A program made the translations under genes and the position numbers. The notes under the pieces were generated by a model that did not search any database, had not been told where the DNA came from, and saw only the letters and a program-made list of their open reading frames with translations. Below are positions 1 through 46,733 of a stretch of DNA of 46,733 nt, piece after piece; position 1 is the first letter of the stretch; each line of letters starts with the position of its first letter. The DNA is taken from the NCBI GenBank assembly GCA_945881915.1, contig CAMCVW010000025.1, positions 1-46,733 of the forward strand, given 5' to 3'. The stretch comes from Thermoflexus hugenholtzii JAD2. GTDB lineage: Bacteria > Chloroflexota > Chloroflexia > Chloroflexales > Roseiflexaceae.

Positions 1-201
1 GGTGGATTCCGTCGTGACGGTGACCGCCCAAGCGGCAACTTCCGCCGTGATGGTGATGCCACCCGCCCCTTCGGTGACCGTCCCCCACGTCCGAGCTTCG
101 GGAGCGACCGTCCTGCCTTCGGCGGCGATCGGCCACCACGCGACGACGATGCACCACGCGGTGACGGCGGTGATCGTCCACGACCACGCAAGCGCCCATA
201 A
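1..201 (+). CDS. C-terminal tail of an Arg/Asp/Gly-rich protein (5' end outside window)
   Basis: Frame 1 is open from the first base to a TAA at 199-201 and encodes 66 residues rich in Arg, Asp, Gly, Pro and Phe, with repeated short units of the type FRRDGD and GDRP. Such low-complexity basic tails are common at the C-terminus of RNA-binding proteins, for example DEAD-box helicases and RluB-type pseudouridine synthases. The catalytic part lies upstream of the window, so the family cannot be told. A strong hairpin terminator follows 22 bases after the stop, which supports this frame over the overlapping frame-2 ORF at 2-217. Confidence 0.6.
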   Translation, partial: GGFRRDGDRPSGNFRRDGDATRPFGDRPPRPSFGSDRPAFGGDRPPRDDDAPRGDGGDRPRPRKRP

Positions 202-222
202 TCTGGTTCTCGGCTGACTCTT

Positions 223-262
223 CATTCCCCCGACGGCACTGCCGACGGGGGAATGTTCTTTT
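223..262 (+). terminator. Rho-independent terminator
   Basis: A perfect 10-bp stem (CATTCCCCCG at 223-232, partner at 246-255) is followed by a T-rich stretch. It ends transcription of the gene that enters from the left edge. Confidence 0.8.
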
Positions 263-330
263 CTCAATCGGTATAGAATAACTTGAGACTGAATTCGCAA
301 AAACGTCTCTCACATTGCATGCTTTTCCTA

Positions 331-355
331 ATTCATAATTCCTCATTCATAATTC
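331..355. repeat. Short AT-rich direct repeat
   Basis: The 11-mer ATTCATAATTC occurs twice, at 331-341 and 345-355, in an AT-rich intergenic stretch just upstream of the oxidoreductase start. Function unknown; similar short ATTCAT/ATCAGT repeats occur at the other end of the window. Confidence 0.45.
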
Positions 356-372
356 ATACTGACAGGTGAGCT

Positions 373-1455
373 ATGCATACAATCGCAATCATCGGTCTCG
401 GTCAGGGGCTATCACACCTACAAGCCTTCCAAATGCTCCCCGATTGCCGGGTAGTGGCCGTCTGTGATGCCGACCAGGCGCTGGCACAACGCATCGCAAT
501 ACAGTACAACGTGGCTACCGTGCATCCCCACATCGACGCGGTCCTGTCGGACCGCAGTATCGACGCAGTCGTCATCGCCACGCCCGATCACCTGCACGGC
601 GCGCATGCCATCATGGCGCTGCAGGCCGGCAAACACGTGCTGTGCGAAATCCCGATGGCGCTGACGATAGACGAATGCCAGCAGATTATCACCCTCTCGG
701 AACGCCATGGATTGACCTACCAGATGGGCAATCAGGTGCGCTACGCGGCCTGCCTCACAGACATCGCCGCGCTGCTGCGGGCCGGTGATTTGGGGCCGAT
801 TTTCTACGGCGAAGGCGAATACCTGCACGATTACCACGACATCGTCGACGACCGCCCCGCCGACCACTGGCGCATCGACCCGGTCACACCCCAGACCACC
901 CTGCTTGGCGGTGGTCCACATGCCCTCGATACGCTGCGCTGGTTGATGGGAGTGCGCTACGTCGAAGCGCAGGCGTACCACGTCAGCATCCCGTCCGAAT
1001 GGCACACGACGCACACGACGGTCGCTCTCCTCAAGGCAGACTCCGGTGCCGTCAGCAAAATCACCGTCTCGTACGGCATGCAACGCCCCTATTGCCTCTA
1101 TTACAGTGTCTACGGCAGTGCTGGGTCGTTCGAACGGAGCCGTGATCAGGGCAGTCCGATGGCCGAAACGACGAATTACTATTCCCACCGCAAACTCAGC
1201 GGGGCGCGCCGGCTCATCCCGGCCACCGTACCCAATTGGTACAATCCACGCCTGCCACGCAGCATGATGCTCGGCCATGGCACGATGGAGGTCGAACAAG
1301 CTCAGCGCTTTGTGGCGGCTATTGCTGCCAATCGCCTGGCAGATATCAACGCGCGTGAAGCCGCAGACTCCATCGTCCCGCTCATCTGCGCGCTCCAGTC
1401 GGCAGATCAAGGCGGCGGGGTGGTTCACATCCCCGAGCTGGAAGTCCATAGTTGA
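373..1455 (+). CDS. Gfo/Idh/MocA-family oxidoreductase
   Basis: A 360-residue protein, normal for the family. It has an N-terminal Rossmann fold beginning IAIIGLGQG (dinucleotide-binding loop) and the family's second signature near residue 95. That signature reads CEIPMAL where the usual form is EKP, so the lysine normally expected at the active site is not visible. The C-terminal alpha/beta domain contains GGGPHALDTLRW, which matches the conserved G-x-H-xx-D region. Family members are NAD(P)-dependent dehydrogenases of sugars, inositols or related polyols; the substrate is unknown. The ATG at 373 is preceded by AGGTGAG. The gene stands alone, with no co-directional neighbour within 250 bases. 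Confidence 0.85.
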   Translation: MHTIAIIGLGQGLSHLQAFQMLPDCRVVAVCDADQALAQRIAIQYNVATVHPHIDAVLSDRSIDAVVIATPDHLHGAHAIMALQAGKHVLCEIPMALTIDECQQIITLSERHGLTYQMGNQVRYAACLTDIAALLRAGDLGPIFYGEGEYLHDYHDIVDDRPADHWRIDPVTPQTTLLGGGPHALDTLRWLMGVRYVEAQAYHVSIPSEWHTTHTTVALLKADSGAVSKITVSYGMQRPYCLYYSVYGSAGSFERSRDQGSPMAETTNYYSHRKLSGARRLIPATVPNWYNPRLPRSMMLGHGTMEVEQAQRFVAAIAANRLADINAREAADSIVPLICALQSADQGGGVVHIPELEVHS

Positions 1456-1727
1456 AGCTGTTGCGTAAGAGGCAGACCGACCAGTGGTCTCATCGGTTTG
1501 AGAAAATTTCGTATTTTTGACAAAAACTATTGTGGTATCGATTACCCGAGCCAAATTACACCGATCTGCTACAGAGTGGTGAATTGTTCCAACACGCTGT
1601 GTATCATTCTGGCACTCGCTAGGTTCGGGTGCGTTTTTTCAGAAAAACACATCTTGATCAAACGTCGTCTGTATTCCCGGTATGATGAGCACCACAACAC
1701 GCCGATTTGTGGCAAAAGAGGACACGC

Positions 1728-3395
1728 ATGACACATCCACCCACCCAGGATGGACGGCAACCGGTGCATATCCAGACTGTTGACGGCACGTTGGCAGGTC
1801 GCCTCGACGAGGCACGCAACATCCGCAGCTTCAAAGGAATCCCCTTCGCTGCGCCGCCGATAGGGCCGTTACGCTGGTGCGCACCGCAACCATTGGCACC
1901 ATGGCAGGGCGTGCGCCAGGCAGACCAATTTGGTCCACGCGCCATGCAATTGCCAGTGTTCGGCGACATGGATTTTCGTTCGAACGGCATGTCCGAAGAC
2001 TGCTTGTACCTGAACGTCTGGACGCCCGATAGCGGCGCGACCGGACTCCCCGTGTTGGTCTACTTTTATGGCGGTGGGAACATCGCCGGCGACGGCTCGG
2101 AACCACGCTACGACGGCGCAGCGCTGGCCGCCCAGGGAATCATCACGGTCACCGTGAACTACCGTCTGGGCGTATTCGGATTTTTGGCACACCCTGAGTG
2201 TGCAGCCACAGATGGCAGCATTGGCAACTACGGTTACCTCGATCAGATTGCCGCATTGCGCTGGATTCAGACCAATATCGCGGCATTCGGCGGTGATCCA
2301 GCACGGGTGACCATTGTGGGCGAATCGGCCGGATCGGTATCGGTCAGTGTGCTCATGGCCAGCCCACAGGGCAAGGGATTGTATGCCCAGGCGATGGGCT
2401 CGAGCGCGTCGGTTCTGGGCACCATGACGGCACATACCCGTGCGGACGCCGAACAGTTTGCTACCACGTTTGCTTCCCAAATTGGCGCACCGACGGGGGC
2501 AGCATTGCGCGCGTTGCCCGCCGAACACCTGCTGCAGCTCGCCCACGCCTGCTCGCCAGAGGACTGCAATGCAACCATCGACGGGGTCTTTTTGCCCACA
2601 TCACCGTTCGACATCTACGCACACGGGCAGCAAGGACACGTTCCGTTGCTGGTAGGGTGGAACTCGACCGAAGTGCCGCATATTTATGTGCTGGGCGACC
2701 AAGCACCGACCGTTGCCAATTACCACGCTGCCGTCACGGCACGATTCGGTGCCGACGCGCCAGCCGTATTGGCGGCGTATGCTGTACACACCGATGCCGA
2801 TGTCATCCCAGTCGCCACTGATCTGGGGAGTGACTTGTTCACCGGCCACAGTACCTGGCTGTGGGCCGCATTGCAGCATCAGACGACGCAACAACCGGTC
2901 TACCGCTACTTCTACGCCCATCCACGCCCCGGCATGTGGCCCGAATTGGGCAATGCGGTGAGTGGCCTGGCTGGCGGCGTCATCCATACGGACGAACCTG
3001 CGCCAGCAGCGCCGCCGATGGCGGTCGGAGCGGTCCATTCCGCCGATATCGAATACTTCATGGGGAATCTAGCAACGAATACGGTCTATGCCTGGGACGC
3101 AACCGACCACGCCATATCAGCGCAGATGCAGCAGATATATCTGCATTTTGTCAAAACGGGCAACCCGAACGGTCCCGGCATCCCTGCCTGGGAACCGTAC
3201 CGCGGCACGGGTGCACAGACGGTGTTGACGATCGCCGCACAGAGCAATTGTGCGCCGGAACGCCTGCGCGAGCGCTATCTGGTGCTCGAGGCATTGCGGT
3301 CACAAAATAAAAATCAAACCCATAGCCCCACGGCATGCCGTGGGGCTATGGGGCATGCCCCCCGTACCGAGGGCAGGCGTGGGGCTATGGTCTGA
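1728..3395 (+). CDS. Type-B carboxylesterase (alpha/beta hydrolase)
   Basis: A 555-residue serine esterase of the cholinesterase/para-nitrobenzyl esterase family. Visible landmarks are EDCLYLNVW (family signature 2), the oxyanion strand YFYGGGN, the nucleophile elbow GESAG with Ser200, and a candidate catalytic His437 in the VHSAD segment. No clear signal peptide is seen. I take the ATG at 1728, preceded by AAGAGGA, over an in-frame TTG at 1707. The last about 25 codons run into a palindromic repeat (3320-3390) and encode a basic, unconserved-looking tail, so the original stop was probably lost when that repeat arrived. The 3' end overlaps the convergent kinase gene by 11 bp. Substrate unknown. 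Confidence 0.88.
   Translation: MTHPPTQDGRQPVHIQTVDGTLAGRLDEARNIRSFKGIPFAAPPIGPLRWCAPQPLAPWQGVRQADQFGPRAMQLPVFGDMDFRSNGMSEDCLYLNVWTPDSGATGLPVLVYFYGGGNIAGDGSEPRYDGAALAAQGIITVTVNYRLGVFGFLAHPECAATDGSIGNYGYLDQIAALRWIQTNIAAFGGDPARVTIVGESAGSVSVSVLMASPQGKGLYAQAMGSSASVLGTMTAHTRADAEQFATTFASQIGAPTGAALRALPAEHLLQLAHACSPEDCNATIDGVFLPTSPFDIYAHGQQGHVPLLVGWNSTEVPHIYVLGDQAPTVANYHAAVTARFGADAPAVLAAYAVHTDADVIPVATDLGSDLFTGHSTWLWAALQHQTTQQPVYRYFYAHPRPGMWPELGNAVSGLAGGVIHTDEPAPAAPPMAVGAVHSADIEYFMGNLATNTVYAWDATDHAISAQMQQIYLHFVKTGNPNGPGIPAWEPYRGTGAQTVLTIAAQSNCAPERLRERYLVLEALRSQNKNQTHSPTACRGAMGHAPRTEGRRGAMV
3320..3390. repeat. Palindromic intergenic repeat, copy 1 (CATAGCCCCA type)
   Basis: Two nested inverted repeats bounded by CATAGCCCCA and TGGGGCTATG. 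The first is near-perfect (3320-3351); the second has an inner GC-rich hairpin and a second TGGGGCTATG end at 3380-3389. A related single unit is at 17068-17115. Both copies lie between convergent genes, where they could act as bidirectional terminators. Here the element also supplies the end of the esterase frame and the stop codon of the kinase. Confidence 0.75.
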
Positions 3396-4038
3396 TCAAA
3401 AAATCCGCACGTGCCGCGGAATCCGCCACCAGCTGCGCATTCAGGCCATCGTTCGTCGAAATACGTGCGTCTGCCTGCTGGCGCGTGAATCCCCACGCCT
3501 GCATGTGCCGATTGGCCAAGCGTTCCATGGCGATGGGCAGCGGCGTATCGAGGTACCAGCATTCGTCCAATTGGCCGCGCACATGCTCCCACCCATCGGC
3601 ATCATGGAGCAGATACAAGCCTTCGACGATGACGATGCGGGTGGCAGCAGGAACGGTCGTTGCATCTGCAATCGGATCGCCGATATTGTGCTCGAAGCCT
3701 GGCCAGCTCGCCGCTGCCACGCCACCCGCTCGGCGCACGTTCTGGAGCGCCGCCACAAATCCGGCAGCGTCGAAGGTCCACGGCGCGCCACGTCGCACAA
3801 ACGCCGCAACAGGATCAGCGAACTGCGTCAATTGCGCCTTGGTCAGATGGAATCCGTCCATCCCCAGCGCCACTGCCGTCCCCGCCCCGTGCGCCGCATT
3901 GAGGTGTGTCGCCCACTGCGCCGCCAACGTCGTTTTGCCGGCACCGGGAACGCCGACCAGCCCGATCATCAGGCGAGTCGGCGACGCTGCGAGGAGCGCG
4001 TGCAGTTGCATAATAGGGTCTGTGAGCAAGGTTGGCAT
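3385..4038 (-). CDS. Nucleoside/sugar kinase-like P-loop protein (YggC/FrcK type)
   Basis: A 217-residue P-loop kinase of the uridine kinase/pantothenate kinase superfamily. It has the Walker A GVPGAGKT at residues 29-36, the motif MDGFHL typical of the YggC/FrcK branch, GAPWTFD, and the strand IVIVEGLYLL. These kinases phosphorylate small metabolites such as nucleosides, fructose or pantothenate; the substrate cannot be told. The ATG at 4038 has GGGAG at a good distance, so I prefer it to the upstream start at 4107. The TAG stop lies inside the palindromic repeat, so the last residue is encoded by repeat sequence. Confidence 0.75.
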   Translation of the reverse strand: MPTLLTDPIMQLHALLAASPTRLMIGLVGVPGAGKTTLAAQWATHLNAAHGAGTAVALGMDGFHLTKAQLTQFADPVAAFVRRGAPWTFDAAGFVAALQNVRRAGGVAAASWPGFEHNIGDPIADATTVPAATRIVIVEGLYLLHDADGWEHVRGQLDECWYLDTPLPIAMERLANRHMQAWGFTRQQADARISTNDGLNAQLVADSAARADFLIRP

Positions 4039-4118
4039 GATGTGCTCCCAGGAAAAACGATATGTGTATCCTACACGCGTTTTCGCTGTGATAACACCCA
4101 ACTGCACGCCCAGAACGT

Positions 4119-4499
4119 TTATTGCTCGTGAATCACAATGTCCAAGCCGCTATCGGGATGGTATGACCACGAGATGTCATATGTATCGAATTGTTCGCGT
4201 TGCATACCATCGAGCGCACGTGTTTTATCCATCCGTTGCATGATGTAACTCGGGACTGGTACAGCATTCAAAATACACACCAATTCCTCAATGGGCGCAC
4301 CCTGGTCTTCTTTGCCTTCACCGTCGATCGATACCGTTTTGCCGCTGTCCATCAACTGCGCATAGCCGGAATAGTCCGTTGCACATGATTCCAACGCAGC
4401 CTGCAGCTTTGACTTGCCGATACTCCCGATTGCATCCGTCACCTGACCACAACTGCTCAACACCAATACCATCAGCAGCAACACATGCTTGATATGCAT
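4119..4499 (-). CDS. Small predicted lipoprotein
   Basis: A 126-residue protein starting with a short basic n-region, a hydrophobic stretch (VLLLMVLVL) and the lipobox LSSC. It should therefore be cleaved before that Cys and lipid-anchored outside the membrane. The mature part is acidic and mixed, with no domain I recognise. The chosen ATG at 4499 follows AGAGGGA; the longer ORF upstream to 4622 would bury the signal peptide and runs through a terminator hairpin. It could be transcribed with the kinase downstream on the same strand. Confidence 0.65.
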   Translation of the reverse strand: MHIKHVLLLMVLVLSSCGQVTDAIGSIGKSKLQAALESCATDYSGYAQLMDSGKTVSIDGEGKEDQGAPIEELVCILNAVPVPSYIMQRMDKTRALDGMQREQFDTYDISWSYHPDSGLDIVIHEQ

Positions 4500-4560
4500 A
4501 TCACGTCCCTCTGTACATACATTCCACCCGTTGTCGATACCGTGGATGGTGTAGGATATG

Positions 4561-4588
4561 CAAAAACACGTCCACAAATGTGGACGTG
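4561..4588 (-). terminator. Rho-independent terminator of the minus-strand sugar operon
   Basis: The inverted repeat CACGTCCAC/GTGGACGTG (4567-4588, 4-base loop) is followed on the minus strand by TTTTTG (4566-4561). It lies 30 bases beyond the stop of the last operon gene. Confidence 0.75.
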
Positions 4589-4618
4589 TGTACAAAAAAT
4601 CCCTGCTTGTGGACAAAA

Positions 4619-5686
4619 TCACCCGATACGTACTGCCTGGGCTTGCGCCTGGAGCGCCAATTCAGCGGCGCGGAAGGCGTGGGTCTGGGTCATGGCGAGC
4701 TCGGTACGGTTGAGGCAATCGCGGATGAACGCCCCAAAGAACGGATAGCCGACGGTGCCATGGACGGCAAAGTGGTGTTCTTTTGACTGATCGACCAGGT
4801 ACACATGGTCACCACTCTGGTCGCGGGCGACGTCGATGTACTTGCGCAATTCGATATAGCCTTTGGTGCCCAGGATGATGGTACGGCCGTCACCCCAGGT
4901 GCCCAAGCCATCGGGGGTGAACCAGTCGACGCGGAAGTAGTTGCTCGTGCCGTTGTCGCCGATGATCGTACAATCGCCGAAGTCTTCGAGCTCGGGGTAA
5001 TCGGGGTGCGCATGATTGGCCACACTACTGGCCTGCACGGTGCCTCCCGTGGCCCCGCTGTAGAACAGATATTGCTCGACCTGGTGGCTACCGATGTCGC
5101 ACAAGATTCCACCGTATTGGGCTTTGTTGAAGAACCAACTGGGCCGATGCTGCGCACGTAATTGATGTGGACCCAGGCCAATGACCTGGAGCACGCGGCC
5201 GATAGCGCCGTCGGCAATCAACTGGCCGGCGTAGACGGCACTCTCGACATGCAAGCGCTCCGAGAAATACACCATGTATTTTTGGGTGGTCTGGGCCGTG
5301 GCCTGGCGGGCAGCGGCGAGTTGCTCGAGGGTGGTGAAGGGGCACTTATCGGTGAAGTAGTCTTTGCCGTGTTGCATCACCCGCAGGCCCAGGGCACAGC
5401 GTTCACTGGGGATAGCAGCGCTGGTGACCAAGCGGATATCGTTGCGCTGCAGGATTTCTTGTTCACTGCGGGCAACCTGCACCTGCGGGTACGTTTTCAC
5501 AAAATCCGCGACCTTGGCGGGGTCGGAATCATAGACCCATTGGAGCGTCGCACCGGCCTCGACGAGTCCATTGCACTGGCCATAGATGTGGCCGTGATCG
5601 AGGCCAATGGCAGCGATGGGGAACTCCCCGGGAGCGACGACGGGAGCCGGCTTCCCCGTGGGGGCATAGGTCATTCCTGCGCTCAT
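4619..5686 (-). CDS. Gfo/Idh/MocA-family oxidoreductase
   Basis: A 355-residue member of the NAD(P)-dependent sugar dehydrogenase superfamily. The nucleotide-binding loop is atypical (AAIGLDHGHIYG, with His residues in place of some glycines), and the usual EKP signature reads TDKCP, so the Lys is kept but the Glu is Asp. The C-terminal half has the conserved CDIGSHQVEQ strand. This pattern resembles the branch of the family found beside TIM-barrel isomerases. The start at 5686 has AAGGAG. It is the last gene of the operon 7609-4619, 28 bases after the isomerase-like gene, which suggests a shared sugar or polyol pathway. Confidence 0.82.
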   Translation of the reverse strand: MSAGMTYAPTGKPAPVVAPGEFPIAAIGLDHGHIYGQCNGLVEAGATLQWVYDSDPAKVADFVKTYPQVQVARSEQEILQRNDIRLVTSAAIPSERCALGLRVMQHGKDYFTDKCPFTTLEQLAAARQATAQTTQKYMVYFSERLHVESAVYAGQLIADGAIGRVLQVIGLGPHQLRAQHRPSWFFNKAQYGGILCDIGSHQVEQYLFYSGATGGTVQASSVANHAHPDYPELEDFGDCTIIGDNGTSNYFRVDWFTPDGLGTWGDGRTIILGTKGYIELRKYIDVARDQSGDHVYLVDQSKEHHFAVHGTVGYPFFGAFIRDCLNRTELAMTQTHAFRAAELALQAQAQAVRIG

Positions 5687-5714
5687 GTCGGGCTCCTTTT
5701 TGTCGATAAAACCG

Positions 5715-6485
5715 CTACTTGGCGTTCATTTGGGCTGCGTAGCCACGCAGATGTTCCAAACTGGTGTTGAGGCAGTCGAGGGGATTGCGCGGGCAGGTGT
5801 CTTGTTCGACGGCATACCATTCCACCCCGTTTGCCTCACCCCAACGCAGGATAGGCAGAAAATCAATCGTGCCCGTGCCCACTTCGGCGAAGGATTGTTC
5901 GGCATCGTCGGCCATGTCTTTGAGGTGGATGATGGGCATGCGGTTGGCGTAGGTTTTGATGTAGGTCAGCGGATCTTGCCCGCCTTTTTTGACCCAGTAG
6001 ACGTCTATTTCGGCCAGCAACGCGTTGTCTGGGGTAGGGTGGAGCAGATATGCCAGCGCATCCATGTCGTTGATGGTGGTGGCGAATTCGAACGCGTGAT
6101 TATGGTAACTGAGCCGATAGCCTACGGCGCTGAGTTTTTTGGCCAAGGCATTCATATGGCTTTTGAACATCTGGTAGCCCAAGGCGTTTTGGTATTCTTG
6201 GGGCAGGTAGGGTACGACGATGTCACGCGTGTTGAAGATGCGGGCTTGGGCGACGACGCCGGCCATGTCGTCGGTGAGTTCACTCAGCGAGACGTGCATG
6301 CCGGCGGTCTGGAGCTGATTTTCACGCAGAAAACTACCGATTTGCTGCGCCGTGTAGCCGTGTGTGCCAGACACCTGGACGGCGTGCCAGCCTTGTTCCT
6401 TGAGGCGGCGCAAGACGAGATTGTAGTCTTCTTTGAGGGCATCGCGCACGGTATACAGCTGGGCGGCACATTTGCGAATAAACAT
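5715..6485 (-). CDS. Sugar phosphate isomerase/epimerase (xylose isomerase-like TIM barrel)
   Basis: A 256-residue protein of the AP-endonuclease-2/xylose-isomerase TIM-barrel superfamily. Conserved metal-site segments are visible: SYHNHAFEF, the Glu in AEIDVYWV, HLKDM and the late YAVEQD. Members include IolE-like dehydratases and 3-keto-sugar isomerases and work on keto-sugars made by Gfo/Idh/MocA dehydrogenases, which fits its position between two of them. The ATG at 6485 overlaps the upstream stop as TGATG, so translation is probably coupled. The exact reaction is unknown. Confidence 0.82.
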   Translation of the reverse strand: MFIRKCAAQLYTVRDALKEDYNLVLRRLKEQGWHAVQVSGTHGYTAQQIGSFLRENQLQTAGMHVSLSELTDDMAGVVAQARIFNTRDIVVPYLPQEYQNALGYQMFKSHMNALAKKLSAVGYRLSYHNHAFEFATTINDMDALAYLLHPTPDNALLAEIDVYWVKKGGQDPLTYIKTYANRMPIIHLKDMADDAEQSFAEVGTGTIDFLPILRWGEANGVEWYAVEQDTCPRNPLDCLNTSLEHLRGYAAQMNAK

Positions 6486-7609
6486 CAATTGCTCCGTTCA
6501 CGTGGGGCTCGGCGCTGATTGAGCTGAGCCAAAAAGGCATGTTCGTCGAAGGGGACGTCGACCCAATTGTCAGTCCAAGTGGACAAGTACATGGCGTTGA
6601 CCAAGGTGAGCCCGTTGATGCCCTCAATACCGGGGGCCAGCAACGGCGTGCCGTGCAGAATGGCATCGGTGAAGTTTTGAGTGATGCCGGGGTGCTGTGG
6701 TCCCGCGCCGCCGGCGACGGGGATGGGAATCTTCCAGACCTCGGGCGCGCCGAAGGGCTGGGTATTGGTGGCATTGAACTCGGGTTCGCTCTGGCGCAGG
6801 CGCCAGAAGGTGATGGCGTTGTCTTCGACGACGATTTTGCCGCGGTCACCGCTGACTTCGTAACGGTTGGTGCCCGGCGCATCGCCGGTGGTCGTGATGT
6901 AGACACCGGTGGCACCGTTTTCGCATTCCATATATGCTGTGACATCGTCCTCGACTTCGATGGTGTGATGTTTGCCGAAGTGACAAAAGGCCCGGACGCG
7001 GCTCGGCATCATCCCCAGCGTCCAGAGCATCAGGTCGATGTTGTGCGGTGATTGATTCATCAGCACGCCGCCGCCTTCGTGCGCCCAGGTGGCCCGCCAC
7101 GAGCCAGATGCGTAGTAAGCTTGGCTGCGGTACCAATCGGTGATGATCCAGTTGAAGCGTTTGATGGTCCCGAGCTCTCCGCTGGCAATCATGTCGCGGA
7201 CTTTGGCGAACACGGGGTTGGTGCGTTGGTTGTACATGATGCCGAAGGTTTTGCCGCTGGCAAGTGCGACCTCGTTCATCTGACGCACCTGCTGGGTGTA
7301 GACGCCAGCGGGCTTTTCGATGAGCACGTGTAACTGCTTGTGGAGCGCTTGGACGGCCAGATCGGGGTGGAAGTAATGGGGCGTGGCCACGATAATTGCA
7401 TCGACCAATCCCGAATCGAGCATGGCCGTGTACGACTCAAAAAACGCCACGCTGGTGGACAGATTGGTCTGGGCCCACTGCTGTGCGGCGGGGAAGGTAT
7501 CGCTGACTGCAGTCAACACCGCGCCGTGGATGGAACCTGCATTGAGGTAGCTGGCGTGTTGGCGGCCCATACCGCCGAGACCGACGATTCCGTATCGTAC
7601 GTGAGACAT
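6485..7609 (-). CDS. Gfo/Idh/MocA-family oxidoreductase
   Basis: A 374-residue sugar dehydrogenase with a classic Rossmann loop (YGIVGLGGMG) and the canonical catalytic signature VLIEKPAG. The C-terminal domain has GGGVLMNQSPHNIDLM, carrying the conserved His and Asp of the active site. Of the three family members in the window this one has the most complete motifs. An excellent ribosome binding site (AAGGAG) precedes the ATG at 7609. It is the first gene of a three-gene minus-strand operon with the TIM-barrel and a second dehydrogenase. That layout is typical of pathways that oxidise a sugar, rearrange it and reduce it again. Confidence 0.88.
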   Translation of the reverse strand: MSHVRYGIVGLGGMGRQHASYLNAGSIHGAVLTAVSDTFPAAQQWAQTNLSTSVAFFESYTAMLDSGLVDAIIVATPHYFHPDLAVQALHKQLHVLIEKPAGVYTQQVRQMNEVALASGKTFGIMYNQRTNPVFAKVRDMIASGELGTIKRFNWIITDWYRSQAYYASGSWRATWAHEGGGVLMNQSPHNIDLMLWTLGMMPSRVRAFCHFGKHHTIEVEDDVTAYMECENGATGVYITTTGDAPGTNRYEVSGDRGKIVVEDNAITFWRLRQSEPEFNATNTQPFGAPEVWKIPIPVAGGAGPQHPGITQNFTDAILHGTPLLAPGIEGINGLTLVNAMYLSTWTDNWVDVPFDEHAFLAQLNQRRAPRERSN

Positions 7610-7641
7610 CAGCGCTCCTTTACATCATCGTGCACGCGCCG

Positions 7642-8448
7642 TCATTCGCCTTGCGGGCAGGACGGCATGGCAATGGTCAACCAACGGGCGTGGATGCGCT
7701 CCAACCGGCCATCGCTGCGCATCGCCGCCAGCGTCGTATTGACGACATCGTTGAGATATAGCGCATCATACGGCAAAACCAGCACATACGGTGCAACCGA
7801 GAGCGCAGTTCCTGCCTGCAGCGTCGTGTCGGCGCGCTGCATTGCCTCAGCGGTGCTGTGTTCGGTGATGATGCGGGCTATCGCACCGCACTGCAACCCT
7901 TCCCACAGCTGAGCCGTGGTGTCGAACGTACGCACCGTACGCGGTTGGCCACGGCGCGCCAGACTGCGCAGGTATGTATCAGCGTCTGAACCGAGTACGA
8001 CGCCGATGGGAATGTCGCTCGGGACGGTCGGATCAAACGGTGCGCCGCGTGCCAAGGGAATCAGGCCGTCGTCGTAGTACACGGTCGAAAAGCGTGCTCG
8101 CCAGCCTTGTTCGGGGGCATAGGGCATCGCCGATGCAATGATGTCGAAGCGGCCCTGCTGGAGTTCGTCGTAGGCGGCGTCGAGCCCCGTGGGGACGAAT
8201 TCAACCGACACACCGAGGGTACGACCCAGTTCGGCGCTCAGATCGATATCGAACCCTGCCGCACGCCCGGCGATGATGGTCGTAAATGGCAGCGATCCAG
8301 GGTCGTAGCCGACGCGCAAGACGCCGCGAGTTTTGATAGCGGCCAGGGTTGGATCTGCGACCGCAGTAGACGGAGCACACTCGGTGAATACCACTGCGAT
8401 GGCATACAGAAGCAATATTGCGCGTGCGAGATAGCGGGCTGCTCTCAC
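7642..8448 (-). CDS. Family 3 extracellular solute-binding protein (amino-acid type)
   Basis: A 268-residue protein with an N-terminal hydrophobic segment (ILLLYAIAVVF) followed by a Cys that is not in a good lipobox (TEC), so it may be secreted rather than lipid-anchored. The mature part starts with the family hallmark GVLRVGYDPGSLPF, then GFDIDLSAELGRTLG and FDIIASAMPY, all typical of periplasmic-binding-protein type 2 proteins for polar amino acids. The ORF begins with GTG at 8448. No permease or ATPase gene is adjacent, so it is an orphan binding protein or a sensor. It ends 33 bases upstream of the sugar operon and could be co-transcribed with it. Confidence 0.8.
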   Translation of the reverse strand: MRAARYLARAILLLYAIAVVFTECAPSTAVADPTLAAIKTRGVLRVGYDPGSLPFTTIIAGRAAGFDIDLSAELGRTLGVSVEFVPTGLDAAYDELQQGRFDIIASAMPYAPEQGWRARFSTVYYDDGLIPLARGAPFDPTVPSDIPIGVVLGSDADTYLRSLARRGQPRTVRTFDTTAQLWEGLQCGAIARIITEHSTAEAMQRADTTLQAGTALSVAPYVLVLPYDALYLNDVVNTTLAAMRSDGRLERIHARWLTIAMPSCPQGE

Positions 8449-8468
8449 CTGATGCTCATCTCTCTGAC

Positions 8469-8497
8469 TTGCTAAGAATGGGGGTGTTTTTTATACT
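8469..8497 (+). promoter_or_regulatory. Candidate sigma-70-type promoter for the AAA protease gene
   Basis: TTGCTA (8469-8474) and TATACT (8492-8497) are separated by 17 bases, about 85 bases upstream of the ATG at 8582, in the divergent region between two genes. Confidence 0.45.
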
Positions 8498-8581
8498 CTA
8501 TACAGCGACGCCCGTCGTGATATTCCATTATCTGTTATAAACCAATCCACATCATCCTACAACCTACAACGGGAGCGTGCT

Positions 8582-10495
8582 ATGGCCATCGAACCATATC
8601 GTCCAAGCGGCGAGCCCACTGCCTCTGAGCAGGCATTCGATCAGCGCATCACGCGCATGTTTGACCGCTGGCAATACAAGCTCAGTCGGGGCATCAAGTA
8701 CATCGCCATTGCCATCGCTGCGATTTGGTTGCTGATGAACATCATCCCATCAGCGTGGCAATTCGTGACCACCCAGGAACTGGCGCCATTGATTTTGCAG
8801 CTGATTGGCACCATGGGGTATCTGTTTATCTTCATCGGATTCCAGTTTTCGTTGATGTACTTCTTCATGGCACGTACCCGCATCTATTGGGTGCGTCCGG
8901 GCGAAACCGGCATCAGCTTTGCGGATTACCGTGGCAATCCAGAGGTGCTCGAGGCTGCCCGACGTATTGTGACGCTGCTCCAAGGCGCCAAAAAATTCAA
9001 ACAAATGGGTGGCGAGATTACCCGTGGCGTCTTGTTGATTGGCCCGCCAGGCACAGGCAAAAGCTACCTCGCTCAAGCTATTTCGACCGAAGCCGGCGTG
9101 CCGTTCGGGTACCTGAGTGCACCGTCACTGACGTCGGCATTCATGGGCATGGGTAGCATCAAGGTGATGATGCTCTACCGCAAAGCACGCAAATTGGCCA
9201 AAGAATACGGCGCCTGTATTTTGTTCATTGACGAAATCGATGCCATCGGCGGTGCCCGCAGCAGCTCATTGATGGGCTCCGGTCCGATGACCGGAATGAC
9301 CCCTCCTGCCAACTCCGGCGGTGTTGCCCAGATGATGATGGGCATGGGCGGCGCTGGCTCTGGGTTGCTCAACGAGCTCCTGCTCCAGATGGACCCCCCA
9401 CCCGAAGACACCACCTGGTACGGCAAAGTGATGCGAACCCTCGGTTTACGCCGCAAAAAGCCCGACATGCCACCGGTCCTCACCATCGGTGCCACCAATT
9501 TGGCCGAGACATTGGATGCTGCCTTGCTCCGCCCGGGCCGCTTCGATCGCAAAATCGTCGTCGAATACCCGGACGCCGAAGGCCGCCGCGACATCCTCGA
9601 ATACTACTTGGCCAAGGTCAAGCACGAGCCACTGCCCATCGACCGGATGATGTCCGACACCATCAACTACACCCCGGTTGCGATTCGCTTTGTCATCAAC
9701 GAGGCGGTCATCCACGCCCACTTCGATAATCGCCAAGCCATCAACTACTGGGACTTTACCCGTGCGCGCGAGATGCATGAGCACGGTCTGCGCCAGCCCA
9801 TCCGCGGCATGTCGTTCGAAGAACGACGGCGGATTGCCTACCACGAAGCCGGTCACGCCTATGCGATGGTCAAATTGCTGCGCAAACAGCGCTTGACCAA
9901 AGTGACGATTATTCGGCATGGGAACGCCTTGGGTTTTGCTGCCTGGAAGCCCGATGAAGAAATCCACACCAGCACCAAGACCGAATTGCTCCATCGCCTG
10001 CAGATTGCCCTCGCCAGCCGTGCTGCTGAGGAATTGTTCCTCGACATCCAGATGAGCGGCGTCACTGGCGACCTCATCTCGGCGACGAGCATCGCGACCT
10101 TCATGGTCGGTGCCTACGGCATGGACAATACCCTCTACTCGTACTTGGCATTCGGCCAAGAAGCGATGAAGAGCGCCGACATCAAGAAGCAGGTCGAGGC
10201 TATCCTCGGTGAGGAATTCCGCAAAGTTCGGCGCATGATCGAACAGAACCGCGAAGCCGTCATCGCCATCGCCGAAGCACTGATTCTACGCAATGAACTG
10301 ACCGACATCGATGTTAACGACATCCTGCACCGCATCGAGGCGACCCATCCCTTCGTCAATACCAGCGACGACGCTGCCAAAGAACTGCGTGATGCACTCC
10401 CCGTGGAGGTCATCACCGACACCTACGTTCCAGTCGTGCACACCTCGCCACTCAGCGAGGGCAGCGTGACGTTCCAACGCGACCCGATCGAATAA
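8582..10495 (+). CDS. FtsH-like membrane AAA+ metalloprotease with an enlarged ATPase loop
   Basis: A 637-residue protein. Two membrane segments lie at about residues 38-60 and 70-95. The AAA domain has Walker A GPPGTGKS (154-161), Walker B ILFIDEID and the sensor/arginine-finger block LLRPGRFDR. The M41 peptidase domain has the zinc motif HEAGH (His421-His425) and Asp497 in TGDLISAT, the expected third ligand, so it should be proteolytically active. Between Walker B and the sensor region sit two insertions: a Met/Gly/Pro-rich loop of about 35 residues and a charged segment of about 25 residues with WYGKVMR. Ordinary FtsH lacks both. It probably degrades membrane proteins. GGGAG precedes the ATG. 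A paralogue of housekeeping FtsH is more likely than FtsH itself. Confidence 0.85.
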   Translation: MAIEPYRPSGEPTASEQAFDQRITRMFDRWQYKLSRGIKYIAIAIAAIWLLMNIIPSAWQFVTTQELAPLILQLIGTMGYLFIFIGFQFSLMYFFMARTRIYWVRPGETGISFADYRGNPEVLEAARRIVTLLQGAKKFKQMGGEITRGVLLIGPPGTGKSYLAQAISTEAGVPFGYLSAPSLTSAFMGMGSIKVMMLYRKARKLAKEYGACILFIDEIDAIGGARSSSLMGSGPMTGMTPPANSGGVAQMMMGMGGAGSGLLNELLLQMDPPPEDTTWYGKVMRTLGLRRKKPDMPPVLTIGATNLAETLDAALLRPGRFDRKIVVEYPDAEGRRDILEYYLAKVKHEPLPIDRMMSDTINYTPVAIRFVINEAVIHAHFDNRQAINYWDFTRAREMHEHGLRQPIRGMSFEERRRIAYHEAGHAYAMVKLLRKQRLTKVTIIRHGNALGFAAWKPDEEIHTSTKTELLHRLQIALASRAAEELFLDIQMSGVTGDLISATSIATFMVGAYGMDNTLYSYLAFGQEAMKSADIKKQVEAILGEEFRKVRRMIEQNREAVIAIAEALILRNELTDIDVNDILHRIEATHPFVNTSDDAAKELRDALPVEVITDTYVPVVHTSPLSEGSVTFQRDPIE

Positions 10496-10508
10496 CACCG
10501 TCCGACGA

Positions 10509-10544
10509 GTACCTGTTCTGCGCATGCAGAACAGGTACTTTTTT
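10509..10544 (+). terminator. Rho-independent terminator
   Basis: A perfect 12-bp stem (GTACCTGTTCTG, 10509-10520, with 10527-10538) and six T follow the AAA protease stop. Confidence 0.9.
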
Positions 10545-10599
10545 GTGCAAAAATCAGCAAATCACCAGCAACGTTGCCCCAAAATCATTTGCTATCTGG

Positions 10600-10605
10600 T
10601 ATAGT
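10600..10605 (+). promoter_or_regulatory. Candidate -10 box placing the start codon at or near +1
   Basis: TATAGT at 10600-10605 ends only six bases before the ATG at 10612, and no Shine-Dalgarno sequence precedes the ATG. The transcript would be leaderless or nearly so. The -35 region is poor (TTGCCC, long spacer), so this is tentative. Confidence 0.35.
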
Positions 10606-10611
10606 AGGTGC

Positions 10612-11574
10612 ATGAATATTCTGATTACTGGTATCAATGGGTTCGTTGCGGGGCACCTCGCCGAGCGCTTGGCCCGCAATCCGGCCTACACCATCTGGGG
10701 CATCGCCCGCTCACACGCACTGACGCTCCCAGCGCTGGTGGGGCGGGTCAATCTGGTGTCCCTCGATCTGCGTGACGACGTGCGTCTGCGGGACGTCTTG
10801 GCAGACGGTAAACCCGATGCGATTTTGCACCTCGCCGCCCAAGCCAGTGTGGCCAAATCCTTCGGCGATGCGCTCAACACAATGCACGACAATATTTTGC
10901 CCAGCGTTGCCCTGATGCAGTACAGCGCTGAACTGAAGCTCGATCCCCTGATTGTGTTTGCGGGCAGCAACGAAATCTTTGGTACGGTGCCCACAGATCA
11001 CATGCCCATCAGCGAATCGGAGCCGCTGCAACCGGTGACGCCGTATGGCGTCAGTAAAGCCGCCGTCGACATGGCGGCCTACCAATTCCACGTATCGCAC
11101 AAGCTCCGCACGATTCGCCTGCGGCTGTTCAGTCATATTGGTCCGCGCCAGAGTGATGCCTATGCGGTGTCGGCTTTTGCGGCCCAAATCGCCAAAATCG
11201 AGGCGGGCATGCAAGAGCCCATACTCAAGGTAGGCAACCTATCGGCCCGCCGAGACATCACCGATGTGCGCGACGTGGCAGCCGCTTATGAAGCCCTGTT
11301 GACGCGTGGCGTCGCAGGTGCAGCCTACAACGTCGGGTCAGGGCGCTCATACGAAATCCGCGCGCTCCTCGATCAACTCGTCGCCCTCAGCAGCGTACCC
11401 ATCACGGTCGAAGTCGATCCGGCGCGCTTGCGCCCCGTCGACGTCCCGGACGTGGTCTGCGATAATCGCGCGTTGACCACAGCGACCGGTTGGCAGCCAA
11501 CGACCCCTCTTTCGACCACTCTGCGTGACATGCTGGACTACTGGCGGCACGCTATCAAGGAGTCACACGCATGA
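10612..11574 (+). CDS. GDP-4-keto-6-deoxy-mannose reductase-like SDR
   Basis: A 320-residue extended short-chain dehydrogenase. It has the N-terminal NAD(P) motif TGINGFVAGHL, the HLAAQASV segment, the catalytic YGVSK (Tyr/Lys pair) and the C-terminal stretch RLRPVDVPDVVCDN followed by TGWQPTTPL. That last stretch is characteristic of Rmd-type GDP-6-deoxy-lyxo-4-hexulose reductases, which make GDP-rhamnose. A GDP-mannose 4,6-dehydratase or other NDP-sugar epimerase is the alternative. I use the ATG at 10612, which starts exactly at the first beta strand. It overlaps the nucleotidyltransferase gene by 4 bp (ATGA), so the two are translationally coupled and likely feed glycan or surface polysaccharide synthesis. 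Confidence 0.78.
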   Translation: MNILITGINGFVAGHLAERLARNPAYTIWGIARSHALTLPALVGRVNLVSLDLRDDVRLRDVLADGKPDAILHLAAQASVAKSFGDALNTMHDNILPSVALMQYSAELKLDPLIVFAGSNEIFGTVPTDHMPISESEPLQPVTPYGVSKAAVDMAAYQFHVSHKLRTIRLRLFSHIGPRQSDAYAVSAFAAQIAKIEAGMQEPILKVGNLSARRDITDVRDVAAAYEALLTRGVAGAAYNVGSGRSYEIRALLDQLVALSSVPITVEVDPARLRPVDVPDVVCDNRALTTATGWQPTTPLSTTLRDMLDYWRHAIKESHA

Positions 11575-12686
11575 AAGCAGTCATCCTCGTGGGCGGATTC
11601 GGCACACGTCTGCGCCCGCTGACCGTCAACACCCCCAAACCGATGCTGCCCCTTGTGGGCACTCCATTCATCGAATGGATGCTGACCAATCTGCGCGATC
11701 AGGGTATCGATGAGGCGATTCTGTGCGTCCAATACTTGGCCGACCGCTTCCGCATCGCGCTGGGCGACGGCTCACGCTTGGGGATGAAGGTCCACATCAT
11801 CGAAGAGCCCGAGCCACGGGGCACCGCTGGTGCGGTCAAACACGTCGCACATCTGCTGGACGACACGACGTTTGTCTTCAACGGCGACGTCATGACCGAC
11901 CTCGATCTGCAGGCCATGCTGGCGTTCCATCGCGCCAAAAAGAGTCAACTGACGATTGCGTTGACCCCGGTCGAAGACCCGACGGCGTTCGGTCTGGTCG
12001 AGACGACTGCAGATGGGCAGATTACGCGATTCCTCGAAAAGCCCAAACCCGAAGAAGTCACCACCAATATGATCAACGCCGGCACCTACATCATCGAGCC
12101 GCATCTGTTCGACGATATCCCGGCCAATCAACACTACATGTTCGAGCGTGGCTTGTTCCCCTCGACCCTGCAGAAAAACCACCCCATGTACGGCTTCGCC
12201 AGCGACGCCTACTGGACCGACATCGGCAAACCGCAGACCTACCTTGATGTGCATCACGACATCATCAATGGCAAAGTCCGCTTCGCATTACCCGGCACAC
12301 AAGCCAAACCGAAGCTCTGGGTCGGCAAAAACGTGACTATCGCCGCCGACGTGACCTTCTCGGGACCGGTGGTCGTGGGCGACGGTGCGCACATCGCATC
12401 GGGATGTGTTATCACCGGTCCGACCATCATCGGCGCGCACACGCAGGTCGGGGCCGGAACTGCGATTACGGCCAGCGTCATCTGGCAAGAAAATCACCTC
12501 GGTGCAGACGTCGTCGTGTCACACAGCGTCATCGGCCATCGCAACCGGATCGCTGCCGGCGTCAAAATCCACAACGGCACGATTATCAGCGACGACACCG
12601 TCATCGACGGCGACAATTCCCTCGACCGTGGGGTGCGCGTCTGGCCGGGTACGACACTGGCCAAACAGAGCATCTCGTTCCAATAG
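11571..12686 (+). CDS. NDP-sugar pyrophosphorylase (mannose-1-phosphate guanylyltransferase-like)
   Basis: A 371-residue nucleotidyltransferase. The N-terminal catalytic domain has the signature VILVGGFGTRLRPLT, TPKPMLPL, the metal-binding FNGDV and the sugar-binding EKP. The C-terminal third (about residue 245 on) shows the hexapeptide periodicity of a left-handed beta helix (VGDGAHIASG, IIGAHTQVGAG). Together these match GDP-mannose pyrophosphorylases of the two-domain type; a glucose-1-phosphate enzyme cannot be excluded. Partnership with the upstream GDP-deoxysugar reductase, by ATGA overlap, favours GDP-mannose chemistry. A strong terminator follows. Confidence 0.83.
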   Translation: MKAVILVGGFGTRLRPLTVNTPKPMLPLVGTPFIEWMLTNLRDQGIDEAILCVQYLADRFRIALGDGSRLGMKVHIIEEPEPRGTAGAVKHVAHLLDDTTFVFNGDVMTDLDLQAMLAFHRAKKSQLTIALTPVEDPTAFGLVETTADGQITRFLEKPKPEEVTTNMINAGTYIIEPHLFDDIPANQHYMFERGLFPSTLQKNHPMYGFASDAYWTDIGKPQTYLDVHHDIINGKVRFALPGTQAKPKLWVGKNVTIAADVTFSGPVVVGDGAHIASGCVITGPTIIGAHTQVGAGTAITASVIWQENHLGADVVVSHSVIGHRNRIAAGVKIHNGTIISDDTVIDGDNSLDRGVRVWPGTTLAKQSISFQ

Positions 12687-12697
12687 AACATCATTCC

Positions 12698-12733
12698 ACG
12701 ACGTCCGAGTGGTCGCCACTCGGACGTCGTTTT
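12698..12733 (+). terminator. Rho-independent terminator
   Basis: A perfect 15-bp stem (12698-12712 with 12716-12730, 3-base loop) is followed by TTT. It ends the NDP-sugar operon; the gap promoter begins within ten bases. Confidence 0.88.
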
Positions 12734-12740
12734 CGTATGG

Positions 12741-12746
12741 TATAAT
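12741..12746 (+). promoter_or_regulatory. Consensus -10 box of the gap promoter
   Basis: A perfect TATAAT lies 84 bases upstream of the gap start. The -35 region falls within the preceding terminator stem and is not a good match, so the promoter is inferred from the -10 alone. Confidence 0.5.
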
Positions 12747-12830
12747 AGCGCCCGTACGTGAACGGATATAGGCAATGACGCCCGCCGACGCGATAGAACA
12801 TAACTGTTTATCATCAGGAATGGAGCGAAC

Positions 12831-13874
12831 ATGACGCGTGTAGCAATCAACGGATTTGGTCGCATTGGGCGCCAAAGCTTCAAGGCATTATTGGCCTACT
12901 ACGGGGACGAACTCGAAATTGTGGCAGTCAATGACTTGTCCAACGTGGCAACGTTGGCCCATTTGCTCAAATATGACTCCAACTACGGTCAGTTCGATGG
13001 CGAAGTCAAGGCAAACGGCGATATCATCGAAATCAACTACTACGACGAAGAAGGCAACGAGCGCGAGATGAAGCTCAAGGTTCTCGCCGAGCGCGATCCT
13101 GCCGCTTTGCCATGGGCCAAGCTGGGCGTCGATATCGTCATCGAATCCACTGGTCGCTTCACCGAAGCCGACAAAGCCAAGGCACACATCACCGCCGGCG
13201 CCAAGAAGGTCATCATCTCGGCACCAGCCAAGGGTGAAGACATCACTATCTGTCTGGGCGTCAACGAAGGCAAGTACGACCACGACAACCACCACATCAT
13301 CTCGAACGCATCGTGCACGACCAACTGTCTGGCACCGGTCGCCAAGGTGTTGAACGACAACTTCGGCATCAAGCGCGGCATGATGACCACCATCCATGCC
13401 TACACGATGGACCAGAACCTGCAAGACAACGTGCACAGCGACTTGCGCCGCGCCCGTGCTGCAGCCATGAACATGGTCCCCACATCGACCGGTGCTGCCC
13501 AGGCGGTGGCCTTGGTCATCCCCGAGTTGAAGGGCAAGTTCACCGGCTTCGCCGTGCGTGTGCCGACCTCGACCGTGTCAATGGTTGACTTCGTCGTCGA
13601 GCTCGAACGGGGCACCTCGGTCGATGCCATCAACAAGGCCTTCAAGAAGGCCGCCGAAAGCGAAGAAATGGGCGACTTCCTGGCTGTCAGCGAAGAAGAG
13701 CTGGTTTCGTCCGACTTCTTGGGCAACCCCGCCTCGAGCACCGTCGACCTGCCGTTGACCCTCGGCCTGGGCGATAACCTGTTCAAGGTTGTGGCATGGT
13801 ACGACAACGAGTTCGGCTACTCGAACCGCGTCGCCGACCTGACTGCCTACATCTCCGACCACTTCAACGACTAA
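12831..13874 (+). CDS. gap: Glyceraldehyde-3-phosphate dehydrogenase, type I
   Basis: A 347-residue enzyme of glycolysis/gluconeogenesis that oxidises glyceraldehyde-3-phosphate to 1,3-bisphosphoglycerate. The N-terminal NAD domain starts [12 protein letters not shown]. The catalytic block SCTTNC contains nucleophile Cys162, followed by the HAYTMDQN segment and the C-terminal [11 protein letters not shown]. It is complete and normal in length. GGAG precedes the ATG. From base 13326 (inside the SCTTNC codons) to the stop, the gene is duplicated with about 97% identity at 16454-17002, on the far side of a subtilase gene. Expected to be cytoplasmic, tetrameric and well expressed. Confidence 0.96.
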
Positions 13875-13888
13875 ATCTTCGGTACAAC

Positions 13889-13928
13889 GCAGTCAGCGCA
13901 TACGGACGTGTGCGCTGACTGCTTTTTT
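13889..13928 (+). terminator. Rho-independent terminator of gap
   Basis: A 12-bp stem GCAGTCAGCGCA (13889-13900) with its partner at 13911-13922 is followed by six T. It differs in sequence from the terminator after the truncated gap copy. Confidence 0.9.
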
Positions 13929-13982
13929 GCGCTCACGTCCCCATTACCGTACAGCACGCGCAATGGATACATAAGTACGTGG

Positions 13983-14093
13983 TATAATGAATCAGGCTCG
14001 ATCGGGCAAGAAATATGCGACGTGTAGCTCAGTCACCAGTGCTCTGTAATTCGACCAGCGAAAATTGCAATGGGCTGTTGCGGGAGTTTTTTC
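13983..14093 (+). other. Promoter-like box plus tRNA-like remnant in the gap-subtilase intergenic region
   Basis: The 484 bases between gap and the subtilase hold no convincing gene. A perfect TATAAT is at 13983-13988. Starting near 14018 is GCGACGTGTAGCTCAGT, which resembles the 5' end and D-loop of a tRNA, and TTCGA appears at 14050-14054 as in a T-loop. However, the D stem does not pair, there is no anticodon arm and the spacing is wrong. A GGGAG followed by TTTTTT at 14086-14091 resembles a terminator tail. This could be a decayed tRNA or a small RNA. The rest, to 14350, is AT-rich and featureless. Confidence 0.3.
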
Positions 14094-14358
14094 GACGGAA
14101 ACAGCTGCACTACCGTCTCCGAACCGCAGCGTTCTTCAACGTTTGCGGAGATACATCACCATCCGCAGCGGTATCTTGAGTTGCAATCGACGAGTGCGTT
14201 ATTTTTCAACGTTATCGAATGGGAAGTGACAGGCAGCCACCAACGACGACGAAAAATGCGTTGCGTGGCTTTACGCTATGCAGAAAAAACTAAATTCATA
14301 GATATTTCTGCAAATAATGATATGATTAAAGGCAAAAATATTTGCATTAAGGTTGCAT

Positions 14359-16233
14359 ATGTGGCACAAAGTAGTCGGCATTATCGTAATTGGCATGCTC
14401 ATCAGTGGTTGGTCTATCGACCACTACGTCGCACAAAGCAACACGTCCAGCAGTGCACGAGCGCTGGTGCAGGCACAAGTCGCTGACATTACTGCTGACG
14501 GTCGTGCATCAGATGTGGTCAAGGTTATAGTGACGCTGCGGCCACCGTCATTTCAGCGCACGCTAGGTGTCGATCCGCTGAACATCCAACTACGATCACA
14601 GGCAGTTCGGCTGTTGCAACAAGATTTTGTGAAAAATCAAGCGGCGCGCATGCGAGTGAACGCGCGTCAGCCAGCCTATCATCCCGTGGTATTTGCACAA
14701 ATTCGCCGTGAAGACATTGCGATTATCGCCAATGATAGTGCGGTGGTCGGGGTCCAAGAAGACAAGCCGATGCCGTTGTTGATGAAAGAAAGCACGGTGA
14801 TTATTGGCTCGGTCGCTGCCAATCAAGCTGGTTCCGGCGGTACAGGGATGACGGTGGCCGTACTCGATACGGGAGTGGCCAAGAATCATGAATTTCTTGC
14901 GGGGCAAGTCGTAGCCGAAGCATGTTTTTCGAATGCTTATACGACTCAAACATCGCTTTGTCCACGCGGGACAAGCACCACCAATGCGGTCTCGAATGAT
15001 GCAGATAGCGCTACTCCGTGTGTTGGGTATAGTGGGTGTAATCATGGTACACATGTGGCCGGCACCGTCGCTGGTAAGGTAATTAACAAAGGGAGCTATG
15101 TCCTGCGTGGTGTCGCTCCTGATGCCAAAATCATCGGTATCCAGGTGTTTACGTACATTGTTCCCGCAGAAGGTGACCCTTATATCGGTTCATATAGTGC
15201 CGATCAAATCTTGGCCATGGAATGGCTTATACACAATCGTGGCACTGCCAGTTGGGGGACACTGGCGGCGCTCAATATGAGTCTCGGTGGAGGTCAATAC
15301 GCAACCACATGCGATAGTGTCAATAGCGCCTTGAAGAGTTACATTGATACCCTTCGTGGCCACAACGTTGCCACGATTATCGCAAGTGGGAATGATGGCT
15401 GGAGTGATAAAATTTCGAGCCCTGCGTGTATTTCGTCGGCAATTGCGGTAGGAGCAACGACGACGAGTGCAGCAATCGGATACGAAGGTACAACAGCAGT
15501 AGACCAAGTCGCTTCGTTCTCAAATGCACCAACGAGCGCCAATAACGGTGCCAACGGCTACGGCGACCGATTGCTCGATTTGCTCGCGCCAGGCTTTTTC
15601 ATTTACTCTGCCACGAGTGCTTCCACGACGTCGTACGCGTACAAAGCCGGCACCTCAATGGCCGCTCCGCACGCGGCGGGTGCCTGGGCAATCATGAAGC
15701 AGGCTGCCCCCAGCGCGTCAATTGCGCAAATTTTACAATGGTTATCGAGCACCGGCACGTCAATAACCGACACACGGAATAGTCTCGTGTTGCCACGCAT
15801 CAATGTAGACGATGCAGTTGTAATAGCACTCTCTGTGCCGACACCAACCAACACACCAGCGAGCATCGCGACCCAGATACCAACCCGAACTGCGACCCGG
15901 ATACCAACCCGAATTTCGACCCGGATACCAACCCGTACCACGGTGTCTAAACCTGCAGCCTTCAACAAATCAGGCCCAACCAATACCCTCACCAATCGGC
16001 CATTGACACTGACGCTGTCGTGGGCGGCAAGTAGCGGGGCAACGAGCTACGAGTATTGTTTTGCGACATCCGCCGCTGCATGTACGAACTGGAAGAGTGT
16101 GGCTACGGCGCGTTCTGTCACGGTGCGCAGTTTGGCCCGCAATCGCGCATACTTCTGGAATGTACGCGCCAAGAATACCGCTGGCATCACCGTTGCCAAT
16201 GGTAGCGTCTGGAAGTTCACTACCATCCGCTAG
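14359..16233 (+). CDS. Secreted subtilisin-like serine protease (S8) with C-terminal fibronectin-like domain
   Basis: A 624-residue secreted protease. A hydrophobic signal segment (VVGIIVIGMLISG) is followed by a probable I9-type propeptide to about residue 145. The S8 catalytic triad is intact: Asp170 in VLDTGV, His229 in NHGTHVAG and Ser433 in GTSMAAPH. A low-complexity linker (about 505-535) repeats PTR-x-x-TRI units; at DNA level a 24-bp unit recurs about three times near 15870-15942. The last about 90 residues (WAASSGATSYEYC to WKFTTIR) look like a fibronectin type III or similar beta-sandwich. AAGG precedes the ATG at 14359. The gene is AT-richer upstream than its neighbours and is flanked by two gap copies, suggesting acquisition or rearrangement. 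Confidence 0.88.
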   Translation: MWHKVVGIIVIGMLISGWSIDHYVAQSNTSSSARALVQAQVADITADGRASDVVKVIVTLRPPSFQRTLGVDPLNIQLRSQAVRLLQQDFVKNQAARMRVNARQPAYHPVVFAQIRREDIAIIANDSAVVGVQEDKPMPLLMKESTVIIGSVAANQAGSGGTGMTVAVLDTGVAKNHEFLAGQVVAEACFSNAYTTQTSLCPRGTSTTNAVSNDADSATPCVGYSGCNHGTHVAGTVAGKVINKGSYVLRGVAPDAKIIGIQVFTYIVPAEGDPYIGSYSADQILAMEWLIHNRGTASWGTLAALNMSLGGGQYATTCDSVNSALKSYIDTLRGHNVATIIASGNDGWSDKISSPACISSAIAVGATTTSAAIGYEGTTAVDQVASFSNAPTSANNGANGYGDRLLDLLAPGFFIYSATSASTTSYAYKAGTSMAAPHAAGAWAIMKQAAPSASIAQILQWLSSTGTSITDTRNSLVLPRINVDDAVVIALSVPTPTNTPASIATQIPTRTATRIPTRISTRIPTRTTVSKPAAFNKSGPTNTLTNRPLTLTLSWAASSGATSYEYCFATSAAACTNWKSVATARSVTVRSLARNRAYFWNVRAKNTAGITVANGSVWKFTTIR

Positions 16234-16463
16234 TCAGTACTCAGCGGTCGCTCATCAGTACCCTTTGCGTCGTGCTTCTGGTTTTTGTGCGATTTCTGGA
16301 GCGTAGACTGGTTTATCTGATCGAGTTGCTCCCATTCGGGATGACGAGCAATATATGGTCCAAGCCAACCGTCCTCATGGGTGAAACACATGGTCCAGGC
16401 CATATTTGGTGGAAATACGGAGTAGTCGGACAACGACGACGACTCCGGTAATTTGTCTGGCAC
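16230..16463 (-). CDS. Small protein or 5'-truncated gene with an FTHEDGWLGPY motif
   Basis: A 77-residue ORF, convergent with the subtilase (stops overlap). Its middle, FPPNMAWTMCFTHEDGWLGP followed by YIARHPEWEQ, is rich in Trp, Phe, His and Gly and reads like a conserved globular core, unlike a chance frame. I recall similar small uncharacterised bacterial proteins but cannot name a family. The first residues (MPDKLPESS) come partly from the end of the truncated gap copy, starting with GTG at 16463, so the true N-terminus may have been removed by that duplication. The C-terminus is Lys/Gln/Asp-rich and weak. Probably a remnant; expression uncertain. Confidence 0.4.
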   Translation of the reverse strand: MPDKLPESSSLSDYSVFPPNMAWTMCFTHEDGWLGPYIARHPEWEQLDQINQSTLQKSHKNQKHDAKGTDERPLSTD

Positions 16464-17002
16464 CGGTCGCCAAGGTGTTGAACGACAACTTCGGCATCAA
16501 GCGCGGCATGATGACCACCATCCATGCCTACACCATGGACCAGAACCTGCAAGACAACGTGCACAGCGACTTGCGCCGCGCCCGTGCTGCAGCCATGAAC
16601 ATGGTCCCCACCTCGACCGATGCTGCCCAGGCTGTGGCCTTGGTCATCCCCGAGTTGAAGGGCACGTTCACCGGCTTCGCCGTCTGCGTGCCGACCTCGA
16701 CTGTGTCAATGGTAGACTTCGTCGTCGAGCTCGAACGGGGCACCTCGGTCGATGCCATCAACAAGGCCTTCAAGAAGGCCGCCGAGAGCGAAGAAATGGG
16801 CGACTTCCTGGCTGTCAGCGAAGAAGAGCTGGTTTCGTCCGACTTCTTGGGCAACCCCGCCTCGAGCACCGTCGACCTGCCGTTGACCCTCGGCCTGGGC
16901 GACAACCTGTTCAAGGTTGTGGCATGGTACGACAACGAGTTCGGCTACTCGAACCGTGTCGCTGACCTGACCGCCTACATCTCGGACCACTTCAACGACT
17001 AA
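16454..17002 (+). pseudogene. Truncated second copy of gap (3' half only)
   Basis: 549 bases align without indels to gap 13326-13874; I count about 16 mismatches, roughly 97% identity. Homology begins at the Cys codon ending SCTTNC, so the whole NAD-binding domain and catalytic Cys162 are missing. Most changes are silent, but three replace conserved-looking residues (Gly to Asp, Lys to Thr, Arg to Cys), as expected once selection is lifted. An in-frame TTG at 16406 would allow translation of about 198 residues, but no good ribosome binding site is seen. It cannot be an active dehydrogenase. It marks one edge of a rearrangement that brought the subtilase here. Confidence 0.88.
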
Positions 17003-17012
17003 ACCCCATGCA

Positions 17013-17054
17013 AACACCTCGGCGCGAACGCTTGTTCGCGCCGAGGTGTTTTTT
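17013..17054 (+). terminator. Rho-independent terminator after the gap fragment
   Basis: A long perfect stem (AACACCTCGGCGCGAAC at 17014-17030 with its partner to about 17050) and a T run. It differs from the terminator of full-length gap. Confidence 0.88.
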
Positions 17055-17067
17055 GTTCACACATCCC

Positions 17068-17115
17068 CATAGCCCCAGCCTGCCCCCGAAACGGGGGGCA
17101 GGCCGTGGGGCTATG
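17068..17115. repeat. Palindromic intergenic repeat, copy 2 (CATAGCCCCA type)
   Basis: Ends CATAGCCCCA (17068-17077) and TGGGGCTATG (17106-17115) enclose a GC-rich hairpin (GCCTGCCCCC at 17078-17087 with 17094-17103). It has the same ends and similar interior as the element at 3320-3390, and again lies between convergent genes. Confidence 0.75.
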
Positions 17116-17121
17116 ATCGAA

Positions 17122-18306
17122 TCATCCCCGCCGCCACAACGCCGCAATCCCCTGCCCACCGCCGATACACAGCGACGTCACTGCATACTGTTGCTGTGTG
17201 CGCGCCAGCGAATGGATGGCTTTGACCGACAGAATAGCTCCCGACGCGCCCAACGGGTGCCCGAGAGAGATACCGCTGCCATCAGGATTAACACGCGCCG
17301 GGTCCAACCCCAGCTCACGGGTCACCGCGATGGCCTGCGCCGCAAATGCCTCGTTGACTTCGTAGATCCCGACTGCGTCGCGGTCGACGCCGGTTTTGGC
17401 CCAGAGCTTCTGGATGGCCGGGATGGGACCGATGCCCATCAGCGCGTGATCCACTCCGGCGTGGCTATAGCCGACCAACGTGGCCAAAATAGGAATCCCG
17501 CGAGCAATCGCTGTCGCCTCGTCCATCAACACCAAGGCTGCAGCGCCGTCGTTGATGGTCGACGAATTACCGGCAGTGACGCTCCCGTCGGCGGCAAAAA
17601 TCGTTTTGAGTTTGGCCAGTCCCGCCAGCGTCGTCTCGGGACGGATGCCCTCGTCGCTGGCAAAAGACATCGTGCCGCCTTTGATGGGGATGTCGATGGG
17701 CACGATTTGCCCGACAAAGTGTCCGGCAGCAGTGGCCGCGGCGGCGCGCAGTTGACTATTGAGCGCCATTTCGTCTTGGTCGGCACGGCTGATGCCATAA
17801 CGATTCGCCACCCGTTCGGCAGTGACGCCCATGGCACAGCCGTCGAACGGATCGGTGACCGCGCCGGTCAGGGCATCGAGTACCACGCCGTCGTTCAAGC
17901 GTTGGCCCCAGCGCATCGTCGGCAACCAATACGGCGCGCGGCTCATCGATTCGACGCCGCCAGCGATGGCGATGTCGATGTCACCGAGCAAAATCGCCTG
18001 CGCAGCACTGATGATGGCCTGCAAGCCACTGCCACAAACCCGATTGACCGACATGGCAGGCGTATCGATGGCCAAACCCGCATTGATGGTCACCGCACGC
18101 GATAGATACATGTCGCGCAGGTCGCTGTGGATGACATTGCCCAAAAAGACCTGTTGCACCTCGAGGGCGGCAATCCCACCCTGCGCGACGGCGGCGCGGA
18201 CGATGTGTGCGCCGAGGTCGATGGTCGAGATATCTTTGAGGCTGCCGCCGAATTTTCCAATGGGACTTCGCACTGCGGCGGTGACGACGACACGTCGTTG
18301 TGACAT
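17122..18306 (-). CDS. Acetyl-CoA C-acyltransferase (thiolase)
   Basis: A 394-residue thiolase, the normal length. The nucleophile is Cys91 in NRVCGSGLQ; the other active-site signatures are NEAFAAQ, GHPLGASGA and CIGGGQG near the C-terminus. It condenses two acetyl-CoA to acetoacetyl-CoA or cleaves 3-ketoacyl-CoA in beta-oxidation; the motifs do not separate these roles. The ATG at 18306 has a near-perfect GGAGGA site, and I reject the longer start at 18336. The M20 gene upstream ends 65 bases before it, so the two may share a transcript. The ETF:quinone reductase-like gene at 38946 would fit an acyl-CoA-oxidising lifestyle. Confidence 0.92.
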   Translation of the reverse strand: MSQRRVVVTAAVRSPIGKFGGSLKDISTIDLGAHIVRAAVAQGGIAALEVQQVFLGNVIHSDLRDMYLSRAVTINAGLAIDTPAMSVNRVCGSGLQAIISAAQAILLGDIDIAIAGGVESMSRAPYWLPTMRWGQRLNDGVVLDALTGAVTDPFDGCAMGVTAERVANRYGISRADQDEMALNSQLRAAAATAAGHFVGQIVPIDIPIKGGTMSFASDEGIRPETTLAGLAKLKTIFAADGSVTAGNSSTINDGAAALVLMDEATAIARGIPILATLVGYSHAGVDHALMGIGPIPAIQKLWAKTGVDRDAVGIYEVNEAFAAQAIAVTRELGLDPARVNPDGSGISLGHPLGASGAILSVKAIHSLARTQQQYAVTSLCIGGGQGIAALWRRG

Positions 18307-18370
18307 AGATTCCTCCACACAGACGGGGCGTCTCACGACGCCCCGTTTTCTGGATCAACGGGATATGTGA

Positions 18371-19561
18371 TTATTTCTTGAATTGCCCACGCAAGAAGCG
18401 AACTGCTGTCTCGGCCAGCACCGCTGCACCCAACGGCATGACGGACTCGTCGATGGCAAAAACTGGCGTGTGATGGCCACGGGGTTTGTCGCCCACGGCT
18501 GCGCCGAGGTTGAACATCGTCCCTGGCGCTTTTTGCTGCATGTACGCAAAATCCTCTGCGCCCATCCCGCCCTTGTCGCGCACGATATTGTCGGCACCGA
18601 CGAACTCGGTGATGACTTGATCCATCCAGCCGGTCACCATGGGATCGTTGTAGCCGTTGGGGTAGCCGTATTCGAATTCGATTCTGTAGTCGCCACCGAA
18701 GTTGCGGGCCAGCGCACACGAATTCTCGACTTCACGTACCAACAGCTTGCGGACGTCGCCGTCGAGACTGCGCAGCGTGCCTTCGAGGTAGACTTCGGCG
18801 GGAATTACGTTCGACACCGTGCCACCACGGACCACACCCAAACTGACCACAGCCGGATGCATCGGATCGACGCGACGCGCCACGATTCCGTGCAATGCAG
18901 TCATGATAGGAATGAGCATCCACAGTGGGTCGCCGCTGATGTGTGGGTATGCGCCGTGGCCGCCGCTGGCGGTGATCCAGGCTTTGAAGCTATCGACGGC
19001 GGCACTGGTGGGACCCGAGCGCAAGCCGATTTTGCCGGCGGGCATGGTCGAATCGACGTGCAGGGCGATCATGTGGTCGACGCCGTCGAGTGCGCCGTCG
19101 TCCATCATCATCGGAGCACCCGATTGGTGCTGGCCGCCGGTGGCTTCTTCGGCAGGTTGGAAGATGAAGCGCACATTGCCCTTCAGGTTGCCCTTTGCAA
19201 ATTCTTGCTTGAGCAAATGGGCCACGCCGAGGAGCATCGCGGTGTGCGAATCGTGGCCGCAGGCATGCATGACGCCTGGGTTTACAGACGAAAAACCGTC
19301 GCCGCTGGCTTCGAGGATGGGCAATGCGTCCATATCGGCACGAATGCCGATGGTCGGACCGTCGCCGGTGCCGATGATGCCCAGCACGCCGGTGATGCCG
19401 ACCTGCGTTTTGACGTCGATGCCGCCTATTTCACGCAGGGTTTCGGCGACCAACGCCGAAGTGCGGACTTCTTGGAAGGCCAATTCAGGGTGTGCATGAA
19501 TATCGCGGCGAATGCGGGACATTTCTGGCAAAAGCGTCTGTGCGCGATCGAGCATCGACAT
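18371..19561 (-). CDS. M20-family amidohydrolase (paralogue 1)
   Basis: A 396-residue zinc-dependent amidohydrolase of the M20D group (hippurate hydrolase, N-acyl-amino acid hydrolase, IAA-amino acid hydrolase). The metal motif is MHACGHDSHTA with Cys101 and His103, then FQPAEE with the catalytic Glu pair, a dimerisation domain in the middle, and GAEDFAYMQQ and GHHTP near the end. It differs from its three paralogues by GGQHQSGAP after FQPAEE, where the others read GDGVSGAP. The substrate is unknown: these enzymes remove acyl groups from amino acids or related amines. The ATG at 19561 has AGAGGA. It lies divergently from the amidinotransferase-fold gene. Confidence 0.9.
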   Translation of the reverse strand: MSMLDRAQTLLPEMSRIRRDIHAHPELAFQEVRTSALVAETLREIGGIDVKTQVGITGVLGIIGTGDGPTIGIRADMDALPILEASGDGFSSVNPGVMHACGHDSHTAMLLGVAHLLKQEFAKGNLKGNVRFIFQPAEEATGGQHQSGAPMMMDDGALDGVDHMIALHVDSTMPAGKIGLRSGPTSAAVDSFKAWITASGGHGAYPHISGDPLWMLIPIMTALHGIVARRVDPMHPAVVSLGVVRGGTVSNVIPAEVYLEGTLRSLDGDVRKLLVREVENSCALARNFGGDYRIEFEYGYPNGYNDPMVTGWMDQVITEFVGADNIVRDKGGMGAEDFAYMQQKAPGTMFNLGAAVGDKPRGHHTPVFAIDESVMPLGAAVLAETAVRFLRGQFKK

Positions 19562-19618
19562 GGTATTCCTCTTTCAATACTGCAGGCTCCAATGGTTTTA
19601 TCATACCACGCGTGCTCG

Positions 19619-19624
19619 TATAAT
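19619..19624 (+). promoter_or_regulatory. -10 box upstream of the amidinotransferase-fold gene
   Basis: A perfect TATAAT in the 95-base divergent region, 32 bases upstream of the ATG at 19657. No convincing -35 hexamer. Confidence 0.4.
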
Positions 19625-19656
19625 TGCCCTACCCCCATCTGATAGCAGAGGTCACC

Positions 19657-20619
19657 ATGACACACAATCCCGACATCAGCCACTCCTCCCAAGGCGGCAG
19701 CGGCTGGCGCCCGCGCCCGACCACCCTCGCCCAAGAATTAGGCACACTATGGTCTCCGTGCGGCATCGACAGCGAATACGCACCGTTGCGGCACGTCATT
19801 CTGCACACCCCCGGCGACGAATTAGCAGCCTCGCTCGACCCCGATGCCGTCAACATGATTGCCCCGCTCGACCTCGCCCGCGCACGCGCCCAACACACCC
19901 AGATGGCCGACGCCTACCGGCGCTTGGGCGTCACCGTGACCGAACTCGCACCACAGGGACTGCCCCTTGCCAATCAAATGTTCATGGCGGATGTCTATGT
20001 GATGACGCCCGAGGGTGCAATCCTCGGTCGGCCGGCGTCCTCCGTGCGCGCCGGTGAAGAACGCCAGGCTGCCCGTCGCTTAGCCGATTTGGGCGTCCCC
20101 ATTGTACGCAGTATCTCTGGCCGCGGTACCTTCGAAGGCGCAGACCTGATGTGGCTGGATGCCGATACGGCCATCATCGGTCGCGGTCTGCGCACCAACG
20201 ACGACGGCGCAGCCCAACTCACCCAATACCTGGCCCAGAGCGGTCGCAGCGCCATCGTCGTCGACCTGCCGTATGGCACGATGCACCTGATGGGCATGCT
20301 CCGCATCATCTCACCCACATTGGCGATTGCCTGGCCCACCCGCCTGGTCCACCGCGGTGTCGAAGCGTTGCGTACGCGCGGCATCACCGTCCAATTCGCG
20401 CCCGACACCGACGAACTGCGTGGCGGCATGGCGATGAACTTCGTCGTCGTCGCACCCAACACCATCCTCGTCGCCGCCAATAATCCGGTCTCGCTCGGTT
20501 TTTACAAAAGTCTGGGAATCACCTGCATCGAGACGCCCGTCGACGAACTCGCCAAAGCAGCCGGAGCAATTGGGTGTCTCACTGGCATCGTGGCCCGCGA
20601 CCGCATTCGTCCGGCATAG
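19657..20619 (+). CDS. Amidinotransferase/DDAH-fold hydrolase
   Basis: A 320-residue member of the guanidino-group modifying superfamily (arginine deiminase, DDAH, amidinotransferases). The catalytic triad can be placed as Glu160 in TFEGADL, His210 in MHLMGML and Cys307 in IGCLTG near the C-terminus. Family enzymes hydrolyse or transfer the guanidinium group of arginine or methylated arginines via a Cys adduct. DDAH-like hydrolysis is my best guess because of the length and the late Cys. AGAGG precedes the ATG. It is transcribed against, and sits inside, a row of four M20 amidohydrolases, which hints at joint use of nitrogen-rich small molecules. Confidence 0.75.
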   Translation: MTHNPDISHSSQGGSGWRPRPTTLAQELGTLWSPCGIDSEYAPLRHVILHTPGDELAASLDPDAVNMIAPLDLARARAQHTQMADAYRRLGVTVTELAPQGLPLANQMFMADVYVMTPEGAILGRPASSVRAGEERQAARRLADLGVPIVRSISGRGTFEGADLMWLDADTAIIGRGLRTNDDGAAQLTQYLAQSGRSAIVVDLPYGTMHLMGMLRIISPTLAIAWPTRLVHRGVEALRTRGITVQFAPDTDELRGGMAMNFVVVAPNTILVAANNPVSLGFYKSLGITCIETPVDELAKAAGAIGCLTGIVARDRIRPA

Positions 20620-20636
20620 GTGCTTCTTTTTTGGAG

Positions 20637-20669
20637 AAAACCGCTCTGCAGCACGGTGCTGCAGAGCGG
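20637..20669 (-). terminator. Hairpin terminator for the M20 array
   Basis: CCGCTCTGCAGCAC (20641-20654) pairs with 20656-20669. On the minus strand the stem is followed by TTTT. It lies between the convergent amidinotransferase-fold and M20 genes. Confidence 0.6.
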
Positions 20670-20687
20670 CTATGCGTTCCGGAGGGA

Positions 20688-21863
20688 TTATTTGCTGAGG
20701 TAGCGGCGTACGGTCTCGGCCAAAATGGCCGCACCCAACGGCATGGCCCGCTCGTCGATGTCGAACACCGGCGTGTGGTGTGGCCTCGTCATATCACCCA
20801 CTGCGGCACCGATCATCATCATCGTCCCTGGAACTTTTTGCTGCATGTAGGCAAAATCCTCGGCACCCATACCCGTCGTCAGCCGATCAATCTTGTCACT
20901 GCCCAGGTATTCGGTGGCGACGTCGTCCATCCACTGCGTGACGGTCTCGTCATTATTACCAGCCGGATAACCACGGACAATCTCGAGACTGTAGTCACCA
21001 CCGAGCAGTTTGGCCGTTGCGAAGGCCCGATCGACCTCGGCATGGAGCAATTCACGGATGGCCGGGTCGAAGCTCCGAATCGTCCCCGAGATGACCACTT
21101 CCGACGGAATCACATTGGTCGCCCCACCCGCCTGCAAAATCCCTATGCTGATGACTGCCGGGTGCATCGGGTCGATTTTGCGGGCACAGATGCCAAACAA
21201 CGCACTGATGACGATGTTGGCCATCCACACGGGATCGGTCCCATTGTGTGGTGCCGCTCCGTGCCCACCGGTGCCCCGCACCACGCCGCGGAATGCATCC
21301 GAGGCAGCAGTATTCGGGCCACGCGGCAACATCACCTCGCCATACGGCAATGTCGACAAGACATGCAAGGCAATCACGTGATCGACGCCGTCCATCGCAC
21401 CGTCGGCGAGCATCTTGGGTGCGCCCGAGACGCCGTCGCCGCCTATTTCTTCGGCGGGTTGGAACAAGAAGCGCACATTGCCCTTGAGCGTACCCGCTGC
21501 AAATTCTTCTTTCAGCAGATGGGCCACACCGAGCAAAATCGCCGTATGCGCATCGTGCCCGCAGGCGTGCATTTTGCCGGCGTCGACCGATCCATGCGGC
21601 AGACCAGTGGCTTCGTGGATGGGCAATGCATCCATGTCGGCACGAATGCCGATGGTCGGGCCATCACCCGTACCCAAATCACCGACCACGCCGGTGATGC
21701 CGACGTTGGTGCGGACCGTGATGCCGCCAATTTCTCGCAGAGTATCTGACACGAGAGCGGCAGTTCGTACCTCTTGGAAGCCCAATTCGGGATGGGTATG
21801 AATGTCACGGCGCAAGCGTGAAAGTTCAGCGCTGAGTGCCTCGGCACGAGCTCGCATCGGCAT
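20688..21863 (-). CDS. M20-family amidohydrolase (paralogue 2)
   Basis: A 391-residue M20D amidohydrolase with MHACGHDAHTA, FQPAEEIGGDGVSGAP, GHGAAPHNGTD and the final GAEDFAYMQQ and HHTPVFDIDERAMPLGAA blocks. It is most like paralogues 3 and 4 and less like paralogue 1. It is the last of three genes running in tandem on the minus strand with gaps of 34 and 30 bases, so they are likely one transcript ended by the hairpin at 20637-20669. GGAG precedes the ATG at 21863. Confidence 0.9.
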   Translation of the reverse strand: MPMRARAEALSAELSRLRRDIHTHPELGFQEVRTAALVSDTLREIGGITVRTNVGITGVVGDLGTGDGPTIGIRADMDALPIHEATGLPHGSVDAGKMHACGHDAHTAILLGVAHLLKEEFAAGTLKGNVRFLFQPAEEIGGDGVSGAPKMLADGAMDGVDHVIALHVLSTLPYGEVMLPRGPNTAASDAFRGVVRGTGGHGAAPHNGTDPVWMANIVISALFGICARKIDPMHPAVISIGILQAGGATNVIPSEVVISGTIRSFDPAIRELLHAEVDRAFATAKLLGGDYSLEIVRGYPAGNNDETVTQWMDDVATEYLGSDKIDRLTTGMGAEDFAYMQQKVPGTMMMIGAAVGDMTRPHHTPVFDIDERAMPLGAAILAETVRRYLSK

Positions 21864-21897
21864 CGGAATGCTCCGTTTTCTGTCTACAAAAAAGCAC

Positions 21898-23073
21898 TTA
21901 GCGGGTCAAATAACGGCGCACGGTCTCGGCCAAAATAGCCGCACCGATGGGGAACGAGCGCTCGTCGATGTCGAACACCGGCGTGTGGTGCGGCCGGTTC
22001 ATATCGCCCAGCGCCGCGCCGAGCATCATCATGGTGCCCGGGGCTTTTTGCTGCATATACGCAAAATCCTCACCGCCCATGCCGGCCGTCACACGGTCGA
22101 CGTTGTCGGTGCCGAGGAACTCTGTGGCCACGTCGTCCATCCACTGCGACACCGTGGCGTCGTTGATGCCGGCCGGATACCCGCGGATGATTTCGAGCTC
22201 GTAGTCGCCGCCCAAGGCTTTTGCGACCGAGAACGCCCGGTCCAATTCGACATACAACTGTTCGCGCACCTCGGGATCGAAGCTGCGAATCGTACCGCCG
22301 ATATAGACCTCGTTGGGGATGATGTTAAACGCCGTTCCGGTCTGCACAATGCCCACGCTGATGACGGCCGACTTCATCGGGTCGATGCGGCGCGACACGA
22401 TGCTGTTGATAGCCTGAATGACCGACGCCATCATCATCACCGGATCGGTGCCGCTGTGTGGGTAGGCACCATGGCCGCCGGTAGCGCGGATCCAGCCCTT
22501 GAACCCGTCTGCCGCAGCCGTGACCGGACCGCGCGTCAGGCTGACCTGGCCGAGCGGGATTTCGGACGCGACGTGCAGTGCAATCACATGGTCGACGCCA
22601 TCGAGCGCGCCGTCGGCAATCATCTTGGGTGCGCCCGATACACCGTCACCGCCGACTTCTTCGGCCGGCTGGAACAAGAAGCGCACGTTGCCCTTGAGCT
22701 TGCCTGTGGCGAATTCTTCTTTGAGCAGGTGTGCCACACCGAGCAGAATAGCCGTGTGGGCATCGTGACCGCAGGCGTGCATTTTGCCTGCGTCTTGTGA
22801 CGCATGGCCGAGGCCAGTGTTTTCGAGCACGGGCAGGGCGTCCATATCAGCCCGGATGGCAATGGTCGGGCCGTCACCGCTCCCCAAATCACCGACCACG
22901 CCGGTCACGCCGACCTGGGTGCGGATGCCAATCCCGCCTATTTCTTTGAGGGTGTCGGCAACGAGGGCGGCGGTGCGCACTTCTTGGAAGCCGAGTTCGG
23001 GGTGCATATGAATCTCGCGGCGTAGGCGCGACAATTCAGCGCTCATGGCTTCGGCACGGGTCAGCATCGACAT
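21898..23073 (-). CDS. M20-family amidohydrolase (paralogue 3)
   Basis: A 391-residue paralogue of its neighbours, with the full set of M20D motifs: MHACGHDAHTA, FQPAEEVGGDGVSGAP, GHGAYPHSGTD and GGEDFAYMQQKAPG. The Gly-Gly-Glu-Asp variant near the C-terminus replaces the Gly-Ala-Glu-Asp of paralogues 1 and 2. AGAGGA lies upstream of the ATG at 23073. It is co-directional and closely spaced with paralogues 2 and 4. Differences among the copies lie in the central dimerisation domain and substrate-facing loops, so they probably differ in specificity. Confidence 0.9.
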   Translation of the reverse strand: MSMLTRAEAMSAELSRLRREIHMHPELGFQEVRTAALVADTLKEIGGIGIRTQVGVTGVVGDLGSGDGPTIAIRADMDALPVLENTGLGHASQDAGKMHACGHDAHTAILLGVAHLLKEEFATGKLKGNVRFLFQPAEEVGGDGVSGAPKMIADGALDGVDHVIALHVASEIPLGQVSLTRGPVTAAADGFKGWIRATGGHGAYPHSGTDPVMMMASVIQAINSIVSRRIDPMKSAVISVGIVQTGTAFNIIPNEVYIGGTIRSFDPEVREQLYVELDRAFSVAKALGGDYELEIIRGYPAGINDATVSQWMDDVATEFLGTDNVDRVTAGMGGEDFAYMQQKAPGTMMMLGAALGDMNRPHHTPVFDIDERSFPIGAAILAETVRRYLTR

Positions 23074-23103
23074 GATGGTCCTCTTTTTCTCTACAAAAAC
23101 GTT

Positions 23104-24282
23104 CTAGCGGGACAAATAGCGGCGTACGGTCTCGGCCAAAATGGCCGCACCGATCGGCATAGCGCGTTCGTCGATGTCGAACACCGGTGTGTGATGCGGG
23201 CGCGGCATGTCACCCACGGCAGCACCGAGCATCAGCATCGCACCTGGGGCCAATTGTTGCATATAGGCAAAATCCTCGCCGGCCATGCCGACGGTCTTGC
23301 GATCGACCTGGTCGCTGCCCAGGATATCACTCGTCACATCGTCCATCCACTGCGCCACGGTGGCATCGTTGATGCCGGCCGGATAGCCCTTGATAATCTC
23401 CAGCTCGTAGCTGCCACCGAGGCCGTTGGCGAGTGCAAACGCCCGGTCCAGCTCGGCAAACAACGTCTCACGCGTCGATTCCTTGAAGCTCCGTATCGTG
23501 CCGGCAAAGTAGACCTCGTTGGGAATGATGTTGAACGCCGTCCCGGCTTGGACGATCCCCAAACTCACCACCGCCGGCTCTTTGGGATTGATGCGGCGCG
23601 CCACGATGCCGTGAATTGCCGTGATGATGGGCGCTGCCATCCACAATGGATCGGTGCCGTGGTGCGGGTAGGCGCCGTGGCCGCCGGTGCCGCGCACCCA
23701 GGCCTTGAAGGCATCGGCCGCAGCGGTGACGGGACCTTTGACCATTTTGACCGTGCCCACGGGCGACCCCGAGTCGACGTGCAAAGCGATGACATGGTCG
23801 ACGCCGCGCATGGCGCCGTCGGCAATCATCTTGGGCGCGCCCGACACACCGTCGCCGCCTATTTCTTCGGCGGGTTGGAACAAGAAGCGCACGTTGCCTT
23901 TGAGTCTGCCGCTGGCAAACTCGGCTTTGAGCAGATGTGCCGCACCAAGCAGAATGGCGGTGTGGGCGTCGTGGCCGCAGGCGTGCATGTTGCCAGCTGC
24001 GTGTGACGCATAGCCCAAACCGGTCGTCTCGTGAATCGGCAAGGCATCCATATCGGCCCGGATGGCAATGGTCGGGCCATCGCCCGTGCCCATATCACCG
24101 ACCACGCCGGTGATGCCCACGTGGGTGCGAATGTCGATGCCACCAATCTCGCGCAGCGTCTCGGCGACGAGTGCTGCGGTGCGAACTTCTTGGAAGGCCA
24201 ATTCGGGATGCATGTGGATATCGCGACGCAATCGCGACAATTCGCCACGCATGGCTTCGGCACGCGTCAACATATCAGACAT
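23104..24282 (-). CDS. M20-family amidohydrolase (paralogue 4)
   Basis: A 392-residue M20D amidohydrolase, the first gene of the three-gene tandem array. It has MHACGHDAHTA, FQPAEEIGGDGVSGAP, GHGAYPHHGTD and GEDFAYMQQLAPG. The ATG at 24282 has a strong AAGGAG; the longer ORF to 24393 would start inside the upstream GH2 gene and has no ribosome site. It is 34 bases downstream of the GH2 glycosidase on the same strand, so one long transcript (GH2 then three amidohydrolases) is possible. Confidence 0.9.
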   Translation of the reverse strand: MSDMLTRAEAMRGELSRLRRDIHMHPELAFQEVRTAALVAETLREIGGIDIRTHVGITGVVGDMGTGDGPTIAIRADMDALPIHETTGLGYASHAAGNMHACGHDAHTAILLGAAHLLKAEFASGRLKGNVRFLFQPAEEIGGDGVSGAPKMIADGAMRGVDHVIALHVDSGSPVGTVKMVKGPVTAAADAFKAWVRGTGGHGAYPHHGTDPLWMAAPIITAIHGIVARRINPKEPAVVSLGIVQAGTAFNIIPNEVYFAGTIRSFKESTRETLFAELDRAFALANGLGGSYELEIIKGYPAGINDATVAQWMDDVTSDILGSDQVDRKTVGMAGEDFAYMQQLAPGAMLMLGAAVGDMPRPHHTPVFDIDERAMPIGAAILAETVRRYLSR

Positions 24283-24316
24283 CGAATGCTCCTTGGTGGT
24301 GGGGGGGTGGTGGATA

Positions 24317-26482
24317 TTATACCTGTGCTGGACGCAGATTTGCGTCATGGACATGCACCGCGTAGGTGTGCTCCAAAACCCCGTTGGCATCACGCAGGAC
24401 GATAGCGACGCGATAGGTGCCGCGCATCGTCGGCGTCACGCGGAGTTCGTCGAGTTGCAGTGCCATGGCGTCTGCCGGCACATGGCGCTGATGCACGACT
24501 TGCGCCAATTGTGCCCCGTTCGGATCACGTACCGTCACGGTGACGGTCACCGCGATAGGCTCGCGCAAGTCATTCATGACATAGATCGGGACGTCGATGG
24601 GTTGACCGATGTGTGCCGGCGTGGCGGCGATGATGGTGCAGGCATACGTCGGGCGGAACGCTTTTTGCATGGCGTAGTACGACTGTTTGGGGACACGCCA
24701 GTAATCCACCACCGACCACGACACGGCTGGGTTGGCATCGGTGAACATAAACGGCACGATTCCCCCGGTCGGGCGATATTTGCGCAGACGCAAGCGGTCG
24801 ATATAAAAGCGATTGATATCGGCCTGATACTCCTGCGTCATCGCGATGAGCGCGTGTAAATCAGGTGCCGCGCGCCAATCCAGCCAGGTAGCCAGAATGT
24901 CGGGTTGGAAGCTGTGCTGCTCCACCAACCTGGCCACGTCCAAGCGCCGCACATCGGCAGCCATGAAGCGCACCGCACTCTCGTAATTGGGGAAGCTCTG
25001 GGCACCGAATTCGGTGACAAAGCGCGTATTGCGGGGGAATTGGCGGATTATCTGCTCCCAGGCCGATAATCGCCCATAGATGCGGTACCAACCGTAGTAG
25101 AAGTGCGTATCGGTGCCCTTGGCCAGCAGTGGCACGGCGTATTCGCCCGACGAACGGACGGTCAGGCGCTGCTCGTCTTCGCTGGCCACGACGCGCTGCA
25201 ATGCGACGTCGAGCACATTCCGGTTCCAGTTCCAGCCGAACACCGACACGTAGGTCCGCAGTTTGCTCAGCATGCGTTCGTCACTCGTATCGGCCACATA
25301 CATCGATTCATTGTGCATGCACCACAAGACGATTGACGGATGATTATGCAGCAGCTGGACCATCTGACGCACTTGTTTTTTGGCGGGTTCGAGCACACTG
25401 CGGGCATACATCCACTGCAGCGGGAAGTCTTGCCACACCAACACCCCTTGGGCATCGGCAGCTGCGTACAGCGCCGGATGCGCCACATGGGCGTGCACAC
25501 GGAGCACATTCATGTGGCATTCGCGTGCCAATTGCACATCGGTCGCACAGCGCTCGGGCGTTACGCTGGCCAGGCGCGTATCGGTGGGCGGGTAATTGTT
25601 GCCCTTCATCAAAAAGCGCTTGCCGTTGAGGTACGGAATCCAATTGCGCATTTCGAACATGCGAATGCCGTAGTCGAACTGCAGACTGTCGCTGGGTGCT
25701 CCGGCGACGACAATCGTCACCGTAATGTCATACAGTGCGGGGAAGCCCAAATCGTGGCTCCACCAGAGCTCTGGATCGGGGATGCGGATGCTGCCGCTGG
25801 CTTCGTGCTGCCCGGCGGCGATGCTGATGCGGCTCTGGAGCTGATGGATTTTGCCACCGAAGTTCTTGGGGGCGATGCGCCATTCCACGACGGCATCGGT
25901 CGCCTGTAGCGCATCCGTGGCAATACGAAAGCGGAGATCGGCGTGATCCGTGCCCACACGCGTGGTGCTCAGCAGCGCATGCACGAGGTGCACCGGGCCG
26001 GTCTGGATGAGCTCGACCGGTAACCATACCCCGCCGGGATTGGTGGTGCCATCCAGACTATCCCAATGCGAAAAAACCCCTGTGATGAGGCGTTTGTCGG
26101 TTTTATTGTGTTCTTCGGGGCAGCGGACCTCGAGGACGAGGTCGTTTTGGGGAGTGAGAAAACGACTGACATCGATGGTATGTGGGCTGAAGTAGCCTTC
26201 GTGCATGCCAAGGTCGATGCCATTGAGCCACGGCCGACAGTAGTAAAAAACGCCATTGAGACGCAGAAACGTCCGTGTACCCGGTTGACGATCGAATCCA
26301 AACGTCGTCCGATAGACCACGGGGCCGACATAGCGCTCCAAATCAGGATGCTGCTGCCACTGCGAAGGGATACGCGTGGCGAACCAACCCGGTTGATGAG
26401 GAGTCGGGTAATCGCCATGCGCAAAGCGATGGACGGGGCGCATCTGCCATGCATCTGATAGGACGCGGGTCTGCCGAGTCAT
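24317..26482 (-). CDS. Glycoside hydrolase family 2 protein (beta-mannosidase/beta-glycosidase type)
   Basis: A 721-residue GH2-like enzyme. The N-terminal jelly-roll contains YVGPVVYRTTF and RLNGVFYYCRPWLNG. An immunoglobulin-like domain follows, then a TIM barrel with the acid/base Glu392 in the Asn-Glu pair of WCMHNES and the nucleophile Glu491 in FVTEFGAQS. The last about 90 residues are another beta-sandwich. No signal peptide is visible, so it is probably cytoplasmic and cleaves imported oligosaccharides. Mannosidase is the nearest guess; glucuronidase or galactosidase cannot be excluded. The ATG at 26482 follows GGAGGGA; the longer start at 26551 is unlikely. Confidence 0.85.
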   Translation of the reverse strand: MTRQTRVLSDAWQMRPVHRFAHGDYPTPHQPGWFATRIPSQWQQHPDLERYVGPVVYRTTFGFDRQPGTRTFLRLNGVFYYCRPWLNGIDLGMHEGYFSPHTIDVSRFLTPQNDLVLEVRCPEEHNKTDKRLITGVFSHWDSLDGTTNPGGVWLPVELIQTGPVHLVHALLSTTRVGTDHADLRFRIATDALQATDAVVEWRIAPKNFGGKIHQLQSRISIAAGQHEASGSIRIPDPELWWSHDLGFPALYDITVTIVVAGAPSDSLQFDYGIRMFEMRNWIPYLNGKRFLMKGNNYPPTDTRLASVTPERCATDVQLARECHMNVLRVHAHVAHPALYAAADAQGVLVWQDFPLQWMYARSVLEPAKKQVRQMVQLLHNHPSIVLWCMHNESMYVADTSDERMLSKLRTYVSVFGWNWNRNVLDVALQRVVASEDEQRLTVRSSGEYAVPLLAKGTDTHFYYGWYRIYGRLSAWEQIIRQFPRNTRFVTEFGAQSFPNYESAVRFMAADVRRLDVARLVEQHSFQPDILATWLDWRAAPDLHALIAMTQEYQADINRFYIDRLRLRKYRPTGGIVPFMFTDANPAVSWSVVDYWRVPKQSYYAMQKAFRPTYACTIIAATPAHIGQPIDVPIYVMNDLREPIAVTVTVTVRDPNGAQLAQVVHQRHVPADAMALQLDELRVTPTMRGTYRVAIVLRDANGVLEHTYAVHVHDANLRPAQV

Positions 26483-26735
26483 CGTTCCCTCCGTTGCCTC
26501 GTGGTGGCGCGGCTCCCACACACAGCCTTGGGCGTATTGTATGAGTGCCACGGAGTGCTGTCAACGCATCTCAACGCCCTAGATTTGACAGTACCGCAGT
26601 CTGATGTGATAATGAACTTTATATGCAGTCTTTTTGTGCACGTTTTCATTTTTTTGGGAGCTTGCGCGGAACTGCTTGGGCATTCGTCCGTGGTGTGTTC
26701 GCACACTACGATGGTTGGTTTGGAAAGAGATACCC

Positions 26736-27830
26736 ATGACCACAGCACGTCCGGTCTACCCCTTCAGTGCCATTGTCAGTCAAGATCGACTGAAACGTGC
26801 ACTCATTTTGAATGCAATCAATGCCCGCATCGGTGGCGTGTTGATTCGCGGTGAAAAAGGTACGGCCAAATCGACGGCGGTACGTGGCCTGGCGCGGATT
26901 TTACCGCACATCAGGGTCGTTGCCGACTGTCCCTATGGGTGTCCGCCCGATCAGCCATCGGCGATGTGCCCTTCCTGCCGTGCCCGCTACGAGACCAACC
27001 CCGATTTGCCGGTCGCCGAACGCGCCACGCGTCTGGTCGACTTGCCGGTGGCTGCCTCCGAAGACCGCGTGGTCGGCTCCCTCGACCTCGAACATGCTCT
27101 GACCGAGGGGCATCGTCGCTACGAGCCCGGTTTGTTGGCCCAGGCCAACCGCGGGTTGTTGTACGTCGACGAAATCAACCTCCTCGATGACCATCTGGTT
27201 GATATTCTGCTGGATGCCGCAGCCATGGGCATCAATACCGTCGAACGCGAAGGTATCAGCGTCACGCACCCTGCCCGATTCATCCTGGTCGGTACCATGA
27301 ACCCCGAAGAAGGTGAATTACGTCCGCAACTGCTCGACCGATTTGGTCTGGTGGTCGAAATCGGCGGTATCCACGACGTCGAAGGCCGTGTCGAAGTCAT
27401 TTCGCGCCGGATGCGCTACGACGGCGACCCCGACGGCTTTTCGAAAGAATGGTTGCCCACCGAACAAGAACTGGCCGAACGTATCGTTCGTGCCCGTGCC
27501 TTGTTGCCGATGGTCCAAATAACCCGACGTGACATGGCTGCAGTCGCCACACTCTCGCTGGAACTGGGCGTAGACGGTCACCGTGCCGACTTGGCCATCC
27601 TCGAGACAGCGCGTACCCACGCCGCCTGGGCAGGTCGCACCACTTTGGCCGCCGAAGACATTCGGGTCGCTGCCGAACTGGCCCTGCCGCACCGTATGCG
27701 CCGGCAGCCCTTCACCGAGGTCAAACTCGATGAAGCGCGGGTGGGCGACATCCTTGACCGGGTGCAAGCAGCCGAAGGTGATGAGTCAGCCCAAGCCTCT
27801 GCGGATGGCGTAAAAAAAAAGACCCTCTAA
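26736..27830 (+). CDS. chlD: ChlI/BchI-like AAA+ chelatase subunit (0-frame product of chlD-type gene)
   Basis: 364 residues in the zero frame: the AAA+ motor of magnesium/cobalt chelatases. Walker A is GEKGTAKST (39-47), followed by a four-Cys cluster (Cys65, 69, 78, 81), typical of the fused forms and perhaps zinc- or iron-binding. Walker B is [10 protein letters not shown], with [19 protein letters not shown] as sensor and arginine-finger block. The frame ends at a TAA three codons after an A9 run. In the -1 frame the acidic linker and von Willebrand domain continue, so this short form may be a stand-alone small subunit. It would help insert a metal into a porphyrin or corrin ring, driven by ATP. 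AAAGAGA precedes the ATG at 26736. Confidence 0.85.
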
Positions 27831-27863
27831 ACACGAGTGACGACGGCGAGTCCAGTGAGGGTC
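27810..27863 (+). promoter_or_regulatory. -1 frameshift site: A9 slippery run with downstream stem
   Basis: A9 at 27812-27820 followed by G contains, in the zero-frame register, the classic slippery heptamer A AAA AAG (27815-27821). The zero-frame stop is at 27828-27830. GACCCTC (27821-27827) can pair perfectly with GAGGGTC (27857-27863), giving a 7-bp stem. The stem starts right at the heptamer, closer than the usual 5-8 bases. The A9 run could equally promote slippage by RNA polymerase. Confidence 0.65.
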
Positions 27864-28813
27864 AGGAAGAAAGCGAAGGCGGTGCCGGAGCGAATGCCAG
27901 CGCAGGAGCAACGGACCAAGGTTCGCAATCAAACAACGAACAAGGCGGCGGTGACAAAGCGTTCAAGGCTGGCGAGATGTTCAAGCCCAAGCGGCTCGAA
28001 GGTCAACGTGATCGCCAAGAACGCAAATCACCGGGGCGACGCAGCAAGACTCGTACCACGCGCAAGCAAGGACGGTATGTCAGCAGTCGCGCAGTCCACC
28101 GCGTCACCGATTTGGCATTCGATGCAACGCTCCGGTATTCAGCTCATTTGCAACCGAAGCGCCGTGCCGATGCCTTGGCCGAAGGGAAACCCGTCCGGGC
28201 AGTGATGCTCAGACGAAGTGACCTGCGCCAAAAAGTCCGTGTCCGCAAAACCCGCAACGCAGTCGTGTTTGTCGTGGACGCGAGTTGGTCGATGGCTGCC
28301 GATGAGCGCATGCGGGCTACCAAGAACGCCGTCCTATCACTGCTGCGCGATGCATACCAGCGCCGTGACCGGGTGGGCCTTGTTTCGTTCCAGCGTGACT
28401 ATGCAACCCTGTTGTTGCCATTAACGAGTAGTGTCGAACTGGCCCAAAAGATGTTGCAGACGATGCCCACCGGCGGCAGAACGCCGCTGTCTCGTGGGTT
28501 GATGATGGGCTACGAGGTGCTCAAACGAGCACGCCGGCAAGACGACGAAGTGGTACCCCTGATGGTCTTGTTGACCGACGGCCAAGCCAATGTTGCCATG
28601 ACGGATCTACCACCGCAGTCCGAGAGTTACTCGATTGCAGACTTCATCGCCAGCGAAGAAATTCGCTCGGTCGTGATTGACACCGAACACCCGGTGTTCG
28701 AACGTGGGTTGGCCAAACAGTTGGCCCACCACTTAAAAGGAAACTACTACCGGCTTGATGATCTGCGCGAGGGTGGCCTCGTTGATTTGGTCCGGTCGGA
28801 ACTGAACCGCTAA
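27815..28813 (+). CDS. chlD: Acidic linker and von Willebrand (vWA) domain of ChlD-type chelatase (-1 frame)
   Basis: Reading on in the -1 frame from the A9 run gives an uninterrupted Glu/Ser/Gly/Gln-rich linker, then [12 protein letters not shown] and a vWA domain. The latter has the complete metal-ion site: DASWS (Asp515 of the fused product), the Thr in GGRTPLSRG and the Asp in LLTDGQAN. Joined to the AAA+ part, the protein is 692 residues, the usual length of single-chain ChlD/cobaltochelatase subunits. No start codon with a ribosome site opens this frame near 27820, and the first ATG (27977) would drop the linker, so frameshifting is the natural way to make it. The S1 gene follows 46 bases after the stop. 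Confidence 0.82.
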
Positions 28814-28859
28814 TGTTGGTTCCATATTGTAGTGCAGCATTCTAGGAGGATTACCTAAT

Positions 28860-30170
28860 ATGACCGAAGAGACACAGAATCCCACCCCAACCAGCGCCGA
28901 GACCCCAGTGGTCAGCGCCGAGACCCCCGTAGCCAGCGCCGAGACCCCCGTAGCCAGCGCCGAGACCCCCGTAGCCAGCGCCGAGACCCCAGTGGTCAGC
29001 GCCGAGACCCCCGTAGCCAGCGCCGAGACCCCAGTAGTCAGCGCCGAGACCCCCGTAGTCAGTGCCGAGACCCCAGTAGTCAGTGCCGAAAAAACCGAAG
29101 TCAGCACGGATGTCGCCGAAAAGCGAGCCAAAAAAGGTATGCAAGAGTTGGTTGCTGGCCAAATTCTGCAAGGCAAGGTCAAGTCCATCACCCCATACGG
29201 TGCCTTCATCAGCATCGGCGTGGGTCGTGACGGCTTGGTCCACATCTCTGAACTTGCTGATGCCCGCGTCGAAAAGGTCGAAGACGTCGTCGTCGTCGGT
29301 CAAGATGTCACCGTCAAGGTGCTCGAAGTCGACCAGTCCAAGAACCGCATCAGCTTGACGATGCGCACCCAAGAGCGCCCAGCCCGCACCGAGCGCCGCC
29401 GTCGCCCAGAGGTCAACTCCGATGCAATCAACGCCCTCAAGGCGGGTGATTCCATCGAAGGTGTCGTCAAAAGCACGACTGCCATCGGCGCATTCGTCGA
29501 CATCGGCGTGGGCAAAGACGGCCTGGTACATATCTCCGAACTGGCCGACACCCGTGTCGCCAAAGTCGAAGACGCAGTCACCATCGGCCAATCATATACC
29601 TTCAAGATCATCGAAATCGACCCAGGCCAGGGTCGTATCAGCCTGAGCCTGCGCCGTGCCAGCACCGATCCCAAGTTGGATGCCATCAGCCAGGGTCAGA
29701 TTTTGCAGGGCAAAGTCAGCGGACATTCACCGTTCGGCGTCTTCGTCAACATCGGTGTCGGACGCGACGGCTTGGTCCACAGCAGCGAAATCCCCGGCGG
29801 CAAAAAGCCCGATATCGGCACCGAGCTCCAGGTGCGTGTCCTCAATGTAGACACGGCAAACAACCGCATCAGCTTGAGCGCCTACCTCGAAGACCGCCCA
29901 GCCAGCGACCGACCAGACCGTGCTGCCCGTCAGCCACGGGAAGATCGTCCTGCCGGCGAGCGCCGTCCAAAGCGCGACGACAACCGCAAGCCCGAAACCT
30001 ACACATCGGCTTCGAATGCCGAAGCCGGCTTCGAAGGCGATGCAACGTTGGCTGATTTGGCTGCCCGCTTTGGCGCCGAAACCCGCGAGAAGTCCGGTCG
30101 TCCGGGTGCATCACGTGGCGCCCACACACTCCCGAGCGACGTCATCAAGCGCACACTCAACGTCGAATAA
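28860..30170 (+). CDS. Triple S1-domain RNA-binding protein (ribosomal protein S1-like) with repeat N-terminus
   Basis: A 436-residue protein with three S1 OB-fold domains at about 101-171, 194-263 and 278-342, each with the F/V-x-x-I-G-V-G-x-DGLVH core. It should bind single-stranded RNA and may be this lineage's S1-type translation factor, though bacterial S1 usually has four to six domains. Residues 12-81 are ten units of SAETPV(V/A), the last degenerate, encoded by a 21-bp tandem repeat. The C-terminal about 90 residues are Arg/Asp/Pro-rich, as in the partial gene at position 1. A strong GGAGG precedes the ATG. Confidence 0.88.
   Translation: MTEETQNPTPTSAETPVVSAETPVASAETPVASAETPVASAETPVVSAETPVASAETPVVSAETPVVSAETPVVSAEKTEVSTDVAEKRAKKGMQELVAGQILQGKVKSITPYGAFISIGVGRDGLVHISELADARVEKVEDVVVVGQDVTVKVLEVDQSKNRISLTMRTQERPARTERRRRPEVNSDAINALKAGDSIEGVVKSTTAIGAFVDIGVGKDGLVHISELADTRVAKVEDAVTIGQSYTFKIIEIDPGQGRISLSLRRASTDPKLDAISQGQILQGKVSGHSPFGVFVNIGVGRDGLVHSSEIPGGKKPDIGTELQVRVLNVDTANNRISLSAYLEDRPASDRPDRAARQPREDRPAGERRPKRDDNRKPETYTSASNAEAGFEGDATLADLAARFGAETREKSGRPGASRGAHTLPSDVIKRTLNVE
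28893..29102 (+). repeat. 21-bp in-frame tandem repeat (coding minisatellite)
   Basis: Nine near-identical copies of a 21-bp unit beginning AGCGCCGAGACCCC (28893-29081), then a degenerate tenth. The copies differ only at a few bases in the last two codons, so copy number has probably changed recently by slippage. Each unit adds SAETPVV or SAETPVA. Confidence 0.92.
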
Positions 30171-30250
30171 TGCTCCTCCCCCAGCCGGTACTGCGGTATC
30201 TGCTGGGGGATTGCACGTCGATGACAAGAAGCCCGTGTCAGAACGATTAT

Positions 30251-30280
30251 TTGACACACCCACAAGCCAACCGGTATAAT
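30251..30280 (+). promoter_or_regulatory. Strong sigma-70-type promoter of the rpmH operon
   Basis: Perfect TTGACA (30251-30256) and TATAAT (30275-30280) with an 18-base spacer, giving a predicted start near 30287, about 75 bases upstream of rpmH. Confidence 0.85.
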
Positions 30281-30360
30281 GACATATTGTGTCCACCGTG
30301 TTGCGACCAACACAACGTATCATCATGTGGCCAGATTCTGGCTATTGAAGGGGTTGGATA

Positions 30361-30534
30361 ATGCCCAAACGTACATGGCAACCAAAGCGTATTCCACGCC
30401 GTCGTAAGCACGGCTTCTTGGAGCGGATGAAAACCAAAGACGGTCGTGCCGTATTGAAGCGTCGCCGGTTGTCCGGACGCTGGCGCTTGACGGTGAGCGA
30501 CGAGCGGCGAGCAGTACAGCGGACGAGCCGCTAG
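30361..30534 (+). CDS. rpmH: 50S ribosomal protein L34
   Basis: A 57-residue, very basic protein that opens [19 protein letters not shown] and continues with the conserved [14 protein letters not shown] core of L34. It is longer than the usual 44-46 residues because of an extra C-terminal tail of about 12 residues. It binds 23S rRNA in the large subunit. It heads the conserved rpmH-rnpA-yidC-khpB order behind a consensus promoter. No dnaA lies upstream, unlike the classic origin-proximal layout. Confidence 0.95.
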
Positions 30535-30559
30535 TATCGTAGAGAGAGCGGGCTGAACG

Positions 30560-30922
30560 ATGAAACGGCAGTATCGCTTGCGTCGACCAGCGCACTTCCA
30601 ACGGGTGCGCTCCCATGGCAACCTCCATGAAGACGCAAGACTGTCTATCAGCGTGGCGCCCGCTCGTCAACGTACCACCCGGTGCGGCATTGTGGTCGCT
30701 CGCCGTCATGGTGGAGCGGTCACTCGTAACCGCATCAAACGCCGAGTTCGTGAAGCAATCCGCCTCCAGTATCAATATATCCGTGGGAATGTGGACATTG
30801 TCTTTATTGCACGCTCACGTTCCCTCTTGCTTACCCCATTCCCCAAACTCCTCGAACTCATTGCTACTCTTCTGCGGCGCGCTGGCGTCTATATCACGCC
30901 GGAAGTCGCGTCCACGCAATAA
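30560..30922 (+). CDS. rnpA: Ribonuclease P protein component
   Basis: A 120-residue basic protein that assists the RNase P RNA in maturing tRNA 5' ends. The RNR signature is clear (AVTRNRIKRRVRE), preceded by GIVVARRHGG and an N-terminal RLRRPAHFQRV. The length is normal. It begins 25 bases after rpmH and ends 11 bases before yidC; no yidD gene is present between them, although many genomes have one. Confidence 0.94.
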   Translation: MKRQYRLRRPAHFQRVRSHGNLHEDARLSISVAPARQRTTRCGIVVARRHGGAVTRNRIKRRVREAIRLQYQYIRGNVDIVFIARSRSLLLTPFPKLLELIATLLRRAGVYITPEVASTQ

Positions 30923-30933
30923 AGGTGATTCCC

Positions 30934-31839
30934 ATGGCGCTATGGACCTCGCTGGTGTCGTTCCTCGAAACCGTTTTATTGACGTTCTATAGCTGGACCG
31001 GCAACGGTGGTGTGGCTGTCATTATTTTCACCATCATCGCACGTGTCATTTTGCTGCCGCTGACGATACGCCAGATACAATCGAGCCGCAAAATCCAGGC
31101 ACTCCAGCCTGCAATCCAAGAGCTCCAACGCAAGCACGGCAAAGACGCGCAGCGCCTCCAACAAGAGACGATGGCGCTCTACAAAGAAAACAAGGCCAAT
31201 CCGGTATCGGGTTGTTTGCCGATGGTCTTTCAGTTGCCGCTTTTCTTGGGAATCTACCAAGCGGTGTTCCATCTGACCAGCGTTGCACCTGCCGAATACG
31301 CAGCCGCCAAAATGCTGACTGTTCTCCAAACCGCCGGCAACATGGGCACTGCGATTGTGGCGAGCACGCTCGACCAGCCGCCACTGTCCGGCGGTTTTCT
31401 GTGGTTGATCGACCTGGGCAAAACTGACCCCTACTACATTTTGCCAGTGCTGTCCGTGATATTCCAATTGATCGTACAGTTGATGTCTACCCCACGCGTG
31501 CAGGATCCGCAGCAAAAGGCAATGACGCAGACCTTGTTGTTCATGCCCTTGATATTCGGGTACATCGGCTTTACGTTCCCATCCGGTGCAGTCCTGTACT
31601 GGGTCGTCGGCAGCATTTTGTCGATGATCCAACAATATGTCGTCGGCGGTTGGGGATCGCTCGCAAATTACCTCAAGTTTCTGCCCACCGACGCAGGCTT
31701 CTTCCCACCACCCGAGGTTGTCGGTGTCAGCAAGCACGAAATCGAAGCAAGCCAAGCGCAGAGCAAAACCGCTGTCGACTTCTGGGACGTCCTCAAACCC
31801 TTGAACGATCCCGACCATCAGCCGAAAACGACCAAGTAG
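30934..31839 (+). CDS. yidC: Membrane protein insertase YidC (short, monoderm type)
   Basis: A 301-residue YidC/Oxa1/Alb3 insertase without the large periplasmic domain of Gram-negative forms. The first segment (VAVIIFTIIARVILLPLTI) carries the Arg expected in the hydrophilic groove. A charged cytoplasmic hairpin (about 47-85, IQALQPAIQELQRKHG) and NPVSGCLPMVFQLPLFLGIYQAV follow, then three further membrane spans. It inserts small membrane proteins, alone or with SecYEG. AAGGTG precedes the ATG at 30934; an in-frame GTG at 30925 is less likely. Confidence 0.94.
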   Translation: MALWTSLVSFLETVLLTFYSWTGNGGVAVIIFTIIARVILLPLTIRQIQSSRKIQALQPAIQELQRKHGKDAQRLQQETMALYKENKANPVSGCLPMVFQLPLFLGIYQAVFHLTSVAPAEYAAAKMLTVLQTAGNMGTAIVASTLDQPPLSGGFLWLIDLGKTDPYYILPVLSVIFQLIVQLMSTPRVQDPQQKAMTQTLLFMPLIFGYIGFTFPSGAVLYWVVGSILSMIQQYVVGGWGSLANYLKFLPTDAGFFPPPEVVGVSKHEIEASQAQSKTAVDFWDVLKPLNDPDHQPKTTK

Positions 31840-31868
31840 CCATTCGTCTTTGTTCCGAGGAGACGCAT

Positions 31869-32555
31869 ATGTCGAAGCAGAAGCCCTCGATCGAAATAAG
31901 CGCACGCACCGTCGCCGATGCCGTCGACCTCGCGCTTGCCCAATTGGGTCGCGACCGCGACGAAGTCGCCATCGAAATTCTGATTAGCGGCAATGACGAA
32001 GAAGAAGCCCTCGTGCGCGTGAGTGTCGTCGATGACGAGCCCAGCGAGCCAGTCAGCCATGAAGACCGTGCCAAAACTGCACGTCATGTCCTCGAACAAC
32101 TGCTCGAACACATGGGTATCGATGGCTTTGTTTCGGCGGTCAAAACGACTGCACCAGCCCAAGACGGTGGCGTCGAAGAGACAGTTACCCTGCACGTTGA
32201 AGGTGCCGACGAAGAAGCGATGGGATTGATGATTGGCCGCCGTGGCGATACGCTACGCTCAATACAGTTCATGGTCAACCTCTTGTCTGGGCGGAGCAAT
32301 CGCAAGTGGCCGCAGATTGTCGTCGATGTCGGGAATTACCGCCAGCGCCGCCAAGAAATGCTCGAGAGCATGGCACGTCGCATGGCAGAACGTGTACGCC
32401 AGAGTGGAGAACTCCATCGCTTTGAACCGATGTCGGGTGCCGATCGCCGCTACATCCACCTCGCCCTCCGTGACGATCCTACTGTTTTCACCGAGAGTGA
32501 AGGCGAAGGCGAATCCCGCAAAATAGTCATATTCCCGGCAAAAGCAGATAGCTAA
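31869..32555 (+). CDS. khpB: RNA-binding protein KhpB/Jag (SpoIIIJ-associated)
   Basis: A 228-residue protein with the three expected modules: a Jag-N domain (about 1-45), a KH domain with the GxxG loop IGRRGDTL, and a C-terminal R3H domain (R-x-x-x-x-H, FEPMSGADRRYIHLAL). It binds RNA and is known elsewhere to act with KhpA in cell elongation and division. GAGGAG precedes the ATG. It is the usual partner gene of yidC and ends the operon at a strong terminator. Confidence 0.92.
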   Translation: MSKQKPSIEISARTVADAVDLALAQLGRDRDEVAIEILISGNDEEEALVRVSVVDDEPSEPVSHEDRAKTARHVLEQLLEHMGIDGFVSAVKTTAPAQDGGVEETVTLHVEGADEEAMGLMIGRRGDTLRSIQFMVNLLSGRSNRKWPQIVVDVGNYRQRRQEMLESMARRMAERVRQSGELHRFEPMSGADRRYIHLALRDDPTVFTESEGEGESRKIVIFPAKADS

Positions 32556-32577
32556 CAAGACCCCCGATACGGCGCGG

Positions 32578-32617
32578 CGCGGTCAGGAGCACGAGCGACT
32601 GACCGCGTTGCTTTTTT
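32578..32617 (+). terminator. Rho-independent terminator of the rpmH-khpB operon
   Basis: CGCGGTCAG (32578-32586) pairs with CTGACCGCG (32599-32607); TTGC and six T follow. The ribosome site of the next gene lies directly after the T run. Confidence 0.85.
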
Positions 32618-32628
32618 AGGTGAACACC

Positions 32629-33465
32629 ATGAACCCCGATTATCTCATGCTCGGCCACATCACCAGTGATTTGCTGCCGGATGGCTCTACCATCCCCGGC
32701 GGTACATCACTCTACGCCGCCCGGACGGCACAACGGCTTGGCCGTCACCCCGGCATCGTGTCGGCACAGGCGACATTGCCCGCCGACTGGCCAAGCACGG
32801 TACCCGTTGCCACGGTCAGCCACAGCACTGCACCCATATTCGAGAATCGCTATACACCCAATGGCCGTATCCAGTTTTTGCATGGCGACGCGTTGCCATT
32901 GGTAGCCACAGACATCCCCACTGCCTGGCGTACTCCGGCGATTGTCCACTTCGGACCGATTTTGGCCGAGACACCACTGACATTGGTTGATGCATTCCCC
33001 GAGGCACTCATCGGGATGACCCCGCAAGGAATGATGAGACGTTGGCAAAAACCATTCCCGAGCCTGATCGAGTACATCCCCTTCGATCCCGCACCCGAAC
33101 TGCTGAAAAAAGTAGACATCCTGGTGATGAGCATCGAAGACGTCCATGGTGACCGCTCGGTGGCCGAACGCTACGCACAACACTGTGGGATCGTTGCCTT
33201 GACGTACGGTGCAAAGGGTGCAGATATCTTCATCGACGGCTCCCCCATCCACATCCCGGCCTACCCAGCCAACGAAGTCGACCCGACAGGCGCTGGTGAT
33301 GTCTTTGCGGCAGCGTTGCTGGTCCGCTACCAAGAGACCCGCGATGCCGTCGTAGCGGCATATTTTGCTGCGGTCGTCGCCGCAGCCAGCGTCGAAGGAT
33401 TAGGCATCAGCGCAATCCCTGACCGGCTTACCATCGAATCACGCGTGCAACAACACCGCAGCTGA
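32629..33465 (+). CDS. PfkB-family carbohydrate kinase
   Basis: A 278-residue member of the ribokinase/PfkB superfamily. The N-terminal region has LGHITSDLL and the GG pair in IPGGTSLYAA; the C-terminal signature EVDPTGAGDVFAAALL carries the anion-hole GAGD with the catalytic Asp. It is somewhat shorter than ribokinase (about 300) and has a divergent middle, so sugar or nucleoside substrate is open. AGGTGA precedes the ATG at 32629, which I prefer over GTG at 32620. It may be expressed by read-through of the operon terminator. Confidence 0.85.
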   Translation: MNPDYLMLGHITSDLLPDGSTIPGGTSLYAARTAQRLGRHPGIVSAQATLPADWPSTVPVATVSHSTAPIFENRYTPNGRIQFLHGDALPLVATDIPTAWRTPAIVHFGPILAETPLTLVDAFPEALIGMTPQGMMRRWQKPFPSLIEYIPFDPAPELLKKVDILVMSIEDVHGDRSVAERYAQHCGIVALTYGAKGADIFIDGSPIHIPAYPANEVDPTGAGDVFAAALLVRYQETRDAVVAAYFAAVVAAASVEGLGISAIPDRLTIESRVQQHRS

Positions 33466-33517
33466 CGACGTACCACGGAAGCGCGCGGTCATTGCGCTGG
33501 AGCGAGGCAGAATCTCT

Positions 33518-33997
33518 ATGGGAACAGAACGCAAATCACTCTCGGGCAAGACGATGGCCGATAATCGGAACGCCTTCCACGAATACTTCATCGAACAACG
33601 CTTCACCGCAGGTGTGGCGCTGACGGGCACCGAAGTCAAATCCATTCGGGCCGGCAAATGCCAACTGCGCGGCTCATATGCTCGTATCGAAGGGGGCGAA
33701 GCATGGCTATTCGATGCGCACATATCACCCTATACCCAATCCGGGGTGGTCTTTAATCACGAGCCGACGCGCAAGCGCAAACTGCTGCTGAAACGGCGCG
33801 AAATCCACGAAATCTACCAGCTCATCACCCGGCGCGGCTATACCTTTGTGCCACTGCGCATATTCTTCGACAATCAATATGTCAAAGTCGAAGTGGGCGT
33901 CGCTAAGGGCAAAAAGCAACACGACAAGCGTGAAGCAATCGCCGAGCGCGACGTGAAGCGCGACATCGACCGCCAGATGAAGTTCAGCAATCGTTGA
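33518..33997 (+). CDS. smpB: SsrA-binding protein SmpB
   Basis: A 159-residue protein that brings tmRNA to stalled ribosomes for trans-translation. Clear hallmarks: GVALTGTEVKSIRAGKCQLRGSY, the HISPY segment, and the C-terminal KKQHDKRE and DVKRDIDRQ tail that reaches into the mRNA channel. The start could be 33518 or the internal ATG at 33554 (MADNRN); the first is used, but no strong ribosome site is seen. I find no ssrA gene beside it in this window. Confidence 0.95.
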   Translation: MGTERKSLSGKTMADNRNAFHEYFIEQRFTAGVALTGTEVKSIRAGKCQLRGSYARIEGGEAWLFDAHISPYTQSGVVFNHEPTRKRKLLLKRREIHEIYQLITRRGYTFVPLRIFFDNQYVKVEVGVAKGKKQHDKREAIAERDVKRDIDRQMKFSNR

Positions 33998-34021
33998 GCT
34001 CCGCTTGTAACGCACCAGATG

Positions 34022-34062
34022 ACTCCGCTGATATGACCACAAGCATAGCAGCGGAGTTTTTT
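34022..34062 (+). terminator. Rho-independent terminator after smpB
   Basis: ACTCCGCTG (34022-34030) pairs with CAGCGGAGT (34049-34057), with an 18-base loop and T6. Confidence 0.8.
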
Positions 34063-34100
34063 CGACACGCATAACCGCGTGCTGTGAAGTGAGCTCTCGG

Positions 34101-34607
34101 ATGATATTCCACCATGACCCCGACCCACGCCTCATCACCGTACGCCGCGGCGGGTCGCTGACCGACGAACATCACCGTCTGCTTGCACAGTGGGCAGCGA
34201 CCTGTGCAGCACACGTGCTTTATCACTTCAGCCTTGCGCAACCCAACGACGATCGCCCGCGCCAGGCTATTGATGCAGCAATGGACTGGGCGCTTGGTGG
34301 TGCGCGTGGCGTGATGGAGGTACGCGCACTGGGAGGGCATGCGATGGCTTCGGCTCGGTTGCTCCGTGGCGCTCCACGCGCGGCGGCTTTTGCTGCAGGG
34401 CAAGCGGCGTGCGTTGCGCACGTCGCGGCCCACGACCTTGGGGCCGCAGCATATGCGATTCGCGCAGTACAGCAGGCGGCGGGTATCGCAGCCGGCCGTA
34501 CCGAATGTGCCTGGCAGCGGGCACAGCTCGCTGATGCCGTGCGTGCATTGGTACTATGGGAGAAAGTGCGGCGGAACAGCGTCTGCTGGTCTGTGTTTGT
34601 GGAATGA
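34101..34607 (+). CDS. Imm5-like putative immunity protein
   Basis: A 168-residue all-alpha, Ala-rich protein. Segments LTDEHHRLLAQWAATCAAHVL, RPRQAIDAAMDWALGGARGVMEVRALG and AHVAAHDLGAAAYAIRAV match the pattern I know from proteins annotated as putative immunity protein (Imm5-like), sometimes mislabelled as exonuclease SbcC. Such proteins were proposed to protect against polymorphic toxins, but no toxin gene is next to it here. The start is uncertain: GTG at 34089 or ATG at 34101, neither with a good ribosome site. It is a single-gene unit between two terminators. Confidence 0.65.
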   Translation: MIFHHDPDPRLITVRRGGSLTDEHHRLLAQWAATCAAHVLYHFSLAQPNDDRPRQAIDAAMDWALGGARGVMEVRALGGHAMASARLLRGAPRAAAFAAGQAACVAHVAAHDLGAAAYAIRAVQQAAGIAAGRTECAWQRAQLADAVRALVLWEKVRRNSVCWSVFVE

Positions 34608-34672
34608 TGCACTCTGCCGTGCGGTGCACGGGCCTGACGTAGAATAGCGGTACTCAGACAACGAGGTATGCA

Positions 34673-36055
34673 ATGACGCAGCACCAGACCGGACTCGTAC
34701 CCTACGGACCCACACCCTCGGCACGGCAACAGGCCTGGCACGAGCGGGAATTTTATGGGTTCCTCCACTTCTCTGTCAACACATTCACCGACCGCGAGTG
34801 GGGCTACGGCGACGAATCACCCGATACGTTCAATCCTAGTGCGTTCGATGCCACCCAAATCGTCGACACCGCCCTGCGCGGCGGGATGCGTGGGCTGATT
34901 TTGACCGCAAAGCATCACGACGGCTTTTGCCTGTGGCCATCGGCGTATAGTACCCATACGGTGGCGCAGAGTCGCTGGCAAAACGGCCAGGGCGATGTCG
35001 TCGGTGCACTGGCGTCCGCTTGTGCGGCTGCAGGGATGCCCTTTGGGATCTATCTGTCACCCTGGGACCGCAATCACGCAGCATACGGTCGCCCTGCCTA
35101 CATTACTTACTATCGCAACCAATTGCGTGAATTGCTGACGAACTACGGGCCCCTGTTCGAAATCTGGTTCGACGGCGCCAACGGTGGTGACGGGTTTTAT
35201 GGTGGCACGCACGAAGTGCGCAAGATCGATGCAACCACGTACTACGACTGGGAAGAGACATTCAACCTCGTCCGTGAACTCCAGCCACATGCCTGCATCT
35301 TCAGTGATGCCGGGCCAGATGTACGCTGGGTGGGCAACGAACACGGCATCGCTGGTGACCCGTGCTGGCCGACGATTGACCCCACCGGCTTGCACCCGGG
35401 ACTGGCTGAGCCAGCGCTGCTCAACCGTGGCGATCGTACGGGCACGGCATGGTTGCCGGCGGAGTGTGACGTTTCGATTCGACCGGGCTGGTTTTATCAC
35501 GCACACGAGGATGATTTGGTGCGCACGCCAGCAAATTTGATGGAGCTGTATCTCGCGTCGGTGGGCCGTGGAGCCAATCTGCTGGTGAATCTGCCCGTGG
35601 CACCTACTGGACAGGTGCACGCGCGCGATCGGGCAGCACTACTGGGTTTTGCGGCAGCGCGCGAGCGCCTGTATGCGCAACCGTTGACGCCGTCGCTGTT
35701 GCGCGCATCGTCGACACTTCCCGGCTTCCCTGCGGTGCACACTGCCGATGATACACAGACCTATTGGGTTGCGGCTGCCGAAGACAGTGAACCATCGCTC
35801 ACACTCATTTTTGCACAACCGCAGCATATCGGCCTCATCGACATCCGTGAGTACCTCCCGCTGGGGCAGCGCATCGATGGCTGGGCTATTGACATTCAGA
35901 CCGGTACGGAATGGCACGAAGTCGCTGTCGGTGCATCGATCGGCAATCGGCGTTTGGTGCAATTGTCGGCCGTGCAGGCACACGGAGTGCGCTTGCGGGT
36001 GACGGGGCTCCCAGTACCGCCCGCGGTGCGCACGATGCGGATCTATTGCGCATGA
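34673..36055 (+). CDS. Alpha-L-fucosidase (GH29)
   Basis: A 460-residue GH29-type enzyme. WHEREFYGFLHFSVNTFTDREWGYG, LTAKHHDGFCLWPS and the nucleophile Asp167 in EIWFDGANGG are the expected catalytic-barrel segments. A C-terminal beta-sandwich follows from about residue 345. No signal peptide is seen, so it acts on imported fucosylated sugars in the cytoplasm. It fits the window's other glycan-degrading genes (GH2, dehydrogenases). GAGG precedes the ATG, and a terminator follows 120 bases after the stop. Confidence 0.88.
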   Translation: MTQHQTGLVPYGPTPSARQQAWHEREFYGFLHFSVNTFTDREWGYGDESPDTFNPSAFDATQIVDTALRGGMRGLILTAKHHDGFCLWPSAYSTHTVAQSRWQNGQGDVVGALASACAAAGMPFGIYLSPWDRNHAAYGRPAYITYYRNQLRELLTNYGPLFEIWFDGANGGDGFYGGTHEVRKIDATTYYDWEETFNLVRELQPHACIFSDAGPDVRWVGNEHGIAGDPCWPTIDPTGLHPGLAEPALLNRGDRTGTAWLPAECDVSIRPGWFYHAHEDDLVRTPANLMELYLASVGRGANLLVNLPVAPTGQVHARDRAALLGFAAARERLYAQPLTPSLLRASSTLPGFPAVHTADDTQTYWVAAAEDSEPSLTLIFAQPQHIGLIDIREYLPLGQRIDGWAIDIQTGTEWHEVAVGASIGNRRLVQLSAVQAHGVRLRVTGLPVPPAVRTMRIYCA

Positions 36056-36174
36056 GGGAGCGGGATGGAATTGCAAAAAACCTTGGCGCTGCGGTTTTCT
36101 GAGACTCACCAACACTCCAGTGGTACACGGTGACTGCTGGAACGCACTGATCGCCCACGCATGGGCTGCACAAA

Positions 36175-36207
36175 ACGCCTGGCAGATTGTCTGCCAGGCG
36201 TCTTTTT
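36175..36207 (+). terminator. Rho-independent terminator after the fucosidase
   Basis: ACGCCTGGCAGA (36175-36186) pairs with TCTGCCAGGCGT (36190-36201), followed by CTTTTT. It lies between convergent genes and may serve both. Confidence 0.85.
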
Positions 36208-36250
36208 CATCGAACGATGCGCATCCGTACCGACTCATCTGCCTGTGCGT

Positions 36251-37909
36251 TTAGGGCAGGAATGGTGGTCTGCGAGTCGGCGGCGGTCCATCCGTTGCGC
36301 GTGGCGGCGCTGCCCCATCTGACCCGCCCGGTGGTGATCCCGAAGTTCCACCTTCAGACGGTGGTGCCCCATCTGACCCGCCCGGTGGGGATCCTGGAGT
36401 TCCACCCTCTGACGGTGGTGCCCCATCTGACCCGCCCGCTGGTGATCCCGGAGTTCCACCCTCTGACGATGGTGCCCCATCTGACCTGCCCGGTGGTGGT
36501 GATCCCGGAGTTCCACCCTCTGACGGTGGTGCCCCATCTGACCTGTCCGGTGGTGGTGATCCCGGAGTTCTGCCGGGTGGCGGTGGCCCTCCCGGTGATC
36601 CGCCCTGCGACGGCAGCGGTTGTTGACCGGGTTGCCCTCCAGATTGCCCCGCAGGATTTTCTGATGGACATGGTCGACTACCCGGCGCAGCGACACACGG
36701 TCCTGACTTGGTTCCTGGAGCGCCCGAATCAGCCTGATTCTGCTGTTGCGGATCCCTCGGTGGCCTATTTGGGTCTGTAGGATTACGTGGATCACCTTCT
36801 TTTCCGCGAGAACCATCGACGTTCTCTCCAGACCCGTTCGACTGCATCGAATCTACCACTTGCGGGAGCACGCCAGAAAGTGCATTTGCGCACTCCGGTG
36901 GGAGCGCTCCACCTTGCCAGCCGAGGCACGAATCGTTAGACTGCTGGACTGCCGTTTGACACTGTTCATCCGCCGGCTGCGCATTGTCGAGTAACGACCC
37001 GACGCAACCGTAGAACACCGCACCGCGGATTTCTGCTTCGCGCCCCTCGGGACCAGCAAACTGTACCACTGCCGGCGGTAACGGAATGACTTCGCCGGTG
37101 GCAATGACCGCTTGTGGCGCGACATGTGCCGATGCCAAGCCCACACCCGATACCGCGACACTGACCACAACGGTCGACGCAGTTGTCGCCAGACCGACAC
37201 TCACTTTGCTGGCGGCAGATGCACTTGCATTGAGCACGCCCACCGTCGATTGACTCAGTTTGTCGATGTAGACGTGCACCGATTCGACGGCATAGTGGAA
37301 TGATTTACTGAACGTTTGCACCCGCTGGCGTGAGCCAGTCGATTGGCGCCGGAACCGTTGGATGCCGCTGACTGCACTGCGCAAGGGACGAACCAACCCA
37401 ATCAACAGGACGAGATCTATGACGTCCAATTGATTTTGAAACGCTGTGTAGAGCCCAAAGGCAGACAGCACAAAAACAGCACCTGCGCTGAGTGACAGTG
37501 TACTCACCAGAAGGAGCCAGGCGAGATTGTCGAGCTTGCGCACGAACCACGCGAACAGGTGCGCCATGCGACTCACTATGACCCGCGATGCAAGCAGGTC
37601 CAAAAAATCGCTACCAATCGGTACCTGCGTCTGCGCTGCTATGTATGGCACATGTGCGGCAAAGCGCCGGCGCCATTGCATGAAGCGGACCATGAGGAGC
37701 ACAACCGCACAACCCACCAATCCCAACAAGAAATTCTGTTTGCCGGGTTGTTGATAGGCATCGACAAATCCGATGACACCGGTCGCGAGGCTCGCAATGG
37801 TTGCAACAAAGACAACCGCCGATTCAAACTTGCGCTTGCCGGCAGCAGATTTTGTGTGCGCCTGGGGGACCTGCGCCAGAATTGCATCGGCAGAGAGGTA
37901 ACTATCCAT
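36251..37909 (-). CDS. Multi-pass membrane protein with Cys-containing region and Pro/Gly-rich repeat tail, function unknown
   Basis: 552 residues, no family recognised. The N-terminal half has about five hydrophobic segments (near 30-50, 59-77, 126-150, 157-172 and 240-262). After them comes a stretch with several Cys (YGCVGSLL, DEQCQ, DSCLGW, PPECAN), then a low-complexity tail from about residue 345 rich in Pro, Gly, Ser and Asp. The tail ends in five units of about 18 residues of the type GGTPGSPPGGSDGAPPSE. This suggests an anchored protein whose tail is exposed outside. GGAG precedes the ATG at 37909. It overlaps the upstream gene by 8 bp, so the two form an operon. Confidence 0.72.
   Translation of the reverse strand: MDSYLSADAILAQVPQAHTKSAAGKRKFESAVVFVATIASLATGVIGFVDAYQQPGKQNFLLGLVGCAVVLLMVRFMQWRRRFAAHVPYIAAQTQVPIGSDFLDLLASRVIVSRMAHLFAWFVRKLDNLAWLLLVSTLSLSAGAVFVLSAFGLYTAFQNQLDVIDLVLLIGLVRPLRSAVSGIQRFRRQSTGSRQRVQTFSKSFHYAVESVHVYIDKLSQSTVGVLNASASAASKVSVGLATTASTVVVSVAVSGVGLASAHVAPQAVIATGEVIPLPPAVVQFAGPEGREAEIRGAVFYGCVGSLLDNAQPADEQCQTAVQQSNDSCLGWQGGALPPECANALSGVLPQVVDSMQSNGSGENVDGSRGKEGDPRNPTDPNRPPRDPQQQNQADSGAPGTKSGPCVAAPGSRPCPSENPAGQSGGQPGQQPLPSQGGSPGGPPPPGRTPGSPPPDRSDGAPPSEGGTPGSPPPGRSDGAPSSEGGTPGSPAGGSDGAPPSEGGTPGSPPGGSDGAPPSEGGTSGSPPGGSDGAAPPRATDGPPPTRRPPFLP
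36313..36588. repeat. 54-57-bp tandem repeat within a coding region
   Basis: The sequence CCCCATCTGACC recurs at 36313, 36367, 36421, 36475 and 36532, a period of 54, 54, 54 and 57 bp. On the minus strand it encodes the Pro/Gly/Ser repeat tail of the membrane protein. The copies are similar but not identical. Confidence 0.85.
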
Positions 37910-38648
37910 TGAGGGACTCCGTCAATCCGTTAAGCACTTGCACCCAGAGGAGTGCCGATTCCATCGAATCGCTCACGCGAAGCTCTGATTGACCCGATTT
38001 GGAGGTGATTTGCTCATCACGAACCGCTAGCACATATGCATTGTTGGTGATGACGGGTATCGATTCTCGTAGATTGAGTGTGGTGATTTTTGTGCGAGGT
38101 GCATACAAATCCATACCAAAAAAGCGCACTGCTCCGCCATGGAGCTCAGCGAGCTGTGTCGCGTTACCGACTTGTGCTCCCAGTGCAAATTCAGGAATAG
38201 CTACATGACCGACAAAATCACTCAGTAGTGACTTGAGTGCCACCGTCGGTGGTGTAGGCAGTTGCAAGCAGTTGGCCATTGACTCCGAGATGCCTAGGCC
38301 GTGTGCATAGCGCACCTGCACACCGATGCGCTGCGCGGCTTGTTGAACCGTTGGCCATAGCGTATTGGTGAGTGCGCCTGCTGGGGTGACCAATGCAGCC
38401 CACCCATCACTCTGGGCCGAACGGAGGGCACGTGCGACGGTCGCGAGTAAATCTTCGGAGTTCCAGGCAGCGTCACTTGGGCCATGCTGCGACTGGGCGT
38501 TGAGTTTGCTGACTATGGAACGTGTGTCGGCATCGAGGCCGAACGTCTCGACCCGATAGACATCACTGACGAGTGCCGCTCCAGCGCGCGAGAGGCAGCC
38601 AGGACCCCAGCCGGTCGAAACGAGGGCTATTTCGTTGCGGAATGCCAT
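37902..38648 (-). CDS. Unknown protein, possibly a diverged tetrapyrrole-methylase-fold enzyme
   Basis: 248 residues, no confident family. The N-terminus IALVSTGWGPGCLS resembles the first strand and G-x-G-P-G loop of tetrapyrrole (TP) methylases. The middle, DGWAALVTPAGALTNTLW then GVQVRYAHGLGISESMANCLQLP, follows the order of that family's second strand and its PGxSS-type loop. The pattern is loose, and the SAM-binding residues cannot be confirmed. The rest (about 140-248) has no motif I know. It is the first gene of an operon with the repeat-tailed membrane protein. AAGGA precedes the ATG at 38648. Confidence 0.6.
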   Translation of the reverse strand: MAFRNEIALVSTGWGPGCLSRAGAALVSDVYRVETFGLDADTRSIVSKLNAQSQHGPSDAAWNSEDLLATVARALRSAQSDGWAALVTPAGALTNTLWPTVQQAAQRIGVQVRYAHGLGISESMANCLQLPTPPTVALKSLLSDFVGHVAIPEFALGAQVGNATQLAELHGGAVRFFGMDLYAPRTKITTLNLRESIPVITNNAYVLAVRDEQITSKSGQSELRVSDSMESALLWVQVLNGLTESLNG

Positions 38649-38851
38649 GACACGATTCCTTCCATGCAGAATCCCAACCGTGCCACTGAGTACAGACGCA
38701 GCAGCATGGAGATTAATTTCTTATTATCACGCAGACATGTTAAATATTTGATATGGGCATGTTGTCGTTGTGCGTATCGAAGAGCGCATAGTACAGTGGA
38801 TTATCGGGTGCTTTGCGCGCTGAAGTTACGGGCACGTTGCGCGAAAAGTCA

Positions 38852-38873
38852 CGGGCGCATTGCAATGCGCCCG
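38852..38873. repeat. 22-bp perfect palindrome with ATTGCAAT core
   Basis: CGGGCGCATTG followed by its exact reverse complement. It lies in the non-coding region 38649-38945 between two minus-strand genes. Confidence 0.75.
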
Positions 38874-38897
38874 GCCCAATCCATTCGCGGCATGACA

Positions 38898-38927
38898 GAG
38901 CGGGCCATATTGCAATATGGCCCGCTC
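38898..38927. repeat. 30-bp perfect palindrome with ATTGCAAT core
   Basis: GAGCGGGCCATATTG followed by its exact reverse complement, centred exactly 50 bp from the neighbouring palindrome and sharing its eight-base core. It lies 19 bases beyond the stop of the Fe-S reductase gene. No T run follows on the minus strand, so it is not a standard terminator. Confidence 0.75.
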
Positions 38928-38945
38928 GAAACAGCAATGATACGT

Positions 38946-41078
38946 CTATTCGTGGACAGTGACCGATTGGAGCAACAATTCCGCGACGTCTTGGCGAGCG
39001 ACGGTGTCGTCGATACCCATGGTTTTGGCAGCGTCCTCGAACATGACCATGCAGAACGGACAGGCGACGGCGATGGTGTCGGGCTGCTCGGTGCGCAGTT
39101 GCTCGAGGCGGATGACGCTGGTCTTTTGGTCGCCGAAGCCTTCCATCCAGACATTGCCGCCGCCGCCGCCACAGCACATGGCTTTGTTGCGGTTCTTGCC
39201 GGGCGCTTCGACCAGCTCGAGGCCAGGGATGGACTGCAGCAGCTCACGCGGGGCATCGTAGACGTCGTTGTAGCGGCCGATGTAACAGGGGTCGTGGTAG
39301 GCGACTTTTTGTTTGACCTCGGTGACGGGCTTGAGTTTGTCGTCACGGACGAGGCCGGCCAGATACTCGGTGTGGTGGACGACTTGGTAGTCGATGCCGG
39401 CACGGCCGCCGAATTGGCTGTATTCGTTCTTGTGTGAGTTGTAGCAGTGAGCGCAGGTGGTGACCAGCGTTTTGAAGGTGTACTTGCCGAGGGTGCCGAC
39501 GTTGGTTTCGGCTTGTTGCTTGAACAACAGTTCCTCGCCCATACGACGGGCGGGATCGCCAGTGCAGCACTCTTCGCCGCCGAGGATGGCAAAATCGACA
39601 TCGGCCTGCTTGAGGAGCTGGGCCATGGCGCGGGCTGTGCGCTTGGAACGGTCGTCATAGCTGGGGGCGCAACCGACCCAAAAGAGGACGTCGGTGTTGC
39701 CCTTTTCGGCCATGGTGGGCAAATCGAGGCCAGCGGCCCAGGCAGAGCGTTCTTTTTGGGGCAGACGCCATGGGTTGTTGGCACGCTCGATGCCGTCGAG
39801 TACTTTTTTGACGCCGCTGGGCACTTCGCTCTGGATCATGGTCAGGTTGCGGCGGAAGTCGACGACCAAATCGACGTGGTCGATCATGGCCGGGCACTCT
39901 TCGACGCAGGCGCCACAGGTGGTACAGCTCCACAGTTCGTTTTCGTCGTAGACACCTGCCTCGAGGAGTCCGATGGCGTCGAATGCGCCACGCCCGGTGC
40001 CGTTGCCCTCGAGCACCATCTGCGTACCCGATCTGAGCAAAATCGGATCACCGCGTTGCATATCGGCCATTTTGGTGATGAGGAATTTGGGTGATAGGTT
40101 CGAACCGGATGCATGGGCCGGGCAGACGTCTTGGCAACGACCGCAGGTCATACACGAGTCGAGGTCGAGGCGCTGCTTCCAGGTCAGATCATTGAGGGTG
40201 GCGACGCCCAGCTGCGGCTCGTCCTTTTCGATCTCGGCTTCAAAGTCAGGAATCGGTGCCAATGCGCCGCGTGGCCGGGTGCGCTTGAAAAACGTATTGA
40301 GCGGGGTATAGACCAAGTGCCGCAACCCGGTATAGGGAATGGCTGCAATAAACCCGAAGGACACGATGGTATGAGCCATCCACAAGGTAAAATGCAGATC
40401 CATGCCGAAGCTGCTGATATTGCCCCAACCAATTGCGCGGAAGACAGTGGCCAGACCATAGCCCACGAACGATTGAATGGCCCACGACTGGTCGAAGACG
40501 ACCGCGCCTCGAATCGTCTGATTGGCGATACGCAGACCTTCGATGAGGTAGCCACTGATGCCCACAAAAATCAGCGAAATCATTGCTTCGCGGTCGTATT
40601 TGCGGTCGTGCAGCCGGGGGGCTTTGAAGCCGTAGCGGCGGATGGTGGCCCAGATGAGGCCGGCGACAAAGAGCAGTCCGACAGTGTCGAGGATGGTCTC
40701 GTAGTAGCGATAGAAGTCGCCCACCAAAATGCGACCGGCGTCTTTACCCATGAGCGGGATGGTGAAGTCTTCTTCGACGGCGATGACGTCTGTGCCGATG
40801 AACAGTCCGAGGAAGCCGAAGAAAATCAGCGCGTGCATCATGCCCGGCTTGCGGTCCTGGAGGGTTTTCTGGTGACCGAGTGTCTCGGCAAACACCGTTG
40901 CGACACGGCTGCCGAGGGCATCGAGGCGGCCATCGGGTTTGCCTTTGCGCCAGGTGTTGGCGTCACGCACAATGCCATAAAAAAGCACGAGCATTGCTGC
41001 CAGTGCAGTGATGTACACGGTGAAGCTGCCCAGTTGCTCACCGATGTTCCAATATATCTGACGGACTGCTTCAATCAT
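38946..41078 (-). CDS. Membrane Fe-S oxidoreductase, ETF:menaquinone reductase/HdrD-like
   Basis: A 710-residue membrane enzyme. The N-terminal about 270 residues hold five or so membrane spans, like the NarI-type cytochrome b domain. Then come two 4Fe-4S motifs (CMTCGRCQDVCP and CTTCGACVEECP) and two CCG domains of heterodisulfide-reductase type (EECCTGDPAR and CCGGGGGNVW). This arrangement is known from EMO/EtfD proteins, which pass electrons from electron-transfer flavoprotein to menaquinone during acyl-CoA oxidation; a lactate- or disulfide-linked role is possible. No etfAB is in the window. GGAG precedes the ATG at 41078, so I reject the longer start at 41174. Confidence 0.85.
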   Translation of the reverse strand: MIEAVRQIYWNIGEQLGSFTVYITALAAMLVLFYGIVRDANTWRKGKPDGRLDALGSRVATVFAETLGHQKTLQDRKPGMMHALIFFGFLGLFIGTDVIAVEEDFTIPLMGKDAGRILVGDFYRYYETILDTVGLLFVAGLIWATIRRYGFKAPRLHDRKYDREAMISLIFVGISGYLIEGLRIANQTIRGAVVFDQSWAIQSFVGYGLATVFRAIGWGNISSFGMDLHFTLWMAHTIVSFGFIAAIPYTGLRHLVYTPLNTFFKRTRPRGALAPIPDFEAEIEKDEPQLGVATLNDLTWKQRLDLDSCMTCGRCQDVCPAHASGSNLSPKFLITKMADMQRGDPILLRSGTQMVLEGNGTGRGAFDAIGLLEAGVYDENELWSCTTCGACVEECPAMIDHVDLVVDFRRNLTMIQSEVPSGVKKVLDGIERANNPWRLPQKERSAWAAGLDLPTMAEKGNTDVLFWVGCAPSYDDRSKRTARAMAQLLKQADVDFAILGGEECCTGDPARRMGEELLFKQQAETNVGTLGKYTFKTLVTTCAHCYNSHKNEYSQFGGRAGIDYQVVHHTEYLAGLVRDDKLKPVTEVKQKVAYHDPCYIGRYNDVYDAPRELLQSIPGLELVEAPGKNRNKAMCCGGGGGNVWMEGFGDQKTSVIRLEQLRTEQPDTIAVACPFCMVMFEDAAKTMGIDDTVARQDVAELLLQSVTVHE

Positions 41079-41166
41079 GGCACGGTGCTCCATTGCATGG
41101 GTTTGTTTCGTGACATCGTAGCACGGAGCGTCGCAGGCCGTCAATGTGCGGCAGCTTCTGCCACGG

Positions 41167-41194
41167 TTGCACATTTGCGCGTTTCGTCTACACT
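41167..41194 (+). promoter_or_regulatory. Candidate promoter of the SDR gene
   Basis: TTGCAC (41167-41172) and TACACT (41189-41194), 16 bases apart, in the 159-base divergent region upstream of the ATG at 41238. Confidence 0.4.
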
Positions 41195-41237
41195 ATTTAT
41201 GAGAGTACCAACGACACAAACGAAGGTAGGAGCAACG

Positions 41238-42041
41238 ATGCGCTACGAAAACAAAATCACCGTCGTCACTGGCGGGAGCAAAGGGATTGGCGAAGGCTGT
41301 GTGCGCGTGTTTGCGGACGCCGGCGCGACCGTCGTATTCTGTGCCCGCAACGTCAGCGAAGGCAAGGCCCTCGAGACAGAACTCAATGCCAAACGACCCG
41401 GCAGCGTCCTGTTCATCAAATGCGACGTCTCGAAAACCGAAGAAATCGAGCAGATGATCAACGCCGTCGTGGCCACGTATGGCCGTATCGACTGCCTCAT
41501 CAACAACGCCGGTTGGCACCCACCGACGCGGACGATTGACCAATTCTCGGTCCAGGACTTCCGCGATTTGCTCGAACTAAACTTGGTGAGCATTTTCGCC
41601 GCCTGCAAATATGCGCTACCCCACATGCGCCCGGTGCAGGGCAACATCATCAATATGTCGAGCTTGGTCGGCACCATTGCGCAGCCCTACGCCACCACCT
41701 ACGTGGCCACCAAGGGCGCGATTACGTCGTTCACCAAGGCTTTGGCCATCGACGAGGCGGCCCACGACGTGCGCGTCAACTGCGTGTCGCCGGGCAATGT
41801 ATTCACCCCGCTCTGGCAGGCCGGCATCGATGCATCGCCCGATCCGGTACTCACCCGCTCGTACGGCGACAACGCCCAGCTGATGGGCCGCATGGGCACC
41901 ATCGAAGAAGCCGGCAAATTGTGCTTGTTCATCGCATCCGAAGCGACCTTCACGACCGGGGTCGACCACTACCTGTCGGGCGGCGCCGAGCTGGCCTATG
42001 GCCACAAATCGCGCAAAGGCGAAGCCGGGCCGTCCTGGTAA
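41238..42041 (+). CDS. Short-chain dehydrogenase/reductase (SDR)
   Basis: A 267-residue classical SDR: cofactor loop TGGSKGIG, structural NNAG, catalytic Ser in NMSSLVG, and the Tyr/Lys pair in TYVATKGA. VSPGNVFTPLW near the substrate loop and a C-terminal YLSGGAE complete the fold. Substrate unknown; FabG-like 3-oxoacyl reductases and sugar or alcohol dehydrogenases are all possible. AGGAG precedes the ATG. It is divergent from the Fe-S reductase gene, whose promoter region it shares. Confidence 0.88.
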   Translation: MRYENKITVVTGGSKGIGEGCVRVFADAGATVVFCARNVSEGKALETELNAKRPGSVLFIKCDVSKTEEIEQMINAVVATYGRIDCLINNAGWHPPTRTIDQFSVQDFRDLLELNLVSIFAACKYALPHMRPVQGNIINMSSLVGTIAQPYATTYVATKGAITSFTKALAIDEAAHDVRVNCVSPGNVFTPLWQAGIDASPDPVLTRSYGDNAQLMGRMGTIEEAGKLCLFIASEATFTTGVDHYLSGGAELAYGHKSRKGEAGPSW

Positions 42042-42086
42042 ACCGTGTTCCTTGTACAACACCTCCAGTGATGGGGGTGTCGTTGC

Positions 42087-42092
42087 TATAAT
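42087..42092 (+). promoter_or_regulatory. -10 box upstream of the structured leader
   Basis: A perfect TATAAT; transcription would start near 42099. The -35 region overlaps a hairpin (ACACCTCC with GGGGGTGT) after the SDR stop and is not a good match. Confidence 0.45.
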
Positions 42093-42126
42093 GCCGTATA
42101 TCTCTCGGTGTTTTTGTCATGAAAAA

Positions 42127-42246
42127 AGGGGACCAGCAGTGCGCATGGGAGCCCACTTCGCTGTGGGTGGTGGACTGCTGGCTCGCGATCGAGCAGGTGT
42201 TGCGTGCTCCTGCGCGTGCGCCAATCGCTGTAGCAATCCATCCCCT
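42127..42246 (+). ncRNA. Candidate structured 5' leader (unidentified cis-regulatory RNA)
   Basis: By eye, AGGGGA (42127-42132) pairs with TCCCCT (42241-42246) and closes a multi-branch fold. One arm is an 8-bp stem CCAGCAGT/ACTGCTGG (42133-42140 with 42174-42181), capped by CCCAC/GTGGG (42152-42156 with 42163-42167). A second arm is GCGAT/ATCGC (42185-42189 with 42224-42228) enclosing GAGCA/TGCTC. It starts just after a -10 box and ends 38 bases before the next gene. It does not match any riboswitch class I know; chance pairing in GC-rich DNA is possible. Confidence 0.35.
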
Positions 42247-42284
42247 GCGCCACGACCCGACATTGTGACATGAATGAGGCTGCC

Positions 42285-42602
42285 ATGGCGTTGCCATTCG
42301 ATATCTATGATTTACGCATCACCGTGGTTGCCATCGAGGGGCGCTCGGTGTGTGATTTGGCGGTGGGTGATTACTTCGAGCTGACCAACAGCAGCCACGT
42401 GCGCATCCCGGCGGGCAAGCACTTTTGCTTGTATGCCATGGCCGCGGTGATGCCGTTGTTGCCCGCCAAACAGCGGATGCTGGCCGAGAACGACTGGCTC
42501 GAGCGTGACACCCTGGTGGCCTGCCCCGACCCCGAGGAGCGGTTGATTATGCAAATCGAACGCATCCGCCAGCACGAGATGGACAGTGAGTCGTTGACCT
42601 GA
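42285..42602 (+). CDS. TIGR04076-like small protein
   Basis: A 105-residue protein whose pattern matches the uncharacterised TIGR04076 family: an initial beta strand (DLRITVVAIEG), CDLAVGDYFEL, CLYAMAAVMPLLPA, and late VACPDPEERLIMQIERI. Function unknown. GAGG precedes the ATG at 42285; an ATG at 42270 is in frame and possible. It is 9 bases upstream of the LLM oxidoreductase and overlapping units follow, so it opens a three-gene operon behind the structured leader. Confidence 0.7.
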   Translation: MALPFDIYDLRITVVAIEGRSVCDLAVGDYFELTNSSHVRIPAGKHFCLYAMAAVMPLLPAKQRMLAENDWLERDTLVACPDPEERLIMQIERIRQHEMDSESLT

Positions 42603-42611
42603 GAGGACCGT

Positions 42612-43628
42612 ATGGCCACCGTCAGCATCGCCTTCCAAACCAACAAAAAGGCCCAAGCCTACATCGATCTGGCCAAGCATGTCAATCAGTACGCCTTCGA
42701 CGCCGTCAGCGTCTATTGCGACGCGCCGTATCATCCTAGCTATGGCCCATTGTTGCTGATGGCGCCGCACATCACGCGGGCACGGTTGGGCTGTGCGGCG
42801 ATCTCGCCAGCACGGATGGCCCCCATCGACATCGCCGCCGATGCGGCGTTGCTGGCCGATGCCGCCCAAGCGGGGACGTATCTGGGTATCGCCCGCGGCG
42901 CCTGGTTGGACGATTATGGCATCAGCGAGCCCAGCAAGCCCATCCAGGCCATCCGCGAGACCATCGCCATCGTGCGGGCGTTGTGGAGCGGCCAACCGGC
43001 GGGTTATGACGGGCAGGTCTATCGGCTGGCCGCGCACGTGAAGGCCGATTACCCGCTGCCGACGCAGCCCATCCCCATTATGATCGGTTCGTGGGGCGCC
43101 AAGTTGTGTGCGCTGGCCGGCGAAGTGGCCGACGAGGTCAAGGTGGGCGGATCGGCCAATCCCGACGTGGTGGCGCATATCCGCGCGCACATCGCCGTCG
43201 GCGAACAGCGCGCTGCGCGCGCTGTGGGCACGGTCGGGATTGCCTTGGGTGCCGTGACGGTGATTGACCCCGACCGCGCCCGTGCGCGCCAAGCCGCACG
43301 CGAGGCGGCAGTGCTGTACCTGCCGGTGGTGGTGCCGTTGGACCCGAGTGTGGCGGTCGAGCCCGAGCTCATCGCGCGTTTGCGCGTGTGCGCGGACCGG
43401 GGCGACTTCCGCGCGGGAGCTGCCCTGATATCGGACGAACTGCTCGATCGCTTCGCATTTGCCGGCAATCCGGCCGATATCATCGACCAATGTGAAAGGT
43501 TGTATGCCGCCGGGGTCGACCGCATCGAATTCGGTACGCCGCACGGCCTGCGCGATGCTGCAAAAGGAATCACCATGCTGGGAGCGACTGTGTTGCCTGC
43601 GCTCAAACAACTCGGGTATCTGGCGTGA
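42612..43628 (+). CDS. LLM-class flavin-dependent oxidoreductase
   Basis: A 338-residue protein of the luciferase-like monooxygenase superfamily, closest in pattern to F420-dependent Mer-type reductases. AISPARMAPIDIAADAALLADAAQAGTYLGIARGAW is the core of the barrel, PIPIMIGSWGAKLCALAGEVADEVKVGG the conserved late-barrel strand, and FAGNPADIIDQCERLYAAGVDRIEFGTPHG the C-terminal hallmark. Whether it uses F420 or FMN cannot be told. GAGAGGA precedes the ATG. Its stop overlaps the GTG start of the acyltransferase gene by 4 bp. Confidence 0.85.
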   Translation: MATVSIAFQTNKKAQAYIDLAKHVNQYAFDAVSVYCDAPYHPSYGPLLLMAPHITRARLGCAAISPARMAPIDIAADAALLADAAQAGTYLGIARGAWLDDYGISEPSKPIQAIRETIAIVRALWSGQPAGYDGQVYRLAAHVKADYPLPTQPIPIMIGSWGAKLCALAGEVADEVKVGGSANPDVVAHIRAHIAVGEQRAARAVGTVGIALGAVTVIDPDRARARQAAREAAVLYLPVVVPLDPSVAVEPELIARLRVCADRGDFRAGAALISDELLDRFAFAGNPADIIDQCERLYAAGVDRIEFGTPHGLRDAAKGITMLGATVLPALKQLGYLA

Positions 43629-46408
43629 ACACGCCTGCAGAACCGCAATCGACGACCACCCGGCGACAGCCAATCTGGCTGCGCTACGGGTGGTTTTTGG
43701 TGGGGATTTTGTCCATCCTGATAACCATGCAACCCATTGCGCAGTTTGTTGATACGAGTGACACCACCCTCTACCCTGTGATGCACAGCAGCGGCATCGA
43801 GACGCGCAGCGACAACGACGGGCTGTTCCGCTGGGGGTCACCCGGTGCAACCATCAGCATGCCCGTGCTGCCCGCTGGCAGCTACATCCTTACGGCACTG
43901 TTGAGTGTGCCGCGTGTGCAGGCGACCGTGACCATGCGTGCCGATGATGTGCCGCTGGCGGCATTCGCGGCTGCACCCGATCAGTTCCGCCGCTATCGTC
44001 TGCTGGTGGCCATGCCGGCAGCGGGATTGCGCACGTGGACAAGCCTCGCGCTCGAGAGCAATCGCAACTACGACGACGGCCAGCGCACCTTGACGGTCGC
44101 CTATGGAACGTTCACCTTCACACCGAGCAAACTGCCCTGGCAGCCCGCCTGGTCACTCGATCTGCTGTTGTGCGTGGCGATGGTGCTGGCCTGGGCCGGA
44201 TTGACCGTATTGCTCGGCAGTACATCTGCGACGCACGCGTTGCTGATGGTGTGCGTGGCTACATTCGGCGTTGCCGTCGGTCAGCTCGCCGGAATGCGCT
44301 GGGTGTGGTATCTGTGTGCAGTCGCTGTGGCGCTGATAGCGGCTGCAGCGGTGGTAGGACAGCGGTGGTGGGCAAGCCGGCAGACACGACCGACGCGCAC
44401 TACTGCGGTTGGCGCGGCAGCGCACGCCTACCGGGCCGACATCGATGGCTTGCGGGCCATTGCGGTGGGAGTGGTGGTGCTGTATCACGCCTTCCCCGTG
44501 CAGTTCCCGGGCGGGTTCATCGGGGTAGATGTATTTTTTGTCATATCGGGCTTTCTCATCAGCCAGATTTTGTTCGCACGCGTCGCCGCTGGGACGTCTG
44601 CGCTGTTGGACTTCTATGCACGGCGGGTGCGACGGATATTCCCGGCGCTGATCGTCGTATTGGTGGCAGTGCTAGTGAGTGCGCAGTGGTTGTTCGCACG
44701 TGAACTGACGCGAGCAATTGGACTGCACGTCGCTGCGGGGGCAGGGTTCGTCGCCAATCTACTGTCGGCAGCACAGTCGGGCTACTTCGACGACACCGCG
44801 GTACGCAAGCCATTGTTGCACCTATGGTCGTTGGGCATCGAAGAGCAGTTCTACCTGGTATGGCCATTTGTGATTGTAGCGATTGCCCGCTTCCGTCGGC
44901 AGGCGCCGTGGATCTTGGGCGGTATTGCTGTCGCGTCGTTTGCAGCCAATCTATGGACCGTCGGCGATCCGGCCGGCATTGCCTTCTACTGGCCGATGAT
45001 GCGTGTCTGGCAGTTCGTGGCGGGGGCATATCTGGCCTACCGGTCGAGCACATTCGCTCCGCCAGCTGGACAGACGCGCTGGACCGCTGTGCAACAGCCT
45101 GGCTGGGTTGCCACTGCGGTCGGCGGCGGCGCGTTCCTGACGTTACTCGGCTGCACTTTTGCTTTTGACAAACAGACAGCCTACCCGGGCTGGCCGGCAC
45201 TGCTGCCAACGGCTGCAGCGCTGCTGTTGCTCATGGCGCGACCCAGCGACTGGGTCCAACAGCGCCTGTTGGCGAGTCGCGGCATGGTGGCGATCGGGGT
45301 CATCAGCTACCCGTTGTATTTGTGGCACTGGCCGCTGCTGGCGTACGGCTATCTACTGTGGGATGCGCGCTTCGACGCAGTCTGGCGACTCGCAGCGGTT
45401 GGCCTGGCGGTGGTATTGGCAGCGGCGACGTATTGGCTCATCGAGCAACCCGTGCGGGTTGGTCGGCTCAAGCAGCTCCATCCGCTCCTCTTGGCTGCTG
45501 TGGTGGCGGTGATAGGCAGCACGGCCTGGGCCGGTGTAGCGTCTGGATTGACCCAGGTGAGTAGTGCAGCCCACGACAACGCCGACATCCCGTACGTGGT
45601 CAATGGATCAGCCTGCGGGACGGCAGCGTTTGCCGCCTACCCGTACAAATACTGCAGCTTCCACACTGGCACCGACCCGCTGGCGGAGCCCGTGTACGTC
45701 GTGGGCGATAGCCATGCGTTGTACCTGGCGCGCGGTTTTTTTGCACAACCGGCTGCGTACACGACCTTGCTGCGCGGGGTGTATGGCTGTGTGCCGTTGT
45801 TAGGCCTTGAGACGTATGTGAACAACGCGACGACCAGTACCAACTGTGCTACGGGCATCGATGCGCTGTACGGGTCGCTGGATCGCGCAGATACGGCGCA
45901 CCATCGGACAATTGTATTTGCCATGCGGTTTACGGGATTGAACGAGACGAAGCTCAATTCCACTGACAGCCACACCATCCATATCCAAGCGCCCGGTCCA
46001 CGCGTGGTGGTCACGTCGGCGCAACGGGGAGTGCTGTATGAGCAAGCGCTCGCTCGCACGATGGCTCGGCTGGCGGCCTACCCCAATACGACGGTAATTG
46101 TGCTGTACCAGGTGCCAGAACTCGACTTCAACCCGACGATGTGTGCCCTGCGCATCAATGCGACACATCCCTGTGCCACCAGTCGCGCTCTGGTCGATGC
46201 CTATGCAGCGCCGTACCGTGCGCTGCTCGATCCGATTGTGGCGCGCAATCCCAACCTGCGGGTTGCCGACCCGACGAGGTTGTTCTGTGATGCGCAGTGG
46301 TGTCGTGCCCGCGCTGATGGCGCAAGATTGTCGTACCGCGACGACAATCATCTGTCGGTGGTAGGAGCGCGGGACGTGATTAAGCAATTAGGAATGATGA
46401 ATGAGTAG
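43625..46408 (+). CDS. Membrane acyltransferase (OafA/YrhL type) with SGNH domain and extra N-terminal domain
   Basis: 927 residues in three parts. Residues 1 to about 260: a membrane span, a beta-rich extracytoplasmic region (RWGSPGATISMPVLPAGSYILTALL) and more spans. About 275-640: an acyltransferase-3 domain with the catalytic His288 in VVVLYHAFP and the GVDVFFVISGFLI and LWSLGIEEQFYLVWPF signatures. About 670-927: an SGNH hydrolase domain with Ser696 in GDSH and the Asp906/His909 pair near the C-terminus. Such proteins acetylate cell-surface polysaccharides. The start GTG overlaps the LLM stop (GTGA). The N-terminal domain is beyond the usual plan of about 650-700 residues. Confidence 0.88.
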   Translation: MNTPAEPQSTTTRRQPIWLRYGWFLVGILSILITMQPIAQFVDTSDTTLYPVMHSSGIETRSDNDGLFRWGSPGATISMPVLPAGSYILTALLSVPRVQATVTMRADDVPLAAFAAAPDQFRRYRLLVAMPAAGLRTWTSLALESNRNYDDGQRTLTVAYGTFTFTPSKLPWQPAWSLDLLLCVAMVLAWAGLTVLLGSTSATHALLMVCVATFGVAVGQLAGMRWVWYLCAVAVALIAAAAVVGQRWWASRQTRPTRTTAVGAAAHAYRADIDGLRAIAVGVVVLYHAFPVQFPGGFIGVDVFFVISGFLISQILFARVAAGTSALLDFYARRVRRIFPALIVVLVAVLVSAQWLFARELTRAIGLHVAAGAGFVANLLSAAQSGYFDDTAVRKPLLHLWSLGIEEQFYLVWPFVIVAIARFRRQAPWILGGIAVASFAANLWTVGDPAGIAFYWPMMRVWQFVAGAYLAYRSSTFAPPAGQTRWTAVQQPGWVATAVGGGAFLTLLGCTFAFDKQTAYPGWPALLPTAAALLLLMARPSDWVQQRLLASRGMVAIGVISYPLYLWHWPLLAYGYLLWDARFDAVWRLAAVGLAVVLAAATYWLIEQPVRVGRLKQLHPLLLAAVVAVIGSTAWAGVASGLTQVSSAAHDNADIPYVVNGSACGTAAFAAYPYKYCSFHTGTDPLAEPVYVVGDSHALYLARGFFAQPAAYTTLLRGVYGCVPLLGLETYVNNATTSTNCATGIDALYGSLDRADTAHHRTIVFAMRFTGLNETKLNSTDSHTIHIQAPGPRVVVTSAQRGVLYEQALARTMARLAAYPNTTVIVLYQVPELDFNPTMCALRINATHPCATSRALVDAYAAPYRALLDPIVARNPNLRVADPTRLFCDAQWCRARADGARLSYRDDNHLSVVGARDVIKQLGMMNE

Positions 46409-46451
46409 ATATCAGTGATCAGATATCAGTGATCAAATATCAGAGGTCAGT
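46406..46451. repeat. Short tandem repeat of ATATCAGTGATC type
   Basis: Three near-copies of a 14-15-base unit (AGATATCAGTGATC, AGATATCAGTGATC, AAATATCAGAGGTC) begin at the acyltransferase stop. A related fragment recurs near 46535. Non-coding; function unknown. Confidence 0.65.
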
Positions 46452-46459
46452 TTCCACCG

Positions 46460-46527
46460 CACAACGATTACGCAGAGCCACTGAGACACCGAGGTCGCAG
46501 AGCCACCGTAGGGGCGAGGCGGCGGAG
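46460..46527 (+). repeat. 68-bp direct repeat, copy 1
   Basis: Begins CACAACGATTACGCAGAGCC and ends GGCGGCGGAG; identical to copy 2 at 46665-46732. It lies in the 325-base non-coding end of the window, where no gene is seen. Confidence 0.9.
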
Positions 46528-46664
46528 AGATTAGAAATCAGTGATCAGGTGTCAGTATCACGCAGGGTTACAAGGGGCGAGATATATCTCGCCCGTAATT
46601 TTCCCTCGCCCGCAGATCACCCATCGCCAGCGCAAATAAAACCCCACCCATCGCCCGCATGTCA

Positions 46665-46732
46665 CACAACGATTACGCAGAGCCACTGAGACACCGAGGT
46701 CGCAGAGCCACCGTAGGGGCGAGGCGGCGGAG
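46665..46732 (+). repeat. 68-bp direct repeat, copy 2
   Basis: Identical over 68 bases to 46460-46527, with 137 bases between. It runs to the window edge, so the repeat may be longer or the array may continue beyond. Confidence 0.9.
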
Positions 46733-46733
46733 T

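What the first reader, a model, noticed from the sequence alone, without database searches (positions are those of the whole stretch)
36251..38648. Two-gene operon of unknown function: methylase-like protein plus repeat-tailed membrane protein
The genes overlap by 8 bp and neither belongs to a family I recognise. The first has a loose tetrapyrrole-methylase pattern (GWGPG, then ALVTPAG, then HGLGISES). The second has about five membrane spans, a Cys-bearing region and five Pro/Gly-rich units. The TP-methylase fold has been recruited elsewhere for peptide backbone methylation, so a modifying enzyme paired with a repetitive surface protein is a possible new system. This is speculative.
Basis: inference. 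Interest (0 to 1): 0.6.

Follow-up and report, generated by a model that had tools for sequence, protein, structure and literature searches.

The report
Methylase-fold and membrane protein gene pair
A freshwater Chloroflexota genus carries a tightly coupled pair of unstudied genes, a far-diverged relative of tetrapyrrole-type methylases and a membrane protein with a disordered proline-rich surface tail; they are inherited together, but the evidence does not support the idea that the first chemically modifies the tail of the second.

Summary
The two genes are real. They overlap by 8 bp (ATGGATAG) with an internal GGAG site. Among the class genomes searched the pair is confined to one Roseiflexaceae genus (7 of 11 genomes), always in the order A-B where both ends are on the contig, and both genes are under purifying selection.

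Gene A (248 aa) reaches no family cut-off. Its low-confidence AlphaFold model matches only TP-methylases among the 50 listed PDB hits (Foldseek E down to 5e-7; N-domain Z about 12), borosin enzymes among them, and Pfam TP_methylase aligns co-linearly with one ortholog (E 0.042). The proposed mechanism is not supported: the SonM/OphMA active-site Tyr/Arg/Tyr/Tyr are absent from all homologues, the partner does not resemble the ORFs beside borosin-type enzymes in this phylum, and the tail repeats are lineage-specific and missing in some orthologues.

Gene B is a predicted 5-TM, C-out protein with a conserved four-Cys ectodomain and a disordered Pro-rich tail.

Best reading: a cytosolic, ligand-binding TP-methylase-fold protein working with a surface-anchoring membrane protein. 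The exact activity is unproven.

The parts
37902..38648 (-). Gene A: 248-aa soluble protein, probable divergent tetrapyrrole-methylase (TPM) fold
   Evidence: ORF; homologues in seven genus genomes; AF2 model matches TPMs; Pfam PF00590 E 0.042 co-linear in one ortholog
38247..38648 (-). A N-terminal domain (residues 1-134), the conserved half; carries STG(W/Y)GP.C, LVTP.G, VR(Y/F).HG.G..ES..CLQ at the places of TPM cofactor loops
   Evidence: 59/134 residues invariant versus 16/114 in the C-terminal half
37905..38246 (-). A C-terminal domain (residues 135-248), poorly conserved
   Evidence: model low confidence
36251..37909 (-). Gene B: 552-aa membrane protein
   Evidence: ORF; homologues; alignment
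37124..37909 (-). B membrane core (residues 1-262), five spans, predicted N-in/C-out
   Evidence: hydropathy and positive-inside charge counts
36860..37123 (-). B ectodomain (residues 263-350): conserved VxPxAxIATGxVxPLPP stretch and four invariant Cys
   Evidence: 19/38 and 11/50 invariant columns, the most conserved part of B
36254..36859 (-). B tail (residues 351-552): disordered Pro/Gly/Ser-rich, 3/202 invariant columns
36311..36570 (-). 54-bp tandem repeat coding for the (S)DGAPPSEGGTPGSPPGG units
   Evidence: TRF 4.7 copies, 87% matches
37902..37909 (-). 8-bp overlap of A stop and B start, ATGGATAG
   Evidence: an 8-bp overlap also in the other seven junctions
37917..37920 (-). GGAG ribosome-binding-like site for B inside the last codons of A
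   Evidence: sequence of the junction; GGAG in own, G007, G006, G002 and G009 copy 2

Best explanation
A and B form a translationally coupled two-protein module. B is a 5-TM protein, N-in/C-out, that displays a conserved ectodomain with four invariant cysteines (probably disulfide-bonded) and a disordered, proline-rich tail reaching into or through the cell envelope. A is a cytosolic protein with a far-diverged TP-methylase fold, which most likely still binds a ligand in the inter-domain cleft (SAM or another small molecule). It most likely acts on, or through, the cytosolic face of B (loop 77-125 and the basic segment 181-238), as a regulator or assembly partner rather than as a modifier of the tail. 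Shown: gene structure, overlap, co-inheritance, purifying selection. Supported by prediction: fold of A, topology of B. Inferred only: physical complex, ligand binding, regulatory role.
For: A and B occur in the same seven genomes and in no other genome of the relatives or class searched, adjacent with the same overlap. Two genomes hold tandem copies. A and B identity matrices correlate, r 0.89 over 21 pairs of copies. AF2 model of A: strand-helix order of a TPM; the 50 listed Foldseek PDB rows are all TPMs, E 5e-7 to 2e-5; VIA-align Z 11-12.7 for residues 5-120 at 2.5-3.1 A. Pfam TP_methylase aligns residues 7-132 to profile 2-131. The YabN-type TPM profile ranks A members above nearly all of 3500 shuffles (median rank 12), in register, better than 14 unrelated control profiles (best median rank 169). 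Conservation of A is concentrated in the putative cofactor loops, which argues for a maintained binding site.
Against: The AF2 model of A has mean pLDDT 54 and pTM 0.43. Profile-profile comparison of A with TPM groups is not significant, P 0.02-0.2, and one shuffled control did better; a wider YabN set lowered the ranks. There is no direct evidence of binding between A and B or of any ligand. No informative model of B (pLDDT 38). Co-inheritance within one genus may partly reflect simple linkage.
Confidence: 0.5

Rival explanations
1. A is an active SAM-dependent methyltransferase whose substrate is B (tail, cytosolic loop or ectodomain before export): the first reader's system.
For: TPM fold, with borosin enzymes among the best structural matches; translational coupling with B.
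Against: SonM residues Y58, R67, Y71, Y93 (mutational effects in PMC8429565) fall at H55, S64, L68 and V87 of A; no Tyr occurs between residues 44 and 71 in any of seven homologues. The tail is not conserved in sequence or repeat type. B is not similar to the ORFs upstream of borosin-type enzymes.
Confidence: 0.1
2. A is an active small-molecule methyltransferase or related enzyme of TPM fold, and B is its transporter, anchor or resistance partner.
For: Conserved cleft residues in A; in four genomes a PLP enzyme that looks like the Cys/Met-metabolism type lies directly upstream.
Against: In own, G007 and G006 the neighbours are different, so no pathway context is conserved; B does not match a transporter family.
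Confidence: 0.2
3. A is a pseudoenzyme, a TPM-fold scaffold without ligand, that only stabilises or localises B.
For: Loss of the standard GxGPGDP, GDP/GHPG and PGxS forms and of borosin active-site residues.
Against: The replaced loops are themselves strictly conserved, unexpected if the cleft were unused.
Confidence: 0.12
4. A is not a TPM; the predicted fold is an artefact of a shallow alignment.
For: Low pLDDT, weak profile scores.
Against: Model, Pfam alignment and YabN profile agree on the same register.
Confidence: 0.1

Closest known systems
YabN/MazG N-terminal TP-methylase domain
   Same: Best-scoring TPM subfamily profile for A, in register over residues about 70-135
   Different: A has no MazG domain, lacks the GDP and PGxS loop forms, and similarity is near the detection limit
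Borosin peptide alpha-N-methyltransferases (SonM, OphMA)
   Same: TPM fold; among the best structural matches
   Different: Active-site Y/R/Y/Y absent in A; the partner is a membrane protein downstream, not a soluble precursor upstream
Tetrapyrrole methylases CbiL, CbiF, SUMT/CysG; RsmI
   Same: Fold
   Different: No sequence-level match above Pfam threshold; canonical SAM motifs altered

Membership tests
TP-methylase superfamily (PF00590) | Pfam score above the curated cut-off | tested here: not met
   Best 14.2 bits versus cut-off 27.8, E 0.042, one ortholog only, but co-linear 7-132 to 2-131
TP-methylase superfamily (PF00590) | TPM fold | tested here: inconclusive
   Foldseek E 5e-7 and Z up to 12.7, all listed rows TPMs, but from a model of pLDDT 54
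TP-methylase superfamily (PF00590) | Canonical SAM-loop motifs (GxGPGDP, GDP/GHPG, PGxS) | tested here: not met
   Replaced by GxGP.C, TP.G, HG.G
TP-methylase superfamily (PF00590) | SAM binding and methyl transfer | not testable with these tools
   needs purified protein
Split borosin | Active-site Tyr58, Arg67, Tyr71, Tyr93 (SonM numbering) | tested here: not met
   for the residues, for the alignment; no Tyr in residues 44-71 nor in the LVTP.G stretch of any homologue
Split borosin | Separate precursor with a helical borosin-binding domain and a core peptide | tested here: not met
   The only coupled partner is the 5-TM protein B; no similarity to the upstream ORFs of borosin-type loci L074/L076. 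Whether those ORFs are true precursors was not tested
YabN/MazG | C-terminal MazG pyrophosphatase domain | tested here: not met
   A ends after the TPM-length region and has no MazG hit

The most novel reading that the evidence does not exclude
A is a TP-methylase-fold enzyme with a rebuilt active site that modifies its membrane partner B post-translationally: a role for this fold at the cell envelope, outside peptide natural products.
Probability: 0.1. Interest if true: 0.75.

Novelty: new variant of a known kind. Interest (0 to 1): 0.38.

Why it matters
It would add a divergent branch of the TP-methylase fold that is linked to a membrane protein rather than to cofactor, rRNA or peptide-product chemistry, and it shows a small, co-inherited surface module in freshwater Chloroflexota about which I found nothing written.

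Tried and rejected
Pfam, NCBIfam and PHROGs scans: nothing over threshold; HTH_62, SulA, HK_VicK and DUF2231 hits are weak and scattered. PDB sequence searches: chance hits only. Viral contigs, plasmids, phages: none. Phylum-wide profile searches for A and B: only short, chance-level pieces outside the genus. hhalign of A against TPM groups: not significant, and no better than a shuffled control. AF2 of B: uninformative, so no fold search was made with it. Sigma-70 promoter scan: no excess over shuffles. Assigning A to the borosin clan because its LD..TR..V..LN stretch resembles DPATEAFI..N: rejected, since the borosin-type profile scores A no better than shuffles. Literature: no paper found describing such a pair.

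Full report
Observation. Gene A (37902-38648, minus, 248 aa) and gene B (36251-37909, minus, 552 aa) are present as stated. The A stop and the B start share ATGGATAG; a GGAG lies 7 nt before the B start inside A. All eight junctions examined have an 8-bp overlap, with ATG or GTG as the B start. Purifying selection (own versus G007 and G006: dN/dS 0.11-0.15 for A and 0.11-0.13 for the B core; synonymous sites are near saturation) shows that both are real genes.

Distribution. The window is contig 25 of a 3.1-Mb genome; two close relatives are Roseiflexaceae MAGs (record titles RH-23may17-1005 and Jr-16oct17-210). A is found in 7 of 11 genomes of the genus and in none of the other 147 genomes of the class; B in the same seven. 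The four genus genomes without the pair are 60-93% complete and fragmented, so true absence is uncertain. A phylum-wide sample gave no further relatives above chance, nor did viral contigs, plasmids or phages. In every copy where both genes fit on the contig the order is A-B with overlap. G009 and G010 carry tandem copies; the second A of G009 runs off contig C215, and the A fragment at the edge of contig C120 is similar but not identical to it, so its pairing with the C120 copy of B is assumed. Neighbours differ: SmpB, alpha-fucosidase, B, A, iron-sulfur CCG protein in own and G007 (G006 shares the CCG side); a PLP enzyme upstream of A in G002, G005, G009 and G010. Identities of A and B co-vary over pairs of copies (r 0.89), which common descent alone could also produce.

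Fold of A. No curated family is reached. AlphaFold2 from a seven-row alignment gave a weak model (pLDDT 54, pTM 0.43) with the strand-helix order of TP-methylases. All 50 listed Foldseek PDB matches are TP-methylases: CbiL, SonM, CbiF, OphMA, SUMT, CysG. VIA-align gives Z 11-12.7 for residues 5-120 at 2.5-3.1 A; whole-length superpositions have rmsd near 13 A, so the relative placement of the domains is not trustworthy. Sequence evidence is weak but agrees in register: PF00590 aligns residues 7-132 of the G007 copy to profile 2-131 at E 0.042 in a 24,736-model search; a four-sequence YabN TPM profile ranks the seven copies at median 12 of 3500 shuffles, while 14 unrelated profiles have median ranks of 169 or worse. 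Against it, hhalign is not significant and a shuffled control scored better, and a seven-sequence YabN profile gave a median rank of 102. I put the TPM fold at about 0.88.

Is A a borosin-type enzyme? SonM residues Y58, R67, Y71 and Y93 matter for activity or SAM binding (PMC8429565). In two alignments the corresponding places in A hold H55, S64, L68 and V87; independent of alignment details, no homologue has a Tyr in residues 44-71 or in the LVTP.G stretch. Borosin-type enzymes do occur in this phylum: L074 (60% identical to a consensus of that family) and six genomes of one same-order genus. The two tested score 70-76 bits with PF00590 and have an ORF immediately upstream that overlaps the enzyme gene. 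The window pair has neither feature, and B has no similarity to those ORFs. The consensus used as a seed was written from memory of the family; the PDB search confirmed that it matches SonM and OphMA.

Conservation in A. 59 of 134 N-terminal residues are invariant versus 16 of 114 C-terminal ones (one row is truncated). The invariant blocks fall where TPM cofactor loops would be, with altered motifs. Inference: the cleft still binds something, but not in the standard way. The conserved C-terminal LNGLTE of A may in part reflect the ribosome-binding site for B.

Protein B. Hydropathy shows spans near 31-49, 59-77, 130-150, 160-181 and 240-262 in all eight copies; charges favour N-in/C-out. The stretch 263-350 is the best conserved (30 of 88 invariant columns; four Cys). 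The tail has 3 of 202 invariant columns, and repeats are of different kinds: DGAPPSEGGTPGSPPGG here, EGTQGPPPP and RPTDVPPP in G007, ATDAPPPPQ in the C120 copy of G009, none in G009 copy 1 and G010. An enzyme specific for the repeats is therefore unlikely; an envelope-spanning disordered linker is likelier.

Verdict. The pair is an undescribed, genus-restricted module whose best reading is a cytosolic TPM-fold partner of a surface-anchoring membrane protein.

Noticed in passing
L074:1132-2342 (minus): Borosin-type methylase gene in another Chloroflexota genome, overlapping by 4 bp an upstream 143-aa ORF that could be a split-borosin precursor.
   Followed up: partly
L075-L080; L076:1132-2518 (minus): Six genomes of one same-order genus carry a SonM-like methylase; in L076 a 198-aa ORF overlaps it upstream.
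   Followed up: partly
window 34089-34607 (+): Imm-5-like putative immunity protein (PF21805, E 7.5e-29) next to smpB; no toxin gene was looked for.
   Followed up: no
L023 (G009:C215), L026 (G009:C120), L025 (G010:C120): Tandem copies of the A-B pair; the copies in G009 are only 62% (A) and 42% (B core) identical, so an old duplication.
   Followed up: partly
window 36175-36201: Strong 12-pair stem-loop with a T run on the + strand, a likely terminator of the alpha-fucosidase gene that converges on the pair.
   Followed up: no
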